Below, piece by piece: positions 1 through 64,000 of a stretch of DNA of 64,000 bases. Position numbers and translations under genes: made by a program. The stretch is from Planctomycetota bacterium (GTDB taxonomy: Bacteria > Planctomycetota > Phycisphaerae > Phycisphaerales > SM1A02). Position 1 is the first letter of the stretch. Each line of letters starts with the position of its first letter. The notes under the pieces were generated by a model. It ran no database searches. It was given only the letters and a program-made list of their open reading frames with translations, and had not been told where the DNA came from. Location of the stretch: contig QWPT01000002.1 of NCBI GenBank assembly GCA_003671075.1, forward strand, positions 1 to 64,000, in the 5' to 3' direction.

Positions 1-489
1 GTCGGCGCAAACGCACCCGGCGCCGCCATCTTCGTCGACGAGTGTTCGTTCACGGGGAACATTGCCGGCATATCGGGGTCCGCGATCGAGTTCTACGAGA
101 TTGGCCTGGGTTACCCAGGGGTGCTGCACATCTCGCGCACGAACTGCGCCAACAATGTGTCAGGGTCGCCTGCGCAAACAGGCGCAGCTGGACTCCGTGT
201 CCTCGGTCGGATGGAAAGCTGCATATTGAGCGAAGGCTCGATTTTCTGCGCTAATTTGCCACGAAATGTGTCTGGGCCGTACTTCGATGACGGCACTGCG
301 GGAGTCTGCGACTGCGCTGCCGACTTCAACGCCGATGGAAATGTGAATGCGTCCGATCTCAGCCTGCTGCTGAGCGTTTGGGGCGCGACGCTTGCGTCGG
401 GCGTGGGCGATGTCACACACAACGGCACAGTCGATGCCGGCGATCTTTCGATATTGCTTTCCCTCTGGGGCGCCTGCAACTCGCACTGA
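1..489 (+). CDS. C-terminal fragment of secreted protein with dockerin-like repeats
   Basis: The frame is open from the first base, so the start lies outside the window. The first ~95 residues (for example IFVDECSFTGNIAG and SAIEFYEIG) have the short alternating hydrophobic rungs and small residues expected of a right-handed parallel beta helix; this is inference. The last ~60 residues are clear: two copies of an EF-hand-like repeat (DFNADGNVNASDLSLLLSVW and THNGTVDAGDLSILLSLW), each ending in WG. Such paired repeats are known as dockerin-like tails on exported proteins of Phycisphaerae; their partner is unknown. The following gene has the same kind of tail. Function of the body is not recognisable. 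Confidence 0.85.
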   Translation, partial: VGANAPGAAIFVDECSFTGNIAGISGSAIEFYEIGLGYPGVLHISRTNCANNVSGSPAQTGAAGLRVLGRMESCILSEGSIFCANLPRNVSGPYFDDGTAGVCDCAADFNADGNVNASDLSLLLSVWGATLASGVGDVTHNGTVDAGDLSILLSLWGACNSH

Positions 490-630
490 CGCGGTCGATC
501 TGTTCGGTTTATGCAGCCTACGCAGGCGTTTCCACGCCTTGACCGACGCATTGGCGGCGCAGGGGCGTTCTTGGTTCGCGGCGCGTGGACGCCGTGGCAT
601 GCTCTGCGTGTGAGCCGGACCACTTCGAAG

Positions 631-2298
631 ATGCCCAGCATTTCCTTGCTGCGTGGCGCCATCATCGGCGCACTCGCGGCGGCGATGTCGCATGCCGGCT
701 TCGCGCAATCATGTCCGCTGTACTTCACCGACTTCGCGTCGTTTGCGGGGCCGCCTGACTTTGTCGAGGGCGATTTGCGCGTGCAGTGGTGCAAGGCGAC
801 GGCAACGGTGGTTGGCTCGAATTTCTGTAACAGCGGCAGCGCGTTCAAGCTCGACTCGTCGGGCGATGATCCGATTGTGCTCGTTGCCGTTGGCGGCGCG
901 GGCTGCACCGCCATCGAAGTCAGCTTCAAATATGCGCAATTTGCCGCATCGCAGACGGTTCTCAGATACGGCACCACCACCGCGACCACCGTCAGCTGCA
1001 CCGCCGCGACGCCGCTCACGCTTGGCGCGCTCACCACGACCGGCGGCGCGTGCACCGCGTTTACCGCAGTCATCCCGCTCAATGGCGCGCCTGGCCTCTG
1101 TCTGCGCTTTGATCATGGCGCCAACAACAACGCCGTCACCATCGATGACCTCGAGTTTCGCCGCATCGGCTGCTGCACGACGGGCGCGCATCCGTGCTGC
1201 GAGTTGGGTGGCGCTGGCTGCGCCGACAACGCCGTCGCCGCTTGCGTGTGCGCGCAAGATCCGTTCTGCTGCAGCACGCAATGGGACGCGCAGTGCGTTG
1301 GCGAAATCACACAGTTTGGCTGCGGTTCGTGCAGCGGCGGCGGGGCCCCGTGCCTCGATGTCTTTGCGCTCGATTTTGGAACGCTCTATTCGGGCGGCAG
1401 CATTTGCGCGCGCTTTCCCGAGTACATCGAGTCGTGCGAGGGCACGGCGCCGTTCCTAACTTCCAGCCTCGGCTGCACGGCCCCGAGCGATATGGCGCTG
1501 CGGTTTTCCTCGGGATTTCCCTACTCCGCCGCCATCACCCGCTGCGTGACTTTTGCCTCGCGCACCGCGCCCGCGCTTGCGTTTGTCTATTCGAAGCAGA
1601 CGGGCACGCTCGGTCCGCGCGTGGACTATTCGCTCGATGGATCGAACTGGACCAACGCCTGGTCCGCGCCGATTGCCTTCGCGGGCGGTTGCGTCCCCGT
1701 TCAGCTCGACCTCTCGCCGTTGGCCGGCGAGGCGAGCGTGCGCTTTCGTTTCTCGTCGGGCTCAAGCGTGTCGAATCTCGCAACTTTCGACGACATCACC
1801 GTGCTCGAGATCACCAATGTGCCGCATGCCTGCTGCGCGCCCGGCGGTCCGTCTTGCGCCAACGCCGCAATCAGCGCCTGCACCTGCGCGATCGATCCAT
1901 ATTGCTGCGCGACGGCGTGGGACGATGTCTGTATCGCCATCGCCACCGTCTATTGCGGCGCGCAGTGCCCGGACCTTGCGGTTTGCGGTTCGCCCACCGC
2001 GGGCAGCTGCATCGTCATGCACGCGACCGCCGCTTGCGCCGATGCCGATTGCTGTGTGAGCGTCTGCACGCTCGATGCGTTCTGCTGCGAAAGCGCGTGG
2101 GACGCAACTTGCGTTCAGGAGGCAGGCGCCGCGTGCTTTGCCGCCGCCGACATCGACCGCGATGGGCGAGTGGCCGCGGTTGATCTGGCGATGGTGCTTG
2201 ATTCGTGGGGACTTTCAGGCGTGAGCGCCGACATCGACGGCAACGGCATCGTCGGCGCAGGCGATCTGGCGATGGTCTTGTCGGCCTGGACCGGTTGA
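631..2298 (+). CDS. Secreted Cys-rich protein, triple CC-WD-C repeats and dockerin-like tail
   Basis: 555 residues from the ATG at 631, chosen because it opens directly onto a signal peptide (MPSISLLRGAIIGALAAAMS, cleavage after GFAQ). A GTG at 610 is possible; the open frame reaches back to 511 but that stretch does not look like protein. Three Cys-rich modules at about residues 180-235, 399-445 and 449-500 share a core of D-P-F-C-C-x-x-x-W-D-x-x-C. Between the first two lies a region resembling a beta-sandwich or MAM-like domain (FASGFPYS.., VDYSLDGSNWTNAW). The end has two dockerin-like repeats (DIDRDGRVAAVDLAMVLDSW, DIDGNGIVGAGDLAMVLSAW). Probably extracellular with disulfide-bonded modules. 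Role unknown. Confidence 0.88.
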   Translation: MPSISLLRGAIIGALAAAMSHAGFAQSCPLYFTDFASFAGPPDFVEGDLRVQWCKATATVVGSNFCNSGSAFKLDSSGDDPIVLVAVGGAGCTAIEVSFKYAQFAASQTVLRYGTTTATTVSCTAATPLTLGALTTTGGACTAFTAVIPLNGAPGLCLRFDHGANNNAVTIDDLEFRRIGCCTTGAHPCCELGGAGCADNAVAACVCAQDPFCCSTQWDAQCVGEITQFGCGSCSGGGAPCLDVFALDFGTLYSGGSICARFPEYIESCEGTAPFLTSSLGCTAPSDMALRFSSGFPYSAAITRCVTFASRTAPALAFVYSKQTGTLGPRVDYSLDGSNWTNAWSAPIAFAGGCVPVQLDLSPLAGEASVRFRFSSGSSVSNLATFDDITVLEITNVPHACCAPGGPSCANAAISACTCAIDPYCCATAWDDVCIAIATVYCGAQCPDLAVCGSPTAGSCIVMHATAACADADCCVSVCTLDAFCCESAWDATCVQEAGAACFAAADIDRDGRVAAVDLAMVLDSWGLSGVSADIDGNGIVGAGDLAMVLSAWTG

Positions 2299-2300
2299 AC

Positions 2301-3284
2301 TCATGAGTCGCGCGCGACGACGCGATCAGCCAGTTCCAGCAAGAGTTCGCGCGAGTGCGTGCGCCGTGTCGCGGGCAATCCGCGCTTGGCGTCTTCGACG
2401 ATCTCGACCGCGCGCGCCCGCGCCGCCTCGATCGCGCCCGAGCGCATCAGCATCGTGCGCAGCGCCGCGCCGTCCTTGGCCTCGATCGCACGCAGCGCAC
2501 TGCTTCGATCGGCGCCAGTGGTTCGAGCGATGTGCATGATCATCGGCAGCGTGAGCTTGCCCTTCTCGAGATCGCGGCCGATCGACTTGCCCACCGTCTG
2601 TTCGTCGCCGAGCAGGTCAAGCAGATCGTCTTGAATCTGAAAGGCAACGCCGAGGCTCTCGCCAAACAGGCGCATCGCCGCCGAAGCCGAAGCGTCTGCG
2701 CCTGCGAGCATCGCGCCGAGTTCGCACGACACGCCCACCAAAGCCCCCGTCTTTCGCCGCACGATTTCGAAGTAGGTGTTCTCGTCAAGCGTGAGGTCGT
2801 GCCGCCGAGAGAGTTGCACCAGCTCGCCCTCGCAGAGCGTGTTGGTGACCTCGCCCAGCCGCAGGTTGAGCGCGGGATCGCCCACGCGCGAGCAAAGGTG
2901 GAACGCATTCGAAATGAGGTAGTCACCGAGCATCACCGCCATCTCGTTGCCGTGCAGATGGTTCACCGTTGTTCCACGGCGGCGAATCTCCGCCTCGTCC
3001 AACACATCGTCGTGCACCAGCGTGCTCATGTGGATCATTTCCACCGTGGCCGCGATGACATCGTGTTCGCCACTCAGCGTTTCGCCGTCCTCGGTGAACG
3101 CGAGGCCGGACACGATGACCAAGGTGGGCCGCAGCATCTTGCCGCGGTAGCGTTCAACATGGCGGCACAGGTCGTTCACCGCGGGAAAACGGCTCGAAAG
3201 CTGCGATTCAAACAGCGTCTCCGCTCGCGCGAGTCCCGCCGCGATGTCCGCCGCCAATGCCGTGTCTGGAAATGCTCTGCTCAT
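2301..3284 (-). CDS. Polyprenyl (trans-isoprenyl) diphosphate synthase
   Basis: 327 residues, the usual size for long-chain trans-prenyl synthases (IspB/HepT/Sps class), which add isopentenyl diphosphate units to an allylic primer to make quinone side chains. The first Asp-rich motif DDVLD is at 92-96 preceded by LVH, and the second, DDLLD, at 219-223 in the context GVAFQIQDD; the basic pair RRRGTTVNHL follows the first motif. GKMLRP near residue 48 matches the substrate-binding GGKxxRP. Product length cannot be read from sequence: residues just upstream of the first motif are IHMSTLVH, consistent with a long chain. It ends 2 bases from the convergent secreted protein gene. Confidence 0.93.
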   Translation of the reverse strand: MSRAFPDTALAADIAAGLARAETLFESQLSSRFPAVNDLCRHVERYRGKMLRPTLVIVSGLAFTEDGETLSGEHDVIAATVEMIHMSTLVHDDVLDEAEIRRRGTTVNHLHGNEMAVMLGDYLISNAFHLCSRVGDPALNLRLGEVTNTLCEGELVQLSRRHDLTLDENTYFEIVRRKTGALVGVSCELGAMLAGADASASAAMRLFGESLGVAFQIQDDLLDLLGDEQTVGKSIGRDLEKGKLTLPMIMHIARTTGADRSSALRAIEAKDGAALRTMLMRSGAIEAARARAVEIVEDAKRGLPATRRTHSRELLLELADRVVARDS

Positions 3285-3302
3285 CGACGGTTCCTTCGTT
3301 TC

Positions 3303-4205
3303 CTATTTCTTCGCGCGCTTGGCTTTCTTCACACTCTTCTCCGACACCAGATAGGCGATCCATCCCGCGCACGCCTCGCCGCGGGTCGACGGCTTGAAGA
3401 CGCTGTTGCCTTCGCCGGTCTTGCGGTTGGTGCCTTCCCAGTAGATGGTCGTCTTGGCGAAGCCCGCCTCGCGCAACGCGTCCTGAATTTCGGGCAGGCT
3501 CCAAAGGCGCCAGTCGTAGCTGAATGCGCGCTTGATCTCGCTGCCGTCAGGAAAGCGAAAATGGATGTGGTTGAGCACATCACCCGTAATCGGGTTGTAC
3601 TTGTTCTGATCCCACACATAGGTGAAACCGTCGAGGTTGCGCTCCTCCTCGACCTCGGAGTGCGCCTCGCTGCCGCCGTAGGCATCGCAGATGAAAAGAC
3701 CATCGTCGGCCAGCGACTCGAACACGCGGCGGAAGTAACGCACCAGCAGCGCGCGATCCTTGAAGATGAAGTAGCTGAAGTTCATCGCGGCGATCGTCTC
3801 GACCGCCGGCGTTGCCACGGTGAGAACATCAGCCTCGAGAATGGTGATGCGCGACGAGATTTCCGCAGGCAGGTTTGCGCGGTGGTGGTGCTCGCCCCAG
3901 AGAATCACCGATCGGTCGAGGTCAACGCCGATGGCGAAATTCGTCTTGCGCCTGCGCGCCCATTCGGTGCTCGCCTTGGCGGTTCCGCAGAAATCCTCGC
4001 GCAGCGTCGAGGCGATTCGTCCGCGCAGCGTTCGCCAGACCTTATCGATGAAGTCGCACTCGCTCACGACCTCCTGAACGGCGAGTTCATAGAGCTCATG
4101 CCTGTCGCTGTTGGCGGCGGTGCGCCAGAAGCCAGGGCGCTTGGCCTTGGAGGCCTTCGAAGTGGCTGACTTAGGTCGTGGTTTCGTTGCGGTGCTGTTT
4201 GCCAT
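3303..4205 (-). CDS. Class I SAM-dependent methyltransferase
   Basis: 300 residues from the ATG at 4205. The frame stays open to 4415 but that extension translates an 11-base tandem array and is not protein-like. A basic Ala/Lys-rich N-terminus (residues 1-25) precedes the domain. The SAM-binding glycine loop is LREDFCGTAKASTEW (about 68-82), followed by the acidic ribose-binding strand end GVDLD (93-97) and a post-motif strand AAMNFSYFIFKDR. This DFCGTG-like loop is typical of a subgroup of uncharacterised bacterial methyltransferases. Substrate is unknown. It lies 18 bases upstream of the polyprenyl synthase gene on the same strand, which could hint at quinone or lipid work, but the family does not match UbiE/MenG. 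Confidence 0.8.
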   Translation of the reverse strand: MANSTATKPRPKSATSKASKAKRPGFWRTAANSDRHELYELAVQEVVSECDFIDKVWRTLRGRIASTLREDFCGTAKASTEWARRRKTNFAIGVDLDRSVILWGEHHHRANLPAEISSRITILEADVLTVATPAVETIAAMNFSYFIFKDRALLVRYFRRVFESLADDGLFICDAYGGSEAHSEVEEERNLDGFTYVWDQNKYNPITGDVLNHIHFRFPDGSEIKRAFSYDWRLWSLPEIQDALREAGFAKTTIYWEGTNRKTGEGNSVFKPSTRGEACAGWIAYLVSEKSVKKAKRAKK

Positions 4206-4308
4206 TTGGGTCCAAAGGTGGATCGAGAAAGATACCGCCCGACGGGCGCGGTGCGTCGCATCGGGCGGCGGGGGTTCTTGGAGATTTACTGCGGGCGCGG
4301 TGTGGGCG

Positions 4309-4380
4309 CTTGCTCCGTGCTTGCTCAGCGCATGCTCAGCGCATGCTCCGTGCTTACTCAGCGCTTGCTCAGCGCTTACT
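4309..4380. repeat. 11-base tandem array, about 6.5 copies
   Basis: Units read cttgctccgtg, cttgctcagcg, catgctcagcg, catgctccgtg, cttactcagcg, cttgctcagcg and a partial. The array includes the TGA stop (4369-4371) and last codons of the TlpA-like gene and runs toward the methyltransferase start. Eleven is not a multiple of three, so copy-number change would alter the C-terminal frame of that gene. Confidence 0.85.
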
Positions 4381-5718
4381 TTTGGCCCAGCGGTTGGCGG
4401 GTCCGCCTCCGCCATTCTTAGCGAGCAGCGCGCGATTGGCGGTCACCAGCTGGGTCATGATGTCGGGCGTGAGCGACATCGGGTGACCTTGCCAACGCAC
4501 AATCTTGTCAGCCGACATGATCGCAACATGGGGAATCCCGCGGATCTGGAAGACATTCTTCATGCGCGACTGCGGGTCGATTCCCACCGCGTAAGAGAAG
4601 TCAGACTTGCTGATTCTGTGCTTCAGAACGCCTACTTCGAAGTTCGAATTGGTTTCGTCGGAAATTCCCATGCAGGCGACATCGTCGGGGTAGGCCTTGG
4701 CAATCTCATTCATGTGTGGGATCGCCGCTCGACATGGGCCGCACCAGGTCGCCCAGAAGTCAAAGACCATGAGCTTTCCCTGGGTTTTAGGCTCGAAATT
4801 CCACCACTTCTGAATCGCGGGCTCGGGCCCCGGCTTGCCGCGCAAGTCGGCGGCGCTGCCGACGGCTGCAGTAAACTCGGGGAACACGACGGTGGCCTCA
4901 ATGACCTTCTCGTCGCGCTTCTTGGGCTCGATCGACGGGTCGTACTTCTCAGCCGCGAGTTCCTTGGCGGCGGAGGTGATGCCTTCCTCGCTGAGCCCGC
5001 CGTAGCGCAGGTTGCCCTGGCGATCGACGATGTACGCGATCGAATTGCGGTAGGCGCCGAGCGCGTCGCTGTAGGCGCCGTCGCTGTCGATCAGGATCGG
5101 CAGCTCGAGCTTGCGCTTCTCGATCGCGGCCTTCGCCTTGTCGGCGGCCTCAGGAGTGTGCACCGCGATGATGATGATGTCGTCGGCGCCGAGCTTGGTC
5201 TCGGTCACAGCGGCCTGCGCCTTGACCACCGCAACCAATCCGCCCACCGACTTCGAGGTGAATGCCTCGATGACCACGACCTTGCCGCGCAGGTCCTTCA
5301 TGTCCTTAAAGTTGGCATTGAGAAACTCGACGCTAGCGGGAATCGCCGGCGCGGCGTAGCCGATGGCGGCATCGACGGCGGCGCGATCGTCCTTGTCGAG
5401 CTTCGCGAACCACTTGGCCTTGGCTTTGGCGGCGTCGCGCTCTTCCTTGGCGGCGCGGGTTCCGGCCTTCTCCTTGTCCTTCTTGGTTTCGATCTTGGAA
5501 TCACCACCCTTGGAATCGCCATTTTGGGGCTTTGATTCGTCGGTCTTGTTGCCCGAATCCTGCCGCGCAAAAGATGCGGGCGTTGCGATGGTCATTGCAC
5601 CGACGATGGCGATGCAGGTGGCGAGCGAGAGTCCGAGGAAGTTCAGGCTGGTCTTGGTCGTGGCGTTCATGGTGGCGTTCATGGTGGCGTTCATGGTGGC
5701 TTTCGTCGTGGCTTTCAT
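4369..5718 (-). CDS. Exported protein with two thioredoxin-like domains (TlpA-like)
   Basis: 449 residues. After a repeat-built N-terminus (three MNAT units) comes a hydrophobic stretch (about 25-50) ending near ASFA-RQ, a signal peptide or anchor, then a Lys/Glu/Asp-rich linker (53-110). The first thioredoxin-fold segment (about 120-255) lacks the redox CxxC: the expected place reads TSKSVGG (154-160). The second (about 290-430) has the active site WATWCGPC (WCGPC at 325-329), the cis-Pro segment RGIPHVAIM and the TlpA-style FDFWATW strand. Likely a periplasmic thiol-disulfide reductant or holdase. The start is uncertain because each repeat Met could serve; Met at position 1 gives the most basic n-region. 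Confidence 0.85.
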   Translation of the reverse strand: MKATTKATMNATMNATMNATTKTSLNFLGLSLATCIAIVGAMTIATPASFARQDSGNKTDESKPQNGDSKGGDSKIETKKDKEKAGTRAAKEERDAAKAKAKWFAKLDKDDRAAVDAAIGYAAPAIPASVEFLNANFKDMKDLRGKVVVIEAFTSKSVGGLVAVVKAQAAVTETKLGADDIIIIAVHTPEAADKAKAAIEKRKLELPILIDSDGAYSDALGAYRNSIAYIVDRQGNLRYGGLSEEGITSAAKELAAEKYDPSIEPKKRDEKVIEATVVFPEFTAAVGSAADLRGKPGPEPAIQKWWNFEPKTQGKLMVFDFWATWCGPCRAAIPHMNEIAKAYPDDVACMGISDETNSNFEVGVLKHRISKSDFSYAVGIDPQSRMKNVFQIRGIPHVAIMSADKIVRWQGHPMSLTPDIMTQLVTANRALLAKNGGGGPANRWAKSKR

Positions 5719-5719
5719 T
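5660..5719. repeat. 12-base in-frame tandem array at the start of the TlpA-like gene
   Basis: Three identical gtggcgttcatg units followed by two decayed copies (gtggctttcgtc, gtggctttcatt). On the minus strand it encodes Met-Asn-Ala-Thr repeats and supplies at least four possible start codons in the same frame. Confidence 0.85.
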
Positions 5720-5806
5720 TACAGGGGGAACTCCGAGCGAAAGTGTACAGGTCGATGCGGGGCGACCCGCGCCGTCGAGCAGATTTCCCGCGTTTCCGTG
5801 CGTGTT

Positions 5807-6667
5807 TCAGTGCTCGCGCGCCATCGAGGCGTTGTCGATCAAGCGCGTGTGGCCCAGTCGCGCCGCGATCAGTGCTCGGGTCGGTCGCACCAAAGCCGTT
5901 GTCGATTCATCGACGGGCATGAGCGTTCGCGCATCGCGGACAACCGCATACTCCGTCTCCAACCCGCACGAAACGAGCACCTCGTGCATGGCGGCCTCTG
6001 CGTCTTTGACCCGCTCGGCCGCGCGCGCCAACTGCAGTGCGCGCGAAAGAGCGAGGGCGGCGATGCGCTCATCGGCGCTCAGGTAGCGGTTGCGACTCGA
6101 CATCGCGAGCCCGTCCGTCTCGCGGATGGTGGCGCAGGGGACGATCTTCAGACCGCCGAAGCGCGCGCGGTCGGCCTCGACCATGTCGTCGACTAGCCGG
6201 AGTTGTTGGAAGTCCTTCTCGCCGAAGTACGCCGCCGACGCGCCCACGAGGTCAAACAGCCGGCCGACGACCAGCGCAACGCCAGCGAGGTGACCGGGCC
6301 GGCAGCTGTCCTCAAGCCCGGGCATGGTTGCGACATCGGGAAGGGCGAGCGCCGCCGACTCCACCCGCGCCGCCTCGAGCCCGCGCGGGTAGATCGCCTC
6401 GACCGACGGCACGAAGACCGCAGCCACGCCGAGCGGCTCGAGTAGCGCGCAATCGGAGTCGAGCGTCCGTGGATATCGGGCGTAGTCCTCCTTCGGACCG
6501 AACTGGGTCGGGTTCACAAAGATGCTCACCACCACCGGTCGACCGCCCGCGGCCGCGAGCCTCACCAACGATCCGTGCCCCTCGTGGAGCGCGCCCATGG
6601 TCGGCACAAATCCGCATCGGCGCAGGGAAAGGGACGAGAGTTCGGCGGGGTCTTCGATGATGCGCAT
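5807..6667 (-). CDS. panC: Pantoate--beta-alanine ligase
   Basis: 286 residues. Catalyses ATP-dependent joining of pantoate and beta-alanine, the last step of pantothenate (vitamin B5, CoA precursor) synthesis, in the cytosol. Signature segments are in order: PTMGALHEGH (22-31) with the HxGH nucleotide motif, VNPTQFGPKEDYARYPR, the ATP-site GEKDFQQL, and SSRNRYLS, where the KMSKS-like loop lies. Length fits the family. The ATG at 6667 is the natural start with MRII- directly ahead of the beta strand. No panB or panD is seen nearby. Confidence 0.96.
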   Translation of the reverse strand: MRIIEDPAELSSLSLRRCGFVPTMGALHEGHGSLVRLAAAGGRPVVVSIFVNPTQFGPKEDYARYPRTLDSDCALLEPLGVAAVFVPSVEAIYPRGLEAARVESAALALPDVATMPGLEDSCRPGHLAGVALVVGRLFDLVGASAAYFGEKDFQQLRLVDDMVEADRARFGGLKIVPCATIRETDGLAMSSRNRYLSADERIAALALSRALQLARAAERVKDAEAAMHEVLVSCGLETEYAVVRDARTLMPVDESTTALVRPTRALIAARLGHTRLIDNASMAREH

Positions 6668-6772
6668 GCGGGTCAGGCGGGTCCAATTTTGGGTTTTTGA
6701 ATTCTAACCAATAGTGCGTCCATACTTGTTCGGGCACCGAAGTCGTATGATGAGACTTGGTCGCAACGGGCG

Positions 6773-6791
6773 GACTTCCAGTCTGGAAGTC
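6773..6791. promoter_or_regulatory. Perfect palindrome in the isc operon leader
   Basis: Two 9-base arms, gacttccag and ctggaagtc, around a single t. It lies 40-58 bases ahead of iscS and just after a possible -10 (tatgat at 6746-6751; a tacttg 17 bases upstream is a poor -35). The geometry suits a dimeric repressor operator at the start of the transcript. No iscR is present in the window, so the regulator is unknown. Confidence 0.45.
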
Positions 6792-6830
6792 ATCTCGCGA
6801 CCTATCACCTTCGATTGAGGAGAGATTCCG

Positions 6831-8069
6831 TTGGCCGTCAAACTGCCCATCTACATGGACAACGCCGCCACCACCCGCACCGATCCGCGCGTGGTTGAGG
6901 TCATGTTGCCTTACTTCACCGAGAAGTATGGCAACTCCGCTAGCCGTAACCACAAGTTCGGCTGGGAAGGCGAGGATTCCATCGACCTTGCCCGCGAGCA
7001 GGCGGCCGCGCTCATCGGCGCTTCCCCCAAGGAGATCGTTTGGACGAGTGGCTCGACCGAGTCGAACAACCTCGCGATCAAGGGCGCGGCGCGTATGTAC
7101 GCCAAGGCCCCCGAAGGCTCGAAAAACCGCGGACACATCATCACTGCCGCTCACGAGCACAAGGCCGTTCTCGATCCGTGCAAGCGTCTGCAGAACGAAG
7201 GCTTCGATGTCACTTTCCTGCAGCCGCCCGCCGACGGCGTGATCACGCGCGCGATGATCGCCGACGCGATGCGCGCCGACACCATTCTCGTCTCCATCAT
7301 GTGGGCGAACAATGAGATCGGCACCATCAACGAAGTCCCCGAGATCGGCGCGCTTTGCCATGAGCGTGGCGTGATCCTCCACACCGATGCAACGCAGTGG
7401 GTTGGCAAGATGCCGACCAATGTTGATCGCGATCACATCGATCTCATGTCTTGGTCTGGTCACAAGCTTTACGGCCCGAAGGGTGTTGGCGCGCTCTATG
7501 TGCGTCGGCGCAACCCGCGCGTGCGTCTTGAGGCGATCCAGGACGGCGGCGGTCACGAGCGCGGCATGCGCTCGGGCACGCTCAACGTCACCGGCATCGT
7601 CGGCATGGGCAAGGCCTGCGAATTGGCCATGCACGAGATGGACAGTGAGCGCGAGCGCCTGCTTTCGCTGCGCCGCAAGTTCGAACGCGAGCTCTCCGCC
7701 CGCCTCGAGGTTGTGCAGGTCAACGGCCACGCCGACCGACGCATCGCGCAGATCCTCAACATCAGTTTCGGCTTTGTTGAAGGCGAATCGCTGCTCATGG
7801 GCATCAAGGACATCGCCTGCTCTTCCGGCTCGGCGTGCACCAGCGCCAGCCTCGAGCCCAGCTATGTGCTCAAGAGCCTCGGCATCGGCGACGAACTCGC
7901 GCACAGTTCCCTTCGTCTCTCGCTCGGCCGCTGGTCGACCGAGGAAGAAGTCGATCACGCGATCGAATCCATCGTGAAAGCAGTCAACCACCTTCGAACG
8001 ATGAGCCCACTCTGGGATCTTCATAAAGAAGGCATCGATGTCTCCAAGATCGAATGGCAGACGCACTAA
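6831..8069 (+). CDS. iscS: Cysteine desulfurase (PLP enzyme)
   Basis: 412 residues. Removes sulfur from cysteine as a persulfide for Fe-S cluster assembly. The start is TTG at 6831, picked because a good ribosome site (gaggagag, ending ~7 bases upstream) precedes it and MAVKLPIYMDNAATT matches family N-termini. PLP lysine is K212 in SWSGHKLYG; the cofactor-stacking motif is HEHKAVL (108-114). The persulfide Cys336 sits in the long flexible loop SSGSACTSASLEPS, which is typical of IscS-type (group I) enzymes. First gene of iscS-iscU-iscA. The C-terminal tail (LWDLHKEGIDVSKIEW) also fits IscS. Confidence 0.97.
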   Translation: MAVKLPIYMDNAATTRTDPRVVEVMLPYFTEKYGNSASRNHKFGWEGEDSIDLAREQAAALIGASPKEIVWTSGSTESNNLAIKGAARMYAKAPEGSKNRGHIITAAHEHKAVLDPCKRLQNEGFDVTFLQPPADGVITRAMIADAMRADTILVSIMWANNEIGTINEVPEIGALCHERGVILHTDATQWVGKMPTNVDRDHIDLMSWSGHKLYGPKGVGALYVRRRNPRVRLEAIQDGGGHERGMRSGTLNVTGIVGMGKACELAMHEMDSERERLLSLRRKFERELSARLEVVQVNGHADRRIAQILNISFGFVEGESLLMGIKDIACSSGSACTSASLEPSYVLKSLGIGDELAHSSLRLSLGRWSTEEEVDHAIESIVKAVNHLRTMSPLWDLHKEGIDVSKIEWQTH

Positions 8070-8150
8070 TCTCACGGGGGCGACGAAGCACTCTTCGCCT
8101 CCTGAATCAGAAATACCGCGCGATCAACGCGCTTTGAAAGGGGCTCACAC

Positions 8151-8582
8151 ATGGCCTACAGCGAAAAAGTCATCGAGCACTATCAGAATCCCCGCAATGT
8201 CGGCAGCTTCGGGACTTCGAAGGAAGTCGCCGCCCGCAAGGATGTCGGCGTCGGCATCGTCGGCGCACCCGAATGTGGCGATGTCATGCAGCTTCACATC
8301 AAGGTGAACGCGCAAGGCGTCATTGAAGATGCGAAGTTCAAGTGCTTCGGCTGCGGATCGGCCATCGCGTCGAGTTCGCTGGCAACCGAATGGATCAAGG
8401 GCAAGTCGATTGACGACGCGCTCACGATCAAGAACACCCAGATCGTCGAGGAGCTCAGCCTTCCGCCGGTCAAGATCCACTGCTCAGTTCTCGCGGAGGA
8501 CTCGATTCGCAGCGCGATCGCCGATTACAAGAAAAAGAACGGCATTGTCGCCGAGTCGACCGCCGTTACCACCACCCACTGA
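8151..8582 (+). CDS. iscU: Iron-sulfur cluster scaffold protein
   Basis: 143 residues, with an aaagggg ribosome site before ATG 8151. The scaffold on which [2Fe-2S] clusters form from IscS persulfide. Cluster ligands are visible: Cys42 with the Asp44 neighbour (PECGDVMQL), Cys65/Cys68 in KCFGCGSAIASSS, and Cys111 in LPPVKIHC. The LPPVK segment (104-108) is the known HscA chaperone-binding motif, although no hscA/hscB gene is in this operon. A short extra C-terminal tail (VAESTAVTTTH) follows the helix. It lies 81 bases after iscS. Confidence 0.97.
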   Translation: MAYSEKVIEHYQNPRNVGSFGTSKEVAARKDVGVGIVGAPECGDVMQLHIKVNAQGVIEDAKFKCFGCGSAIASSSLATEWIKGKSIDDALTIKNTQIVEELSLPPVKIHCSVLAEDSIRSAIADYKKKNGIVAESTAVTTTH

Positions 8583-8604
8583 AGCGGGGAAAGGCAGCAC
8601 CACC

Positions 8605-9042
8605 ATGCCAGTCAATGTCACCGAAACCGCGGCTCGCCGCATCGACCAGATCATCGCCGAACACGGCTTCGAGCCATCCACCATGAAGCTCCGCGTGGGC
8701 GTCAAGGGCGGAGGCTGCTCGGGCTTCAACTACACGCTCGACCTCACCGAGGTCCTGAAGGACTCCGACGAGGCGTGGAGTTTCACTTACAAGCGCCTGC
8801 CCGCCACGCTCGAAACCAGCGAATCGGGCGGTCAGACGGCCACCATTACGACCACCGGCACGGCCACGATGACCGCTACCGACGAGAATTTCACCGTGAC
8901 CGTCGTGTGCGACCCGAAGAGCTATCTCTACCTCAACGGCACCACGATTGACTACAAGGACGAGATCATGGGCTCCGGGTTCGTCTTCAACAACCCCAAC
9001 TCGACTTCGACTTGTGGATGTGGAAGCAGCTTCAGCGCATAA
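8605..9042 (+). CDS. iscA: A-type Fe-S carrier, IscA-like, with an internal insertion
   Basis: 145 residues from ATG 8605; the frame is open further upstream but that region overlaps iscU. A-type carriers deliver Fe-S clusters or iron to targets. The three conserved cysteines are present: Cys38 in KGGGCSGFNY and Cys137/Cys139 in TCGCGSSF. Bacterial IscA is about 107 residues; the difference is mainly an extra stretch at about 62-95, rich in Thr/Ser/Gly/Ala (TATITTTGTATMTATDENFT), between the LDLTEV strand and the FTVTVVCDPKSYLYLNGTTIDY segment. The flanking core is intact. Last gene of the isc operon, 22 bases after iscU and followed by a terminator. Confidence 0.92.
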   Translation: MPVNVTETAARRIDQIIAEHGFEPSTMKLRVGVKGGGCSGFNYTLDLTEVLKDSDEAWSFTYKRLPATLETSESGGQTATITTTGTATMTATDENFTVTVVCDPKSYLYLNGTTIDYKDEIMGSGFVFNNPNSTSTCGCGSSFSA

Positions 9043-9100
9043 GGAGTCCCGCGCCGGCTTGCGCTGGCGTGGTCGATGGAACACACTTTCAACCAGCGAG

Positions 9101-9126
9101 AACGCGCGCCAAAAGGCGCGCGTTTT
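9101..9126 (+). terminator. Intrinsic terminator of the isc operon
   Basis: A perfect 10-base stem (aacgcgcgcc with ggcgcgcgtt), an aaaa loop, then ttcgtt. It sits 59 bases after the iscA stop. Confidence 0.8.
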
Positions 9127-9177
9127 CGTTGGTTGCTCGTTGGAATCAATCCACGCGGTCGTCGGCCGCGCGCGCGT

Positions 9178-9639
9178 TTAGGCGCTCATGCGCGCGGCCT
9201 TGGCCCGCATTGCGCTGGCGACCAGTCGCGCCCAACCGCCTCGAAGGGCCGTCGCTGCATGGGCAAGTCGCGCGTCGGCATCGCGATCGGTGCGGGAGAC
9301 GAGCAGGCGTCGGCGATAGACGATTGAACTGGCTTCAAGCACGGCGATCGAAGTCGCGGCGAGCTCGCGTTGAGCGGTGTTTCCCGTTGCCGCGAGCAGC
9401 TCGCAGGCCTCGAGCGCGCGAAGGTAGTCGTCGCGTTCAGCGAATCCGAAGCAGAAGAGCTCGACCGGGTTTCCTGGCACCGACAACGGACCGCTTTCCA
9501 TTTCCGACTTCGTGGGCAGCAACCCATCACCACGGCGCGCACGATCCAGCACTTGGATCAGCACGGGATCTGTCTCGTCGCCGAGGGCGGCGAGGAGCCG
9601 TAATGAGGAATCTGTGTCGACGAAGTCGTCCATAGCCAT
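9178..9639 (-). CDS. Hypothetical protein downstream of ECF sigma factor
   Basis: 153 residues, no family recognised. It is largely helical by eye, with an acidic N-terminus (MAMDDFVDTDSSLRLLAALG), a middle helix rich in Ala/Glu/Leu (YLRALEACELLAATGNTAQ) and a basic C-terminus (MRAKAARMSA). No signal peptide or membrane segment. It follows a sigma factor gene by 34 bases on the same strand, so a role as its partner or modulator is possible; this is inference from position only. Confidence 0.7.
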   Translation of the reverse strand: MAMDDFVDTDSSLRLLAALGDETDPVLIQVLDRARRGDGLLPTKSEMESGPLSVPGNPVELFCFGFAERDDYLRALEACELLAATGNTAQRELAATSIAVLEASSIVYRRRLLVSRTDRDADARLAHAATALRGGWARLVASAMRAKAARMSA

Positions 9640-9673
9640 CGGGTCGGGTTGTGTAATACGGTCTGCCGTGATC

Positions 9674-10405
9674 TCAAGCGGGTCGGAGTGCGCGCATCAG
9701 GCGCGCAATCTCATCATCAAGCTCATCTTCGGTCGCGCCGTCCTTCAGGAGGAGGTCGACGACCGCTTGTCGAAATCGAATGGAGGCGGTTCGGACCATA
9801 CTGGCCGACTGTCCTCCGCTCACTTTGAAGCTCTCGGCGATGTCCGCGTATGACGCGCCACCGACGAAGTGTTTTTCAAACATGTCCCAATGGGTCTCAA
9901 ACCCCTCTTGGATGCACCGATCTCGCGCGGCGCCAGCGGCACTGCGCACCATAGATGCGGCCCACACTCGGTCAAACTCCTCACCGGCGCTCTTGGCATC
10001 GGCGATCGGTTCAATCGAAGATGCTCCCGAGAGCGTGTCAACGCGCTCGGACTTCCTGCGGCGAGCCTCTTCTTGAAGAAAGAAGAGGAAGCCGTTGATC
10101 AGCCAGCGGCGAAGGGGCAGGCCACTGTCTATCCATTTCTCGAAATACGCCGTCTGCGCTAGGCGCGACGCGAAGAAGCCCGAAACGAGGTCCTTCGGCG
10201 TGCTTAACGATCGAAAGCTCGAGCCCGCGACATAGTTGCTGAGCGGCTCGGTATAGGTCTCCATCACATACGCGTTGATTCGTGAAACTCCAGCGCTACC
10301 TTGTGCCAATTGAGCGACCAACCAACCGCGCTGCGTTGCTGGGAACGAATCGCGCTTCTGGGAGGGCGGAATTGCCTGTGATGAGTTCAAGTCTGGTTCG
10401 CGCAT
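9674..10405 (-). CDS. ECF-type sigma-70 family sigma factor, planctomycete type
   Basis: 243 residues from ATG 10405; the frame reaches 10513 but the extra residues look non-coding. The core DLVSGFFASRLAQTAYFEKW followed by LRRWLINGFLFFLQEEARRR matches the sigma-2 pattern (DLxQxFFxRLL ... FRxFLLxxLxxFLxxE) of a large planctomycete/acidobacterial ECF group. A C-terminal helix-turn-helix (YADIAESFKVSGGQSASMVR) represents sigma-4. Members of this group are often next to Ser/Thr kinases, but none is seen here. The adjacent downstream gene is of unknown function. Confidence is moderate since the N-terminal 40 residues are low in similarity. Confidence 0.78.
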   Translation of the reverse strand: MREPDLNSSQAIPPSQKRDSFPATQRGWLVAQLAQGSAGVSRINAYVMETYTEPLSNYVAGSSFRSLSTPKDLVSGFFASRLAQTAYFEKWIDSGLPLRRWLINGFLFFLQEEARRRKSERVDTLSGASSIEPIADAKSAGEEFDRVWAASMVRSAAGAARDRCIQEGFETHWDMFEKHFVGGASYADIAESFKVSGGQSASMVRTASIRFRQAVVDLLLKDGATEDELDDEIARLMRALRPA

Positions 10406-10516
10406 CGCTTTAGTGGTGCGATATCGGCAAACGACCGCCCTGTGGTCGCCTCCTCTGTTGGAGAAGAGAGGAAACAGTCCGAGACTTTGCGCAAGAAACT
10501 CGGACTTGAACAAGAC

Positions 10517-12505
10517 TTAGGCGAGTTGGCGCAGGCCCGCGGCCGCATCACTGGCCAGCGGCGCCGCCGAAACCGGGGTGCCGACGGCCCGACGCATCCA
10601 TAAATCAGGCGTCAGGGATCCCAGCGAGGTGATGCGCTTGGTTTCGGTCGCAAGATCCTTGCCGCGCATGTAGGAGCGAATCTGGTGGCTCATCATGTGC
10701 CCGAGCGTGTAGTCGGGCAGATAGAGCGGGTGCCCGATCATGTGCTGGTAGGCAGCGAGAATCCTATAACCGTCCTTACCGAAGTCGCGTTCGTAGAAAC
10801 GAGTCCAGAGATCGTCGGCGATACGAAGAACTTCGGTGCGCAAGGCGGCCGCGGTGGCCTCGGGGTTGGCATAGAGCCAGCGCCAGGCACGCAGTTCGAG
10901 CAGCGACGGACCAGCGATCTGGCATGCCGAAAGCATGGTGATCACCGAGTCAACGGCGAACTGCTTGTCCAGCTCCGCGGCGTCCTCCATCCCGAGCACG
11001 CGCTTGGCGAGCGACTGGTAGAGGAACGCGAACGCCTCGGTGCAGGCGGTATTGGGCACGCCGCGCAGGGCGGGGCGGCTGACAAAGTAGGTCGAGCAAA
11101 GCTGTTCAAGGTTGTGGCCGAGCTCGTGCATGGCGGTGTCGAAGCCGTCCCAACCCAGTTCGTTATCGAGGCTCGAAGTGCGCAGCCAGGCGCCGTAGCC
11201 CTCGAGATGCGGACGCATGGCGTGGCCCGCGCCCTTGGCGACCTCGACCTTGATGCGAGTGCCGAGGAAATCGGCATCGGCGGCGCTGAATCCCAGCTCG
11301 CGCAGCACGGTGGGCAGCTTGCTCTCGAACTCCTTGACATTGGCAAAGCGCTGCTTCACCGCGGCGTTCATCTCATCGGCGGGCTTGGCCTCAACGATGT
11401 CCTCGAAGTAGATGTCAAACGGCTCGAGCGCGCGGCCGAGGCGCTTGGCGAGGAAGGCGGCGAGATCCTTGCGGACCGGCGCCTCAAGCAACGCGATCAT
11501 GAGCTGCTCAACCTCGCTCTCGGGCATTTCGCGCTCGAGGGCGAATTTGCGCGCAATCGCCGTGGGCTCGTTGGGATAGAGCGGGTCAAACTCGCGTGCC
11601 ATGCGAAAGTTCGCGATCCAACGCTCGTAGCGCACCAGCCCGAGGAGCTCGCCAGGATCGCCGCCGGCAACGGTGTTCTTCTCAGGATTCCAGTCACGCT
11701 TCTCTTCGCCCGACATGACCCGCGCGGGGATAGTGCCGTCGATATGGCGCGCCATCACCCATGAAAGCGCGCGCTGCTTGGCCAGACCGTTAGGGTCGCC
11801 GTAGCCGGCCTTGATCTCCTCGCGCACCAGCCAGTGTGCGATCAGCTTGCGGTCGGCTTCGAACCAGCGCTTGCCATTGGCATCGACCATGCCTCCAACG
11901 GGCACATGGAAATGGCTTACGAAACTGCCCGATTCGAACGAAACCTTGCGCGCGCGGTCAGCGAGATCGACGGGAATGCGCGGGCCGAAATTCTGCGCGA
12001 CTCGCGCGGCCGCCCAGCCCGCATCGTTCCACGCCGGGCCATCAGCAAGCATGATCGCTAAGGTCGGACGCGCAAAATTCAGCAGGCAGAGGTGGGCGAC
12101 CTTCTGCTTGTACATCTGCTCGGAGAGGTCGGGCGACGGATCGAACTGCGCAAGGATGTCGTCGACACCAGGAAACTCGTCGCCGCGCAGATCGTGGTGG
12201 CGGCGCAGCGTGCGGCGCATTTCGTAGAGGTGGCCGTCGATCTGCTCGAGGGCGCTCTCGAGCCGCGCGAGCAGACGGGTGCGCTCGGCGGCGTCCGACA
12301 CGAAATGCTTGGTGCAGAAGTCCTCAAATGCCGCGGCGTCTCCGTCCTTGGCGCTCCATCGCGCGGCAACGCGCGCAACGCCCGCCTCAATCGCGGCGCG
12401 CTGGGTTTCGCCGTGCTTTGCAAGCAGATTTGCGATCGCTCGCGTCGGGGCATCGGCAAGCGTGAATGGAGCAACGGCATCGGCGGTGGCGGTGGCGATC
12501 GTCAT
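10517..12505 (-). CDS. Zinc metallopeptidase, M3 (oligoendopeptidase)-like
   Basis: 662 residues from ATG 12505, after a poorly protein-like open extension to 12583. The gluzincin motif HELGH is at 460-464 (DTAMHELGHNLEQLC) with the third ligand Glu about 26 residues later (ACTEAFAF, E490), as in M3 thimet/oligoendopeptidases. No signal peptide, so cytosolic peptide breakdown is likely. The N-terminal half is helical (YEMRRTLRRHHDLRGDEFPG, DLSEQMYKQKVAHL). The C-terminal half carries HxxxYLPDYTLGHMMSHQ-like segments seen in M3-type enzymes. Substrate range cannot be inferred. It ends 111 bases before the sigma factor start and diverges from the BamE-like lipoprotein gene. Confidence 0.82.
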   Translation of the reverse strand: MTIATATADAVAPFTLADAPTRAIANLLAKHGETQRAAIEAGVARVAARWSAKDGDAAAFEDFCTKHFVSDAAERTRLLARLESALEQIDGHLYEMRRTLRRHHDLRGDEFPGVDDILAQFDPSPDLSEQMYKQKVAHLCLLNFARPTLAIMLADGPAWNDAGWAAARVAQNFGPRIPVDLADRARKVSFESGSFVSHFHVPVGGMVDANGKRWFEADRKLIAHWLVREEIKAGYGDPNGLAKQRALSWVMARHIDGTIPARVMSGEEKRDWNPEKNTVAGGDPGELLGLVRYERWIANFRMAREFDPLYPNEPTAIARKFALEREMPESEVEQLMIALLEAPVRKDLAAFLAKRLGRALEPFDIYFEDIVEAKPADEMNAAVKQRFANVKEFESKLPTVLRELGFSAADADFLGTRIKVEVAKGAGHAMRPHLEGYGAWLRTSSLDNELGWDGFDTAMHELGHNLEQLCSTYFVSRPALRGVPNTACTEAFAFLYQSLAKRVLGMEDAAELDKQFAVDSVITMLSACQIAGPSLLELRAWRWLYANPEATAAALRTEVLRIADDLWTRFYERDFGKDGYRILAAYQHMIGHPLYLPDYTLGHMMSHQIRSYMRGKDLATETKRITSLGSLTPDLWMRRAVGTPVSAAPLASDAAAGLRQLA

Positions 12506-12565
12506 GCGCGGAGGGTATTCGCCCGCGCGCCTTGAGGGAAGGCGCTGAATCGCCACAATGCGCCG

Positions 12566-12925
12566 ATGCTTCGCTTCCAGCAAATCCTTTGCATCGTCAC
12601 GCTTTCAGCTTTCTGCGCCTGTGCATCGGAGCGGGTCGTTCACGGCTTTCGCGCGGTGGAACCTGGGATGACGCAAGTCGAGGTGATCGATCTGCTCGGC
12701 GAGCCGAGTTCGAGGTGGTCGCTCAGCCAGCAACTCGACGGACGCGTCGGCGAGCGTTTGCAGTGGGGCGATGGGGCCTCGAGCCTGGCGTCGAGCGCGA
12801 TGTTTCGCGGCGACCCCGAGCGAGCGTACTCGGTGGTCTTCGACGGGCAGGGAAAGGTGGTCTCCAAGACCGAGCCAACTTGGGTCGAGGAAACCAAAGC
12901 CGGCGCAATGGTCGACAAGCCATGA
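12566..12925 (+). CDS. Small lipoprotein, SmpA/OmlA (BamE)-like
   Basis: 119 residues. The N-terminus MLRFQQILCIVTLSAFCACA is a short signal peptide with a plausible lipobox ending at Cys19. The core FRAVEPGMTQVEVIDLLGEP is the SmpA/OmlA signature (a G-M-x-x-x-x-V-x-x-x-L-G-x-P helix), followed by beta strands (ERLQWGDG, AYSVVFDGQGKVVSKT). BamE proper assists outer-membrane protein assembly; many small lipoproteins share only the fold, so BamE function is not claimed. Stands alone, 61 bases before the GYF protein. Confidence 0.72.
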   Translation: MLRFQQILCIVTLSAFCACASERVVHGFRAVEPGMTQVEVIDLLGEPSSRWSLSQQLDGRVGERLQWGDGASSLASSAMFRGDPERAYSVVFDGQGKVVSKTEPTWVEETKAGAMVDKP

Positions 12926-12986
12926 CATCGAGCCGCGCGCTCGACTTTGCGCGTACAACATCGGGGCGCACCGCTGGAGTTGACCC

Positions 12987-13826
12987 ATGACCTATCACAT
13001 CCGCACCGAAGCTGGGGTCGAGTTTGGCCCCGTGACCGCCAATCAGCTTCGCGACGGCGCGCGGGCGGGAACGATTTCACGCCGTGATCTGGTGCGGCCT
13101 GACGGCTCGGTCGATTGGTTTCGCGCGGACAAGGTTCGCGGATTGGATTTTTCCGCCGAGATCGTGGTTGCTGATGGACTCGGAGTGAAAGCGGAGACGC
13201 CGCAACTGCTCACGCCGCCGCAGTCGCTCACGCCGCCGCAGTTGCCTGTTGCGCGGGCGAATCCGAACGATGCGCTGCTTCGTCACATCGAGCCGCTGGT
13301 GTTGCGTGGTTTCAATGTGCGCAAACTCGAGGGCGAGGAGGTTGTGGCGATCGACACCCAGACTTTCCTCGACACTTTCCGCGTTTCGATCGCCGCCGCG
13401 CTCATCGGCCGGCGCGGCATTCTTGTGCTCACCAACCGTCGGCTCTTCATCGCCAACGCCACCATCTCCACCCGTTCGCTGCAGTCGGTCTACCTCGAGC
13501 GCATCGATCGGCTGGGCTTCGGTGGTCGGATATCGCTTGCGTACTTTCTCATCGGCATCTTGCTTGCGCTGACGGGCAGCGCCATCGCGTTTGGCTCGGG
13601 AGTGATCGCGGTGGCGACGGGCGGCGCATACGGGCTGGCCCCCAACATTGTTGCGGTGCCGCTCGTGGCGATCGGCGTGATTCTGATTCTGCTCGCGCGC
13701 TTGCGTGCGTTGGAGATTGGCGTCGCGTCGGCCAACATCATCTACGCCAAGCGCTCCCTCGACTTCGACACTCTCGCGCGCATCGACGAGGCGCGCGACG
13801 CCGCGATCACTTCGAGATCTGGCTGA
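12987..13826 (+). CDS. GYF_2-domain membrane protein
   Basis: 279 residues. Residues 1-50 (YHIRTEAGVEFGPVTANQLR, then ISRRDLVRPDG..DWFRADKV) form a GYF_2-type domain, found at the N-terminus of many bacterial membrane proteins and thought to bind proline-rich or partner segments. A short Pro-rich linker (LLTPPQSLTPPQLP) built from an 18-base duplication follows. A PH-like beta region (GILVLTNRRLFIANATI) comes next, as in bacterial PH proteins. Two transmembrane segments lie at about 185-208 and 215-236. Cytoplasmic domains with a membrane anchor are likely. Function unknown. Its 3' end overlaps the convergent SGNH gene by 20 bases. Confidence 0.75.
   Translation: MTYHIRTEAGVEFGPVTANQLRDGARAGTISRRDLVRPDGSVDWFRADKVRGLDFSAEIVVADGLGVKAETPQLLTPPQSLTPPQLPVARANPNDALLRHIEPLVLRGFNVRKLEGEEVVAIDTQTFLDTFRVSIAAALIGRRGILVLTNRRLFIANATISTRSLQSVYLERIDRLGFGGRISLAYFLIGILLALTGSAIAFGSGVIAVATGGAYGLAPNIVAVPLVAIGVILILLARLRALEIGVASANIIYAKRSLDFDTLARIDEARDAAITSRSG
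13209..13244. repeat. 18-base in-frame duplication in the GYF protein linker
   Basis: Two near-identical units (ctcacgccgccgcagtcg, ctcacgccgccgcagttg) encoding Leu-Thr-Pro-Pro-Gln-Ser/Leu. Confidence 0.8.
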
Positions 13827-14577
13827 TGATGCCGTCGGCCCACATGTCGTAGCCCTTGGGCGTCAGGTGCAGCGCGTCGGGCATGATGTCTTTCGAGATC
13901 GAGCCGTCATCGTTGATGAAGGTGTCGCCGACGGCGTTGACCATGTAGTGGCTCTTTCCGCCGTGTTTCGCGGCATCTTCGCGCACGAACGCGCGCAGTG
14001 CCTGATTGATTTGGCAGACGTCACCGCGCATGGCGTGGAACTGTTCGCCGCGCGGAAAAATCTCGAGGATGTGAATCGTCGCGCCATCGCACTGGCTCGC
14101 GATCATTTCGGCAACCGCGCGAACGCCGGCGAGAGTCTGCGCGGCGTTGCTCGTTCCGTGGCCGAGGTTGTTGGTGCCGATCAGCAGCACGACATGCTTG
14201 GCCTTGAGGCGCGTGAGCGGTGCCTGCGCGAGGCGATAGAGCACATTCTCGGTGCGGTCGCCAGAGTTGCCAAGATTGAGCGCACCCAGCGGCGCAATCC
14301 GCTTTGCCCAGACATCCTTGCCCGGATCTTCCCACGACTGCGTGATCGAGTCGCCGACGAAGATCACATTGACCGGCGCCGACTCTCGGGCGCGCTTGAT
14401 CAATTCAGCTTCGCGCTTGATCGCCCACTCGTCACTCCGCGCCGCGGGTACCAGCGAAGTCGCAGGTGTTGCGGGCGGCGTCTTCGCATCTTGCGGCGAG
14501 GCAACGCCTGCGCCAACGGAGAGCACCGCGATGCCAGCAAGGAAGAACGCGAGCGAGAGGGTGGAGGCAAGTTGCAT
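13807..14577 (-). CDS. Secreted SGNH/GDSL hydrolase
   Basis: 256 residues with an N-terminal signal peptide (about 1-27, LAFFLAGIAVLSVGAGVASP). All four SGNH blocks are present: GDSIT (75-79, catalytic Ser77), the oxyanion Gly in NSGDRTENV, the Asn block GTNNLGHG (134-141), and DALHLTPKGY with the catalytic Asp234 and His237. The GDRTENVLYRL context resembles the platelet-activating-factor acetylhydrolase / carbohydrate esterase subgroup. Likely an extracytoplasmic esterase; substrate unknown. Confidence 0.9.
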   Translation of the reverse strand: MQLASTLSLAFFLAGIAVLSVGAGVASPQDAKTPPATPATSLVPAARSDEWAIKREAELIKRARESAPVNVIFVGDSITQSWEDPGKDVWAKRIAPLGALNLGNSGDRTENVLYRLAQAPLTRLKAKHVVLLIGTNNLGHGTSNAAQTLAGVRAVAEMIASQCDGATIHILEIFPRGEQFHAMRGDVCQINQALRAFVREDAAKHGGKSHYMVNAVGDTFINDDGSISKDIMPDALHLTPKGYDMWADGIISQISK

Positions 14578-14584
14578 CGGCGCA

Positions 14585-14625
14585 GTCTAAAAACAACGCG
14601 CCCGCGTGGGTGAGACGCGGGCGCG
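14585..14625 (-). terminator. Intrinsic terminator of the serine protease gene
   Basis: A perfect 11-base stem (acgcgggcgcg with its complement, 14597-14607 and 14615-14625) and a 7-base loop. Read on the minus strand it is followed by a T-rich run (ttgttttt), 30 bases past the protease stop. Confidence 0.8.
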
Positions 14626-14655
14626 GAGTTTGATCAATCAGAATTGCGCTTTCGT

Positions 14656-16977
14656 TTACGGGCAGGCGCCCCAACCGTTCAGGATCAGCGCCAAGTCGCC
14701 GGCGTCAACCGCGCCGCTCGCGTCAAGATCGGCTGCGCATCCAGTGCACGGTCCCCAGGCGTTCAGGAGCGCCGCAAGGTCGCCCGCGTCGACCGCACCA
14801 CTTCGGTCGATGTCGCTCGGGCACGGTGGAGCCGACGGTGTGCAGCTGAAGCTCACCGTTCCCGCGCCACCCACGACAGCCTTGCTGCCGATGCGCACGT
14901 AGTACTGGCCGATGTCGGTCGAGGTAAAGCTCACCGTGCTGGTCAGTGCCGTGCAACCAACTCCATTGTCGTTGCAGGCGATGACCGTCGATGCTGCGGT
15001 GGGGCAGCTCAGTCCCGATGCGTAGACGATGATGCGGGTGTCGAATGCAGCGAGGCCGCAAGTCGAAATCGTCGAAGTGCCGTTGCACTCGGGAATAAAG
15101 CGGTACCAGACATCCTTGTTCAAGGTCGCGCCCGCACCGTCGGTGCAGCTCGCGGCAACCGCGAGGGTTCCGTTGGTGGCACCAGCCGTGTTGAACGGAT
15201 AGTTGCCGACCAGAACCGCCTCCGCGCTCAGGCAGTCGTCGTTGTTCGGCGGCGGCGTGACCACGCTGTAGGTGAGCGAGTAGATGTTCCGTGTTCCGCC
15301 GCCAAGGAAGACGCGCAAGAGCAGCGTGTTCGATGCGGTGTTGTTCAGGAAAGTGAACGACTCATTGCTCACATTTGCCAGACGCTGGAGTACCGGCGTG
15401 GTTGCACACGCGGAGTAGACCTCGAAGTCCACATCGCCGTTGGCGGTGGTGTAGGTCGAACTTACGGTCATCGTCGAGCCCACGGCCACCGAGAGCGAGT
15501 ACCAGTCTTCGTCGAGTCGCTTCACGATGAGCCCAGGCAGGGCTGTTCCCGCGCTCACGGCCCGCGCCGTAGCGCAAGTGTCGTTCTGCTCCTGAGCGTC
15601 GTCGGTGCCGGCAGCCAGAAAGGCAGCGAATCCGCCGTTGTTTACCGCAAGATCCCAGCGGCCGTAGCCGTCGGTACCACCGAGATTGGTGCACGCGCTT
15701 GAGCCACAGGTCAGCACTCCATACATGCGGCGGTCGCTGGTGCGGTAGATCGCGCTACCTGAGGAGCCACCTTCGGTGATGCCGTTGCTCCACGACATCG
15801 AAGTCCAGTTGGTCGTGGGTGTGCCGCAGTTGAAGCTCGCGGCGTTCTTAGTGCCGAAGGAAATTGCTTGCTCGGTGCCGCTGGGATAGTGGATGCCAGT
15901 CGACGCGGTTCCGGTCGGGACACTTGCATTCGTCCATCCAGCCCAGAACACGGTCGTAGGAAGGATCGGCCGCGCCATAAGCAGCGTGGAGTCGCTCCCA
16001 AGATAGGTGCCGGTCAGGTCCGAACCAATGACCGAGCTACCCGCCTGCACGATGCCGGCGCCGCAGACGGTTCGGCGGAAGAAGAAGATGAACTGGCAAC
16101 TGTTGGCCTCGGCGGACGTGGAGATGCAGTGGTTGGCGGTAGAAACATATGGAGTTTCGTCGGCCGCGGTCGTTGCCATCAACTGACCAGAGCAGAGGAA
16201 ACTTCCGCCACCTGAGGTGAAGACCAACTTGCAGGCAGCGTTGGATTCGTTGGCCCACGCTGGGAAGCAGATCGGGTCGTTGCTGCAACCAGCGGCAACG
16301 CCACCGTCGCCGCCCGCATCGAGCGCGCGAAAGATGTCGCGGTAGCCGTGCTCGTAGTTGACGCCTGTGAAGGGCAGACCCTTCACGCGCTGTCCATGCG
16401 GAACGAACCACTCGATCATCGTGCGGTTGGAGCCAGTGCAGATTCCCCACGCGGTTCCGTTGCCGAATTCGCCAACGCCCTCGATCGGGCCGACGGTCGA
16501 CTCCGCAACGCCCGGCGCGGTGATCATCAGTTCTTGCCCAGCAGGGAGGTTGATGCCGGTGAGCTGGAGGCGCGAACTCAGCGCGTTGGGCGAGGAAACC
16601 TCGATACGCCAGAGCGAACCGCCGTTGACATCAATCCACTCGCCATGCTCGACCGACATGTTGACCGACTGCGCCACGCCGATACGCAGCGCGGTGTGGT
16701 GGGTGCCGGAGCCGTTGGCTTCATCCTGGAGCAGATAGAAATCGTGGTCTTCCATCGGCAAATCGAAGGCAGGCGCGGGGATCGCGTCAATGCCGTGGAG
16801 CGTGGAGAACGAGAGCGTCTCCACGGGCTGCCATGGGGCGCCGTGCAAACTGTGGCCCTGACTCTCGAGGAGCGGGAAAGCGCCGTCAGTCGCGGGCGAG
16901 CGAGGCTTACTTTTTTCCGCGAGCGCGATGGTGGCGGGAAGCAGCAGAATGGTCAGGGCGAGCAGGCATCGGCGCAT
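14656..16977 (-). CDS. Secreted trypsin-fold serine protease with PPC and dockerin-like domains
   Basis: 773 residues from ATG 16977, preceded by a gaggt ribosome site; upstream codons to 17070 are not signal-like. Signal peptide MRRCLLALTILLLPATIALA. The S1 domain (about 225-440) has TANHC (His283), GSDSTLLM (Asp329) and GGSSGSAIY (Ser406), in the style of lysyl endopeptidase-like enzymes, with many cysteines. An N-terminal ~200 residue region (ETLSFSTLHGIDAIPAPAFD onward) may be a propeptide. After it comes a PPC-like beta domain (QEQNDTCATARAVSAGTALP, DEDWYSLSVAVGSTMTV), a second beta-sandwich, and two dockerin-like repeats (DIDRSGAVDAGDLAALLNAW, DLDASGAVDAGDLALILNGW). Probably an extracellular degradative protease. 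Confidence 0.9.
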   Translation of the reverse strand: MRRCLLALTILLLPATIALAEKSKPRSPATDGAFPLLESQGHSLHGAPWQPVETLSFSTLHGIDAIPAPAFDLPMEDHDFYLLQDEANGSGTHHTALRIGVAQSVNMSVEHGEWIDVNGGSLWRIEVSSPNALSSRLQLTGINLPAGQELMITAPGVAESTVGPIEGVGEFGNGTAWGICTGSNRTMIEWFVPHGQRVKGLPFTGVNYEHGYRDIFRALDAGGDGGVAAGCSNDPICFPAWANESNAACKLVFTSGGGSFLCSGQLMATTAADETPYVSTANHCISTSAEANSCQFIFFFRRTVCGAGIVQAGSSVIGSDLTGTYLGSDSTLLMARPILPTTVFWAGWTNASVPTGTASTGIHYPSGTEQAISFGTKNAASFNCGTPTTNWTSMSWSNGITEGGSSGSAIYRTSDRRMYGVLTCGSSACTNLGGTDGYGRWDLAVNNGGFAAFLAAGTDDAQEQNDTCATARAVSAGTALPGLIVKRLDEDWYSLSVAVGSTMTVSSTYTTANGDVDFEVYSACATTPVLQRLANVSNESFTFLNNTASNTLLLRVFLGGGTRNIYSLTYSVVTPPPNNDDCLSAEAVLVGNYPFNTAGATNGTLAVAASCTDGAGATLNKDVWYRFIPECNGTSTISTCGLAAFDTRIIVYASGLSCPTAASTVIACNDNGVGCTALTSTVSFTSTDIGQYYVRIGSKAVVGGAGTVSFSCTPSAPPCPSDIDRSGAVDAGDLAALLNAWGPCTGCAADLDASGAVDAGDLALILNGWGACP

Positions 16978-17282
16978 GGGGAACCTCAAATGTTTCAGGT
17001 GGATTGATTGCGATGGGACGCGCATTGAGAACATGATTCGCGACATGACCGTGGATGTTCCCGCGTACATGCTGATAAATCACGGACTTCAATAAACAAG
17101 GTTTAGTACAGTCGTGTTCAGGGCAACCTGTTCAATTCAAGCAAACAACAACAACAGCGCGGCCCACGCTGAGGCTTAAGTTTTACTCCAGATCGCGCTG
17201 AAATCAATTCAAATCAAGTAAAAGGACCCCAGTGATGAGCTGGGGTCCTTTTGAATATTTTTCCAAGGTGATTGGCGCAGCG
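16978..17282. other. 305-base gap between protease start and atpD end
   Basis: Both neighbours are on the minus strand. It holds the protease leader, an AT-richer stretch at about 17075-17165, and the atpD terminator at 17220-17252. I see no gene and no promoter hexamers convincing enough to annotate. Confidence 0.6.
17220..17252 (-). terminator. Strong intrinsic terminator after atpD
   Basis: A perfect 12-base stem (aaaaggacccca with tggggtcctttt) around the 9-base loop gtgatgagc. Its A/T ends make it work in either direction. It lies 30 bases past the atpD stop and shows that atpD is not followed by atpC in the same transcript. Confidence 0.9.
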
Positions 17283-19272
<1,990 letters not shown>

Positions 19273-19389
19273 GCGCGTTGAGACTATACAGAAGCGTGCG
19301 CTTCTTGCTCGTGCATCGAGCAGGTTTGACGGAGTGCAGAACGATGGTCGGCAGGAAATGCCCGCGCGGATCACTTCTCAGACGACAAG

Positions 19390-20211
19390 TCACGCATCGC
19401 TGAGGTGGTCAACAGTCCGATCGAGATCGGTGCGCTCTAGATCTCGGCGAATCTGCTCCCAGCGGGCGGGCTCGACGGAGGAGTTGAGCAGGTACTCGAT
19501 GGAGTCGCGCGCTAGGGCAACGGTGGGCCGGTCGGCGGTCGGCAGCTTGGTCAACAGTTCATCGAGCCGATCAACGAGCTCGTCATAACGAGCGACTTCG
19601 CTGAGTTCGCCGCGATTGGAGGCGTTCTGAAATCCTTCTTTGCGAAGGTTGGTCAGGATCACGCTGGTGGAGTAGAGAAGTTGTCGGTCGTCGGCGTCGA
19701 GTGATGCGAGCTCAACGGCGTTTCGCGTGGGCGCGGGCACGGTTACGGGCACGCCGTCTGCCGCATTCTTTCCTCGGTCAGCAACGGCGAACTCGCCAGC
19801 GCCACCGGGCGCGAGACTCTTCGCGGATCCATCGGTTGGCCAGAGCATGATCGAGGCAAGCACGGCGGCGGCGATTCCCGCGGCGATTGCTGCACGGGGC
19901 AGCCAAACCCGGCGTTCGCGCAGGCCGATGGCGGCGAGCACATTGGCCTGCATTGCGCGCGTGTCGACGCTGGCAGTGCTGACATCGCGTTGGGCGGCGG
20001 CGAGATCAATCGCGAATTTTTCGCGCAGCGTCTCGTCGAGCGTTTCCGCGCGTTCCACCAAATCACGGCAAATTCCGCAGGAAACCAGATGGGTGTCCGC
20101 GCGGATCCGTTCGTCGCGGGTGAGTTCGTCGTCGAGGTAAGCAGACAGAGTGGCCTTAAGTTCGCTGCAGGCGATCGGGCTCGGTCGGGTGTTGTCGATG
20201 GTGCGGTTCAT
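19390..20211 (-). CDS. Anti-sigma factor with zinc-finger (zf-HC2) domain
   Basis: 273 residues. The N-terminal ASD zinc motif is HLVSCGIC (His41, Cys45, Cys48) following LKATLSAYLDDELTRDERIR, the standard ZAS/zf-HC2 pattern. One transmembrane helix (about 108-124, AAIAAGIAAAVLASIMLW) separates it from a ~145 residue outer domain of unknown fold. Members bind and hold an ECF sigma factor at the membrane and release it on an envelope signal. The gene lies 39 bases downstream of the ECF sigma gene, which is the likely partner. Confidence 0.9.
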   Translation of the reverse strand: MNRTIDNTRPSPIACSELKATLSAYLDDELTRDERIRADTHLVSCGICRDLVERAETLDETLREKFAIDLAAAQRDVSTASVDTRAMQANVLAAIGLRERRVWLPRAAIAAGIAAAVLASIMLWPTDGSAKSLAPGGAGEFAVADRGKNAADGVPVTVPAPTRNAVELASLDADDRQLLYSTSVILTNLRKEGFQNASNRGELSEVARYDELVDRLDELLTKLPTADRPTVALARDSIEYLLNSSVEPARWEQIRRDLERTDLDRTVDHLSDA

Positions 20212-20250
20212 GGCTGCTGCTCCTTCAAGCGTGTCTCATGTGATCCGCAT

Positions 20251-20817
20251 TCAGCGGGAGGCGTCGCGCAGATTGTTGATGTTGAATTCGCTTGGGCGCG
20301 CGTTGGCATCGCTCGACTCGTCGAGCTCACCGAGCAGCGCAAGGCGCGCGCGGTTCAATCTGCTCATCACTGTGCCGACCGGCACGCCGAGGTGGTTGGC
20401 GATCGCTTCGTAAGAAAGCCCTTCGTTTACCCGCAGCATGATCATCGCGCGCTTCTCTGGTTCGAGGCGATCGAGCGCGCTGGTGACTCGGGCGAGATCC
20501 TCGCGGCGCGCGGTCTCCGCCCCTGGCCTTTCCGCGCGAACATCACGCGCGCTTCCCGACTCGTCGATCAGGGTCCAAGTGCGTCGCTTGCGTCGGATCG
20601 CGCTGATAGAGAGATTCGTCACCGTCGAACGCATCCAACTTGAGATCGCGGGCTCGCCGGCGTCGGGCGGCGACTTCCAAAGTCGGATGAAGCCTTCTTG
20701 CACGATCTCCTCTGCCTTGTGGCGATCGTGGCAGATGCCGAACGAAATTTGAATGAGGCTCGGAGTGAGCCGCTCGATCCAGTGTTTGAGCACCCGTTCT
20801 GAGAAAGGCTGTCCCAT
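20251..20817 (-). CDS. ECF (sigma-E-like) RNA polymerase sigma factor
   Basis: 188 residues from ATG 20817, chosen because ggagg lies ~10 bases upstream; an ATG at 20838 is less well placed. Sigma-2 is LIQISFGICHDRHKAEEIVQ followed by EGFIRLWKS; sigma-4 is MLRVNEGLSYEAIANHLGVP followed by VGTVMSRLNRARLALL, a complete ECF helix-turn-helix. Co-directional with and just ahead of the zf-HC2 anti-sigma gene, so the two should form a membrane-signal switch. Its target promoters cannot be told from this window. Confidence 0.95.
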   Translation of the reverse strand: MGQPFSERVLKHWIERLTPSLIQISFGICHDRHKAEEIVQEGFIRLWKSPPDAGEPAISSWMRSTVTNLSISAIRRKRRTWTLIDESGSARDVRAERPGAETARREDLARVTSALDRLEPEKRAMIMLRVNEGLSYEAIANHLGVPVGTVMSRLNRARLALLGELDESSDANARPSEFNINNLRDASR

Positions 20818-20910
20818 GATTGAAGACCTCCGATGCACGCTCTTTCACCGTCGGAAACCGCAAGGCGCGGCGCCCGCCGATCGACGCCGCCGCCGAGTCG
20901 GGCATTCCCG

Positions 20911-22278
20911 TCAGCTGCTCTTTCGACCATAGAGTTTCGCTTCGCTGCGCAGCGGGCGATTGCGGTCGTCGAGGTCCGGATCGAGGTTGATGGTCTGGGG
21001 GACCTCGAGGGTTCCGAGAAATGGGTTGGCCGCGGGGCCGAGAAGCGGAAGTGCCGAGGGCAACTCGTTGCTCCACCAAATGTTCGGGCCGAGTAACAGG
21101 CCAGCGCTGTCGGCGCCTTCGGCCACCGAGTTGAAGCGCCGCAACCCGCCAGGCATCCAACAGACGATGTTGTTGCGGAAGCGCACCGCGGCGCCGGAGT
21201 GGTCGGTCGGAGCCACGGGGAAGCGGAAGACCTCTTCGCTCGGATTGACGATGGTGGAGCTGGTGATGGTGACGCCATCGCAACTACCAAACTCAAACGC
21301 ACAGTCGGCGCCGCGCACCAGCAGATTTTCGAGTACCGCGTTTTGGACAAGCGGCGGGATTTTTGCGCCTGATTGACGCGTGATTGGCCCCGTGCTTGGC
21401 GGCGTGCTTGGCGGCGTGGAGATGACAGGATCTTCGGGGGTGAAAGGAACGGGAACGGGTGCAGGCGCAGGCGCGGTGGGATTGAGTGGCGTCCTCAACT
21501 CAGGAAATGCGGGCACGGTGGGGCCTGCCGAAACATGGCGTGAAGCGGCTCGTGCGCCGATGGACGCGCCGGTCTGTATCGCGCCAGCAATCCAGACATC
21601 GTTGAAGGCCAGTCCGTTGCACTCTCCGACGACCAGCACGCCGTAGGCCGAGCCCTCTTTGAGATCGGATTTGATCTGCACCAGTTCGACGGTGAGTTCG
21701 TTGGTCTGCTCAAGGTGCATCGCGGCGCCACGGCAATTCTCGAAGCGCGAGCGCCTGATCTCGAGTCGATCGGTGTCGATCGCGAGAATTCCCGCTTGTT
21801 CGACTAGACCAGCGACGCCGATGACGAGTACATCGCGAATGTCGATGTCATGACTCGCGCCCTCCACGGTGGAGTCGATCACCACGCCCGCGCGGCGCGC
21901 ATTCTTGATGAGGAGCCGCTCGATGCGCACATGGGCGCAGTCGGTCAACTTGAGTCCTTCGCGGTCGGGGCCGATCTCGGCGAGTTTGTTTTTTGCAATC
22001 GAACGGATGACGATGGGCTTCTCGCGCGTTCCCGCGATGGCGCTGAATTGCGCGGGCCGATGCATGCCTTCGAGCAGGACGATCTCATCGCCCGCGACCA
22101 ACTTCGGGCCAAGCGCGGCCCAATCGTCGCCCGGCTTGACTTCGTAGGTCTCAGCGTGCGTTGCGTTGACAACGCAGGCCACGGCGCATGATCCCACCCA
22201 TGCACCCATCGCGCGGACGATGCAGGCGGCCCACGAGTTGGCAGATTGAGCGTGATGGGCGTTGGTCATTCGGTCCAT
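20911..22278 (-). CDS. Secreted right-handed parallel beta-helix protein
   Basis: 455 residues from ATG 22278 (ATG 22269 is equally possible; neither has a clear ribosome site). Signal peptide with a long n-region, cleavage likely after NATHA. The repeated short strands (IVIRSIAKNKLAEIG, LKLTDCAHVRIERLLIKNAR, HDIDIRDVLVIGVAGL) and Asn/Asp turns are characteristic of pectate-lyase-like beta helices. The opening TYEVKPGDDWAALGPKLVAG resembles the start of NosD/polysaccharide lyase-like proteins. A Pro-rich break (TAPAPAPVPVPFTPEDPVIS) interrupts the helix at about 290-330. It may bind or cut a polysaccharide; no catalytic residues were identified. Confidence 0.8.
   Translation of the reverse strand: MDRMTNAHHAQSANSWAACIVRAMGAWVGSCAVACVVNATHAETYEVKPGDDWAALGPKLVAGDEIVLLEGMHRPAQFSAIAGTREKPIVIRSIAKNKLAEIGPDREGLKLTDCAHVRIERLLIKNARRAGVVIDSTVEGASHDIDIRDVLVIGVAGLVEQAGILAIDTDRLEIRRSRFENCRGAAMHLEQTNELTVELVQIKSDLKEGSAYGVLVVGECNGLAFNDVWIAGAIQTGASIGARAASRHVSAGPTVPAFPELRTPLNPTAPAPAPVPVPFTPEDPVISTPPSTPPSTGPITRQSGAKIPPLVQNAVLENLLVRGADCAFEFGSCDGVTITSSTIVNPSEEVFRFPVAPTDHSGAAVRFRNNIVCWMPGGLRRFNSVAEGADSAGLLLGPNIWWSNELPSALPLLGPAANPFLGTLEVPQTINLDPDLDDRNRPLRSEAKLYGRKSS
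21391..21418. repeat. 12-base in-frame repeat in the beta-helix protein linker
   Basis: Two units of cgtgcttggcgg and a partial third, encoding Pro-Pro-Ser-Thr on the minus strand within the Pro-rich linker. Confidence 0.75.
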
Positions 22279-22340
22279 TCTTGCAGAGGCGCGTCTTGCG
22301 ACGGTAGCCGCTTTGCCCGTCGTGAGCGGTTGGGATTGCG

Positions 22341-23387
22341 TTAGGTGGCGCGGTCGAGTGGGCTTGCGCAAATGAATCGCAGCAGCCGCGTTCCTGCGCT
22401 CGCGCTCATGGTGGCGCTCTCGACGCGGGCGGGACGCAGCACGGTTGCGCCAGCAGATGCGTCAAACGAGTCGCTCGCGCTCGACCAACGGCTCTGGCCA
22501 GCGAGCGTCATCCACACTTCGGGTACGCCGGTTTGCTCGAAAGCAATTGCGGTGTCGTCGATGATTTCCAGGGATTCCACCGTGAAAAATCGACAACGGC
22601 AAAGCCGTCGCGTCACGATGCCAGCGGCCTCCCGACGCGGTGCGGTGGCGGCGCTCACGAATCCCGCGACACCGTCTTCTTGCTCGTGGCCGAACTTCAT
22701 GCACTGCCATGCCTGTTCAAGGTGCAGCGGCCGCTTCGGGTCGTTGCGATTCCAATCCCACACGCGGAAGGTCGTGTCGCTGGGAGTCTGGACTTCCGCG
22801 GCGAGGATTCCGCCACCGAGAGCGTGGCAGACGCCGCTCGGCAGATAGATGCAATCGCCCGCAGCGACTTCGTAGCTTTCGATGTGCTCAAGCGCATGGC
22901 CTTCACGCAACGCGGCGGCAAACTGTTCGCGGGTAGTGCTTGGCCGAATGCCGCGGTAGACGCGCGCACCTGGGTCGCAGGCGACGATGATCCAGGCTTC
23001 GGTCTTGAGGTGCGCGTCGGGATGGCTTGCGGCGTACGCGGCGTCAGGGTGGACCTGAAGAGACAGATTGTCGGCGGCGTCGAGAAACTTCATCAGCAGC
23101 GGAAACGCGCCGTCGGGAGCGGGGGTTGCCACGCCGAGGAGTTCGTCGCGTCGCTGGGTTCTGAGCTCGCGCATCGAACAACCCGCGAACGGTCCACCGT
23201 CGACGCGCGATTGACCGCCCGCGATCGAGTCAGGCAGATCGCTGAGTTCCCAAGTCTCACCAACACGCGCGCCGGGGATCGTGGGCTTCCCGAAACTCGC
23301 CAATCGCGTGGCAGCCCAGGAGCGTTCCTTTGCGATCGGAATGAAGCGTAAAAATGGCAGCATCGGGGTTTGCGGTGGAGCGGCCAT
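22341..23387 (-). CDS. manA: Mannose-6-phosphate isomerase, class I
   Basis: 348 residues. Interconverts fructose-6-phosphate and mannose-6-phosphate, feeding GDP-mannose and glycan synthesis. Zn-site motifs are LSLQVHPD (108-115), KTEAW (128-132) and PSGVCHALGGG (about 188-198); the family arginine segment TFRVWDWNR follows. Start at ATG 23387, 13 bases after the FabZ-like stop; ATG 23363 is an alternative. Runs on the same strand as the FabZ-like gene and probably forms one transcript with it. Confidence 0.93.
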   Translation of the reverse strand: MAAPPQTPMLPFLRFIPIAKERSWAATRLASFGKPTIPGARVGETWELSDLPDSIAGGQSRVDGGPFAGCSMRELRTQRRDELLGVATPAPDGAFPLLMKFLDAADNLSLQVHPDAAYAASHPDAHLKTEAWIIVACDPGARVYRGIRPSTTREQFAAALREGHALEHIESYEVAAGDCIYLPSGVCHALGGGILAAEVQTPSDTTFRVWDWNRNDPKRPLHLEQAWQCMKFGHEQEDGVAGFVSAATAPRREAAGIVTRRLCRCRFFTVESLEIIDDTAIAFEQTGVPEVWMTLAGQSRWSSASDSFDASAGATVLRPARVESATMSASAGTRLLRFICASPLDRAT

Positions 23388-23399
23388 CCAGCACGATCG

Positions 23400-23873
23400 C
23401 TAGATAGCCATTCCCGTGATCTTCGCCTCAAACACGAGCTTTCCGTTGACGATGCCTTGCACATTGGAAATGAAGCGGCGCGGGGTCGCTTCGATCTCGT
23501 TTACCAGGATGACGAAGGTGTCGCCAGGAACGACCTGACCGCGGAAGCTTGCGTTTTCGCAGCGCAGAAATCCAAGAAATCCCAACGCGGGAAATCGCGC
23601 GCGGAACAGCCAACTCGCACACTGCGCGCAGGACTCAATCATCAGCACGCCAGGAAAAAGTGGGCGGCCTTTGATGTGATGTTCGCACCAGAACTCGTCT
23701 GGGCGAACAACCTTGATTCCAACGCAGTTGCGGCGGTCCTCGCTGATCCAAGAAATGCGATCACACTGGCGCATCGGGCCAGTTTGAGGAAGAAACTCAT
23801 CGAGACATCTGCTGTCGCAGATTGTTTGCGAGAGATCAATGGCCGAGAGATCAAAGAGAATCGTGCTTGCCAC
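23400..23873 (-). CDS. FabZ/FabA-like 3-hydroxyacyl-ACP dehydratase
   Basis: 157 residues with a GTG start at 23873, 15 bases after the H1-like gene. The hot-dog fold signature is FWCEHHIKGRPLFPGVLMIE, matching FabZ H-F-x-x-x-P-x-x-P-G-V-L with the catalytic His about position 66; ESCAQCASWLF supplies the acidic residue on the helix. The N-terminal 30 residues (MASTILFDLSAIDLSQTICD) are atypical for FabZ. The main FabZ of fatty acid synthesis usually lies with lpx or fab genes; here the setting is different, so it may serve another acyl pathway. Confidence 0.85.
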   Translation of the reverse strand: MASTILFDLSAIDLSQTICDSRCLDEFLPQTGPMRQCDRISWISEDRRNCVGIKVVRPDEFWCEHHIKGRPLFPGVLMIESCAQCASWLFRARFPALGFLGFLRCENASFRGQVVPGDTFVILVNEIEATPRRFISNVQGIVNGKLVFEAKITGMAI

Positions 23874-23888
23874 AGCGAACCGACGGGC

Positions 23889-24074
23889 TCAGGCCCCGCC
23901 TTCCTCCGTGCCGCGCATTTCAAGAACGCGCTGCCTGATCTGTTGCGCGGTGTCCTTGATGTCCTGCATGGACTTGCGGACGCGCGTGCCAGCGGCTTTG
24001 TTTCCGCCAGCGGCCTTTTTCATATCTTCCTCGACCTCGCGGACGAGTTGACACAGGGTCTCGTAGAGCTCCAT
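23889..24074 (-). CDS. Histone H1-like small basic protein
   Basis: 61 residues. The segment NKAAGTRVRKSMQDIKDTAQ is a close match to the short bacterial histone H1-like (Hc1-type) proteins of Bacteroidetes, Chlamydiae and Planctomycetes, which bind DNA through a helical pair. Here the Lys-rich tail seen in chlamydial Hc1 is missing and the C-terminus is acidic (EMRGTEEGGA). A role in nucleoid structure is the family expectation. It is 15 bases ahead of the FabZ-like gene, so likely co-transcribed. Confidence 0.85.
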   Translation of the reverse strand: MELYETLCQLVREVEEDMKKAAGGNKAAGTRVRKSMQDIKDTAQQIRQRVLEMRGTEEGGA

Positions 24075-24138
24075 CGGCTACCTCCGAATTTCAGTTGAAG
24101 TGGCCCAGGCACTTGCCAAGGTCCGATCACTTGGGGCG

Positions 24139-24717
24139 TTAGGGTAGCGGCAAAGGGGGCACAAGTGTCTTCACCACTCGCAGAACCGATTTGAATTGCG
24201 GATGGGCGGCGTCGCCGAGGAGTTCGTAGATCGCGCCGAGGACACCCGATGGGGTCGCGCCCGATCGCTCCATGCGGCGCAGCGCTGGGGAAATCTGATC
24301 GGTTTGGCCGGCAGAGATGGCGTCGGTCAACAAGAAGGGCTGGCGTCCAGTTGCGAGAAGGTCGAGGACGGTCTGTTGTACGCAGACATGGGCCTCGATT
24401 CCGCAAACGAGAATGTCATCGCAACGGTGCGCCGACAACAGCGCGTCGACCTCGGGAATGAGGGCGCTGAAACGGGTCTTTTCAAAGATTTTGGCGTGGG
24501 AAGCGGCGGCGGCGGCGATGGCGGGCGCGCTGTGCCCGAGCCCTTTGGTGTACTGCTCGGTCACGATTGCCGGCATCCCAAGGATCTTCGCCAATTCGAG
24601 CGCGGCGGCGCAGTTGGCAACAACGCGGTCGGCGTCGAAGATGGTCGGGAGTAACTTGTCCTGGACATCGATCACAAGAAGCGCGGTTCGTTCGAGCGAA
24701 AGGCGGGGGATCGGCAT
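24139..24717 (-). CDS. Isochorismatase-family hydrolase
   Basis: 192 residues. Cysteine hydrolase of the isochorismatase superfamily. The catalytic triad is visible: Asp17 in LLVIDVQDKLL, a Lys near residue 80 (IFEKTRFSAL) and the Cys of GIEAHVCVQQTVLDLLATGR; the cis-peptide G-I/V-E-x-H-V-C-V pattern is intact. Members closest in layout (YcaC-like / nicotinamidase-like) have varied or unknown substrates. It diverges from the hypothetical gene at 24771. Confidence 0.88.
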   Translation of the reverse strand: MPIPRLSLERTALLVIDVQDKLLPTIFDADRVVANCAAALELAKILGMPAIVTEQYTKGLGHSAPAIAAAAASHAKIFEKTRFSALIPEVDALLSAHRCDDILVCGIEAHVCVQQTVLDLLATGRQPFLLTDAISAGQTDQISPALRRMERSGATPSGVLGAIYELLGDAAHPQFKSVLRVVKTLVPPLPLP

Positions 24718-24770
24718 GCGCGGAGATTAGCATGGGCGAGTTCGGCCAGAGGCACATCAAGGACCAACCA

Positions 24771-25307
24771 ATGACAACGCATGACACAAGCGGAGTGGAC
24801 AAGCGCAACCCGGCGCAGCGGGCGCAAGAGGACGCAGCGATGCTGGGCGCGTTCGAGGAATGCGTGCGTCAGTCGCAAGCAATGCTCATCGCCAGCGGTG
24901 CGCCTGCGCCATATGCGATGAACATCGCTTTCGCGCGTTCCATGTTTGGCCTTCCCAACTGGCATGTGGTTGCCTGCGCCATTCATGGGCCAACCGAGCC
25001 AGATATCAAGCAATTGGCCATGATTCAGGTGCGCGACGAACAGGGGCAGTCGAGCCCAAGTCTCGCGGTGTTCGTGACCGAAGCGGTGGCAGAGGCGGAG
25101 ATTCCGCGGATGAACATCCCCATCGAGGGCGGATTCTGGCTGACCTTGCGGATTCCCACCGAAGAGGTGCTTCCTTGGATCCGCTCGATCAAGATCCAGG
25201 CGGTTTCGGTGGTCATGCAAGGCGGCGCTGCTGGTCCGTCGCGCGTGCTGACTGTCGAGCTGCTCGAGAAGGTGCAGTCGATCGAGGCGCAGGCGCCGCG
25301 CGCTTAG
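24771..25307 (+). CDS. Hypothetical protein
   Basis: 178 residues from ATG 24771 (aagga 7 bases upstream); ATG 24732 adds 13 residues and would leave only 14 bases to the divergent neighbour. Not recognised. Helical N-terminus (EDAAMLGAFEECVRQSQAML), then alternating strands (NWHVVACAIHGPTE, SPSLAVFVTEAVAEAEIPRM, GGFWLTLRIPTEEVLPWIRS). Soluble, no signal peptide. Its last 4 bases overlap the convergent purB. Confidence 0.7.
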   Translation: MTTHDTSGVDKRNPAQRAQEDAAMLGAFEECVRQSQAMLIASGAPAPYAMNIAFARSMFGLPNWHVVACAIHGPTEPDIKQLAMIQVRDEQGQSSPSLAVFVTEAVAEAEIPRMNIPIEGGFWLTLRIPTEEVLPWIRSIKIQAVSVVMQGGAAGPSRVLTVELLEKVQSIEAQAPRA

Positions 25308-26761
25308 ACGCGGAGTTCGACTTTGGTCGACAGTGATGCGGCGTGACGAACGCGGATCGGCTCGACCACCGTTGCGATGAAGCGGTTGGTCTGCTCGGGC
25401 GCGCGGCCGATGAAACTCGCCGGTTCGAGCGCGCCGTCGAGGTCCACCTTCGCGAAGAACGCGTCGCTCTTCAGCCGCGCCATGAGGTCGTTGGCGCGGC
25501 CAAAACGCTTGACTTCCTCGGCGGCGGCCATCGAATGCACGCGAATGACCTCGTGCGCTTCCTGTCGGTCGGCGCCCGCTCTGGTCGCGGCCAACATGAT
25601 GTTTTCGCTGGCCATGAAGGGAAGTTCGGCCGCGAGGTTTGCCGTGACCGTCGCTGGCCAAACCACCAGTCCCTCCGCCACATTCGCCATGATGTCGAGC
25701 GACCCATCGAGCGCGAGGAACGCTTCGGGAAGCACGAGCCGTCGATTGGACGAATCATCGAGCGTGCGCTCGAGCCACTGCGTCGCCTGCGTCTGCAGCG
25801 GATCGTTGATCAATCCCATCACAAAGCGCGCGAGTCCGCAGGCGCGTTCGCATCGCATCGGGTTGCGCTTGTAGGCCATTGCCGATGAGCCGATTTGATC
25901 TTTCTCGAAAGGCTCTTCAACTTCTTTTCGGTTGGCGAGCAAGCGAATATCGGTGGCGCATTTATGCACGGCCGATGCGGCAATGGCCAGCGCGCTGACG
26001 ATTTGCGCATCGACAATGCGCGGATAGGTCTGGCCGCAGACGGCGAGCATGCGATCCTTCGGCCAGCCGAGTTTGTCGGCGAATTTGGCCTCGAGCGCGT
26101 CGACCTTGGCGGGATCGCCGTCGAGCAGACCGAGGTAGGACGCCTGTGTTCCGGTCGCGCCGCGCAGGCCGCGCAGGCGCAACGACTGCAGGACGAATTC
26201 GACTTGTTCAAGCGCGATGGCGAAGTCCTGCGCCCACAAGGTTGCGCGCTTGCCGACGGTGGTTGGTTGCGCGGGCTGAAAGTGGGTGAATCCCAGCGTC
26301 GCCAGCTGGCAATGCTTGGCCGCGAAGCCGCCGAGCCGATCGACGACCCGCGCGAGCTTTCCCGCGATAAGACCCAGCGAATCGCGCAGCACAAGCATGT
26401 CGGCGTTGCACACGACATCCTGGCTGGTTGCGCCGAAGTGGATGATCGCGCGCGCGGTGGGCGCGGCGTCGCCGAGGGTATGCACATGCGCCATCACATC
26501 GTGACGGAGTCGTGCTTCGTGCTTCGCCGCCGCGGCAAAATCGATGTCATCGAGGTGAGCGCGAATCGCTTCGACCTGCGCACGCGAGACGGGCATGCCC
26601 AGTTCGTGCTGGCTTTCGGCAAGCGCGAGCCAGATGCGCCGCCAAGTGGAGAACTTGCGCTGCTCGCTCCAGAGCGCGCGCATTTCCACGCTGGCGTTGC
26701 GCGATTCAAGCGGTGAACGGTAGCCCGAGTGGTCGGAGTCGATGGGGGAGTTGGTCGTCAC
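25304..26761 (-). CDS. purB: Adenylosuccinate lyase
   Basis: 485 residues from a GTG at 26761, 5 bases past the plsY stop; the open frame continues to 27211 but overlaps plsY. Cuts SAICAR and adenylosuccinate to release fumarate in purine synthesis. The N-terminal YRSPLESRNASVEMRALWSE fits the long (eukaryote-like) PurB type. Fumarase/ASL signature SSAMAYKRNPMRCE is present, with the TLGDAAPTARAIIHFGATSQ block and THFQPAQPTT containing the catalytic His region. Translation is probably linked to plsY. Confidence 0.95.
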   Translation of the reverse strand: MTTNSPIDSDHSGYRSPLESRNASVEMRALWSEQRKFSTWRRIWLALAESQHELGMPVSRAQVEAIRAHLDDIDFAAAAKHEARLRHDVMAHVHTLGDAAPTARAIIHFGATSQDVVCNADMLVLRDSLGLIAGKLARVVDRLGGFAAKHCQLATLGFTHFQPAQPTTVGKRATLWAQDFAIALEQVEFVLQSLRLRGLRGATGTQASYLGLLDGDPAKVDALEAKFADKLGWPKDRMLAVCGQTYPRIVDAQIVSALAIAASAVHKCATDIRLLANRKEVEEPFEKDQIGSSAMAYKRNPMRCERACGLARFVMGLINDPLQTQATQWLERTLDDSSNRRLVLPEAFLALDGSLDIMANVAEGLVVWPATVTANLAAELPFMASENIMLAATRAGADRQEAHEVIRVHSMAAAEEVKRFGRANDLMARLKSDAFFAKVDLDGALEPASFIGRAPEQTNRFIATVVEPIRVRHAASLSTKVELRV

Positions 26762-26766
26762 GGGGC

Positions 26767-27522
26767 TCAGTTCCTCGACAGACTTTCGGATGCTGGTTGC
26801 GCGGCCTCTTTCTGGACAACCTTCTGGAGCACGAGGTGCTCGGTTCCAGCGCGGATGCGCGCGATGTTGGATCGATGTTTGAAGACGACAAACGCGGCCA
26901 CCAAAAGACTGCTCGCGAAAAACGGCACAACGGCGCGCACGCCTGTGAGTCCGTTGGCGGAGAGCGCGGCGACGAGCACCGCGCAAGGCACCGCAACAGC
27001 CGCCACCATCGACGCGAGGCTGACCATGCGAAACACCAGCACCAGCGCGATCCAAAGGACCAGCGCGAGCAGACAGGGAATCGTGAGCACCGGCCACATC
27101 GCGGCGAGCGCGCCGAAGCCAGTGGCCACGCCCTTGCCACCTTTGAAGCCGATCCACGGCGAAAGTGTGTGACCGAGAATTCCCGCCGCGGCCGTTGCCA
27201 GCCAGCACCACGCCGTCTGCGGCTCAATACCGCCAGCGGCAACTCCGAGCGCGCCAAGCATCCAGCCCGCGGCCAGCACCGGCAGTGCGCCCTTGATCGA
27301 ATCGATGAGAAAGCAGGCAATTCCCCACGGTTTTCCCAGGGTGCGGCCCAGGTTGGTTGCGCCGTAGTTGTTGCTACCAACGCTGCCCAGATCGACTCCG
27401 CGCGTGCGTGCGAGCAGGTGCGCGGTCGGGAAGCTGCCGATGAGATAGGCGCCGATCGGGAGCGTCGCCCAAAGCAAGGGCGTCGGTAGGCTCGCGGTTG
27501 TCTCCATGAGCAGGGTTTGCAT
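26767..27522 (-). CDS. plsY: Glycerol-3-phosphate acyltransferase
   Basis: 251 residues from ATG 27522 (alternatives 27507 and 27546; no clear ribosome site). Integral membrane enzyme that acylates glycerol-3-phosphate from acyl-phosphate, the first step of phospholipid synthesis. Family motifs: GSNNYGATNLGRTLGKPWG, and HTLSPWIGFKGGKGVATGFG. Five or more hydrophobic segments. The C-terminus (FKHRSNIARIRAGTEHLV) matches the family end, followed by a ~20 residue polar tail. First gene of a plsY-purB pair. Confidence 0.93.
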   Translation of the reverse strand: MQTLLMETTASLPTPLLWATLPIGAYLIGSFPTAHLLARTRGVDLGSVGSNNYGATNLGRTLGKPWGIACFLIDSIKGALPVLAAGWMLGALGVAAGGIEPQTAWCWLATAAAGILGHTLSPWIGFKGGKGVATGFGALAAMWPVLTIPCLLALVLWIALVLVFRMVSLASMVAAVAVPCAVLVAALSANGLTGVRAVVPFFASSLLVAAFVVFKHRSNIARIRAGTEHLVLQKVVQKEAAQPASESLSRN

Positions 27523-27571
27523 GAGGCGCGGATGATAGGGAAACATGGCGCAATACGCGCCGCGCGTCGAC

Positions 27572-27838
27572 TCAGTCACCTTGCCAAAGTTGAGAGCCGT
27601 ATTTCGAGCGGTACCAGCGACCAGTGGCGCGGCGGAGTTCGGTGGTGATCGCCATGAGGATGGGCGCTGGGAGTTCAGCGCTGAGTTCGATGCGGTCTTC
27701 AAACAGTTCGACCGACGGCGCGAGCACGCCTTGATGCTCGGCGGTTTCCTCTGCGCACGCGCGAATAAGCGCGGCCAACGCCGGATCAGCGAGCGATCGC
27801 GGATGCGCGGCGTGAAGGGTGAGTCTGGAGATTGCCAC
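27572..27838 (-). CDS. Small hypothetical protein
   Basis: 88 residues from GTG 27838; the frame is open to 27982 and TTG 27886 is another candidate. The sequence looks coding (LADPALAALIRACAEETAEH, then ELSAELPAPILMAITTELRR) with a basic C-terminal end (ATGRWYRSKYGSQLW). Not recognised. It lies between gmhB-like and plsY on the same strand. Confidence 0.5.
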   Translation of the reverse strand: MAISRLTLHAAHPRSLADPALAALIRACAEETAEHQGVLAPSVELFEDRIELSAELPAPILMAITTELRRATGRWYRSKYGSQLWQGD

Positions 27839-27915
27839 GGGAGCAGTGCGGGGAAGGTGCGGTTGAACGGCGCGTTTACGCAGCAAATTCCTCGGCAAAA
27901 ACCAACGGTTCACGC

Positions 27916-28791
27916 CTACTGCCGATCGAAGAGCAGAATCGTGATTGTGACCAATTGAATCATCGCGGCGGCCGCGGCCCATCGCGCGAAGTGCTCAAAC
28001 TCGGAGAGGTTGAGGAACGAGACGGCGACAACAAGAATTGCGATGAGTTGCAATCCCATCGCCGCGAGGCGCATTGCGCTTGATTCGGCGCGGCGCAGGC
28101 GCAGCGCGCGGACTTCATCGGTGAGTTCGGCAAGTCCACGGCGCAGACGATCGCTCGATCGCTCGCGGCGAACGCTGCGGGTGGCGGTGCGTGCCGGAGC
28201 GGCTGTGCGCGAACTCGCGATGGACGCAGTGGTTTCGTCACGATGGCGGAGGATGATTTCGACCGCCTCGGCAAGGGTCGAGGCCGAGTAGTCCGCGGCG
28301 GCATCGGCGATGCGAGCGCGATCGCGCGAAACCAGAATGGTTCGCAATCCCGCGGTGCGTCCTGCGGCAACATCGCACGGCGAATCGCCGAGCAGCCAAG
28401 AACGCTCGAGTTCAAGCTCCATGTCCTGCGCAGCCTGCAGAAGCATGCCCGGGCGAGGTTTGCGCCACGGGTGCTCGCGGGTGTACTCGGGCGTGATGCC
28501 CTTGGGATGGAACGGGCAATAGTAGAAGCGTTCGATGGTGCGCTTCAGTCCAGTTTGTTGGTCGACGAGTTCGGAGACCTTCGCATGCACCGCGTCGACA
28601 TCGGACTCGGTGAAGCGACCGCGGGCAACGCCGCCTTGATTGGTTGCGACGACAAGACGAAATCCCGCATCGCGCAGGCGGCGCAGCGAGGGCGCCACTC
28701 CTTCGACGAGAGTGGTTCGCGCTGGAATTCCAGCGTTGGAGTCGTCGGGCACCAAGGTGCCGTCTCTATCAAGAAAAATCGCAGGATCCAT
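27916..28791 (-). CDS. HAD phosphatase, GmhB-like, fused to a C-terminal membrane anchor
   Basis: 291 residues. Residues 1-180 are a histidinol-phosphatase/GmhB-type HAD domain: FLDRDGTL (catalytic Asp8, Asp10), LVVATNQGGVARGRF, KPRPGMLLQA with the Lys, and LLGDSPCDVAAGRTAGL with the third acidic motif. GmhB dephosphorylates heptose 1,7-bisphosphate for LPS or S-layer glycans. The GmhB zinc loop is altered: Cys92 remains, but the second pair is replaced by His107 and Trp109. After an Arg/Ala-rich linker (190-240) two transmembrane helices follow (about 242-262 and 270-288), an extension not usual for GmhB. Confidence 0.85.
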   Translation of the reverse strand: MDPAIFLDRDGTLVPDDSNAGIPARTTLVEGVAPSLRRLRDAGFRLVVATNQGGVARGRFTESDVDAVHAKVSELVDQQTGLKRTIERFYYCPFHPKGITPEYTREHPWRKPRPGMLLQAAQDMELELERSWLLGDSPCDVAAGRTAGLRTILVSRDRARIADAAADYSASTLAEAVEIILRHRDETTASIASSRTAAPARTATRSVRRERSSDRLRRGLAELTDEVRALRLRRAESSAMRLAAMGLQLIAILVVAVSFLNLSEFEHFARWAAAAAMIQLVTITILLFDRQ

Positions 28792-28871
28792 CGGCGTTCC
28801 GAGTGTTTGACTTCGCGGCCCCTCCGCGCCCGCATCCTAACGCAATTGATGATCGCAGCACCACGATGCCT

Positions 28872-28936
28872 GAGGATCAACCCCGAGGGTCAACCCCGAG
28901 CATTACGCCCGAGCATTACGCCCGAGCATCACGCCG
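28872..28936. repeat. 13-base tandem array, 5 copies in two variants
   Basis: Two units of gagg(a/g)tcaacccc followed by two gagcattacgccc and one gagcatcacgccg. It lies in the 183-base gap between pfkA (end 28975) and the GmhB-like gene start; nothing else is seen in that gap. Confidence 0.85.
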
Positions 28937-28974
28937 ATCAACGTATCAGCGCGTGCGGCCGCAGCCGCGACGGC

Positions 28975-30117
28975 TCAATATCCCCCGCTCGAAATCGGCT
29001 TTGCTTCGATGGATCCCACGCCGTCGCCGAAGCTGGTGCCGATCGCGCGTGCCGCTGAGATGAGCGGGTGGTCGATGGGAACCAGTCGTTGCTTGCCGAC
29101 GGTCTCGAAGAGGTCGATATCGGAAAATATATTGTTTTCGCGGACAACCATGCGGTTGCGCTTCCCGCTTGCCAGCACCGCCATGGCGTGAAAGCCGAAG
29201 TTCGTCGCAAGGATTCGGTCAGCTGCGATGGGTGCGCCGCCACGCTGGGTGTGGCCGAGCACGGTGGTGCGGGTCTCGATTCCGGTGAGGTCGGCGATCT
29301 CGGTTGCCACCAGGTTTCCAATGCCGCCGAAGCGGATCGGATCGTGGCTGGTCGGGTCGTAGCGACCGACGACCTGCTCACCGAATTTCGGGCGCGCGCC
29401 CTCGGCAACCACCACGATGGCGAATCCGGGGCCGCGCATGCGTCGGTCGATGTCGTCGGCGATCTGACGCAGATCGAAGGGGACCTCAGGAAGCAGGATG
29501 ACATCGGATCCGCTGGCGACTCCGGAAGTCAGCGCGATCCAACCAGCGTTGCGACCCATGACCTCGCAGACCATTACGCGGTGGTGGCTGTCGGCAGTCG
29601 AGTGCAGGCGGTCGAGCGCGTCGGTCGCAGTAGCGACGGCGGTAAGGAAACCGAAGGTGATTTCGGTTCCGACGAGATCGTTGTCGATCGTCTTGGGAAC
29701 GCCGATCACATTGATGCCCGCAGCCGCAATCGGCGCGGCGCACGCCATGGTTCCGTCGCCGCCGATCACGATCAGCCCGTCAAGCCGTTCGCGGGCGATC
29801 GTGGTCAGGCACTTCTCAGTGACATCCTCCCAAATCGGCGTGCCGTCGGGCTTGCGGCCCGTGCAGTAGCGCGTGGGGTTGCACTTGTTGTTGGAGCCGA
29901 GAATCGTGCCGCCGCGGGTCAGAATGCCTGAGACATCCTTGAGTCCGAGTGGGCGTACCCGGTGTTCGATGAGGCCTTGGAAGCCGTCTTCGATGCCGAT
30001 GACCTCGATGCCGTACTGCAGGATTGCGGTCTTTGCCACCGCGCGGAGAACCGCGTTGAGGCCTGGACAGTCGCCGCCGCCAGTGAGAATGCCGAGTCGG
30101 CGAGTGCTTGGTGACAT
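28975..30117 (-). CDS. pfkA: 6-phosphofructokinase, probably ATP-dependent
   Basis: 380 residues from ATG 30117. Phosphorylates fructose-6-phosphate in glycolysis. The opening LGILTGGGDCPGLNAVLRAV and catalytic PKTIDNDLVGTE are canonical. The phosphoryl-donor motif reads GGDGTMACA: Gly at the position that is Asp in pyrophosphate enzymes, which suggests ATP use, while the Lys in PKTIDND is more common in the PPi and mixed (group III) branch. MGRNAGWIA and GHTQRGGAP are the substrate loops. Divergent from lysS. Confidence 0.94.
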   Translation of the reverse strand: MSPSTRRLGILTGGGDCPGLNAVLRAVAKTAILQYGIEVIGIEDGFQGLIEHRVRPLGLKDVSGILTRGGTILGSNNKCNPTRYCTGRKPDGTPIWEDVTEKCLTTIARERLDGLIVIGGDGTMACAAPIAAAGINVIGVPKTIDNDLVGTEITFGFLTAVATATDALDRLHSTADSHHRVMVCEVMGRNAGWIALTSGVASGSDVILLPEVPFDLRQIADDIDRRMRGPGFAIVVVAEGARPKFGEQVVGRYDPTSHDPIRFGGIGNLVATEIADLTGIETRTTVLGHTQRGGAPIAADRILATNFGFHAMAVLASGKRNRMVVRENNIFSDIDLFETVGKQRLVPIDHPLISAARAIGTSFGDGVGSIEAKPISSGGY

Positions 30118-30155
30118 GAGTGGGGGGGTCCGAGGAAAGCGGCGCACGGTATCGC

Positions 30156-30181
30156 AAATCACTTCGAACACGAAGCGATTT
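30156..30181. promoter_or_regulatory. Inverted repeat in the pfkA-lysS divergent gap
   Basis: Arms aaatcacttcg and cgaagcgattt with one mismatch around a 4-base centre. Its place 27 bases ahead of the lysS start and 38 bases ahead of pfkA suits an operator or leader hairpin acting on either gene. Confidence 0.35.
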
Positions 30182-30208
30182 ACGCAGTCTTGCTAGGATT
30201 CGTATCCC

Positions 30209-31834
30209 ATGGCCGAGACCACTCCGCAGGATGCCGTTCCGCTTTCCGAGTCCGAGATAGTCGCCGCCCGTCGCGCGAAGCTCAAGCGATTTCGCGATGA
30301 ACTTGGCTTCGAGCCTTACGGCGAGCGCGTCGACGGCCTGCATGCGCTTGCCGATGCGCGTGCGAAGTTTTCCGAGGACGCGCATGTCGCCTACGACACC
30401 GCTGCCAAACAAGCGAAACTTTCCGGCGGCACTGCGGCCGATACGCGCGCGATCGTCAAGGTCGCTGGCCGCATCGTTCAGCACCGCGATATGGGAAAGC
30501 TCGTGTTTCTGTTTCTGCGCGATTCCTCGGGAGATTTGCAGTTAAGCATCTCGAAGTCGGCGATCGATGCCAACGCATTCGAGCTGGCCAAGGCAGCGGA
30601 TTACGGCGACATCCTCGTTGCCGAGGGGCCGATCGGGCGAACGCAGAAGGGCGAGGTCTGCGTGTGGGCGACCTCGATTTCGCTGGCGACCAAGTCGCTC
30701 GCGCCTCCGCCGGAGAAATGGCACGGTCTGTCTGACCCCGAGCAGCGCTATCGCCGCCGTTATGTCGACATGTACGCCAATCCCGAGAGCGCGAAGGTCT
30801 TCGCCATGCGTTCGCGCATTGTCTCGCGCATCCGACGGTTCATGGATGCGCGCGGATTTCTCGAGGTGGAAACGCCGGTGCTCCAGCCCATGGCTGGCGG
30901 CGCGGCGGCGCGACCATTCACGACCCACCACAACACGCTGGATATGCCGCTGTTCATGCGCATCGCGCCTGAGCTCTACCTCAAGCGTTGTTTGGTCGGC
31001 GGCATGGGCAAGGTCTACGAGATCAATCGAAACTTTCGCAACGAAGGCATCGATCGCAGCCACAATCCTGAGTTCACCGCCATGGAGGTCTATCAGGCCT
31101 TCGGCGATTACGGCACGATGATGGAGCTCACCGAGAGCCTCGTCAACAACATCGCGGTGTCGATGGTGGCGGAGCGCGAGGCTGCGGGGCTGCGGGTGAA
31201 CGCCGATGGACCGGTGCTTCCATGGGGCGAAATGGAGATCAACTACGCGATGCCGTTCGTGCGCGTGAAGTTTGAGGAACTCTTTCGCAGGGGCGTTGGC
31301 GTGGACATGCGCGATTTTGCGGCGGTTCGCGCCAAGGCGCGCGCGATCGGCATGCACCATGAAGCGAAGCTCGACAACTGGCTGGTGGTGAACAAACTCT
31401 TCGAGGAACTCGCCGAGCCGTTGATCGATCCGCTTCGTCCGACCTTCGTGACCGACTATCCGAGCGCCATCAGCCCGCTGACGCGTCCGAGTCGAACGGA
31501 TCCAGAAGTCTGCGAACGCTGGGACATCTTTATTGGCGGGATGGAAATTGGTCCCGCGTACACCGAGCTCAACGACCCCGACATCCAACTGGCGAAATTC
31601 ACCGAGCAGCTGAAGGGCGCCGACGATGAGGAGTCGACTTTCCGCACGCTCGACGAGGATTTCATCGACGCACTGCGCGTCGGCATGCCGCCGGCGGGAG
31701 GCTTGGGAATTGGAATCGATCGTTTGGTCATGCTCATGACCGACAGCGCGTCGATCCGCGATGTCATCCTGTTCCCGCTGCTGAAATCGATGAGCGCCGC
31801 GGAATCCACCAAGGTCGAAGGAACGCAGGCCTGA
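30209..31834 (+). CDS. lysS: Lysyl-tRNA synthetase, class II
   Basis: 541 residues. N-terminal OB anticodon-binding domain (VKVAGRIVQHRDMGKLVFLF) and a class II catalytic domain: motif 1 near FMDARGFLEVETPVLQPMAG, motif 2 FRNEGIDRSHNPEF, motif 3 GLGIGIDRLVMLMT. EVYQAFGDYGTMM is the usual LysRS continuation of motif 2. About 35 residues longer than the E. coli enzyme, with an N-terminal leader and an insertion in the C-terminal half. Its TGA overlaps the next ATG by one base, so the transglutaminase is translationally coupled. Confidence 0.96.
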   Translation: MAETTPQDAVPLSESEIVAARRAKLKRFRDELGFEPYGERVDGLHALADARAKFSEDAHVAYDTAAKQAKLSGGTAADTRAIVKVAGRIVQHRDMGKLVFLFLRDSSGDLQLSISKSAIDANAFELAKAADYGDILVAEGPIGRTQKGEVCVWATSISLATKSLAPPPEKWHGLSDPEQRYRRRYVDMYANPESAKVFAMRSRIVSRIRRFMDARGFLEVETPVLQPMAGGAAARPFTTHHNTLDMPLFMRIAPELYLKRCLVGGMGKVYEINRNFRNEGIDRSHNPEFTAMEVYQAFGDYGTMMELTESLVNNIAVSMVAEREAAGLRVNADGPVLPWGEMEINYAMPFVRVKFEELFRRGVGVDMRDFAAVRAKARAIGMHHEAKLDNWLVVNKLFEELAEPLIDPLRPTFVTDYPSAISPLTRPSRTDPEVCERWDIFIGGMEIGPAYTELNDPDIQLAKFTEQLKGADDEESTFRTLDEDFIDALRVGMPPAGGLGIGIDRLVMLMTDSASIRDVILFPLLKSMSAAESTKVEGTQA

Positions 31835-33363
31835 TGCGCGCCGCCCTGTTCGCGCTTTGTTTCGCGGGCGCGGTGAGCGTTGTGTCGTGCACGGTGTCGT
31901 GCGCGGTGGCGTGTGCGGATTGGGCGCTGGTTGAGGAGCACTATTACGCACTCGCACTCGGTGGACATCCGTGCGGAAGGTCGCTTGAACGGGTGGAGAA
32001 AGACGGCGAGCGGCTGCGAACGATCTCGCGCATCGAGATGCGCTTTTCGCGGCTCGGGCAAGAAACTGCGATCGAGCTTTCCAGCGAATTCATCGAGTCT
32101 GCACGAGGAGAACCCATCGAAGCCACCGTCGCGCAGAAGGGTGCCGAGCGGGTTCGTTATGTCTTCGAGTCGCCGAAAAAGGCGAGGGTCGAGCGCGGTG
32201 CGGTTCGGGAAACCCGCGAAATTGCCGATGATTCGTGGCTCACGCCGCGTGAAGTCGCCGCGTTCGTCGCGGCGCGCGGCGGGGCCAAGGCCGAGGAAAT
32301 CAACTTTCGCACGCTCGATGTGCAGTCGGGCTTTGTGGTCGCGGACATCTCCATGAAGCGATTGGGCGAGGTTGAGCGCACGATTGACGGGCATTCGGCG
32401 AAGTTGACGCGCTATGAGGTTCGCAACAGCATGCAGCCGATCGTGGCCACCGAACTCTACGACGCAACCGGTTTACTCTTGGAAAGCACAACGCCGATTG
32501 GACTCGGCAACTTGGTTTCGCTGTTGACCACCAAGGCCGCTGCCGACGAGAGCTACGCGAACGCGTCGTTCGATCTGCTCGCGGGAACCTTCGTGGCGTC
32601 GAGGCCGATCGCGCGCTACCTCGCGCGCGGCACCATTGAGTTTGACCTCGATTCGAGCGCGGCAACGATGCCCGAACTTCCCTCCGAAGGCGCGCAGGCG
32701 TTTACTAAAACGGGCGAGAGGTCAGCGCGCGTGTCGGTCGATGTGCATCGCTCGAGTGGCGCGCAGCCGAGCGATGCCAGTGATCCGCGCTGGAACAAGC
32801 CCAACGAACTCATCGACTCCGACAGCACGGCGGTGATCGAGTTGCTCGCCAGCGCGAAATTGCCTGCGAATGCAAGCGATTTTGCCAAGGCCAACGATCT
32901 GCGCGCGCTGGTTTCCCGACATATTCGATCGAAAAACCTCGCCACCGCCTTCGGCTCTGCGAGCGAGGCTGCGAGGACGCGCAGCGGAGATTGCACTGAG
33001 CACGCGGTGCTGTTGGCTGCGCTCTGTCGTGCGGCGGGGATTCCATCGCGAGTGGCCAGTGGGCTCGTGTATGTGCCCGATCTCGGCGGCGTCGGCCATG
33101 GATTGAAGGGGCCAGGATGGGGATGGCATCTTTGGACGCAAGTGTTGGTGGAGCCGCCGATCGTTGCGGGCGGTGGCGCGCGCGGCTGGGTTGATTTCGA
33201 CGCGACCGTTGGCGGCGATGGGCGTGGCTACCACTCCGCGCACATTCTGGTTGCGACGAGCGATCTCGCTGGTGGTGCGACCGATCCTGCGTTTTCCCGC
33301 GCGCTTTCGCTGATTGGCGCGGTGAAGATCTCGGAGGTCGCGCAGCCAGGAGCCGTCAAGTGA
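31834..33363 (+). CDS. Exported transglutaminase-like protein
   Basis: 509 residues. N-terminal signal peptide built partly from a 12-base repeat (VSCT, VSCA, VACA). A ~300 residue N-terminal domain of unknown fold precedes a transglutaminase core: Cys387 in RSGDCTEHAVLLAALCRAAG, His432 in GWGWHLWTQV, and Asp in WVDFDATVG (454-456), the Cys-His-Asp triad of the bacterial transglutaminase/protease-like family. Such periplasmic members may cut or cross-link peptides; no substrate is known. Overlaps lysS by one base and nnrD by four (GTGA). Confidence 0.85.
   Translation: MRAALFALCFAGAVSVVSCTVSCAVACADWALVEEHYYALALGGHPCGRSLERVEKDGERLRTISRIEMRFSRLGQETAIELSSEFIESARGEPIEATVAQKGAERVRYVFESPKKARVERGAVRETREIADDSWLTPREVAAFVAARGGAKAEEINFRTLDVQSGFVVADISMKRLGEVERTIDGHSAKLTRYEVRNSMQPIVATELYDATGLLLESTTPIGLGNLVSLLTTKAAADESYANASFDLLAGTFVASRPIARYLARGTIEFDLDSSAATMPELPSEGAQAFTKTGERSARVSVDVHRSSGAQPSDASDPRWNKPNELIDSDSTAVIELLASAKLPANASDFAKANDLRALVSRHIRSKNLATAFGSASEAARTRSGDCTEHAVLLAALCRAAGIPSRVASGLVYVPDLGGVGHGLKGPGWGWHLWTQVLVEPPIVAGGGARGWVDFDATVGGDGRGYHSAHILVATSDLAGGATDPAFSRALSLIGAVKISEVAQPGAVK
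31882..31917. repeat. 12-base in-frame repeat in a signal peptide
   Basis: Three units (gtgtcgtgcacg, gtgtcgtgcgcg, gtggcgtgtgcg) encoding V-S-C-T, V-S-C-A, V-A-C-A in the transglutaminase leader. Confidence 0.8.
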
Positions 33364-34274
33364 CGGCATTCGCCTTCGAACCGCTGCCCGCGTTGCCCGC
33401 GCGCATCGCCGATGGGCACAAGGGAAGTTTCGGCACGGTGCTTGTAGTTGGTGGATGTGCGCACCAGCCGCGGCGCATGCTCGGGGGCGCGATGCTTGCG
33501 GCGCGCGGTGCGTTGCGCGCAGGTGCTGGTCGCGCAATCGTGGCCGTGCCCGAATCGCTCGCCGCCGAAGCGCTGGTGATATTGCCTGAAGCCACGGTGA
33601 TTGCGTTGGCGACCGATGCGCACGGCGAGTTGCTCGCCTCAGCTGCGGCGGAGGCGCTCGACGCTGTGATGGCGGAGGTTTCCGTCGTTGTGGTCGGTCC
33701 AGCGATGGGCAGGAGCGTGTCTGCCGGGCAGTTGGTGATGCGGCTGGTCGCACTGGGCGAAAAGCCATTGATCATTGATGCCGACGCGATCAGGTTGTTT
33801 GCCTCGCACATCGACTCCGTTCGCGATGTCCGAGGAACGGTGGTGTTTACGCCGCATCCGGGCGAGGCGCGCGATCTTGCCCAGGCGCTTTCCCTCAGCG
33901 TGGACTGCGTTGATCCTGCCGCCCGCCCCTGCGCCGCGCTCGCGCTCGCCCAGCGACTTGGCGCCGTCGTGGTGTTGAAAGGCGCGGGCACGGTCACCAG
34001 CGATGGATTGCGAACCTGGCGCTGCGACGCAGGAAATGCCGCGCTCGCCACTGGTGGAAGCGGTGATGTCCTGAGCGGAGTGGTCGCGGCGATGTTTGGG
34101 CAATTTCAGCGCAATCCCAGCATGTGTGCCGGTGGACTTTCGGCGCTCGCCGTCGAGATTCATGCACGCGCGGGCGACCTCTGGCGCGATGCGCACGGCG
34201 ACTCCGGAGCGCTCGCCCACGAGATTGCCGATCTCGTGCCCGATGTGATGCGCGCCATCCGCGCACGAGATTAA
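33360..34274 (+). CDS. nnrD: ADP/ATP-dependent NAD(P)H-hydrate dehydratase
   Basis: 304 residues with a GTG start at 33360 overlapping the previous stop (GTGA). Repairs hydrated NAD(P)H. Ribokinase-like fold motifs: KGSFGTVLVVGGC near the N-terminus, VVVGPAMGRS, TPHPGEARDLA, VVLKGAGTVTSDG and NAALATGGSGDVLSGVVAAM carrying the catalytic Asp of the GSGDVL loop. The epimerase half (NnrE) found fused in YjeF proteins is absent, so it is the dehydratase alone. Third gene of the lysS run. Confidence 0.94.
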   Translation: MTAFAFEPLPALPARIADGHKGSFGTVLVVGGCAHQPRRMLGGAMLAARGALRAGAGRAIVAVPESLAAEALVILPEATVIALATDAHGELLASAAAEALDAVMAEVSVVVVGPAMGRSVSAGQLVMRLVALGEKPLIIDADAIRLFASHIDSVRDVRGTVVFTPHPGEARDLAQALSLSVDCVDPAARPCAALALAQRLGAVVVLKGAGTVTSDGLRTWRCDAGNAALATGGSGDVLSGVVAAMFGQFQRNPSMCAGGLSALAVEIHARAGDLWRDAHGDSGALAHEIADLVPDVMRAIRARD

Positions 34275-34328
34275 ACGCGGCGAAATCAGCGCGGATCGAT
34301 GCGCGCGCCGCTCGGCTACAGTGTCCCG

Positions 34329-35300
34329 ATGGCCTCCGATCATCAGCGCATCGCAACACTCACCGACCGCACCTATGTGGAAGGCGTGTATTCGATCGTC
34401 AATCCACAGCTCGCGCAGACGCGCACCAACAAGCCCTATCTGAAGTGCATGATCCGCGACGCCAGTGGCGAGATCTCCGCGCGCGCCTGGGGCTTCGAAG
34501 AGGCGCAATTCGAGACGGTGATCGCAACTGGATTTGTGATGCTGCGCGGTTCAACGCAGGCCTATCAGGGGCAGGTTCAGCTCATCATCGAGCAGATGGA
34601 GGCGCGCGAGGTTTCCGGCGAGGACATGCTGCAGCTGCTTCCCTCGACCACGAAGGACATCGCCACCATGTTCGCGCGGGTCGCCGAGCTGCTGCGTTCA
34701 ATGGCGCATCCGGCGATGCGCGCTCTTGCTGAGCAGTACCTCGGCGACGAACGGCTCATGGAGGATTTTCGCCGCGCGCCCGCCGCGATGAGTGTGCATC
34801 ACGCGTGGATTGGCGGACTTCTCGAGCACACCCAGCAAATGATGGAACTCGCCGATCGCATGCTGGTGCTCTATCCAGCGCTCAATCGCGACATCGTTCT
34901 GTTCTCGATCTTTGCCCATGACCTTGGCAAGACTGTCGAGCTCGATTGGGAGCGCGGGTTCAATTACACCACCGAAGGACAACTGATCGGCCATGTTGTG
35001 CGCGGAGCAATCTGGCTGCAGATCAAGGCGGCACAGGCTTCGCGGGTTGAGCGGCTCCCTGGTGAAACGCTGCGAATTTTGCAGCACATTTTGGTGTCGC
35101 ACCATGGTCTTCCCGAGCACGGTGCCGCCAAGATTCCTGCCACGCCCGAGGCGGTTTTCGTGTCGATGTTGGACAATCTCGACGCCAAGACGCAGGCATC
35201 GATCACGGCCGCCAAGCGCGAGTTCGCCGGTGGCGGCGAGTGGACCGACAAGGTGTGGGCGCTCGACACCAAGGTGTATCGAACCGATCCGCTGGTCTGA
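34329..35300 (+). CDS. YhaM-like 3'-5' exoribonuclease (OB fold plus HD domain)
   Basis: 323 residues from ATG 34329 (an ATG at 34299 adds 10 non-conserved residues). The N-terminal OB domain (VEGVYSIVNPQLAQTRTNKP, KCMIRDASGEISARAW) and an HD domain with MSVHHAWIGGLLEHTQQM, SIFAHDLGKTVE and HILVSHHGLPEHG match the YhaM/CBF1 family of Mn-dependent 3'-5' exoribonucleases that trim RNA ends. The metal residues H, HD and the later H pair are all present. Last gene of the lysS run, 54 bases after nnrD. Confidence 0.88.
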   Translation: MASDHQRIATLTDRTYVEGVYSIVNPQLAQTRTNKPYLKCMIRDASGEISARAWGFEEAQFETVIATGFVMLRGSTQAYQGQVQLIIEQMEAREVSGEDMLQLLPSTTKDIATMFARVAELLRSMAHPAMRALAEQYLGDERLMEDFRRAPAAMSVHHAWIGGLLEHTQQMMELADRMLVLYPALNRDIVLFSIFAHDLGKTVELDWERGFNYTTEGQLIGHVVRGAIWLQIKAAQASRVERLPGETLRILQHILVSHHGLPEHGAAKIPATPEAVFVSMLDNLDAKTQASITAAKREFAGGGEWTDKVWALDTKVYRTDPLV

Positions 35301-35345
35301 TCGGCGCTACCTTTTTACTCGGGCGCGCAGGCCGTGGATGCGGTT

Positions 35346-35446
35346 GATGTCATGTGTGTCGTGGACGTCATGTGTGTCGTGGACGTCATGTGTATGTCAC
35401 GTGTAAGTCACGTGTATGTCACGTGTATGTCACGTGTTTGTCATGG
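35346..35446. repeat. Compound tandem array, 18-base then 11-base units
   Basis: Nearly three 18-base units (ga(t/c)gtcatgtgtgtcgtg) followed by about five 11-base units ta(t/a)gtcacgtg, each containing the palindrome cacgtg. It fills the gap between two convergent genes and runs over the stop codon (35430-35432) of the minus-strand gene. Confidence 0.85.
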
Positions 35447-36686
35447 AGAAGGGGAACGGCCAAGTACGGTCGGTCGCGAGCGCGTGGGTGCGCAACGCGC
35501 GTGCATTGGCGCCAAGACGCGCGCGCAATGCGTTGATTTCATCCGCACGCTGCTTGCGCGCCGCCTCGATCGCGCGCCGCATCGCAACGAAGGCTGCGCG
35601 CTTTTCCAATCGTGATCCGACGATGCGCCCGAGCAGTTGCGCCTTGGTGACGCCCGCATCGGCGAACGGATCCTGTTCGAGTCGGCTGAGTGCGCGCGGT
35701 GTCGCTGAGACATCGAACGGCTCGATGAATTGCGCGAGCGGTGCGAGGCGCGTGGCGGTGACGATGGTCATCGGAGCGATCGCCTGTTGCGAGTCGACCT
35801 TGAGGACCGCCGACATCCACGCTTCCATCGCGCCGTCGTATTTGCCGCCGCCCGTGCCGTGGATGAAGAGATCGCATGCGCCCATGCGCGCGATCGCCGT
35901 GAGGGCGAGTGCACGCGGGGCGAGTAGGGCGTTTGGTGTGTTGTCCGACGAAAGTAGTGGCAAACGCGAGGAATTTGCGCTATCGAGCCGCCAGAACGGA
36001 AGTTCATCGCCACCGAGGCGCGCGATGCGTTGGCCCTCGAGCGCATGGTTGTACGCGCCGCGCATGAGTGCAAACTCTCGTCGCATCGCCGCCGCGAGTG
36101 AGGTGCGCGCGAAGCTTGTCGCCGCCACCGTTGCGTCGATGCGTGCCCGCGCGCCCAGCAGCACATTGGCTGCGTGGGCCATCTGCATCGCAAGGTTCTC
36201 GCGGCGAAACGCTCCTTGTACCGCCGATTCGATCTCCTGCAGCGCACTCTCGATCGAGGGCGGAGTCTGATGCGCGCGTTCGGGGCGCATGGTTCGAACT
36301 GGGCGGCGCAACACATTGGGGCCGCGGCCGACCGGCGAGCGCTCGAGCATCAGTCGTTCAAGCCGCCCGTCGACCAGCGCGGGAAAGCCGATGAGCGACG
36401 CGTCGTTGGTGTCGTGGTCGATCACCACATGCACCAGAGCGCCACCGCAAAGCGCGGCGATTTCTGCGCCGCGCACGAATTTTTCCGCGATGCCCGCGTG
36501 CCAGATTCCCGCTTGATGACCGGTCATGATGATGGGACGGTCAAGCGGAAGCCCAAGTTCCTCGCGGGTAACCTGTCGCCAGGAAACTAGGGATTCGCCC
36601 GCGAATTGCGCACTTTCGCGACCATCAAAGCGTGCTTTCGCGCGCGCCGCCAGAATGGTGGATAGCTCGGACGCGACTGCGTTCAT
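35430..36686 (-). CDS. Hypothetical protein with a BshC-like N-terminal motif
   Basis: 418 residues from ATG 36686, whose ATGA overlaps the glycosyltransferase stop; the frame is open to 36755 but overlaps that gene more. The segment IIMTGHQAGIWHAGIAEKFV followed by HVVIDHDTND resembles the TGQQ-x-G-L and DHD regions of BshC (bacillithiol synthase), but overall similarity appears weak and no bshA/bshB is nearby. A later GTGGGKYDGAMEAW is distinctive. Last of four tightly coupled minus-strand genes. Bacillithiol synthesis is not claimed. Confidence 0.7.
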   Translation of the reverse strand: MNAVASELSTILAARAKARFDGRESAQFAGESLVSWRQVTREELGLPLDRPIIMTGHQAGIWHAGIAEKFVRGAEIAALCGGALVHVVIDHDTNDASLIGFPALVDGRLERLMLERSPVGRGPNVLRRPVRTMRPERAHQTPPSIESALQEIESAVQGAFRRENLAMQMAHAANVLLGARARIDATVAATSFARTSLAAAMRREFALMRGAYNHALEGQRIARLGGDELPFWRLDSANSSRLPLLSSDNTPNALLAPRALALTAIARMGACDLFIHGTGGGKYDGAMEAWMSAVLKVDSQQAIAPMTIVTATRLAPLAQFIEPFDVSATPRALSRLEQDPFADAGVTKAQLLGRIVGSRLEKRAAFVAMRRAIEAARKQRADEINALRARLGANARALRTHALATDRTWPFPFSMTNT

Positions 36687-37468
36687 CCGAGCTCGCCCTC
36701 CCGCAAGCCGTCCCGCAAGCCATCGAGCGCTCGCAGCGGAAGTCGGCTTGCGCATCGACGGATCTCGCGGTGCATAGTGGCGCGGTAGGTCATGAGTCGG
36801 CGATTAGGCTCATCGAGTCCATTGCCAAAGGTGCGCGTCATGTCGACATAGATGCGGCGAACCGCCATTTCCTCGATGCGCAGTCCAGCGGCGCACGCTT
36901 GAACCCAGAATTGCATCGGAAAGTCGTAGCCGCTCACATCAAGGTGGAGGTTCGCGCAGACGCTGGCGCGATAGGCCTTGTAGCCACAGAAAGCATCGGA
37001 AATGCCGAGCGAAAGCCGCTCGTTGAGCTCGCGGGTAAGCAACGCGTTGATGCGTCGGCGGTCTTCGGGAGCGGGATCGCCGGGCAGCGACTCATCGACA
37101 TAGCGCGAACCGGAGATCAGATCTGCCTCGCCGCGCACGATCGCGGCCACGAAGTTCGGCAGGCTCGCGGGCTCGTGCTGCTCATCGCAGTCCATCGAGA
37201 TCACCCAGTCGTAGCCGCGAAAATCAGCCCATTCCAGCATGTCCTGCATCGCTCGGCCGTAGCCACGGTTCTTGCCATGACGAATGACCTCCACCGGATG
37301 GGTGGCGAGAATGGCAGGGGTCGAATCGGTCGAGCCGTCGTCGATCACCAGGATCTCGCCGTTGAATCCGACAGCGTGTCGCGCGACCTCGGCCAGCACG
37401 CGGTCCACCGACTTCTCCTCATTGAAGACGGGAATCGCAACAAGAATGCGGGGAAGAGTCGTGGTCAT
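36683..37468 (-). CDS. Family 2 glycosyltransferase (dolichyl-phosphate mannosyltransferase-like)
   Basis: 261 residues. GT-A fold: LVAIPVFNEEKSVDRVLAEV, ILVIDDGSTDST, NRGYGRAMQDML and WVISMDCDEQHEP with the DxD-type acidic residues (MDCDEQH) for nucleotide-sugar metal binding; SGYDFPMQFWVQACAAGLRI is the acceptor-side block. No membrane helices, so it probably works on a polyprenyl phosphate at the inner face of the membrane. Overlaps both neighbours by four bases (ATGA). Confidence 0.92.
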   Translation of the reverse strand: MTTTLPRILVAIPVFNEEKSVDRVLAEVARHAVGFNGEILVIDDGSTDSTPAILATHPVEVIRHGKNRGYGRAMQDMLEWADFRGYDWVISMDCDEQHEPASLPNFVAAIVRGEADLISGSRYVDESLPGDPAPEDRRRINALLTRELNERLSLGISDAFCGYKAYRASVCANLHLDVSGYDFPMQFWVQACAAGLRIEEMAVRRIYVDMTRTFGNGLDEPNRRLMTYRATMHREIRRCASRLPLRALDGLRDGLREGELG

Positions 37469-38271
37469 GGAGTTGGGCCGTGAGGGGCGGTGCGACTTTC
37501 GAGCTGGATGAGGACGGAGGTTTCGTCGCGTCGTCGCGGAAAGATTCCAAGAATACGCACTTCTTCGCGTCGTTCCTCGCCCACGATGCCGCGCCCGGGC
37601 ACGACGAAGATCGTCGATTGCACATGGGCTTCGGCGACATCGAGGGTCACATCGAAGGTGAGTTCGAGCACAGTCGCACGCGCGCGTGTTCCGGCGAACT
37701 CGACATCTGCTTCGCCAGTGATGCGCAGCGAACGGCGGGCGCGACCGTTTCCCCGAGCTTTTCCAGCTGAAAGCGTGAGAACTTGCATGGCCGATCCGCC
37801 CTCGAGGTCGGTGAGGGCGGTGAGGATTGGAATGGCGAATGGCAGTCCGTCGGCGAATTTGCTGAGTGAATCCTCGTCGTGGGTCGCGACCTCCCGCAGC
37901 AGAAGCGCACCGTCGGCGCGGCGCTCAAGCATCATGCGTTCCGCGGGGATTTGCCCTTGCGAATCGGCGTTTACGTCGGTTTCGTCGATTAGCATCTCTT
38001 CGAGAATCGTGTGCTCCAGCGTACTGCTCACTCTTTGCACGATCCGCTTTCCCTTGCGCTTGCCTGTGAGAACCTCATAGGTCGCGACGCTGCCGCAAGG
38101 TCTCACCAGATCGTCGAGCGCCACGCTCGATCGCGCTGGCTGAAGCGGACCGTGCTTGAAAACAGCCTCAATGGAAGTCCGGCTCTCTGGCGCGACGCTC
38201 GCCTTCTGCGTGGTCGAGCAGCCCGCGGCCGCGATCACAAGCAGAAAGAAAAGTGCGGAAACGCCTTGCAT
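37465..38271 (-). CDS. Lipoprotein of unknown function
   Basis: 268 residues. The N-terminus MQGVSALFFLLVIAAAGCS is a clear lipoprotein signal with lipobox AAGC (Cys18). The rest is beta-rich (CGSVATYEVLTGKRKGKRIV, LRITGEADVEFAGTRARATV, THVQSTIFVVPG-like strands near the end) and resembles none I recognise. It overlaps the glycosyltransferase by four bases and the preceding gene by one. Confidence 0.8.
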   Translation of the reverse strand: MQGVSALFFLLVIAAAGCSTTQKASVAPESRTSIEAVFKHGPLQPARSSVALDDLVRPCGSVATYEVLTGKRKGKRIVQRVSSTLEHTILEEMLIDETDVNADSQGQIPAERMMLERRADGALLLREVATHDEDSLSKFADGLPFAIPILTALTDLEGGSAMQVLTLSAGKARGNGRARRSLRITGEADVEFAGTRARATVLELTFDVTLDVAEAHVQSTIFVVPGRGIVGEERREEVRILGIFPRRRDETSVLIQLESRTAPHGPTP

Positions 38272-39731
38272 CAGTCCACGGGAAGGCCCTTCGCCTTCCA
38301 GAGTGTTCGCAAGTCTTCGAGCGAGATCAGCTCGGTGACCGAGCCGTCGATGTCCACGCGGCGCACGCGCTTTCCGAGGGCATCGAACTCCTGCACGATC
38401 TTCGCCGGCGCTGAACCCTGCTGAGTCTCAAGCTTCCACCCATTGGTGATGCGAGTCCACGATTCCTTGCGCTGCGGAAGCTTTTGTTCGCGCTGATCGA
38501 ACGCGTAGTCCTTGAATTCGATCGCAGTGACGGAGGGATCGCGCGGCAACAATTCACCAATCACGATGAGCTCTGCTTGCGACAGGTAAACCGGCGGAAG
38601 GGGCCATTCCTGCGGCTCGCGCGTCATTCCATCCTTGCTGGCGGTGATCACTTGAAGTTTCGAGCGTGGCGCTCCTGAACTGGGCGCAAGGCGCAGTCCA
38701 GTCTGCGCGCTTGAGCGACTTGCGCGCTTCTGCCGTTCAGTCGAGCGGATCGACCAGGCCTCGCTCGCGCGGTCCCAGCGCACGAAGTAGCGGCTCTGCG
38801 CGTCAAGGGTATGGGTCGAGTCGTCGCCGATCACCACTCGCGCATCGATCGAGGCCAAGAGCCCCAGCTCACTGTCTTCACCCTTGAAGGTGGCGGCGTT
38901 TTTGGAGGCGTCAACCTCGCCCTGTCGTCCTTCGCGGACGCGGACGATCATGTAGCCGTAGTCCTTTTTCTCGCCATTTTCGCCTGGTTTCCACATGCGA
39001 TACACCCGCGGCTCCAAGCCAATCGTCGCGCGCAGCGTGGTCGCGTTGATAGCGGCGGAGATGGTGGCACCGCGGAGAAGCAGATCGTTGTTTTCCGCGA
39101 GGGCCTTGTCGGCGTCGCGAATTTCGATGGTGGCGAACGCGCGGTCAAGGAGCGGACGCACGCGCGCGAACTCCGAATCAACGAGCAGCAGCGAGAGCAC
39201 GAGATATCCGTCGGTCGAGTTGGGAATCACCAGCAATCCCATGATGCCGCGCCCGCCTGAATCAAGCGGAACCCCGAGGTACATGAGATGTCCCTCGCGG
39301 CTACCGAACATCCGAGGCTCGTTGACGATCATGTCGAGCTTCTGATTTTTGTTGATGAGTTCTTTGAGGTAGTCGTCGCACTGAATTTTCGCGGTGGTTC
39401 CAGCACGGGACGCGGTGAGCGATGAAGCCCGAATGCGCCACGCCGGCTGCTCGGCGCCGTCGGCAAGCAGGTAGCTGGTCGTGGCGGCGCGCTCGATGCG
39501 CACGGCGGTACCAATCGGAACCCGCATGCGAAACCCCAATGCTTCGGCATCGAGCGGTGCGGACGCGAGGCCTTCGTCAGCGGCCGCAGTGGCAGCTTGG
39601 GAGGTCGCGAGGACCGAGAACCATGCTCCCGCAGGCTCGCAAACCATCATTGTGCTGCAAATCATCGCCGCGCCGAGCCAGGCTCGAACCGGCAACTGCC
39701 CAATCAAACGAGAAGCAAGGTCATTGAACAC
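38271..39731 (-). CDS. Exported hypothetical protein, first gene of a coupled cluster
   Basis: 486 residues from GTG 39731, which gives a normal signal sequence (FNDLASRLIGQLPVRAWLGA then MICSTMMV); the open frame starts at 39782. No known domain. It contains several lipocalin or beta-barrel-like stretches (HLMYLGVPLDSGGRGIMGLL, YGYMIVRVREGRQGEVDASK, YFVRWDRASEAWSIRSTE) and an acidic C-terminus (SVTELISLEDLRTLWKAKGL). The TGA overlaps the next ATG by one base. Together with the next three genes it may form a cell-envelope glycan unit; that is inference. Confidence 0.75.
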   Translation of the reverse strand: MFNDLASRLIGQLPVRAWLGAAMICSTMMVCEPAGAWFSVLATSQAATAAADEGLASAPLDAEALGFRMRVPIGTAVRIERAATTSYLLADGAEQPAWRIRASSLTASRAGTTAKIQCDDYLKELINKNQKLDMIVNEPRMFGSREGHLMYLGVPLDSGGRGIMGLLVIPNSTDGYLVLSLLLVDSEFARVRPLLDRAFATIEIRDADKALAENNDLLLRGATISAAINATTLRATIGLEPRVYRMWKPGENGEKKDYGYMIVRVREGRQGEVDASKNAATFKGEDSELGLLASIDARVVIGDDSTHTLDAQSRYFVRWDRASEAWSIRSTERQKRASRSSAQTGLRLAPSSGAPRSKLQVITASKDGMTREPQEWPLPPVYLSQAELIVIGELLPRDPSVTAIEFKDYAFDQREQKLPQRKESWTRITNGWKLETQQGSAPAKIVQEFDALGKRVRRVDIDGSVTELISLEDLRTLWKAKGLPVD

Positions 39732-39861
39732 GCCGCGGATAGTAACGGTGAAACAAAGACGAGACCCCTCCAGTCTTCGCAAGCTCAGACGATTGCGGGC
39801 AACCTGCGCGACTCATAACGCAAATTGCATCATCAACTGACGGTGCGTGTCGCTGACCGCA

Positions 39862-39889
39862 TTGACAGCCGTCGTGGATTTGCTATCTT
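39862..39889 (+). promoter_or_regulatory. Candidate sigma-70 promoter of the S10 superoperon
   Basis: A perfect -35 ttgaca (39862-39867), 16-base spacing and an extended -10 tgctatctt (TG then tatctt, 39884-39889). It is the only strong hexamer pair seen between the divergent genes. Confidence 0.55.
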
Positions 39890-40024
39890 CGCCGATTCGC
39901 GTCACTTCGGCTGCGTGCCGACGGACGCGATCCTCTTCGCATTGCGCGTATGCGCATAGTGCGCTGATGATCAGGAATGCTTTGGCAAGTGAGCGTTGCG
40001 CAGCAAATTGCCTGCAAACGCCAT

Positions 40025-40059
40025 CATGACAGGCACGACAGGCATGACAGGCACGACAG
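40025..40059. repeat. 9-base tandem array, 4 copies
   Basis: Alternating catgacagg and cacgacagg units, in the predicted rpsJ leader. Confidence 0.85.
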
Positions 40060-40209
40060 CAAGTTTGGTCAATCCTCGCGGATTCAGAGTTCATTCTTCA
40101 GCGGCACGGTGCCGCAGAAGACCGCGAGAATTAAAAGGTTGAGTCTGCTCGCGCAGGCGCAACGCAAGCTCAACGCAAGAACGAGGCGACACTCGATGGG
40201 CGACACTCA

Positions 40210-40518
40210 ATGACTGGTGGCAAATTCCGAATCCGCATGGAGGCCTACGACCACCAGGCGCTTGACGCTTCGGCTCGAGAGATCGTTGACCAGGCGAAGC
40301 GCACCGGCGCTCGCGTTGCAGGTCCGATCCCGCTGCCCACTCGCCGAGAGATCTACACAGTCAACCGTTCGCCGTTCATCGATAAGAAGTCGCGCGAGCA
40401 GTTCGAAATCCGAACGCACAAGCGCGTCATCGACATCACTGAGTGGAACCACCGCACCACCGACGCGCTTCAGCGCCTCGTTGTGCCAGCCGGTGTATTC
40501 CTCCGCATTAAGGCTTGA
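40210..40518 (+). CDS. rpsJ: 30S ribosomal protein S10
   Basis: 102 residues, canonical uS10 ([60 protein letters not shown]). Binds the 3' domain of 16S rRNA in the 30S head and also NusB in antitermination. First gene of the 28-gene superoperon; no tuf or fusA lies upstream, unlike many bacteria. 147 bases separate it from rplC. Confidence 0.97.
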
Positions 40519-40665
40519 TTTGTCGGTTGCCTCCGCAAAGTGCGCCAGGCAGCTCGGCAAGAAACAGGTCATCGACAGCACAGTCAATCCAAAGTCCGAC
40601 AGCAAACGTCATGTGCGGTGCTTGCACCGAACCCCTGACGGAATCGCTAGAAAGCCAACGAAATC

Positions 40666-41367
40666 ATGAGCAGCACTCCCTGCAAGTTCGCCATCCTCGG
40701 TCGCAAGATCGGTATGACGCGCTATTTCCTCGAGAACGGGACCAACATCCCGGTCACCGTGATTGAAGCCGGTCCTTGCGTTGTGACGCAGGTCAAGACC
40801 GCTGATCGCCACGGCTACGCAGCGATTCAGATCGCATTCGACGATGTGAAGCCGCGCAATTCGACCATGGCCGTGATTGGCCATGACATGAAGGCCGGCT
40901 CCACCCCCAAGCGCATGCACCGGGAAGTGCGCATGGCGGACGATGCTGCTGCCAACGGCTTCCAGCTCGGCCAGATCATCGATGTCAATGCCCTCGACGG
41001 CACTGCCTATGTCGATGTCGTCGGCACCAGCAAGGGCAAGGGCTTCGCTGGAAACATGAAGCGAAACAACTTCAAGGGAATGAGCGCGACCCACGGTACG
41101 GAGCGCAAGCACCGAACCGGCGGCAGCATCGGCTCCCACGGTACTGACCGTGGTCACGGCGCGAAGATTAAGAAGGGCAAGCGTATGTCCGGCCACATGG
41201 GTGACGAGCGCGTCACCGTGCGCAGCCTGGATGTCGTCAAGATCGATGTCGAGAGGAACCTGCTGCTCGTCAAGGGCCCGGTTCCTGGCGCAAACGACGG
41301 ATACCTCTTTATCCGTCCGGCTACCCGCCTCTTTAAGCGGAAGTCGAAGAAGCTCACGGCGAAGTGA
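40666..41367 (+). CDS. rplC: 50S ribosomal protein L3
   Basis: 233 residues. uL3 reaches the peptidyl transferase centre. Signature GFAGNMKRNNFKGMSATHGT followed by GSIGSHGTDRGHGAKIKKGK is present, as is the N-terminal ILGRKIGMTRYF. About 25 residues longer than the E. coli protein, the extra residues being at the N-terminus and around residues 85-100. A 324-base gap follows, the longest in the operon. Confidence 0.97.
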   Translation: MSSTPCKFAILGRKIGMTRYFLENGTNIPVTVIEAGPCVVTQVKTADRHGYAAIQIAFDDVKPRNSTMAVIGHDMKAGSTPKRMHREVRMADDAAANGFQLGQIIDVNALDGTAYVDVVGTSKGKGFAGNMKRNNFKGMSATHGTERKHRTGGSIGSHGTDRGHGAKIKKGKRMSGHMGDERVTVRSLDVVKIDVERNLLLVKGPVPGANDGYLFIRPATRLFKRKSKKLTAK

Positions 41368-41691
41368 TTCGTCCCTGAGCGCAAGAGTGAGAACACGTCT
41401 GAATTTGTTTGTCATCCCTGCGGCGCGTGAGCTGCAGGGGGTTTGAGGTGAATGAACGAGTCCGAGGCCCGCAGGGGTACTCGGGCGCCAGCAAGGCCGA
41501 ACTGGAACCGGCTGGCAACAACAAGTCCGTATCTCATGGTCGGTGTGGGCCGCTCGAGCAAACAAAGTTTGCAACAAGCGCGCCTCTTCCGAACCTGAGG
41601 ATTCACCAAGTCGAGTCCTACCCCGTGCCACCAATAACAGGCACGCGGAGGGCGAAGCGAAGTGCGGGCGCGGCCCGCGAGAGGCGAAGCA
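41368..41691 (+). other. 324-base spacer between rplC and rplD
   Basis: Normally these genes are adjacent. A 9-base stem with one G-U pair (41416-41424 with 41431-41439, ccctgcggc / gctgcaggg) is followed by ggtttgagg, not by a T run. An open frame 41409-41699 overlapping the rplD start has Arg/Ser/Gly composition without likeness to protein. No tRNA or other RNA gene was recognised. It may be a structured regulatory leader for rplD. Confidence 0.5.
41416..41439 (+). other. Stem-loop in the rplC-rplD spacer
   Basis: Arms ccctgcggc and gctgcaggg with a 6-base loop gcgtga. In E. coli the S10 leader regulated by L4 lies ahead of rpsJ; here a hairpin sits directly in front of the L4 gene. A regulatory role is inference. 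Confidence 0.4.
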
Positions 41692-42459
41692 ATGATTGAA
41701 CTGCCGATTTACGACACTGCAGGCACAAAGGTAGACACCCTGAAGATTGACGAGCAGACGCTCGGCGGAGAAATCCGTCACGCACTCCTCAAGCAGGCGT
41801 ATGTCATCACCCACGGCAACCAGCGCCAGGGTTCCGCTCGAACCAAGAGCCGCGGCGATGTCCACGGTTCGACGCGCAAGATCTACAAGCAGAAGGGCAC
41901 TGGTAGCGCGCGCGCCGGCGCCGCTCGCACCGCAATCCGCAAGGGTGGTGGTGTTACCTTCAAGAAGACCCGCACTCGCGAGGACTTCCGAACCGAGCTC
42001 CCCAAGAAGATGCGCCGTCTGGCCAATCGCAACGCGCTTCTTGCCAAGCTCGTTGACAACGAAGTCAAGTGCTTCGCGACGATTGACTTCAAGACGCCAA
42101 AGACTTCTGACTTCGCCAAGATGATGGAAGCGGTTGGCATCAACCGTACCTGCCTCTTCGCTACCGAGAAGTCCAATCGCAACGCCTTCCTCTCTGCGCG
42201 CAACTGCGCCGGAGTCGATGTGTGCCGCATTGACCAGCTCAACGCGTTCTCGCTGCTGAACCACCGATTCCTTGTGGTGGACAAGGCGGCGCTCATCTCC
42301 TTCCTCGAGGGAACCTGCTTTGACGGTGTGCCTGGAGACGAGGCCGACGCGCCGAAGACTCCTGAGCCAACTCCGGCGAGCACGGCGACTGCACCGAAGA
42401 AGGCTGCACCGAAGAAGTCTGCCGCCTCGGTAACGAAGGCCAAGAAGGAGGTCGCGTAA
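41692..42459 (+). CDS. rplD: 50S ribosomal protein L4
   Basis: 255 residues from ATG 41692. uL4 with the long tunnel-lining loop (RQGSARTKSRGDVHGSTRKI, GSARAGAARTAIRKGGGVTF) intact. The globular part ends near residue 218, after which a Lys/Ala/Pro/Thr tail (PKTPEPTPASTATAPKKAAP onward) adds about 36 residues, a basic extension uncommon outside this group. Followed directly by rplW with no spacer. Confidence 0.96.
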   Translation: MIELPIYDTAGTKVDTLKIDEQTLGGEIRHALLKQAYVITHGNQRQGSARTKSRGDVHGSTRKIYKQKGTGSARAGAARTAIRKGGGVTFKKTRTREDFRTELPKKMRRLANRNALLAKLVDNEVKCFATIDFKTPKTSDFAKMMEAVGINRTCLFATEKSNRNAFLSARNCAGVDVCRIDQLNAFSLLNHRFLVVDKAALISFLEGTCFDGVPGDEADAPKTPEPTPASTATAPKKAAPKKSAASVTKAKKEVA

Positions 42460-42738
42460 ATGGACCCCATCCACATCATTGTTCGTCCGATCGTGACTGA
42501 AAAGGCTACTTGGGGCTCCGGCCACCAGAACCGCTTTGCATTCGAAGTCGCCAGGACTTCGTCCAAGACGGATATCAAGTACGCCGTTGAGTCGCTTTAC
42601 AAGGTTCGAGTTGTCGGCGTCTCAACGCAGAACCGCCACATCCGCGCCCGTGCTTACAAGTACGGCATCGTGGATGGCAAGGTCTGGAAGCGCGCTGTCG
42701 TCAAGATCCACCCCGAAGACAAGATCGAGCTCTTCTGA
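42460..42738 (+). CDS. rplW: 50S ribosomal protein L23
   Basis: 92 residues. uL23 sits at the exit tunnel and docks trigger factor and SRP. IVRPIVTEKATWGSGHQNRF and the KYAVESLYKVRVVGVSTQNR helix-strand are typical; the extended loop is basic (RHIRARAYKYGIVDGKVWKR). Begins on the base after the rplD stop. Confidence 0.97.
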   Translation: MDPIHIIVRPIVTEKATWGSGHQNRFAFEVARTSSKTDIKYAVESLYKVRVVGVSTQNRHIRARAYKYGIVDGKVWKRAVVKIHPEDKIELF

Positions 42739-42756
42739 GCCGCGAGGTATTCCTAA

Positions 42757-43608
42757 ATGGCTATTCGAGTCTACAAGCCGGTCACCAACGGACGCCGAAA
42801 CGCGTCGGTGAACCTCCATTCGGAAGTGACCAAGAAGACCCCTGAGAAGGCGCTTCTCGCCCCGCTCGTTCGCGGCAGCGGACGCAACGTCCAGGGCAAG
42901 ATCACCATCGCTGGTCGCGGTGGAGGTCACAAGCGTCGCTACCGCAAGATCGACTTCCGTCGCAACAAGGACGGAATGACGGCGACTGTCGTCGGTATCG
43001 AGTACGACCCCAACCGCTCCTCGCACATCGCGCTCCTTGAGTACGCTGATGGCGACAGGCGCTACATCATTGCGCCGAAGGGCCTCACCGCCGGCGATGT
43101 GATTGGAAGCTCGACCGAGCCGATGGACCCGAAGCCGGGCAATTGCACTCCAATCAAGCACATTCCGACCGGTATCGCGCTGCACAACATTGAGATCGAG
43201 CCGGGTGCCGGCGGTCGTCTGTGTCGCGGCGCGGGTATGTCGGCGCGTCTGACCAACAAGGAAGGACGCTGGGCAACCATCGTGCTCCCTTCTGGTGAAA
43301 TCCGCCAGGTCTCGATGGAATGCCGGGCAACGGTTGGCGAGGTCGGCAACGCTGATCACGCGAATGTCGTTCTCGGTAAGGCCGGTCGTAATCGTTGGCT
43401 GGGACGTCGTCCGACGACCCGTGGTCTTGCGATGAGCCACCACGCTCACCCGCACGGCGGTGGTTCGGTGTCCAAGGGTGGACGCGAGCCATGTAACTAT
43501 TCGGGTACGTTCGCCAAGGGCGGACGAACTCGTCGTTACGGCAAGTCCAGCGATTCGCGCATCATCCGCCGTCGTCGCAGCAAGCGATACGGTCAGTTGA
43601 AGCTGTAA
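42757..43608 (+). CDS. rplB: 50S ribosomal protein L2
   Basis: 283 residues. uL2 is needed for subunit joining and peptidyl transfer. The C-terminal block GVAMNPVDHPHGGG of most bacteria appears here as RGLAMSHHAHPHGGGSVSKG, a shifted variant of the MNPVDHPHGGG loop that keeps the HPHGGG histidine. GRGGGHKRRYRKIDFRRNKD is normal. Followed by a 192-base spacer with a 38-base repeat array. Confidence 0.97.
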   Translation: MAIRVYKPVTNGRRNASVNLHSEVTKKTPEKALLAPLVRGSGRNVQGKITIAGRGGGHKRRYRKIDFRRNKDGMTATVVGIEYDPNRSSHIALLEYADGDRRYIIAPKGLTAGDVIGSSTEPMDPKPGNCTPIKHIPTGIALHNIEIEPGAGGRLCRGAGMSARLTNKEGRWATIVLPSGEIRQVSMECRATVGEVGNADHANVVLGKAGRNRWLGRRPTTRGLAMSHHAHPHGGGSVSKGGREPCNYSGTFAKGGRTRRYGKSSDSRIIRRRRSKRYGQLKL

Positions 43609-43621
43609 TGATTGATTGAAT

Positions 43622-43725
43622 CGGAGTCGTCGAAGAACTCGCCGAGTCCGTAAGTGAGCCGGAGTCGTCGAAGAACTCGCCGAGTCCGTAAGTGAGCCGG
43701 AGTCGTCGAAGAACTCGCCGAGTCC
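43622..43725 (+). repeat. 38-base tandem array, 2.7 copies, each with a hairpin element
   Basis: Units begin at 43622, 43660 and 43698 and are identical until the third decays at taagtgagc. Each contains a 26-base segment (43624-43649, 43662-43687, 43700-43725) that can fold as an imperfect 10-base stem with a short loop and is related to single copies at 47922 and 48727. It starts 13 bases after the rplB stop. There are no unrelated spacers, so it is not a CRISPR array. Confidence 0.9.
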
Positions 43726-43800
43726 TAAACAGAGTCTGAGTTTGCGAAGTCAGTGGATATCCACGCCGTGCATGCGGCGAGAACCTCAAGAGAACCAACC

Positions 43801-44079
43801 ATGTCGCGTTCGCTCAAGAAGGGTCCATACGTCGTCGAGAGTCTGTACCGCAAGGTTCAGAAGCAGGAAACCGCTACCAAGCGCACTCCGATCAAGACCT
43901 GGTCCCGTGCCTGCACGATCGTTCCCGAGTTCATCGGGTTCACTTTTCAGGTGCACAACGGGCGTCAGTTCATCGATGTCTATTGCACTGAAGACATGGT
44001 TGGTCACAAGCTCGGCGAGTTCTCGCACACTTGCACGTTCCGTGGCCACACCAACAAGAAGGAGAACCTCAAGGTCTGA
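43801..44079 (+). CDS. rpsS: 30S ribosomal protein S19
   Basis: 92 residues from ATG 43801; the frame extends to 43753 without conserved residues. uS19 in the 30S head contacts S13. [40 protein letters not shown] and [20 protein letters not shown] are canonical. Confidence 0.97.
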
Positions 44080-44110
44080 TCGCTCTGCGATCTGAACCGA
44101 GGTAACTGCC

Positions 44111-44446
44111 ATGTCTTTCCAGGCCTGCCACCGATTTGCTCGTATCGCGCCCCGCAAGGCGCGCCTCGTCGCGGACTTGATCCGCGGCAAGCGCGTCGAC
44201 GAGGCGCTCGTTGCGCTCGATTTCTCGAAGAAGCGCGGTTCTGCCTTCATCTCTGTCGTGCTCAAGAGCGCGATCGCCAATGCGGAAGAGAAGAATGCCG
44301 ACCCGACCAAGCTCATCGTGAGCGAGTCCCGTATCGACGAGGGTCCGACCCTCGATCGTTTCCAGCCCAAGGACCGCGGTCGCGCGCATCCGATCAAGAA
44401 GCGCACGTGCCACATTCACGTCGCCGTCGAGGAGCGCGGAGCCTAA
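44111..44446 (+). CDS. rplV: 50S ribosomal protein L22
   Basis: 111 residues. uL22 lines the exit tunnel with its beta-hairpin (PTLDRFQPKDRGRAHPIKKR) and the helical core RFARIAPRKARLVADLIRGK. 31 bases after rpsS and 18 before rpsC. Confidence 0.97.
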   Translation: MSFQACHRFARIAPRKARLVADLIRGKRVDEALVALDFSKKRGSAFISVVLKSAIANAEEKNADPTKLIVSESRIDEGPTLDRFQPKDRGRAHPIKKRTCHIHVAVEERGA

Positions 44447-44464
44447 CCGCTCCGGAGAAACACT

Positions 44465-45169
44465 ATGGGACAGAAGGTCCACCCTTTCGGATTCCGAGTC
44501 GGCATCACCGAGGCGCACCGCTCCCGCTGGTTCGCACCTAAGGCGTTGTTCGGTAGCCTCCTCGTTGAGGACTACAAGATCCGCCAGTACATCGACAAGC
44601 GGCTCAACCGCACGCCGCCGTTCGCGGCGGTCAGCGACATTCTGATCGAGCGCACGCGCGACGAACTCACGGTCATCGTGAAGACCGCGCGTCCTGGTCA
44701 GGTCGTTGGTCTTCGTGGCGCTGGAATCGAGTCGCTCACCAAGGATCTCCAGACCATGACCGGCCGCAAGGTCGTCCTCAAGGTCGTCGAGATCAAGAAC
44801 CCTGACCTCGATGCCAAGCTCATCGCGGAAAGCATCGGCGAGCAGTTGAAGAAGCGCGCGAATTTCCGCCGCGTCCTCAAGATGCGCGCTGAGAGCTCCA
44901 TGCAGAACGGCGCGAAGGGAATTCGCATTCTCCTCGCCGGCCGTCTTGGTGGCGCTGAAATGAGCCGAACCCTCGATACGCGCTTGGGCTCCATTCCGCT
45001 CTCCACGCTGCAGGCCAACGTCGAATACGCCGTTGCCCACAGCTTTACGACCTACGGCGCCATCGGCGTGAAGGTGTGGGTCTTCAAGGGCCTCTTCACC
45101 GAGAACGACGAAGACCAGACCCATTCGAGTGCGGCAGGTGGCCGAGCTCGCGCCCGCGGTCGCCGTTGA
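44465..45169 (+). CDS. rpsC: 30S ribosomal protein S3
   Basis: 234 residues. uS3 at the mRNA entry channel. N-terminal GQKVHPFGFRVGITEAHRSR, the KH-2 core (TVIVKTARPGQVVGLRGAGI) and the C-terminal domain (GRLGGAEMSRT, TTYGAIGVKVWVFKGLFTEN) all match. The tail (HSSAAGGRARARGRR) is short and basic. Confidence 0.97.
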   Translation: MGQKVHPFGFRVGITEAHRSRWFAPKALFGSLLVEDYKIRQYIDKRLNRTPPFAAVSDILIERTRDELTVIVKTARPGQVVGLRGAGIESLTKDLQTMTGRKVVLKVVEIKNPDLDAKLIAESIGEQLKKRANFRRVLKMRAESSMQNGAKGIRILLAGRLGGAEMSRTLDTRLGSIPLSTLQANVEYAVAHSFTTYGAIGVKVWVFKGLFTENDEDQTHSSAAGGRARARGRR

Positions 45170-45265
45170 TCGCAGTTGAAACCAGATAGACCGTTCCGAA
45201 TTCCACGAGGCTAGGCATCCGCCGAACCTTGAGCAAACCAAGACAGCGACTGAAGAGGACTGACT

Positions 45266-45688
45266 ATGTCCAACCTGATGCCAAAGCGAGTCAAGTTCCG
45301 CAAAGAGCAGCGCGGCAAGCTGAAGGGCAATGCCACGCGTGGCAACTATGTTGCCTTCGGTGACTACGGCCTGCAGACCCTTGAGCCACACTGGCTCACG
45401 GCTCGACAGATCGATGCCGGCCGTATTGCGGCGCAGCACTTCCTTCGTCGTCAAGGCAAGGTCTTCATCCGCGTATTCCCGGACAAGCCCATTTCGAAGA
45501 AGCCCCTGGAAACCCGAATGGGTAAGGGCAAGGCCGAAGTGGATTACTGGGCCGCGCGCATCAAGCCGGGAACGATTCTCTTCGAGATCGCCGGTGTGCC
45601 AGAGGATCTTGCGAAGCAGGCGATGGCCCGCATCGCACACAAGATGCCGGTCAAGTGCCGATTCGTCGGCCGCCGCATCGCCGTCTAA
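45266..45688 (+). CDS. rplP: 50S ribosomal protein L16
   Basis: 140 residues. uL16 positions tRNA in the A and P sites. MPKRVKFRKEQRGKLKG, LTARQIDAGRIAAQHFLRRQ, RPDKPISKKPLETRMGKGKA-like segment and AKQAMARIAHKMPVKCRFVG are canonical. A short run of cgaa repeats lies in the following spacer. Confidence 0.97.
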   Translation: MSNLMPKRVKFRKEQRGKLKGNATRGNYVAFGDYGLQTLEPHWLTARQIDAGRIAAQHFLRRQGKVFIRVFPDKPISKKPLETRMGKGKAEVDYWAARIKPGTILFEIAGVPEDLAKQAMARIAHKMPVKCRFVGRRIAV

Positions 45689-45714
45689 GTAAGTTTCTAG
45701 TCAGTATGTAAGCA

Positions 45715-45732
45715 CGAACGAACGAACGAACG
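45715..45732. repeat. Tetranucleotide run, cgaa x4
   Basis: Four cgaa units and a final cg, 27 bases after the rplP stop and 38 bases ahead of rpmC. Confidence 0.8.
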
Positions 45733-45770
45733 ATTAGTTGCGCGCAACTCGCGCATGAAGAGGCAACACC

Positions 45771-46007
45771 ATGAAGCCTGCCGAAGTAATCAAACTTTCC
45801 ACCGACGACCTCAAGGTTGAGGCCACCCGCCTCCGCCGTGAGCTCTTCGATCTCCGCTGCAAGAGCACGACCGAAAAGGTCGGCGACAACTCCCGCATGG
45901 GCAAGGCCCGCAAGGATCTTGCTCGGGTGCTGACGGAGAACACTGCTCGCAGCAATGCGATCAAGGCCCTGAACAGCGCGAAGAGCACGAAGAGCACGAA
46001 GAACTGA
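45771..46007 (+). CDS. rpmC: 50S ribosomal protein L29
   Basis: 78 residues. uL29, a helical hairpin near the tunnel exit: VIKLSTDDLKVEATRLRREL, FDLRCKSTTEKVGDNSRMGK, ARKDLARVLTEN. The C-terminal end is a short low-complexity run (SAKSTKSTKN) from a 12-base repeat. 8 bases ahead of rpsQ. Confidence 0.95.
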   Translation: MKPAEVIKLSTDDLKVEATRLRRELFDLRCKSTTEKVGDNSRMGKARKDLARVLTENTARSNAIKALNSAKSTKSTKN

Positions 46008-46015
46008 GACGAACC

Positions 46016-46324
46016 ATGCCGACGACCAACGATCTCGTCATTCCCCCGACTTCCCCGCGCCGTATCGGCGTTGTGGAGAGCGACAAGCGAACCAAGACCC
46101 GCAAGGTCGTGATTGCCTATTCCGGCAAGCATGCGAAGTACGGTAAGTACATGCGCAAGCGCACGATCCTGCAGGTTCATGACGAGAAGAACGAGTCGCG
46201 CACTGGCGACCGTGTCGAGGTGGCTGAATGCCGCCCGATTTCCAAGACCAAGTCTTGGGTTCTCATTCGCGTTCTTGAGCGCGCTCCCGATGGTGGCGCG
46301 ATCAACTTCGGCGAGAGCACCTGA
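46016..46324 (+). CDS. rpsQ: 30S ribosomal protein S17
   Basis: 102 residues. uS17, OB-fold: RRIGVVESDKRTKTRKVVIA, YGKYMRKRTILQVHDEKNES, GDRVEVAECRPISKTKSWVL. The N-terminus (MPTTNDLVIPPTSP) and C-terminus are slightly extended compared with the 84-residue E. coli form. An unusual 111-base gap follows with a hairpin. Confidence 0.96.
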   Translation: MPTTNDLVIPPTSPRRIGVVESDKRTKTRKVVIAYSGKHAKYGKYMRKRTILQVHDEKNESRTGDRVEVAECRPISKTKSWVLIRVLERAPDGGAINFGEST

Positions 46325-46404
46325 AGTCAGGACCGCCAAACGGCTTGCTGAACAGTGAGCCCAACAGCGACTAAAAAGACAGCGAAGCATTGATACTGAA
46401 ATCA

Positions 46405-46422
46405 CGCCAGCAAACGCTGGCG
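46405..46422 (+). other. Stem-loop just upstream of rplN
   Basis: Perfect 7-base stem (cgccagc / gctggcg) with an aaac loop, ending 13 bases before the rplN ATG and just ahead of its ribosome site (gatggag). It could affect rplN translation initiation. Confidence 0.45.
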
Positions 46423-46435
46423 ATGGAGCCAAGAA

Positions 46436-46822
46436 ATGATCCAGAAGGAATCACGACTCGAGGTCACCGACAACTCCGGTGCAAAGGAAGCCATGGTCAT
46501 TGGCGTCCTCGGATCCTCGACCGCCACCGGTCGCTTTACCCGTCTCACGATGGGCATCGGCGACCGCGTTGTCTGCACCGTCAAGAAGGCGCTGCCCAAC
46601 GGCGAAGTCAAGGCCGGTGACAAGGTCCAGGCCGTCATCGTCCGTTGCAAGTTTCCAACCCGTCGCGACGACGGCTCGTATGTGCGGTTCGATTCGAACG
46701 CCTGCGTGCTCGTCGACAAGGACGGCAACCCGAAGGGCACTCGCATCTTCGGCGCGGTTGCCCGTGAACTTCGCGAGAAGAACTTTATGAAGATTGTTTC
46801 ACTCGCGACGGAGGTCATCTAA
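46436..46822 (+). CDS. rplN: 50S ribosomal protein L14
   Basis: 128 residues. uL14 at the subunit interface: [60 protein letters not shown]. Canonical and full length. The stop overlaps the rplX start by one base (TAATG). Confidence 0.97.
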
Positions 46823-47178
46823 TGCCACGCCACATCCGCAAGGGTGACAATGTCATCGTGACCCGCGGCGCCTCCAAGGGCGTCATCGGGGAGATCCTCC
46901 GCGTCGTCGACGAGGGTGATCGGGTCGTCGTCAAGGGTGTCAACATCCAGACGAAGCACCTCAAGCCAAGCCAGTCGCGTCCGAAGGGCATGATCCTCAA
47001 GGAGGAAGGCCCGATCGACGCATCCAATGTCAGCCCAGTTGTTGACGGCAAGGCGACCCGTGTGCGCTTCGTAACGAAGCCCGACGGATCGAAGTCGCGC
47101 GTTGCCGTGCGCGGTGGCAAGGAACTGCACCAGTTGCGCGGCCCTAAGAAGCCGGTTGCGAAGGCTGCCAAGAAGTAA
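46822..47178 (+). CDS. rplX: 50S ribosomal protein L24
   Basis: 118 residues. uL24, KOW motif HIRKGDNVIVTRGASKGVIG; followed by VVVKGVNIQTKHLKPSQSRP and the basic C-terminal half (KKPVAKAAKK). An assembly initiator of the 50S. Translationally coupled to rplN; 101 bases separate it from rplE. Confidence 0.96.
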   Translation: MPRHIRKGDNVIVTRGASKGVIGEILRVVDEGDRVVVKGVNIQTKHLKPSQSRPKGMILKEEGPIDASNVSPVVDGKATRVRFVTKPDGSKSRVAVRGGKELHQLRGPKKPVAKAAKK

Positions 47179-47279
47179 ACGAAGTGTGGAACCACGCGGC
47201 GACCTCGCCGTGAACAAGTCACCATCAGCAGAAGATTGCCAAGGTCGCGCATCGCGCGACACAGCACAAGGAACGATTT

Positions 47280-47879
47280 ATGGCATACGTCAAGCGAAAC
47301 TACCCCCGACTCCAGCAGGCCTACATCGACACCGTCGGTCCGAAGGCGATCCAGGAGTTCGGTCTCAACAACCCGCACCAGCTGCCGCGGCTCATCAAGG
47401 TTGTGGTCAATGCTGGTATCGGCAAGTACCTCGACAACGCGAAGCTGAAGCCTGAAGTTCGTGATCAGTTCATCAAGAACTTCGCGACCATCACCGGCCA
47501 GAAGCCCATCATGATCATCGCCAAGAAGGCAGTCGCCCAGTTCCGTGTTCGCGAAGGTATGCCGTCGGCCTTTATGGTCACGCTGCGTCGCGATCGGATG
47601 TGGCACTTCACGGATCGACTGATCAACCTCGCGATTCCTCGTATCAAGGACTTCCGCGGTGTCAAGGAGAAGTCCTTCGACATGGGCGGGTCTTACTCGA
47701 TGGGATTGACCGAACAGGCCGTTTGGCCTGAGATCAACATGGCCAACGCCACCATCACTCACGGCATGCACATCACATTCGTGTTCGAGAATTCGAATCC
47801 GAAGATGAGCCGCTTTGTGCTTTCCGAACTCGGAATGCCCTTTGTGAAGCCGGAAGAGCGCAAGCAGAAGAAGTCGTGA
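47280..47879 (+). CDS. rplE: 50S ribosomal protein L5
   Basis: 199 residues. uL5 binds 5S rRNA. KVVVNAGIGKYLDNAKLKPE, TGQKPIMIIAKKAVAQFRVR, FRGVKEKSFDMGGSYSMGLT and the C-terminal helix match. About 20 residues longer than E. coli L5, mostly at the N-terminus (YVKRNYPRLQQAYID) and C-terminus. Confidence 0.97.
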   Translation: MAYVKRNYPRLQQAYIDTVGPKAIQEFGLNNPHQLPRLIKVVVNAGIGKYLDNAKLKPEVRDQFIKNFATITGQKPIMIIAKKAVAQFRVREGMPSAFMVTLRRDRMWHFTDRLINLAIPRIKDFRGVKEKSFDMGGSYSMGLTEQAVWPEINMANATITHGMHITFVFENSNPKMSRFVLSELGMPFVKPEERKQKKS

Positions 47880-47885
47880 TTTCAC

Positions 47886-47909
47886 GGCGCGGAGATGTTT
47901 CCCCGCGCC
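47886..47909 (+). other. GC-rich stem-loop after rplE
   Basis: Seven-base stem ggcgcgg / ccgcgcc, 7 bases after the rplE stop. No T run follows, so it is more likely an mRNA stability or pause element than a terminator. Confidence 0.4.
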
Positions 47910-47921
47910 CGAGACTGAACC

Positions 47922-47947
47922 GATCCGACGAAGTAATCGTCGGCTCT
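47922..47947 (+). other. 26-base hairpin element, copy ahead of rpsN
   Basis: gatccgacgaagtaatcgtc continuing cggctct. A perfect 7-base stem (ccgacga / tcgtcgg) with loop agtaa. 22 of 26 bases match the copy ahead of rplF (48727) and the following bases (ttagag / ttctaagag) are also alike. It ends 28 bases before the rpsN ATG. Confidence 0.75.
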
Positions 47948-47975
47948 TAGAGAAGCAGAACACGGAACCCACCAC

Positions 47976-48161
47976 ATGGCCAGCACGCGAACCTTCAACA
48001 AGATGAAGCGCAAGCCCAAGTTCAGCTCGCGAGCGGAAGTCCGTTGCGAGATCACCGGGCGCAAGCGCGGTGTGTATCGCAAGTTCCGTATTTGCCGTCA
48101 TATGCTGCGTGAGCTTGCGCTCCAGGGAATGATCCCTGGCATGCGTAAAGCCAGTTGGTGA
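47976..48161 (+). CDS. rpsN: 30S ribosomal protein S14, short form with lost zinc ligands
   Basis: 61 residues, the size of the zinc-ribbon (Z) form of uS14, ending in the usual LALQGMIPGMRKASW. The zinc ribbon needs two CxxC pairs. Here they read Cys24-x-x-Thr27 (RCEITG) and Cys40-x-x-Met43 (ICRHM), so each pair keeps only one Cys. The protein is therefore probably zinc-free despite the short length. The rest (KFSSRAEVRCEITGRKRGVY) is normal. Confidence 0.96.
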   Translation: MASTRTFNKMKRKPKFSSRAEVRCEITGRKRGVYRKFRICRHMLRELALQGMIPGMRKASW

Positions 48162-48232
48162 CCGAACCAGAACGAACCTGATCAGATCGACCCTCCCCGC
48201 GGAATGCCGCAGGGGAGTAGGAGCCAAAAGAA

Positions 48233-48631
48233 ATGTCCGTTCAAGATCTCACCGCCGACATGCTCACCCGCATCCGCAACGCCGTGCGGAACCGCGAGAA
48301 GTCTGTCGTCGTGATTAGCAACAAGCTCAATCGTGGCGTCGCCGCTGTTCTCAAGACCGAGGGTTACATCTCAGACTTTGAGTTCGTGGCCGACGGCCGA
48401 CAGGGCATCATTCGCGTGGTGCTGAAGTACGGCGTCCGCGGTGAGAACATCATCAACGAAATCCGCCGCGTGTCGAAGTCGGGACGCCGAACCTATTCGC
48501 CGGTTGGGGATCTTCCCCGTCCGCTGCAGGGCCTCGGTATCTCGATCGTTTCGACGAGCAGCGGAATCATGTCCGATCGCAAGGCCCGTGAGCAGCGCGT
48601 CGGCGGCGAAGTCGTCGCCACCGTTTGCTGA
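48233..48631 (+). CDS. rpsH: 30S ribosomal protein S8
   Basis: 132 residues. uS8 organises the central domain of 16S rRNA. DLTADMLTRIRNAVRNREKS, ILKTEGYISDFEF-like segment and the C-terminal GLGISIVSTSSGIMSDRKAR and RVGGEVVATVC match. The stop codon lies inside a 13-base tandem repeat. Confidence 0.97.
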   Translation: MSVQDLTADMLTRIRNAVRNREKSVVVISNKLNRGVAAVLKTEGYISDFEFVADGRQGIIRVVLKYGVRGENIINEIRRVSKSGRRTYSPVGDLPRPLQGLGISIVSTSSGIMSDRKAREQRVGGEVVATVC

Positions 48632-48662
48632 TTCGGTCTGCTGATTCGGTCTGCTGATTGGT
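48626..48662. repeat. 13-base tandem array covering the rpsH stop
   Basis: Two exact tgctgattcggtc units and a third shortened one. The rpsH TGA (48629-48631) lies in the first unit. Confidence 0.8.
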
Positions 48663-48726
48663 GTGAGGTTTGGTTCGCGCATCGGCCAGCGGTTCGATTC
48701 GCGAGTCGGTTTGCGAAGTGCGTAGT

Positions 48727-48752
48727 GATCCGTCGAAGTAGTCGTCGGATCC
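48727..48752 (+). other. 26-base hairpin element, copy ahead of rplF
   Basis: gatccgtcgaagtagtcgtc continuing ggatcc: a 10-base stem with one mismatch (gatccgtcga / tcgtcggatc) and a 5-base loop. 22 of 26 identical with the 47922 copy, 19 of 26 with each unit at 43624. It ends 33 bases before rplF. Confidence 0.75.
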
Positions 48753-48785
48753 TTCTAAGAGTGCAGAGTCCGACAGGAGCAAGTC

Positions 48786-49355
48786 ATGTCGCGCATCGGT
48801 AAGAAGCCCATTCTCGTCCCCGGCACCTGCAAGGTCGCTGTGAACGCCAACACCCACGAGGTCGCGATCACTGGACCCAAGGGTGACACCCTCAAGGTCG
48901 TCTATCGCCCCGAGATTTCTGTTGTCTGGAACGAGAAGGAGCGCCAAATCGTCTGTTCGACCGACATGGCGCGCCTCGACGAAGGCAACCGGAAGGCGTA
49001 CTGGGGTACCACCCGCGCCAATCTCAACAACTGCATCAAGGGCGTCACCGAGGGATACTCGGAGAAGCTCGAGGTTGTCGGTGTTGGTTACTCGGTGAAG
49101 GTCAACGGCAAGAAGCTCGACCTGAAGCTCGGGTACGCCAACCTGATTACGCTCATGATCCCACTCGGGGTCAAGGTCGATATCACGACCGAAGGCGGTA
49201 TCTTCGTGAACATCAGCGGTGCGGACCGCCAGCGCGTCGGCGAGTTCGCCGCAGCCATCCGTTCGCAGCGCAAGCCTGAGCCATACAACGGCAAGGGAAT
49301 CAAGTACTTCGGTGAGACCATCATTCGCAAGCAAGGCAAGGCGACCGGCGGCTAA
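48786..49355 (+). CDS. rplF: 50S ribosomal protein L6
   Basis: 189 residues. uL6 near the factor-binding site: MSRIGKKPILVPGTCKVAVN, LEVVGVGYSVKVNGKKLDLK, and the C-terminal EPYNGKGIKYFGETIIRKQG. About 10 residues longer than the E. coli form. Confidence 0.97.
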   Translation: MSRIGKKPILVPGTCKVAVNANTHEVAITGPKGDTLKVVYRPEISVVWNEKERQIVCSTDMARLDEGNRKAYWGTTRANLNNCIKGVTEGYSEKLEVVGVGYSVKVNGKKLDLKLGYANLITLMIPLGVKVDITTEGGIFVNISGADRQRVGEFAAAIRSQRKPEPYNGKGIKYFGETIIRKQGKATGG

Positions 49356-49455
49356 TGCCACGGGTTGCAGATTCTGAGAAGAATCCGTGTACCGATCAGG
49401 TCTCCCGACCAGGCATTCCGACAGTTGACCGCAAGAAGCTAGAAGGCAGCAAACC

Positions 49456-49815
49456 ATGAATCGCACGACCAACAAGCGCGTCCGACGAGCCCGCCGCAAG
49501 CAAGGAATCCGCAAGGACATCCTCGGCCTGCCCGATCGACCGCGTCTATCCGTGTTCCGCTCCCTGAACCACGTTTACGCGCAGGTGATTGACGACCTGA
49601 CCGGCAAGACCCTCGCGTCGGCAAGCACGCGCGACAAGGGATTCCCGGATAAGGGCGCGAAGATGTCCGAGGCCACCGCCGTCGGCAAGCTCGTTGCCGA
49701 GCGCGCGAAGGAGAAGGGCGTTTCGAAGGTTGTTTTCGACCGCAATGGTTACCTCTATCACGGTCGCGTGAAGGCGCTGGCAGACGGCGCGCGCGAGGCC
49801 GGACTTCAGTTCTGA
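49456..49815 (+). CDS. rplR: 50S ribosomal protein L18
   Basis: 119 residues. uL18 carries 5S rRNA: basic N-terminus ([20 protein letters not shown]), [20 protein letters not shown], and the C-terminal [20 protein letters not shown]. Typical length. Confidence 0.97.
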
Positions 49816-49876
49816 TCGATTCCGCTCCCGCTTACGCGCTATGACAGCGCGAGGCGATTGAAGACTGGTTCAAGCT

Positions 49877-50623
49877 ATGGCAGAGATCATCGACGAATCC
49901 TCATCCATCGAGTCGACTACGGTCGGCGTTTACCGCACCTCGTCGACCGTCGCAGGCGGTCGCCGTTTCAGCTTCTCGGCGATGGTCGTCGTCGGCGACC
50001 GTCACGGTCGCTCTGGCGTCGGCTATGCCAAGTCGAATCAGGTGCCCCAGGCCATCGAGAAGGCGCAGAAGGAAGGTCGTCGCAAGATGACTGGCTTCCA
50101 GCTGCAGGGGAAGACGATTCCCCACTTGGTTGTTGGTCGCTTCGGCGCCACGACCGTGAAGCTGATGCCCGCAGCCCCTGGTACCGGCGTCATCGCTGGC
50201 GCCGCGGTGCGAGCGGTCCTCGAAATGATTGGTGTGCAGGATTGCCTGACTAAGGTCTATGGATCCAGCAACCCGAAGAACGTGGTCAAGGCGACCGTTG
50301 ACGCCCTTGGAACACTTCGCACCCGCCAGCAGGTCGAGGCCCTTCGCGGCGTCAGCTTGCCTGAGACCGGTGTGGAAGTTGCGATCAAGCGCGGAATGGC
50401 CTTCATGCCGCAGACCAAGGGTGGCGAGCGCATGGCTGCTCCGAAGAACACCGTTGGCGAAGAGAATCGCCGTGGTGGTCGCGGTGGTCCGCGCGGTGGC
50501 GGCGGCGGTGGCGGATACCGTGGTGGTGGGGGCGGTGGTGGTGGCGGTCCTCGTCGTCCCGACGGCGATGCGTCCTCTGCTCCGGCTGCTGCGCCTTCTG
50601 CACCTCCGGCGCCTTCTGCCTGA
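49877..50623 (+). CDS. rpsE: 30S ribosomal protein S5 with a Gly-rich extension
   Basis: 248 residues against ~165 in E. coli. The double-stranded RNA-binding and core domains are complete (FSFSAMVVVGDRHGRSGVGY, KLMPAAPGTGVIAGAAVRAV, MIGVQDCLTKVYGSSNPKNV). From about residue 195 a Gly/Arg run (RGGRGGPRGGGGGGGYRG and similar) leads to an Ala/Pro/Ser end. uS5 helps decode accurately and unwinds mRNA at the entry site; the RGG-like tail could add RNA binding. The gene normally following, rpmD, is absent. Confidence 0.96.
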   Translation: MAEIIDESSSIESTTVGVYRTSSTVAGGRRFSFSAMVVVGDRHGRSGVGYAKSNQVPQAIEKAQKEGRRKMTGFQLQGKTIPHLVVGRFGATTVKLMPAAPGTGVIAGAAVRAVLEMIGVQDCLTKVYGSSNPKNVVKATVDALGTLRTRQQVEALRGVSLPETGVEVAIKRGMAFMPQTKGGERMAAPKNTVGEENRRGGRGGPRGGGGGGGYRGGGGGGGGGPRRPDGDASSAPAAAPSAPPAPSA

Positions 50624-50778
50624 TGAATGGCCAAAGTACGCGCATGCATCTGTATGCGCTCATTGACGGCGGTCGAAGTTCTTAGTTCCTTCGACGCAGC
50701 CCAACAAGTCACGAGTAGTAACGAACACACCCTGCGATTTCCCGGCGGTCCGAACCGCTGTTCTGGAGAGTTCCAGTC

Positions 50779-51231
50779 ATGATGATCCAAGACATCACCG
50801 CCAAGGTAGGACCGCACAAGAAGAGCAAGCGCGTTGGTCGCGGCGAAGGCAGCGGTCGCGGCGGTACTTCCGGTCGCGGTCACAAAGGTGCCAAGAGCCG
50901 CGCGGGTTGGACCAGCCGCCCGGCCTACGCCGGTGGCGCGACGCCATTTGCGCGTCGCTTCCCCAAGCGTGGTTTCTCCAATGCGGGCTTCCGCACTGAT
51001 TACTACGTGATCAATGTCCGCGACCTTGATAAGCACTTCAAGGACGGCGCCAACATCGACATCGAGACCTTGGTCAAGCTCGGCATGATTCCCAACGCCA
51101 AGCTTGGGCTCAAGGTTCTTGGAACCGGCGAGCTCAAGAAGAAGCTCACTGTCGTCGCAGCTGCTTTCAGCGCAACGGCGAAGAGCAAGATCGAGGCTGC
51201 TGGTGGTTCGTGCACCGAAGCGTCGAAGTAA
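50779..51231 (+). CDS. rplO: 50S ribosomal protein L15
   Basis: 150 residues; ATG at 50779 or 50782. uL15: KKSKRVGRGEGSGRGGTSGR, PFARRFPKRGFSNAGFRTDY and the C-terminal SATAKSKIEAAGGSCTEA match. It follows rpsE after 155 bases with no L30 gene between. Confidence 0.96.
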   Translation: MMIQDITAKVGPHKKSKRVGRGEGSGRGGTSGRGHKGAKSRAGWTSRPAYAGGATPFARRFPKRGFSNAGFRTDYYVINVRDLDKHFKDGANIDIETLVKLGMIPNAKLGLKVLGTGELKKKLTVVAAAFSATAKSKIEAAGGSCTEASK

Positions 51232-51246
51232 GCGAAACAACTTCCG

Positions 51247-51268
51247 ACCCGAGATCACTTTCTCGGGT
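51247..51268 (+). other. Stem-loop between rplO and secY
   Basis: Perfect 8-base stem acccgaga / tctcgggt with a 6-base loop, 16 bases after the rplO stop. No T run follows. Confidence 0.45.
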
Positions 51269-51359
51269 GTATCCCGTAATGGTGGCCTGAGAAGGCGACC
51301 ACGAGTTCGTGAAGTTTGACGCTCGCGGCTTCGCGACGAAATGACGACCCGAGACCCTG

Positions 51360-52775
51360 ATGTTTCAAGCCTTCGCGAACATCTTCCGAATCCCTGAGCT
51401 CCGTCGGCGCGTGTTTTTCACGCTCGGATTGCTTGCCATTTATCGCATTGGCTTTGTGATCCCGCTGGTAGGCGTGGATCAGACTGCCTTGAAGGAAGCC
51501 GCAGAGAAGGCCAGCCAGGGCGGATCGGGCTTCGGCCGAATCCTTGAGTACGCGTCGATCTTCTCCGGCGGAAGCCTGCAGCAGTCGACGATCTTCGGAC
51601 TCGGAATCATGCCGTACATCACGGCTTCGATCATCTTCCAGCTGCTCACCACTGTGTGGAAGCCGCTGCAGGAGCTCAAGAAGGACGGGACCTCCGGCCA
51701 GACCAAGATCAACGAGTACACCCGCTATGCGGCGGTCGGACTTTGCTTGGTTCAGGGCGTGATGTGGCTCTCCTATCTCCGTCAGTCGGGTCTGGTTCAG
51801 CCGAACTTCCTCGTGGGCGGTGGCATGATCACCTTCTACGCGGCTGGCGTTGCGGGCCTGACCGCAGGTAGTCTCTTCCTGATGTGGCTTGGCGAGCAGA
51901 TCGACAAGTACGGCATCGGAAACGGCATCTCGCTCATCCTCACCGCGGGCATTCTTTCGCGCATGCCGTCGGCGGTCAGTTGGGTTTGGGAAAATTTCGA
52001 TCCATCCATCAATGCCGAGAGTGGCAAGTTGAGTCCAGTTGGACTCATGCTCATCATCGGCGGCTTCGTGTTCGTGATCGCGGGTGCGATCGTGATTACC
52101 GTTGCCCAGCGGCGCATCCCGATTCAGCAGGCGAAGCACACCCGTGGTCGTCGCGTGTTCGGTGGCCAGCGACAGTATCTGCCGCTTCGTCTCAACCACG
52201 CTGGCGTCATGCCGATCGTGTTCGCCAGTTCGCTGATGATCTTCCCGTCGAGCATCTTTGCTTGGCTGCAGACTCGCGCGATTCAGGGCGGTTCGGCTGA
52301 ATGGTGGCAGCTCACCACCAGCTTCCTGGCCATTAACAGCGAGATGGGCAAGTTCCCGTACATCTTCTGTGAGATCCTCATGATCTTCTTCTTCAGCTAC
52401 TTCTGGACCACCGTGCAGTTCAGCCCGGATGAGATGTCGAAGCAGTTGAAGCAGAGCGGCTCGTTCATTCCTGGGTACCGCCCGGGACCGCGTACCGCTG
52501 AGTACCTCGAGACGGTGATGGAGCGCATTACTTATGTCGGCGCTGGCTTCCTCGCAGCGATCGCGGTCATCCCGACCGTGGTGAGCTCGAGCATGGGCAT
52601 CCCGCCGTTCGTTTCGCAGTTCCTTGGCGGCACGGGCTTGCTCATCGTCGTCAGCGTTGGTCTTGATCTCATTCAGCGCATTGAGGCCAATCTGCTCATG
52701 CGCAACTATTCGGGCTTCCTTGCCCAGGGTGCCAACGACAGCAAGTCGCCGCGCATTCGGAGCCGAACGAGTTGA
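51360..52775 (+). CDS. secY: Protein translocase subunit SecY
   Basis: 471 residues, ten transmembrane helices by eye. Main channel of the Sec machinery. The N-terminal FQAFANIFRIPELRRRVFFT, plug region GIMPYITASIIFQLL, and QLKQSGSFIPGYRPGPRTAE cytoplasmic loop are canonical. Length is a little above the E. coli 443. It stops one base before map starts; adk, usually between them, is missing. Confidence 0.97.
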   Translation: MFQAFANIFRIPELRRRVFFTLGLLAIYRIGFVIPLVGVDQTALKEAAEKASQGGSGFGRILEYASIFSGGSLQQSTIFGLGIMPYITASIIFQLLTTVWKPLQELKKDGTSGQTKINEYTRYAAVGLCLVQGVMWLSYLRQSGLVQPNFLVGGGMITFYAAGVAGLTAGSLFLMWLGEQIDKYGIGNGISLILTAGILSRMPSAVSWVWENFDPSINAESGKLSPVGLMLIIGGFVFVIAGAIVITVAQRRIPIQQAKHTRGRRVFGGQRQYLPLRLNHAGVMPIVFASSLMIFPSSIFAWLQTRAIQGGSAEWWQLTTSFLAINSEMGKFPYIFCEILMIFFFSYFWTTVQFSPDEMSKQLKQSGSFIPGYRPGPRTAEYLETVMERITYVGAGFLAAIAVIPTVVSSSMGIPPFVSQFLGGTGLLIVVSVGLDLIQRIEANLLMRNYSGFLAQGANDSKSPRIRSRTS

Positions 52776-52776
52776 C

Positions 52777-53805
52777 ATGAATCTCGGCGTCACCATGGCC
52801 CATGCGCGAAATGCGCGTACCCACCGCGGTGGCTCCCGAGCATTGCACGGCGGAGCAGTTGCGCCGTCGGCATCGACAAAAAAGCCCGCTCTTGCCCTTC
52901 GCTCGACTGAGGATGTTGCTGGGATTCGCCGGGCTGGCGAAGTCGTTGCCGATGCCCTCGCGGCCGCGCGTCGCGCATGCGTGGCGGGAGCGACGACGGC
53001 AGAGCTCGACAGCGTAGTTCGCGCATCGATTGTTGCTGCGGGCGGCGAGCCAGCGTTCCTCGGCTATCGCGGCAACGCTGTCGCGAACATGCACGATCGA
53101 CCGGCGTTTCCTGCGGCAAGTTGCATTTCAGTCAACGAAGAATTGGTGCACGGCGTTCCGGGCCAACGCGAGATCTGCGATGGCGACATCGTGACCATCG
53201 ATGTTGGCGTTCGACTCGCTGGCTGGTGTGCGGATAGCGCGATCACGGTGTGCGTCGGCGCGGTTGACGACGGCGCTCGCGCGCTGGTTGCCTGCTCTCA
53301 GCGCATGCTCGATCACGCCGTTCGTTCCATACGACCAGGCCTGCGTTGGAGCGAGATCGCTTGCGAGTTGGAGCGTATTGCCGTCGACGGCGGATTCACC
53401 ATCGCGGTGGATTTCGTTGGCCACGGCATTGGCCGCGAATTGCATGAGCCTCCGCAGGTTCCTTGTTGCGTCGATTCGTCGTACCTGCAGCGCGGCGACT
53501 TCACACTGCGTCCTGGAATGGTGCTGGCCATCGAACCGATGATCGTGTTCGAGACCGCGCGGCGCAACGACCTGGGCGAAATGCTCAATCCGGCCGTGAC
53601 TCTTGCGAACGATGGTTGGACCGTCACCGTGAATTCAGGCGCGCGCAGCTGCCATGTAGAGCACACCGTTGCTGTGACCCGCGACGGCGCCGAGGTTCTC
53701 ACCGCTCCTCGAGCAAACGCGTCGGACATTTCCACATCCGCCGGCGCTTCGAACAAATCACCAACATCAGCTGGTGCGCATCATTTCGCGCACCGTGCCT
53801 GTTAA
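52777..53805 (+). CDS. map: Methionine aminopeptidase, type I, with N-terminal extension
   Basis: 342 residues from ATG 52777, one base after the secY stop (52795 is an alternative). Removes N-terminal Met. Metal ligands in order: Asp in [11 protein letters not shown], Asp in WCADSAITV, His in [17 protein letters not shown], Glu in VLAIEPM and Glu in HVEHTVAVT. The first ~45 residues ([20 protein letters not shown]) and last ~30 are extra relative to the 264-residue E. coli enzyme and look disordered; the catalytic core starts near [16 protein letters not shown]. Confidence 0.93.
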
Positions 53806-53860
53806 ACCACCCCGCAGACCCGCAACGAGATCAGACCCCCGAACACAGGCCCTACGACAG

Positions 53861-54076
53861 ATGCCGAAGGAAGACAAGATCACGCTCGACGCTGAGGTTA
53901 CTGAGGCTCTGCCAGACGCCATGTTTAAGGTGCGTCTGCAGAACGATCAGCAGATCATCGCGTACGTCAGCGGAAAAATGCGGAAGTTTTTCATCCGCAT
54001 CCTGCCTGGCGATCGCGTCACCGTTGAGATGAGCCCCTACGACATGACCAAGGGCCGCATCGTCTATCGCTACTGA
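53861..54076 (+). CDS. infA: Translation initiation factor IF-1
   Basis: 71 residues from ATG 53861; the open frame from 53774 overlaps map and lacks family likeness. OB fold: [40 protein letters not shown] and [12 protein letters not shown] are standard. Blocks the A site during initiation. 55 bases after map. Confidence 0.96.
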
Positions 54077-54194
54077 GCGATGGAACCCAAGACCGAGAAC
54101 TTCTCACCACACCCGCAAACACTCTGGCCGTTCACGAGAATTTCCTCGTCGTACGAGTCAGAACAGCCAGAGAATCGCAGACCGGAGTCCCACC

Positions 54195-54311
54195 ATGAAG
54201 GTTCGCTCGAGCATCAAGCGCCGTTCCCGTGATTGCCAGATCGTTGTCCGCAAGGGCAAGCGACTGGTGATCAACAAGAAGAATCCTCGTCTCAAGCAGC
54301 GTCAAGGCTGA
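54195..54311 (+). CDS. rpmJ: 50S ribosomal protein L36, zinc-ligand-poor form
   Basis: 38 residues ([20 protein letters not shown] then [18 protein letters not shown]). The KxRQG end and KVRSSIK start are diagnostic. In zinc-binding bL36 the ligands are Cys11, Cys14, Cys27 and His33; here these positions are Ser11, Cys14, Asn27 and Leu33, so it should not bind zinc. It lies in the normal place between infA and rpsM. Confidence 0.95.
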
Positions 54312-54499
54312 CTTCGACGGGATTTCAGTTACAATCGCCCCTTCCCCCTCGATTGGTCGTTGACCATTCGTTGGTCGAAGCATTCGGAAAACAAACATTC
54401 CCATCGGCAGTTCGTCCAGCGTTGCTGGCGTGTGCAGATGGGTGCATCAAGAAGTGAGGAATCCCGCAGAGATCCTGCCGGGATTCATCGGAGCCTGAT
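54312..54499 (+). other. 188-base rpmJ-rpsM spacer with hairpin and possible promoter
   Basis: A weak -10 (tacaat, 54330-54335) with ctgact 16 bases upstream could start an alpha-operon transcript. A strong hairpin follows at 54459-54486: gaatcccg / cgggattc, 8 bases paired around a 12-base loop, ending 13 bases before rpsM. Confidence 0.35.
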
Positions 54500-54877
54500 A
54501 TGCCGCGTATCGCTGGTATCGACATTCCTGAGAAGAAGAAGATTGGCATCTCGCTGCGCTACGTCTACGGCATTGGGCCGAAGATTGCGCTCGACATCCT
54601 CGAGGAGGTCGGCATCGACCCCGAGCGTCGTACCAACGAGCTCAAGGAGCAGGAAATCGCTGCGATCGCCGGCGTCATTGACGCCAAGATCATGGTCGAG
54701 GGTGCTCTGCGTCGCCAGGTCCAGCAGGACATCCAGCGGCTCAAGGACATCAAGAGTTACCGCGGCGATCGTCATCGTCGCAGCTTGCCAGTGCATGGTC
54801 AGCGCACGCGCTCGAACTCGCGCACTCGCAAGGGTAGGAAGAAGACTGTTGCCGGTAAGAAGGGCGTGAAGGGTTAA
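54500..54877 (+). CDS. rpsM: 30S ribosomal protein S13
   Basis: 125 residues. uS13 contacts tRNA and the 50S bridge: MPRIAGIDIPEKKKIGISLR, YGIGPKIALDILEEVGID and SYRGDRHRRSLPVHGQRTRS, then SRTRKGRKKTVAGKKGVKG. Canonical. Confidence 0.97.
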   Translation: MPRIAGIDIPEKKKIGISLRYVYGIGPKIALDILEEVGIDPERRTNELKEQEIAAIAGVIDAKIMVEGALRRQVQQDIQRLKDIKSYRGDRHRRSLPVHGQRTRSNSRTRKGRKKTVAGKKGVKG

Positions 54878-54898
54878 GCCGATTTGCTTCGCGCGATT

Positions 54899-54913
54899 GG
54901 AGACGCCGTCTCC
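54899..54913 (+). other. Short stem-loop after rpsM
   Basis: Perfect 6-base stem ggagac / gtctcc with a 3-base gcc loop in the rpsM-rpsK spacer. Confidence 0.35.
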
Positions 54914-55017
54914 GATTGAACGAGTTGCGCAGCGATGCGCGGCTTGAAGCGAAGTTCGGACGACCCGCGCGCCAACAGCGGTAGAGTTTGACAGCGAAAG
55001 AAACCGAGATAAACCAA

Positions 55018-55416
55018 ATGAATACGCCAACCCCGGCATCAGCAACACCAAAGAAGAAGCTCCGCAAGAATGTCCTGCGTGGCATCGTGCATGTGAACGC
55101 TACGTTCAACAACACGCTGATCACGATCACTGATGTGAACGGCGAGACCATTGCATGGGACTCGGCCGGAACCGTCGGCTTCAAGGGCGCGCGCAAGTCG
55201 ACTCCATTCGCGGCGAGCCGCGCTTCGGAGAAGGCGGTTGGTAAGGCCAAGCGCGTCGGCCTCAAGGAGGTCGAAGTTCGTGTGAAGGGTCCTGGACCAG
55301 GTCGCGAGAGCGCGATCACCGCGCTGCAGGCCAACGGCTTGCGCGTGACCGCGGTCGAGGATCACACGGCGATTCCGTTCAACGGATGCCGTCCGCCAAA
55401 GAAGCGCCGCGTCTAA
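55018..55416 (+). CDS. rpsK: 30S ribosomal protein S11
   Basis: 132 residues from ATG 55018 (a TTG at 54988 would add 10). uS11: [60 protein letters not shown] and the C-terminal [18 protein letters not shown]. Its normal neighbour rpsD does not follow; the spacer to rpoA is 239 bases with strong hairpins. Confidence 0.97.
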
Positions 55417-55424
55417 ATGCGGAT

Positions 55425-55458
55425 GAGCCACATCCAGAAAAGTACTTTCTGGTGGCTC
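55425..55458 (+). other. Hairpin 1 in the rpsK-rpoA spacer
   Basis: Thirteen base pairs in two blocks (gagcca/tggctc and ccagaaa/tttctgg) with a 3-base bulge and loop agtac, starting 9 bases after the rpsK stop. Confidence 0.6.
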
Positions 55459-55473
55459 GAAGTAGAAACCAAC

Positions 55474-55503
55474 CCGTTGCGCGAGGGAAACCTCGCGCAA
55501 CGG
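55474..55503 (+). other. Hairpin 2 in the rpsK-rpoA spacer, GAAA tetraloop
   Basis: Perfect 13-base stem ccgttgcgcgagg / cctcgcgcaacgg closed by a gaaa tetraloop, then ctttcag without a long T run. It may be a partial terminator, a processing site or a regulatory structure controlling rpoA. Confidence 0.65.
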
Positions 55504-55607
55504 CTTTCAGTAGATCCATCGCACAGAAGGCCCCCACCCGTCGACAGGGGTGGTCATCCGAGCTGCGTTGGTGTTGAGCAAGGGCGCGAGCCCGAGCCTG
55601 TCGAGAG

Positions 55608-55640
55608 TCCCTTCAATGGGCAAGAATTCCCTTCAATGGG
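55608..55640. repeat. Direct repeat just upstream of rpoA
   Basis: Two copies of tcccttcaatggg separated by 7 bases; each can also pair ccc with ggg. The rpoA ribosome site (aggag) follows at about 55644. Confidence 0.7.
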
Positions 55641-55655
55641 AAATAGGAGTTTCTG

Positions 55656-56666
55656 ATGCATCTTCGTTGGCGCGGGCTCGACCTGCCCGCAAACGTTCAG
55701 CCTGATCCCAAGAGCCGCTCGGCGACCTTCTCGCGTTTTATCGCGGAACCATTCGAGCCTGGCTTCGGCACGACCATTGGTAATAGCCTGCGTCGCGTGC
55801 TGCTTTCGTCCATCGAAGGCGCTGCGATCACCAAGGTGAAGATCAAGGGTGTCACCCACGAGTTCTCGACGATTCCTGGCGTCCTTGAGGACGTTGTCGA
55901 CATCATCCTGAACATCAAGGGCATCGTCGTCGCGATGGAAGGCGACGGACCCCGCACGATGCGTCTCTCGGCCGAAGGCCCTGGTGATGTGACTGCGGAA
56001 CTCATTGAGTGCGACGCTTCGATTGAGATCATCAATCCGGACAAGGTCATCGCGACCCTGACCGACAAGATTGACTTCGACATCGAGTTCACCGTGGAGA
56101 AGGGTCGCGGCTACATGCCGGCGACCGAGCAGATCTCCAAGGACGCGCTCAAGGGTGGCGATCAGCTCATCGGTGAGATTCCGATCGACGCAATCTTCTC
56201 GCCCGTGCAGCGCGTGCGCTTCTCGACCGAGGACACCCGCGTTGGTCAGCAGACCAATTACCAGAAGCTGGTCCTCGATGTTTGGACCAACGGAACCGTC
56301 ACGCCGGACATGGCGCTGGTTGAGGCGGCGAAGGTTCTTCGCAAGCACCTCAATCCGTTCGTCCAGTTTGACGAGCTCGGCGACATTCTCGTTTCTGACG
56401 AGGTCGCCGACTGCAATGCGCAGGACGACGAAATCATCCGCAAGCTTCGCATGCCGGTGGCTGAGCTCGAGCTCAGCGTCCGCGCATCGAACTGCCTTGA
56501 AACAGCCAAGATTCGCTCGGTTGGCGAGCTGGTGCAGCGCAGTGAGGACGACCTCCTCGCCGTGCGCAGCTTCGGCAAGACCTCCCTGCGCGAAGTGAAG
56601 GAAGAACTCGAGAAGCTCGGATTGCACCTGGGTTACCCGGTGCCCGATGGTCTCGTGACGACCTGA
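55656..56666 (+). CDS. rpoA: RNA polymerase alpha subunit
   Basis: 336 residues with aggag ahead of ATG 55656. N-terminal dimerisation domain (EPFEPGFGTTIGNSLRRVLL, SSIEGAAITKVKIKGVTHEF) and C-terminal alpha-CTD (VAELELSVRASNCLETAKIR, SFGKTSLREVKEELEKLGLH). Complete. Followed by a four-copy 14-base array and rplQ. Confidence 0.97.
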   Translation: MHLRWRGLDLPANVQPDPKSRSATFSRFIAEPFEPGFGTTIGNSLRRVLLSSIEGAAITKVKIKGVTHEFSTIPGVLEDVVDIILNIKGIVVAMEGDGPRTMRLSAEGPGDVTAELIECDASIEIINPDKVIATLTDKIDFDIEFTVEKGRGYMPATEQISKDALKGGDQLIGEIPIDAIFSPVQRVRFSTEDTRVGQQTNYQKLVLDVWTNGTVTPDMALVEAAKVLRKHLNPFVQFDELGDILVSDEVADCNAQDDEIIRKLRMPVAELELSVRASNCLETAKIRSVGELVQRSEDDLLAVRSFGKTSLREVKEELEKLGLHLGYPVPDGLVTT

Positions 56667-56667
56667 G

Positions 56668-56723
56668 TCCAGTGATTCAGGTTTAGTGATTCAAGTCCAG
56701 TGATCCAAGCCTAGTCATTCAGG
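56668..56723. repeat. 14-base tandem array, 4 copies, right after the rpoA stop
   Basis: Units tccagtgattcagg, tttagtgattcaag, tccagtgatccaag and cctagtcattcagg, beginning 2 bases past TGA. Confidence 0.8.
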
Positions 56724-56749
56724 TGGATCAAAACGAACGACGAGCATTT

Positions 56750-56786
56750 GGACTCGGACACCGTGCAACGAGCATGGGCCGAGTCC
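56750..56786 (+). other. Stem-loop ahead of rplQ
   Basis: Eight-base arms ggactcgg and ccgagtcc with a 21-base loop; ends 19 bases before the rplQ ATG. Confidence 0.4.
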
Positions 56787-56805
56787 CACAAGATAGGAAC
56801 GAGTC

Positions 56806-57405
56806 ATGCGTCACCGTGTATTTGGCAAGCAACTGTGTTTGAAGGAAGATCACCGTCGCGCGATGCTTCGCAATCTCGCTGCCGGTCTCTTTGAGCACGG
56901 TCAGATCGAGACCACCATTCCAAAGGCGAAGGCTGTTCAGCCCTTCGTTGAGAAGCTGATCACGATGGCGAAGCGCAGTGGTCTGACCATGCGCCGCGAG
57001 ATCGAGGCCCGCATCAACGATCGCGCTGTCTTTGCTTGGGTTGCCGACCCGAATACCAAGGACGCAAAGCGCAATCTCCACACTCTCTGGGAGCTTCCCA
57101 GCGACAAGGAGATTGAGTTCAACCGTTACGGCGAGCTTCGCAAGGCCCCGCGTCTTGTGCAGCACCTGATGACGCGCGTTGCTCCGCTCTACGCTGACCG
57201 CGCTGGCGGATACACCCGTATCGTCAAGCTCGACAAGCGTCGCGTTGGCGATCAGACCGACCTCTGCATCCTGCAGTTGGTTGGTAAGGAAGAGGGCGCG
57301 CAGGTCTCGGGCCGTCGCTCCAATCGCCGCCGCACCGCGGACAAGCGCACGGCCTACGCAGCGGAACTTCGCAAGAAGTCTGCTGACGCGCCGAAGGCCG
57401 AGTAA
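56806..57405 (+). CDS. rplQ: 50S ribosomal protein L17, extended
   Basis: 199 residues against ~127 in E. coli. The N-terminal core MRHRVFGKQLCLKEDHRRAM and LFEHGQIETTIPKAKAVQPF is normal; after ARINDRAVFAWVADPNTKDA a lineage insertion (HTLWELPSDKEIEFNRYGEL) precedes the second half (HLMTRVAPLYADRAGGYTRI), and a basic tail (RRSNRRRTADKRTAYAAELR) ends it. Last gene of the superoperon. Confidence 0.95.
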   Translation: MRHRVFGKQLCLKEDHRRAMLRNLAAGLFEHGQIETTIPKAKAVQPFVEKLITMAKRSGLTMRREIEARINDRAVFAWVADPNTKDAKRNLHTLWELPSDKEIEFNRYGELRKAPRLVQHLMTRVAPLYADRAGGYTRIVKLDKRRVGDQTDLCILQLVGKEEGAQVSGRRSNRRRTADKRTAYAAELRKKSADAPKAE

Positions 57406-57421
57406 GTCTTCAACGAAACTT

Positions 57422-57461
57422 CACGCCGCCTCGAGTTTGCTCGGGGCGGCGTGTTTCGTTT
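57422..57461 (+). terminator. Terminator of the ribosomal superoperon
   Basis: Nine-base stem cacgccgcc / ggcggcgtg with an inner pairing, followed by tttcgtttt, 16 bases after the rplQ stop. Confidence 0.85.
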
Positions 57462-57537
57462 TGGGCTTCTCGCTTTGGCAAGGCGGCAGTTGACTCAGCG
57501 CGCCCGCAATCGTGTCGACTGAAGTTAGAGTACGACG

Positions 57538-58542
57538 ATGCTCTCTGACCTTGACGCGATGGAACAACAGGCGCTCGCCGAACTTTCGACGGTGCTCGAT
57601 GGCGCCGCTCTTGAAGCCTTTCGCGTGCGTTGGCTTGGCACCAATGGTCGACTGCGCGCGGCGATGGATGCGCTGAAGAGCGTGCCCAAGGAGCTGAAGC
57701 CAGCGGTTGGCAAGCGCATGAATGAAGTGAAGGCCGCGATCGAAGGTGCGTTTAACGCGGCCAAGGACTCGACGGTTTCTGCGCCCAAGGGCCCGGTGGT
57801 CGATGTCACCGAGCCTGGAATGGCGATGGGCGAGGGCGCACGGCATGTGCTTACCAAGACCATTGACGAGATCGTCGATGTGCTCGGGCGCATGGGATTC
57901 ACTGTTGCCGACGGCCCTGAGCTCGAGGATGAGTGGCACAACTTCAACGCCCTCAACATTCCCGATAGCCATCCGGCGCGTGGACCCGCTGACAACTTCT
58001 TTCTCGGCGGCGAAGTCGCGGGAAAGCTGCTGCTTCGCACGCAAACATCCACGGTGCAGATCCGTGCGATGGAGACGATGAAGCCGCCGCTGAAGATCTG
58101 TGCGATTGGGCGCGTGTACCGACCCGATGCGCACGATGCCACGCACTACTCGATGTTCCATCAGGTTGAAGGTCTGTACATCGATCGTGCGGTTTCGATG
58201 GTGGATCTCAAGACCACGCTGGTGCAGTTTGCCAAGGCGTTCTTTGGCGCTGAGGCGGAGATTCGTTTGCGTCCGAGCTTCTTCCCCTTCACCGAGCCAT
58301 CGGCGGAGTTGGACATGAAGATGCGCGTGATGAAAAACGGCGTGCCTGAGTGGCGCTGGATCGAACTCGGCGGCTGCGGCATGGTTGATCCGAATGTCTT
58401 CAAGGCAGTCGGCATCGATCCCGAGGAGTGGACTGGTTTCGCCTTTGGCCTAGGCATCGAGCGGGTGGCGATGCGCAAGTACGGCATCGGCGACATCCGT
58501 CTGCTGTTCGAGAACGACGCGCGATTCCTGCGCCAGTTCTGA
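57538..58542 (+). CDS. pheS: Phenylalanyl-tRNA synthetase alpha chain
   Basis: 334 residues. Class II core: motif 1 region DEWHNFNALNIPDSHPAR, motif 2 IGRVYRPDAHDATHYSMFHQ, and motif 3 GFAFGLGIERVAMRKYGIGD; HQVEGL and the Phe pocket segment FFPFTEPSAELD are standard. The N-terminal coiled arm is present. pheT, normally next, is not here: the convergent chemotaxis gene follows. Confidence 0.97.
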   Translation: MLSDLDAMEQQALAELSTVLDGAALEAFRVRWLGTNGRLRAAMDALKSVPKELKPAVGKRMNEVKAAIEGAFNAAKDSTVSAPKGPVVDVTEPGMAMGEGARHVLTKTIDEIVDVLGRMGFTVADGPELEDEWHNFNALNIPDSHPARGPADNFFLGGEVAGKLLLRTQTSTVQIRAMETMKPPLKICAIGRVYRPDAHDATHYSMFHQVEGLYIDRAVSMVDLKTTLVQFAKAFFGAEAEIRLRPSFFPFTEPSAELDMKMRVMKNGVPEWRWIELGGCGMVDPNVFKAVGIDPEEWTGFAFGLGIERVAMRKYGIGDIRLLFENDARFLRQF

Positions 58543-58565
58543 GCCGGTGTAAGGCGAGGGCGCCC

Positions 58566-58600
58566 GTTCGCAAGTTTGTTCGCAAGTTTGTTCGCGCGTT
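58566..58600. repeat. 12-base tandem repeat between convergent genes
   Basis: Two gttcgcaagttt units and a partial third between pheS and the chemotaxis gene. Confidence 0.8.
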
Positions 58601-58611
58601 CGATGGCTTGT

Positions 58612-60963
58612 TCATGCAATACTGAATCGTTCGACGGTCTGCTTGAGCGTCGCGACCTCGTCTGCTGATTGTCGCGCCGTTGCTGCGACTTGTTCGCTTT
58701 GTCCCGCGGCTTCCTGAGTCGTACGCGAGATCTCCGCGATGCCCTGGTCGAGCAGTGTGATCCCCGACAACTGCTCGGTCTGTGCTTGCGCGATCGATTC
58801 GACCGCCCGCGCGACTTCGGCGGATCCCGCGATGATCTGTTCGAGCGAGCTGCGCACGGTTTTCGAGAACTCCACGCCACGGCCCACGCGTTCGCTGGCC
58901 GATCCGACGAGCTCCGTCGTCTTGCGTGCGGCTTCGCCTGAGCGCGTTGCGAGCGCGCGAACCTCTTGCGCAACCACCGCAAATCCCCGTCCCGCATCGC
59001 CGGCACGCGCTGCCTCCACGGCAGCGTTGAGCGCGAGCAGATTGGTCTGGAATGCGATCTCATCGATCACGCGCACGATCTGGCCGATCTCGCGGGCAGC
59101 GCGGTCGATCTCGCCCATGGAATGCTCGAGTCCGTCGACGGCCTTCTGTGCCGAGGCCGCGTCCTGCGTCCCTTGCTCGGTGCGCTTGCGCGCGCCGAGT
59201 GATTCCTCGCTAGTCCGCGCGGTCTGCTCGCGCAGTTGCGTCACCGCGGCCGACATTTCCTCGATGCTCGCGGCCTGGCCGCTGGCGACGCCCGACAGCG
59301 ACTCGCTTGTGCTCGCGAGCGTCGACGTCTCGCCCGCGAGCTCGGTCGCGCTCTGGCGCACACCGGAAATCGAAATCGAGAGCTGCTCGCCAAGTTGGTT
59401 GACGGCGACGCCAATCGCGCCGAACTCGTCGGTCCCATCGTCCTTGATGCGCGCCGTGAGGTCGCCTCGCGCAAACTGAGCGAGCGCGATGACCGTTTGC
59501 CGAGCGCGACGACCGATCGAGCGCGCGAGTGGGAGGGCGAGCGCGGAGAGCGCTAGCACGGCGGCGGAGGAGACGCCGATGATCCACCAAGTCAATGCGC
59601 GCACTGGCGCGAGCACTTCGGCAGTGTCGATCGTTCCGAGGATCGCCCATTTCTGGCCGAGGAAATCGAACGGCCGGTAGGCGGCTATCGACTCGCGGTC
59701 ATTGATCACCGTGTGCGCGAAGCCCGATTCGCCCTTCATCGCCATGGCCGCGAAGGCTGCAGACGGGCTTAGAGTGCCGACGGTGGGGGACTTCACCAGG
59801 CGCAGGTTCGTGCGGTTGCTTCCGCCGGGCCCGACCAGGAAGACCTCGCCCGTCTCGCCCAGGCCCGCGGCGAGGCCACACATCGCGTCGAGCCGATCAA
59901 TCGGAACCTGGACGGCAACGACGCCGATCGGTTTGCCATTCTCGACGATCGGCGCAGCGATGAATCCTGCCTGCGCCCCGTAGCTTGCGGTGTAGGGCGC
60001 AAAGTCGCACGCTAGGGCGCCCGTTGCATGAGGAGCGCCCGCTGCATGAGGGGCGCCCGTTGCATGAGGAGCGACCGTTGCATGAGGAGCGCCCGCGTCG
60101 GTTGCGAGCGTGGTGCGCACGAGCTTGGAGAGATTCGATTCCGCGTAGCAGCCGTGCGTGGCGGAACTCGCGAAATCGGTCTCCTTAAACACGGTGTAGA
60201 CCGCGTCGCCTTGCGCGTTGAAGAGGAAGACATCGTAGAAGCCGAAGGTCTCAAGCATCGTGCGGATGCGCGGATGGTGCTCGGCGTGCGCGCGGTCGTA
60301 CGGCGTGTCGAGGTCCGCACGGTCGAGCTTGTGCTTCGATCCGACGGCGTTGGGATTCGACGCGATGTAGAGCTCTTGTAGCGCGCGCGCATTTGCGCCC
60401 TCGGGCACGATCGCGCCGCCGCCGCTCCAGTTCAGTCCACCGTCGCGGAACCGCTTGGCGAGCTCGCGGTCGTGGTGTTCGGTGATGTGCGCAAGCGCGT
60501 GGTCGGGGTCGTGTCCAGCTTTCCGCGCGTCGTCGGCGGCGGTGGCGAATCCGGCGGAAAACGCGGTGAGCGCAGCGTGCGTCGAGGGATCCGCCGCCAG
60601 CGTCGTGACCTGTCCTCGCATGGTTGCCAGAGTCTGCTCGATGCTTGTTGCGCGGGACGCAAGCGTCGCCTCGAACATGGTCTGTTGCTGTTCGAGCAGC
60701 GCGCTCCTCGCGAGGCGCGTTGCGGCGTAGCCGATGGCGATGCTGGTTGCGATGATCGCAGACACGCTGACTGCAAAGGTGCGCACGCCGATCGAGTCGG
60801 TACGCCGCGACAATGGGGTGCGAGGCGCGTGGGCGTTGGGTTTCGCCGCCGTGGTTGAAGCCGTGGTCGCAGCCGTGGTCGAAGGCATGGTCGCCGCCAG
60901 GGTCGCCGCCGTGGTCGAAGCAATGCTCGTGCGGTCGGTTGTCGTCTGCGGCGTGTTCGGCAT
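58612..60963 (-). CDS. Methyl-accepting chemotaxis protein
   Basis: 783 residues. N-terminal repeat-made Ala/Thr tract (1-45), transmembrane helix 1 (about 60-82), a large periplasmic sensor of ~375 residues with cache-like strands ([40 protein letters not shown]), transmembrane helix 2 (about 458-480), HAMP (about 480-530) and a signalling domain. The hairpin tip [20 protein letters not shown] then [20 protein letters not shown] (627-666) is the classic CheA/CheW contact. A six-residue repeat GAPHAT (about 291-316) is inserted in the sensor. Ligand unknown. Suggests a motile, chemotactic cell. Confidence 0.95.
60017..60097. repeat. 18-base in-frame array within the chemoreceptor sensor
   Basis: Four units of gcgcccgttgcatgagga with small changes plus a partial fifth; encodes G/V-A-P-H-A-T/A. 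Confidence 0.9.
60848..60931. repeat. 12-base degenerate in-frame array in the chemoreceptor N-terminus
   Basis: Seven units related to gccgtggtcgaa, encoding Thr-Thr-Ala-Ala-type repeats on the minus strand ahead of transmembrane helix 1. Confidence 0.8.
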
Positions 60964-61002
60964 GTCGGGATCCTGTTTCAGCGCGCTGGGTGCGAAACAG
61001 TG

Positions 61003-61019
61003 GTCGGTCAGCGACCGAC
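61003..61019. promoter_or_regulatory. Inverted repeat upstream of the chemoreceptor
   Basis: Perfect 7-base arms gtcggtc / gaccgac around agc, 40-56 bases before the chemoreceptor start, with a second inverted pair (ctgtttc / gaaacag) nearer the gene. Candidate operator or leader hairpin. Confidence 0.35.
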
Positions 61020-61099
61020 TCCGGACAAGAGTCAGAGGGCAATCAACTCAATTCACCGCGTGAATGGGGTTTCCGCCTGAGGTGCACGGCAAGTGCACA

Positions 61100-62347
61100 T
61101 CAGGTCGTGTAGTCGGCGTTGAGCCGCACATACTCGGTGGTGAGGCCGCAGCTGAGGAACTCGTCGGAGTTCATCTCCGCCGTCGCGCCTTCGGTGGCGC
61201 CGAGCGAGATCACGATGTCGACATGCGAGCCATTGAATGCGGCGCGCACGTCATGCTTGTCGGCGCCTACAGGCTCGCCGTTGGCGAAGATCAGGATCCC
61301 GCCCACGCTCAGCTCGAGATCATTGGCGCGGAATTGCACGCCGGCGCGGCCAGCCGCCGCGATGATGCGTCCCCAGTTGGGATCGCCGCCGGTGATGGCG
61401 GTACGCACCAGCAGGCTCGACGCAACGGTTTCGGCGACCTTGAGCGCATCGGCCTTGGTCGCGGCGCCAGTGACGCGCACCGACAGCGAGCGTTCGAAAC
61501 CCTCGCCGTCGCACACGATCATCTTGGCGAGATCGCAGGCGACTTCGCGCAAGGCGATCGCGAGCGCCGCTTCGTCGCAGGGGCCGGCGAGGCCCGAGGC
61601 GAAGGCGAACACTGAGTCATTGGTCGAGGTGTCGCCGTCGATGGAAATGCGGTGGTAACTCGCGTCGGCGGCGTGGCGGAGGATGCGGTCGAGGACCTTG
61701 GGTTCGACTTCGGCATCGGTCGCGAGCACCGAGATCATCGTGGCCATGTCGGGGCGGATCATGCCCGCGCCCTTGGCGACGCCCGACACGCGCACCGTCC
61801 GCCCGTCGGCGCACTTGATCGTGCGCGAACTCATCTTCGGCTTGGTGTCGGTGGTCATGATCGCGCGCGCGAACGGCTCGAGCGAGTCACCGTCAGTCGC
61901 GTGCGCAAGCCGAGTCACGAGGTGGGAGATCTCGGGAACGATGCGATCCATCGGCAGTTGCACGCCGATCACGCCTGTCGAGTTCACGAGCACCGATTCG
62001 CCCGCGCATCCGAGTGTGAGCGAAACCGCATCGACCATCTCTTGCGCGTTGGCCAGGCCGCGCGGCCCGGTGGCGGCGTTGGCGCAGCCTGAGTTGAGGA
62101 TGAGCGCCGATGCGTGACCGCGCGAGTCGCGCAGATGGCGCCGCGAGACTTCGATCGGCGCCGCCGCGAAGATATTGCGGGTGAAGAGCGCCGCCGCCGT
62201 CGCGCCTCCGGGCATCGAGAGCAGCGCGAGATCGTCGCGCCCCGCCTTCTTGATCGCGGCCGAGCCAACGACGGTACGGAATCCCCGCGGCCAGTCGAGC
62301 GAAGCGGTGTGGATCATCGAGGAAGTTGCGGCGGTTGCGGTTGTCAT
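61100..62347 (-). CDS. argJ: Glutamate N-acetyltransferase / amino-acid acetyltransferase
   Basis: 415 residues. ArgJ moves the acetyl group from N-acetylornithine to glutamate and often also makes N-acetylglutamate from acetyl-CoA. The self-cleavage site is GVAKGAGMIRPDMATMISVL, with the nucleophile Thr203 of the MATM motif, giving alpha and beta chains. NSGCANAATG and the C-terminal end TTEYVRLNADYTT are diagnostic. It starts 9 bases after the ArgH-acetyltransferase gene on the same strand, an arginine operon. Confidence 0.96.
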   Translation of the reverse strand: MTTATAATSSMIHTASLDWPRGFRTVVGSAAIKKAGRDDLALLSMPGGATAAALFTRNIFAAAPIEVSRRHLRDSRGHASALILNSGCANAATGPRGLANAQEMVDAVSLTLGCAGESVLVNSTGVIGVQLPMDRIVPEISHLVTRLAHATDGDSLEPFARAIMTTDTKPKMSSRTIKCADGRTVRVSGVAKGAGMIRPDMATMISVLATDAEVEPKVLDRILRHAADASYHRISIDGDTSTNDSVFAFASGLAGPCDEAALAIALREVACDLAKMIVCDGEGFERSLSVRVTGAATKADALKVAETVASSLLVRTAITGGDPNWGRIIAAAGRAGVQFRANDLELSVGGILIFANGEPVGADKHDVRAAFNGSHVDIVISLGATEGATAEMNSDEFLSCGLTTEYVRLNADYTT

Positions 62348-62356
62348 AAAGTCAGC

Positions 62357-64000
62357 TCATTTACCGTTGGTTTCGGGCAGCAGCGTATCGTGCACCAACG
62401 CGATCTCATCGCATGCGGTGTTCTTGGGGCAATTCGCGCAGTCCTTCAGCACCTTCTCAGGAAGCGAGTTGATCGACACGCGGCGGAATCCGCACTTCTC
62501 GAAGAAATCGGGAGCGCGCGTGAGTACGAAGACTTTGTCGATGTGCAGTTGACCGGCGAGTTGCTGGAAATGCCGCACCATTCCGTGGCCGATGCCGCGG
62601 GCCTGGAACTCGGTGTCGATGCCGAGCGAGCGGATCTCGGCGAGATCAGGCGTGTAAATCCACAACGCGGCGCAACCGACCACGCGTCCATCGACCACGG
62701 CCACGCCGAAGTCGAGGATCGCCTTCATGATGTCCTCGCGCGAGCGCGGCAGATTCTCGCCGTGCAGCGCCCAGTAGTCGACCAAGCGAACGATCGCGTC
62801 GAGGTCATCCATGCGCGCCTGACGAAACTCAGCCTCGCCAGCGCCGGCCGGCACCGCGCGTTCGCGAAGCATGCGACGCACGCGCTCGATGGCGCTCTCC
62901 ACCGCCTGCGGTCCAGTGCCGCCAGTGACTCCGCGCTTCTCGAGCGTGGCGTTGACGGTGAGCTGGGTGTAGACATCCTGGTTTGCGCGCGGAGCCTGCT
63001 CGCGGATCACCTCGAGCGAGAGTTCCTCGAGCGCGCTGTCGCTTTCCATGGCCTTGCGGACGAGCCGACCGGCCTGATGATGCGCCTCGCGGAAGGGGAC
63101 GCCCAGCCGAGTGAGGTAGTCGGCGAGGTCGGTGGCGTTGCTGTAGCCCTCGGCGGCGGCGAGCAGCGCGTTCTCGCGATTGACCTTGAGCCCGGCGATC
63201 ATCGGCGGCAGGACGCGCAGGCACATGGAGAGTTGCTTCATCGCATCGAAGAGCGGCTCCTTGTCTTCCTGCAGATCCTTGTTGTAGGCCATGGGCAGGC
63301 CCTTCATGGTGACCAGCAGCGTGACGAGGTTGCCGATCTGGCGACCGGTCTTGCCGCGGAACAACTCGAGGGCGTCGGGGTTTTTCTTCTGCGGCATCAG
63401 CGAACTGCCCGAAGTGAACGCATCGGGAAGCTCGACGAGCGATGCTTCGCTGGTCGAATAGAAGATCAGGTCTTCGGCGAAGCGCGAGAGATGCACGGCG
63501 CAGAGGGCGCACGCCGAGAGCGTTTCGATGACGAAGTCGCGGTCGCCGACGGCGTCGAGCGAGTTGGCGGTAGGGGCGCGGAAGCCGAGGTCTTTGGCGA
63601 GCAGCTCGCGGTCGATCGGATACGCGGTTCCTGCGAGCGCGCCCGAGCCCAACGGCGAGAGGCGCACGCGCTTGAGCGCATCAGTCAGGCGCTCGGCGTC
63701 GCGGCGGAACATCTCAACATAGGCGAGGCACCAGTGAGCGAACAGGATCGGCTGCGCGCGCTGGAGGTGGGTGTAGCCCGGGAACGCGGTGGTCTTCTCG
63801 CGCTCGGCGAGATCGACGAGCGCGTTCATGGCCGCCTTGAGTTCAGCCTGGCGAAGGCGCAGCTGCCGCGCCGTCCACAGCCGCAGGTCGGTGGAGACCT
63901 GGTCATTGCGGCTGCGGCCGGTGTGCAACTTCTTGCCCAGGTCAGCCACGCGAGCGATGAGCTGGCGCTCGACCCACGAGTGAACATCCTCATCGTCGGC
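62357..64000 (-). CDS. argH: Argininosuccinate lyase fused to N-acetyltransferase (ArgH(A)), 5' end outside
   Basis: The frame is open to the window edge. It starts with DEDVHSWVERQLIARVADLG and LHTGRSRNDQVSTD, so only about 90 N-terminal residues are missing. ArgH cuts argininosuccinate to arginine. The lyase signature SGSSLMPQKKNPDALELFRG is present. After the C-terminal helix a ~150 residue GNAT domain follows (ARMDDLDAIVRLVDYWALHG, IRSLGIDTEFQARGIGHGMV), ending with the Cys-rich KDCANCPKNTACDEIALVHD typical of the short ArgA-type acetylglutamate synthase. Such ArgH(A) fusions are known from Moritella and Vibrio. Confidence 0.95.
   Translation of the reverse strand, partial: ADDEDVHSWVERQLIARVADLGKKLHTGRSRNDQVSTDLRLWTARQLRLRQAELKAAMNALVDLAEREKTTAFPGYTHLQRAQPILFAHWCLAYVEMFRRDAERLTDALKRVRLSPLGSGALAGTAYPIDRELLAKDLGFRAPTANSLDAVGDRDFVIETLSACALCAVHLSRFAEDLIFYSTSEASLVELPDAFTSGSSLMPQKKNPDALELFRGKTGRQIGNLVTLLVTMKGLPMAYNKDLQEDKEPLFDAMKQLSMCLRVLPPMIAGLKVNRENALLAAAEGYSNATDLADYLTRLGVPFREAHHQAGRLVRKAMESDSALEELSLEVIREQAPRANQDVYTQLTVNATLEKRGVTGGTGPQAVESAIERVRRMLRERAVPAGAGEAEFRQARMDDLDAIVRLVDYWALHGENLPRSREDIMKAILDFGVAVVDGRVVGCAALWIYTPDLAEIRSLGIDTEFQARGIGHGMVRHFQQLAGQLHIDKVFVLTRAPDFFEKCGFRRVSINSLPEKVLKDCANCPKNTACDEIALVHDTLLPETNGK

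Follow-up and report, generated by a model that had tools for sequence, protein, structure and literature searches.

Four genes overlap one another by a few bases on the minus strand of the window, the stretch of 64,000 nucleotides analysed here, which comes from a draft planctomycete genome of 3.35 Mb in 113 contigs. Do they encode one functional unit and, if not, which of them work together, and on what? An earlier sequence-only reading held that the four products are probably needed in a fixed ratio and may constitute an envelope modification unit. We compared the locus and its genes with those of the same family, of the order, of the class Phycisphaerae and of the phylum, and predicted the structures of the proteins at its two ends.

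Four genuine genes divergent from the S10 operon

The locus comprises the following features:

39731-38271, minus strand: Ex, exported protein, 486 aa, GTG start
38271-37465, minus strand: Lp, lipoprotein, 268 aa, lipobox AAGC at Cys18
37468-36683, minus strand: GT2 glycosyltransferase, 261 aa, PF00535
36686-35430, minus strand: BshC-like (BshC-fold) protein, 418 aa, assigned by AlphaFold2 and Foldseek
40210..45169, plus strand: S10 ribosomal operon (rpsJ, rplC, rplD ... rpsC), divergent from Ex, assigned from the translations

The four open reading frames and overlaps of 1, 4 and 4 bases were confirmed as first described. Read from the sequence, the stop of Ex and the start of Lp share one base (TGATG), and the junctions Lp/GT2 and GT2/BshC-like are both 4-base ATGA overlaps. 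In relatives, an overlap of 1 or 4 bases is allowed in 19 of 40 GT2-BshC-like pairs and in 17 of 21 Ex-Lp pairs. With regard to the start of Ex, TTG or an internal ATG are alternatives to GTG.

The four open reading frames are genuine genes with homologues across the family. Among 101 genomes of 45 genera, homologues were found in 90 for Ex, 40 for Lp, 87 for GT2 (counted at E below 1e-20) and 87 for the BshC-like protein. Only GT2 gave a significant match in Pfam or NCBIfam, in agreement with the initial view that it is the sole recognisable enzyme of the four. The structure prediction proposed for the 486-residue protein was run: the AlphaFold2 model of Ex has a pLDDT of 89.2, and Foldseek identified its N-terminal domain as PsbP/DcrB-like and matched Ex weakly to the beta fold of EipB/DUF1849 (6ntr). 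As for Lp, a hydrophobic stretch with a lipobox is detectable in 13 of its 21 relatives.

Regional synteny and the split of the cluster

Within the family, 40 loci were compared. Ex, GT2 and the BshC-like gene stand together in all but one of them, the exception being a genome in which they are about 20 kb apart. As control neighbours we used the ribosomal genes: 37-39 of the same 40 loci retain S10, L3, L2, S3 and further genes of the S10 operon. Because these neighbours are equally conserved and the whole region is syntenic, the linkage of the four genes inside the family is uninformative. At the class level, the S10, L3, L2 and S3 families occur in 0 of 40 GT2-BshC-like loci. Moreover, Ex lies on the same strand as GT2 in 22 of 39 family loci and on the opposite strand, convergent with it, in the other 17, which argues against one operon. 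Lp was found by profile in 21 of the 40 family genomes, and in 8 loci its strand is opposite to that of GT2.

Outside the family, the Ex profile detected the protein in 45/45 genomes of other families of the order, 10 of which do not carry the BshC-like gene. In 25 of the 35 genomes with both, the two genes are on different contigs; 9 have them 0.2-3.6 Mb apart, and in the single close case Ex is 3.4 kb from the BshC-like gene. In five loci of other families, Ex adjoins the S10 operon even though the pair lies at another site or is missing, and we therefore assign Ex to the S10-operon neighbourhood. One of these five loci carries a distant Lp copy beside Ex and away from the pair. A tblastx comparison for the S10 operon around some of the Ex loci gave no match at any of them and carries no weight here.

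Contact of Ex with the GT2/BshC-like pair is essentially a feature of the window's family alone, and Ex and Lp are not part of the pair. The cluster is thus very probably made of two modules lying side by side, one being GT2/BshC-like and the other Ex with or without Lp. No linkage of all four families beyond regional synteny was found. The co-occurrence check that the sequence-only reading had proposed gave a divided answer, since GT2 and the BshC-like gene are co-inherited, and Ex and Lp are independent of them. The claims of a fixed ratio and of a common envelope unit find no support, because Ex and Lp are untied from GT2 and the BshC-like gene outside one family. A four-gene functional unit was rejected on the synteny control and the distribution of Ex outside the family, and the way Ex occurs and is placed in other families, independently of the pair, already largely refutes it. 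An envelope modification unit with GT2 and the BshC-like protein in the cytoplasm and Lp and Ex outside would account for the overlaps and for the company of Ex, GT2 and the BshC-like gene in nearly all family loci, but it is very improbable given unrelated flanking ribosomal genes conserved to the same degree, the lack of Lp in half of the loci, the convergent orientation of Ex in 17/39 and its presence in 45/45 other genomes of the order, 10 of them without the pair and 34 of 35 with the two far apart. An envelope role of Ex and Lp separate from the pair is plausible. A general lesson is that regional synteny alone can yield gene overlaps and linkage within a family.

A co-inherited GT2/BshC-like pair

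In the class sample of 150 genomes, 96 have both genes, 3 the BshC-like gene alone, none GT2 alone and 51 neither. The BshC-like gene is thus present in 99 genomes and GT2 orthologues in 96, the latter being separated from paralogues at an E-value gap between 1e-78 and 3e-37. Two of the three genomes with BshC-like only are marginal hits and the third is a fragmented genome. Where both occur, the two genes are adjacent on the same strand, GT2 preceding, in 93 of 96 genomes; in the remaining 3 they lie on different contigs. The co-occurrence gives a Fisher p of 6e-37, which ignores relatedness and has descriptive value. The neighbourhoods of 40 pairs from elsewhere in the class, beyond the family, showed no third conserved partner gene. 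GT2 and the BshC-like gene co-occur and stay adjacent where the surrounding synteny is lost, and they form a real two-gene module, GT2 followed by BshC-like, which is undescribed. In this respect the grouping first seen in the window was right: these two genes belong together as a tightly co-inherited pair.

The phylum sample extends the BshC-like protein to 41 of 246 genomes, other classes included. In 20 loci of other classes, GT2 adjoins the BshC-like gene in 10; some of the remaining BshC-like genes have neighbours resembling guaA, purD or a uroporphyrinogen methyltransferase gene (names read from the sequence). The pairing is near-absolute in the class and less so across the whole phylum.

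GT2 contains a GT2 catalytic domain (PF00535, 99.1 bits against a cut-off of 23.3) and the motifs DDGSTD, DCDEQHEP, FCGYKAYR and YDFPMQFW. In the PDB, it is closest in sequence to dolichol/undecaprenyl-phosphate glycosyltransferases (5mlz, 9hwj). PpgS and AglJ are the best-matching NCBIfam models, and no NCBIfam equivalog cut-off was reached (best PpgS, 79.6 of 370 bits). Neither GT2 nor the BshC-like protein has a signal peptide or clear membrane helices. The pair is taken as cytoplasmic because GT2 lacks a clear membrane helix and the BshC-like protein a signal peptide.

Fold and motifs of the BshC-like protein

The 418-residue protein had been called BshC-like from its TGHQ motif, and the predicted structure, likewise run as proposed, bears out this label. 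The AlphaFold2 model (pLDDT 94.3, pTM 0.90) has a BshC-type fold with a Rossmann core, connecting regions and a C-terminal helical coiled coil, in which two long C-terminal helices are seen. The best Foldseek match in the PDB is BshC of B. subtilis (4wbd; E 1.9e-7, probability 1.00, 11% identity, TM 0.56 by query length), and the second is class I LysRS (1irx). Sequence searches of Pfam, NCBIfam and the PDB gave nothing significant, hhalign against BshC gave a probability of 15% or less, and neither the window's protein nor its relatives reached the cut-off of TIGR03998 or PF10079. It is the fold match alone that carries the link to BshC. In a global profile alignment, TGHQ falls onto TGQQ of BshC and HGTGGxxY onto its GPGExxY, which may be taken as a weak but independent sign of a common register.

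Conservation was scored on 46 sequences at three taxonomic depths. The signature is TGHQ-x4-H-x-G-x3-K, D90, E228-x-P-x-W232, R267, HGxGGxxY (276-283) and R407, and the conserved residues include G56, H57, Q58, H63, G65, K69, D90, E228, W232, R267, H276, G277, G279, G280, Y283 and R407. No cysteine and no known metal site is conserved in these 46 sequences. The TG...HxG segment after the first strand resembles, as far as motifs can tell, the HIGH motif of class I synthetases. Its family, of the BshC fold and without a sequence model, occurs in the majority of the class genomes sampled, where it is inseparable from one glycosyltransferase.

Possible function of the pair

GT2 and the BshC-like protein are highly likely to act in one pathway, though half of the sampled BshC-like genes of other classes have no adjoining GT2. 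The pair probably builds a small molecule. As the best explanation of the locus as a whole, we propose two modules of which the pair is a two-enzyme cytoplasmic pathway, with a probability of roughly one half. In this pathway, GT2 would take the sugar of a nucleotide sugar and attach it to an acceptor, either a small molecule or a lipid phosphate, giving a glycoside. The BshC-like protein, as a HIGH-type class I synthetase-like enzyme, would activate a carboxylate, most likely that of an amino acid, with ATP and then join it to the product of GT2. Such a chemistry is suggested by fold and context, and the substrates and product named here are a guess.

Ligation of an amino acid to the glycoside by the BshC-like protein is a tentative proposal, slightly less likely than not. 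The ranking of folds, with BshC at the top and class I LysRS next, speaks for a ligase of this type; against it, similarity to BshC at the sequence level does not reach significance on its own. No conserved cysteine or known metal site points to specificity for cysteine, and the use of polyprenyl phosphates by the nearest characterised relatives of GT2 goes against a small acid as acceptor. No BshB/LmbE-type deacetylase accompanies the pair, which leaves a free amino sugar unexplained.

Those relatives of GT2 lead to another reading, in which the product or target of the pair is a lipid-linked sugar: a polyprenyl-phosphate sugar would be formed by GT2 and given an aminoacyl or comparable group by the BshC-like protein, for use in a polymer of the cell surface. 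The dolichol- and undecaprenyl-phosphate glycosyltransferases as best matches of GT2, together with PpgS and AglJ in NCBIfam, are consistent with it. We consider it unlikely on balance, since GT2 scores far under the cut-offs of those models, clear membrane helices are missing from both proteins, and no flippase or transferase is linked to the pair.

Less likely again is a role of the BshC-like protein as a HIGH-superfamily nucleotidyltransferase that makes an unusual nucleotide-activated donor for GT2. Its HIGH-type fold and motif would suit such an enzyme, and strict pairing with one GT2 would be explained, but in the fold search BshC and class I aminoacyl-tRNA synthetases came out ahead, and not small nucleotidyltransferases.

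Relation to bacillithiol

The ligation proposed above would follow the presumed reactions of BshC and MshC, which couple cysteine to GlcN-malate and to GlcN-inositol, respectively. MshC is a precedent for it, having a class I synthetase fold and ligating Cys to an amino sugar (PMC2922099); against it, the activity of BshC had no in vitro demonstration as of a 2015 review (PMC4360819). In the class sample, true BshC (PF10079) is over the cut-off in 5 of 150 genomes, none of which has the BshC-like gene. BshA is over the cut-off in 7, namely these five and two with the pair, so that only 2 of the 99 genomes with BshC-like have BshA. One of the five carries adjacent bshA-bshB1-bshC, with all three models over their cut-offs. 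The window's own genome has no PF10079 match and no BshA above the cut-off. Membership of the pair in the bacillithiol pathway was rejected, as BshA and true BshC are absent from almost all genomes with the pair.

A special case of the two-enzyme pathway is one in which the pair stands in for that of bacillithiol and yields a novel low-molecular-weight thiol of planctomycetes. The BshC fold points in this direction, as do the five genomes that have true BshC and BshA and lack the pair. Moreover, a 2018 survey listed planctomycetes among the lineages for which no low-molecular-weight thiol is documented or predicted (PMC6282198). The mutual exclusion of BshC and BshC-like, suggestive as it is, comes from two lineages only, however, and 46 of the 150 genomes have neither system; no linked deacetylase and no direct sign of cysteine use were found. 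We regard this special case as doubtful, with low odds. With similarly low odds, the two enzymes would form the centre of an undescribed biosynthetic route, distinct from BshA/BshB/BshC and common in Phycisphaerae and part of the other planctomycete classes, to an amino acid-sugar conjugate that acts as the missing low-molecular-weight thiol of these bacteria or as a functional equivalent. Still, the pair provides a concrete two-gene candidate for the thiol question of planctomycetes and, failing a thiol, may point to a sugar-amino acid metabolite or an envelope precursor.

Comparison with known systems

The proteins of the locus have partial counterparts in several known systems. BshC has the same overall fold as the BshC-like protein, a TG[HQ]Q loop after the first strand, a Gly-rich GxGx..Y motif and long C-terminal helices. 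On the other hand, the two are only 11% identical with no match at the profile level, GPGE of BshC is replaced by GTGG, and its Gly-rich loop by H-x-G. The partners also differ: BshC works with the GT4 enzyme BshA and with BshB, whereas the BshC-like protein is accompanied by a GT2 enzyme and no BshB. MshC and the class I aminoacyl-tRNA synthetases share the class I synthetase-type Rossmann core, but no sequence similarity to them is detectable and no tRNA-linked context was seen. The polyprenyl-phosphate glycosyltransferases (DPM1, ArnC, PpgS, AglJ) have the catalytic domain and motifs in common with GT2, which, unlike them, lacks clear membrane helices, falls far under the family cut-offs and has a BshC-fold gene as its constant neighbour. 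Finally, the N-terminal half of Ex has the Mog1-PsbP fold of PsbP and DcrB, and there is a weak likeness to the periplasmic EipB/DUF1849 proteins; in contrast to these, Ex is a two-domain protein without a sequence family, unlinked to the GT2/BshC-like pair.

Repeats and gene neighbourhood

Two short repeat arrays lie around the gene cluster in the window:

35349-35443: tandem repeat with 5.4 copies of the 11 bp unit GTCACGTGTAT, as well as an 18 bp variant
40025-40059: second short repeat array, between the exported-protein gene and rpsJ

The BshC-like reading frame ends at a stop codon within the first array, and the array continues past that codon. In a sister species, a 60-residue partial second copy of the BshC-like C-terminus (L005, G072:C57:64405-64578) is located 0.5 kb downstream of the full-length gene.

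Outside the family, the exported-protein gene was found close to the GT2/BshC-like pair in a single genome (L315, G123), 3.4 kb downstream, which could be a genuine independent approach or else an assembly join. In other planctomycete classes, BshC-like genes without an adjoining GT2 gene neighbour, by names read from sequence, guaA-like (L283, L286, L287, L288), uroporphyrinogen methyltransferase-like (L291, L292) or purD-like (L289) genes.

Bacillithiol genes

Two genomes carry both the pair and BshA over the cut-off, and at profile cut-offs neither has a PF10079 BshC:

G238:C223:971-2077: BshA
G253:C131:43740-44849 (L314): BshA

True BshC (PF10079 over cut-off) together with BshA is present in G158, G167, G104 and G112, and also in G149, of another family within Phycisphaerae, where bshA, bshB1 and bshC, all over cut-off, form a bacillithiol cluster (L306, 4264-8533). 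A SAM methyltransferase gene adjoins this cluster. A 2018 survey lists planctomycetes as having no low-molecular-weight thiol either documented or predicted (PMC6282198), a published picture with which the G149 cluster contrasts.
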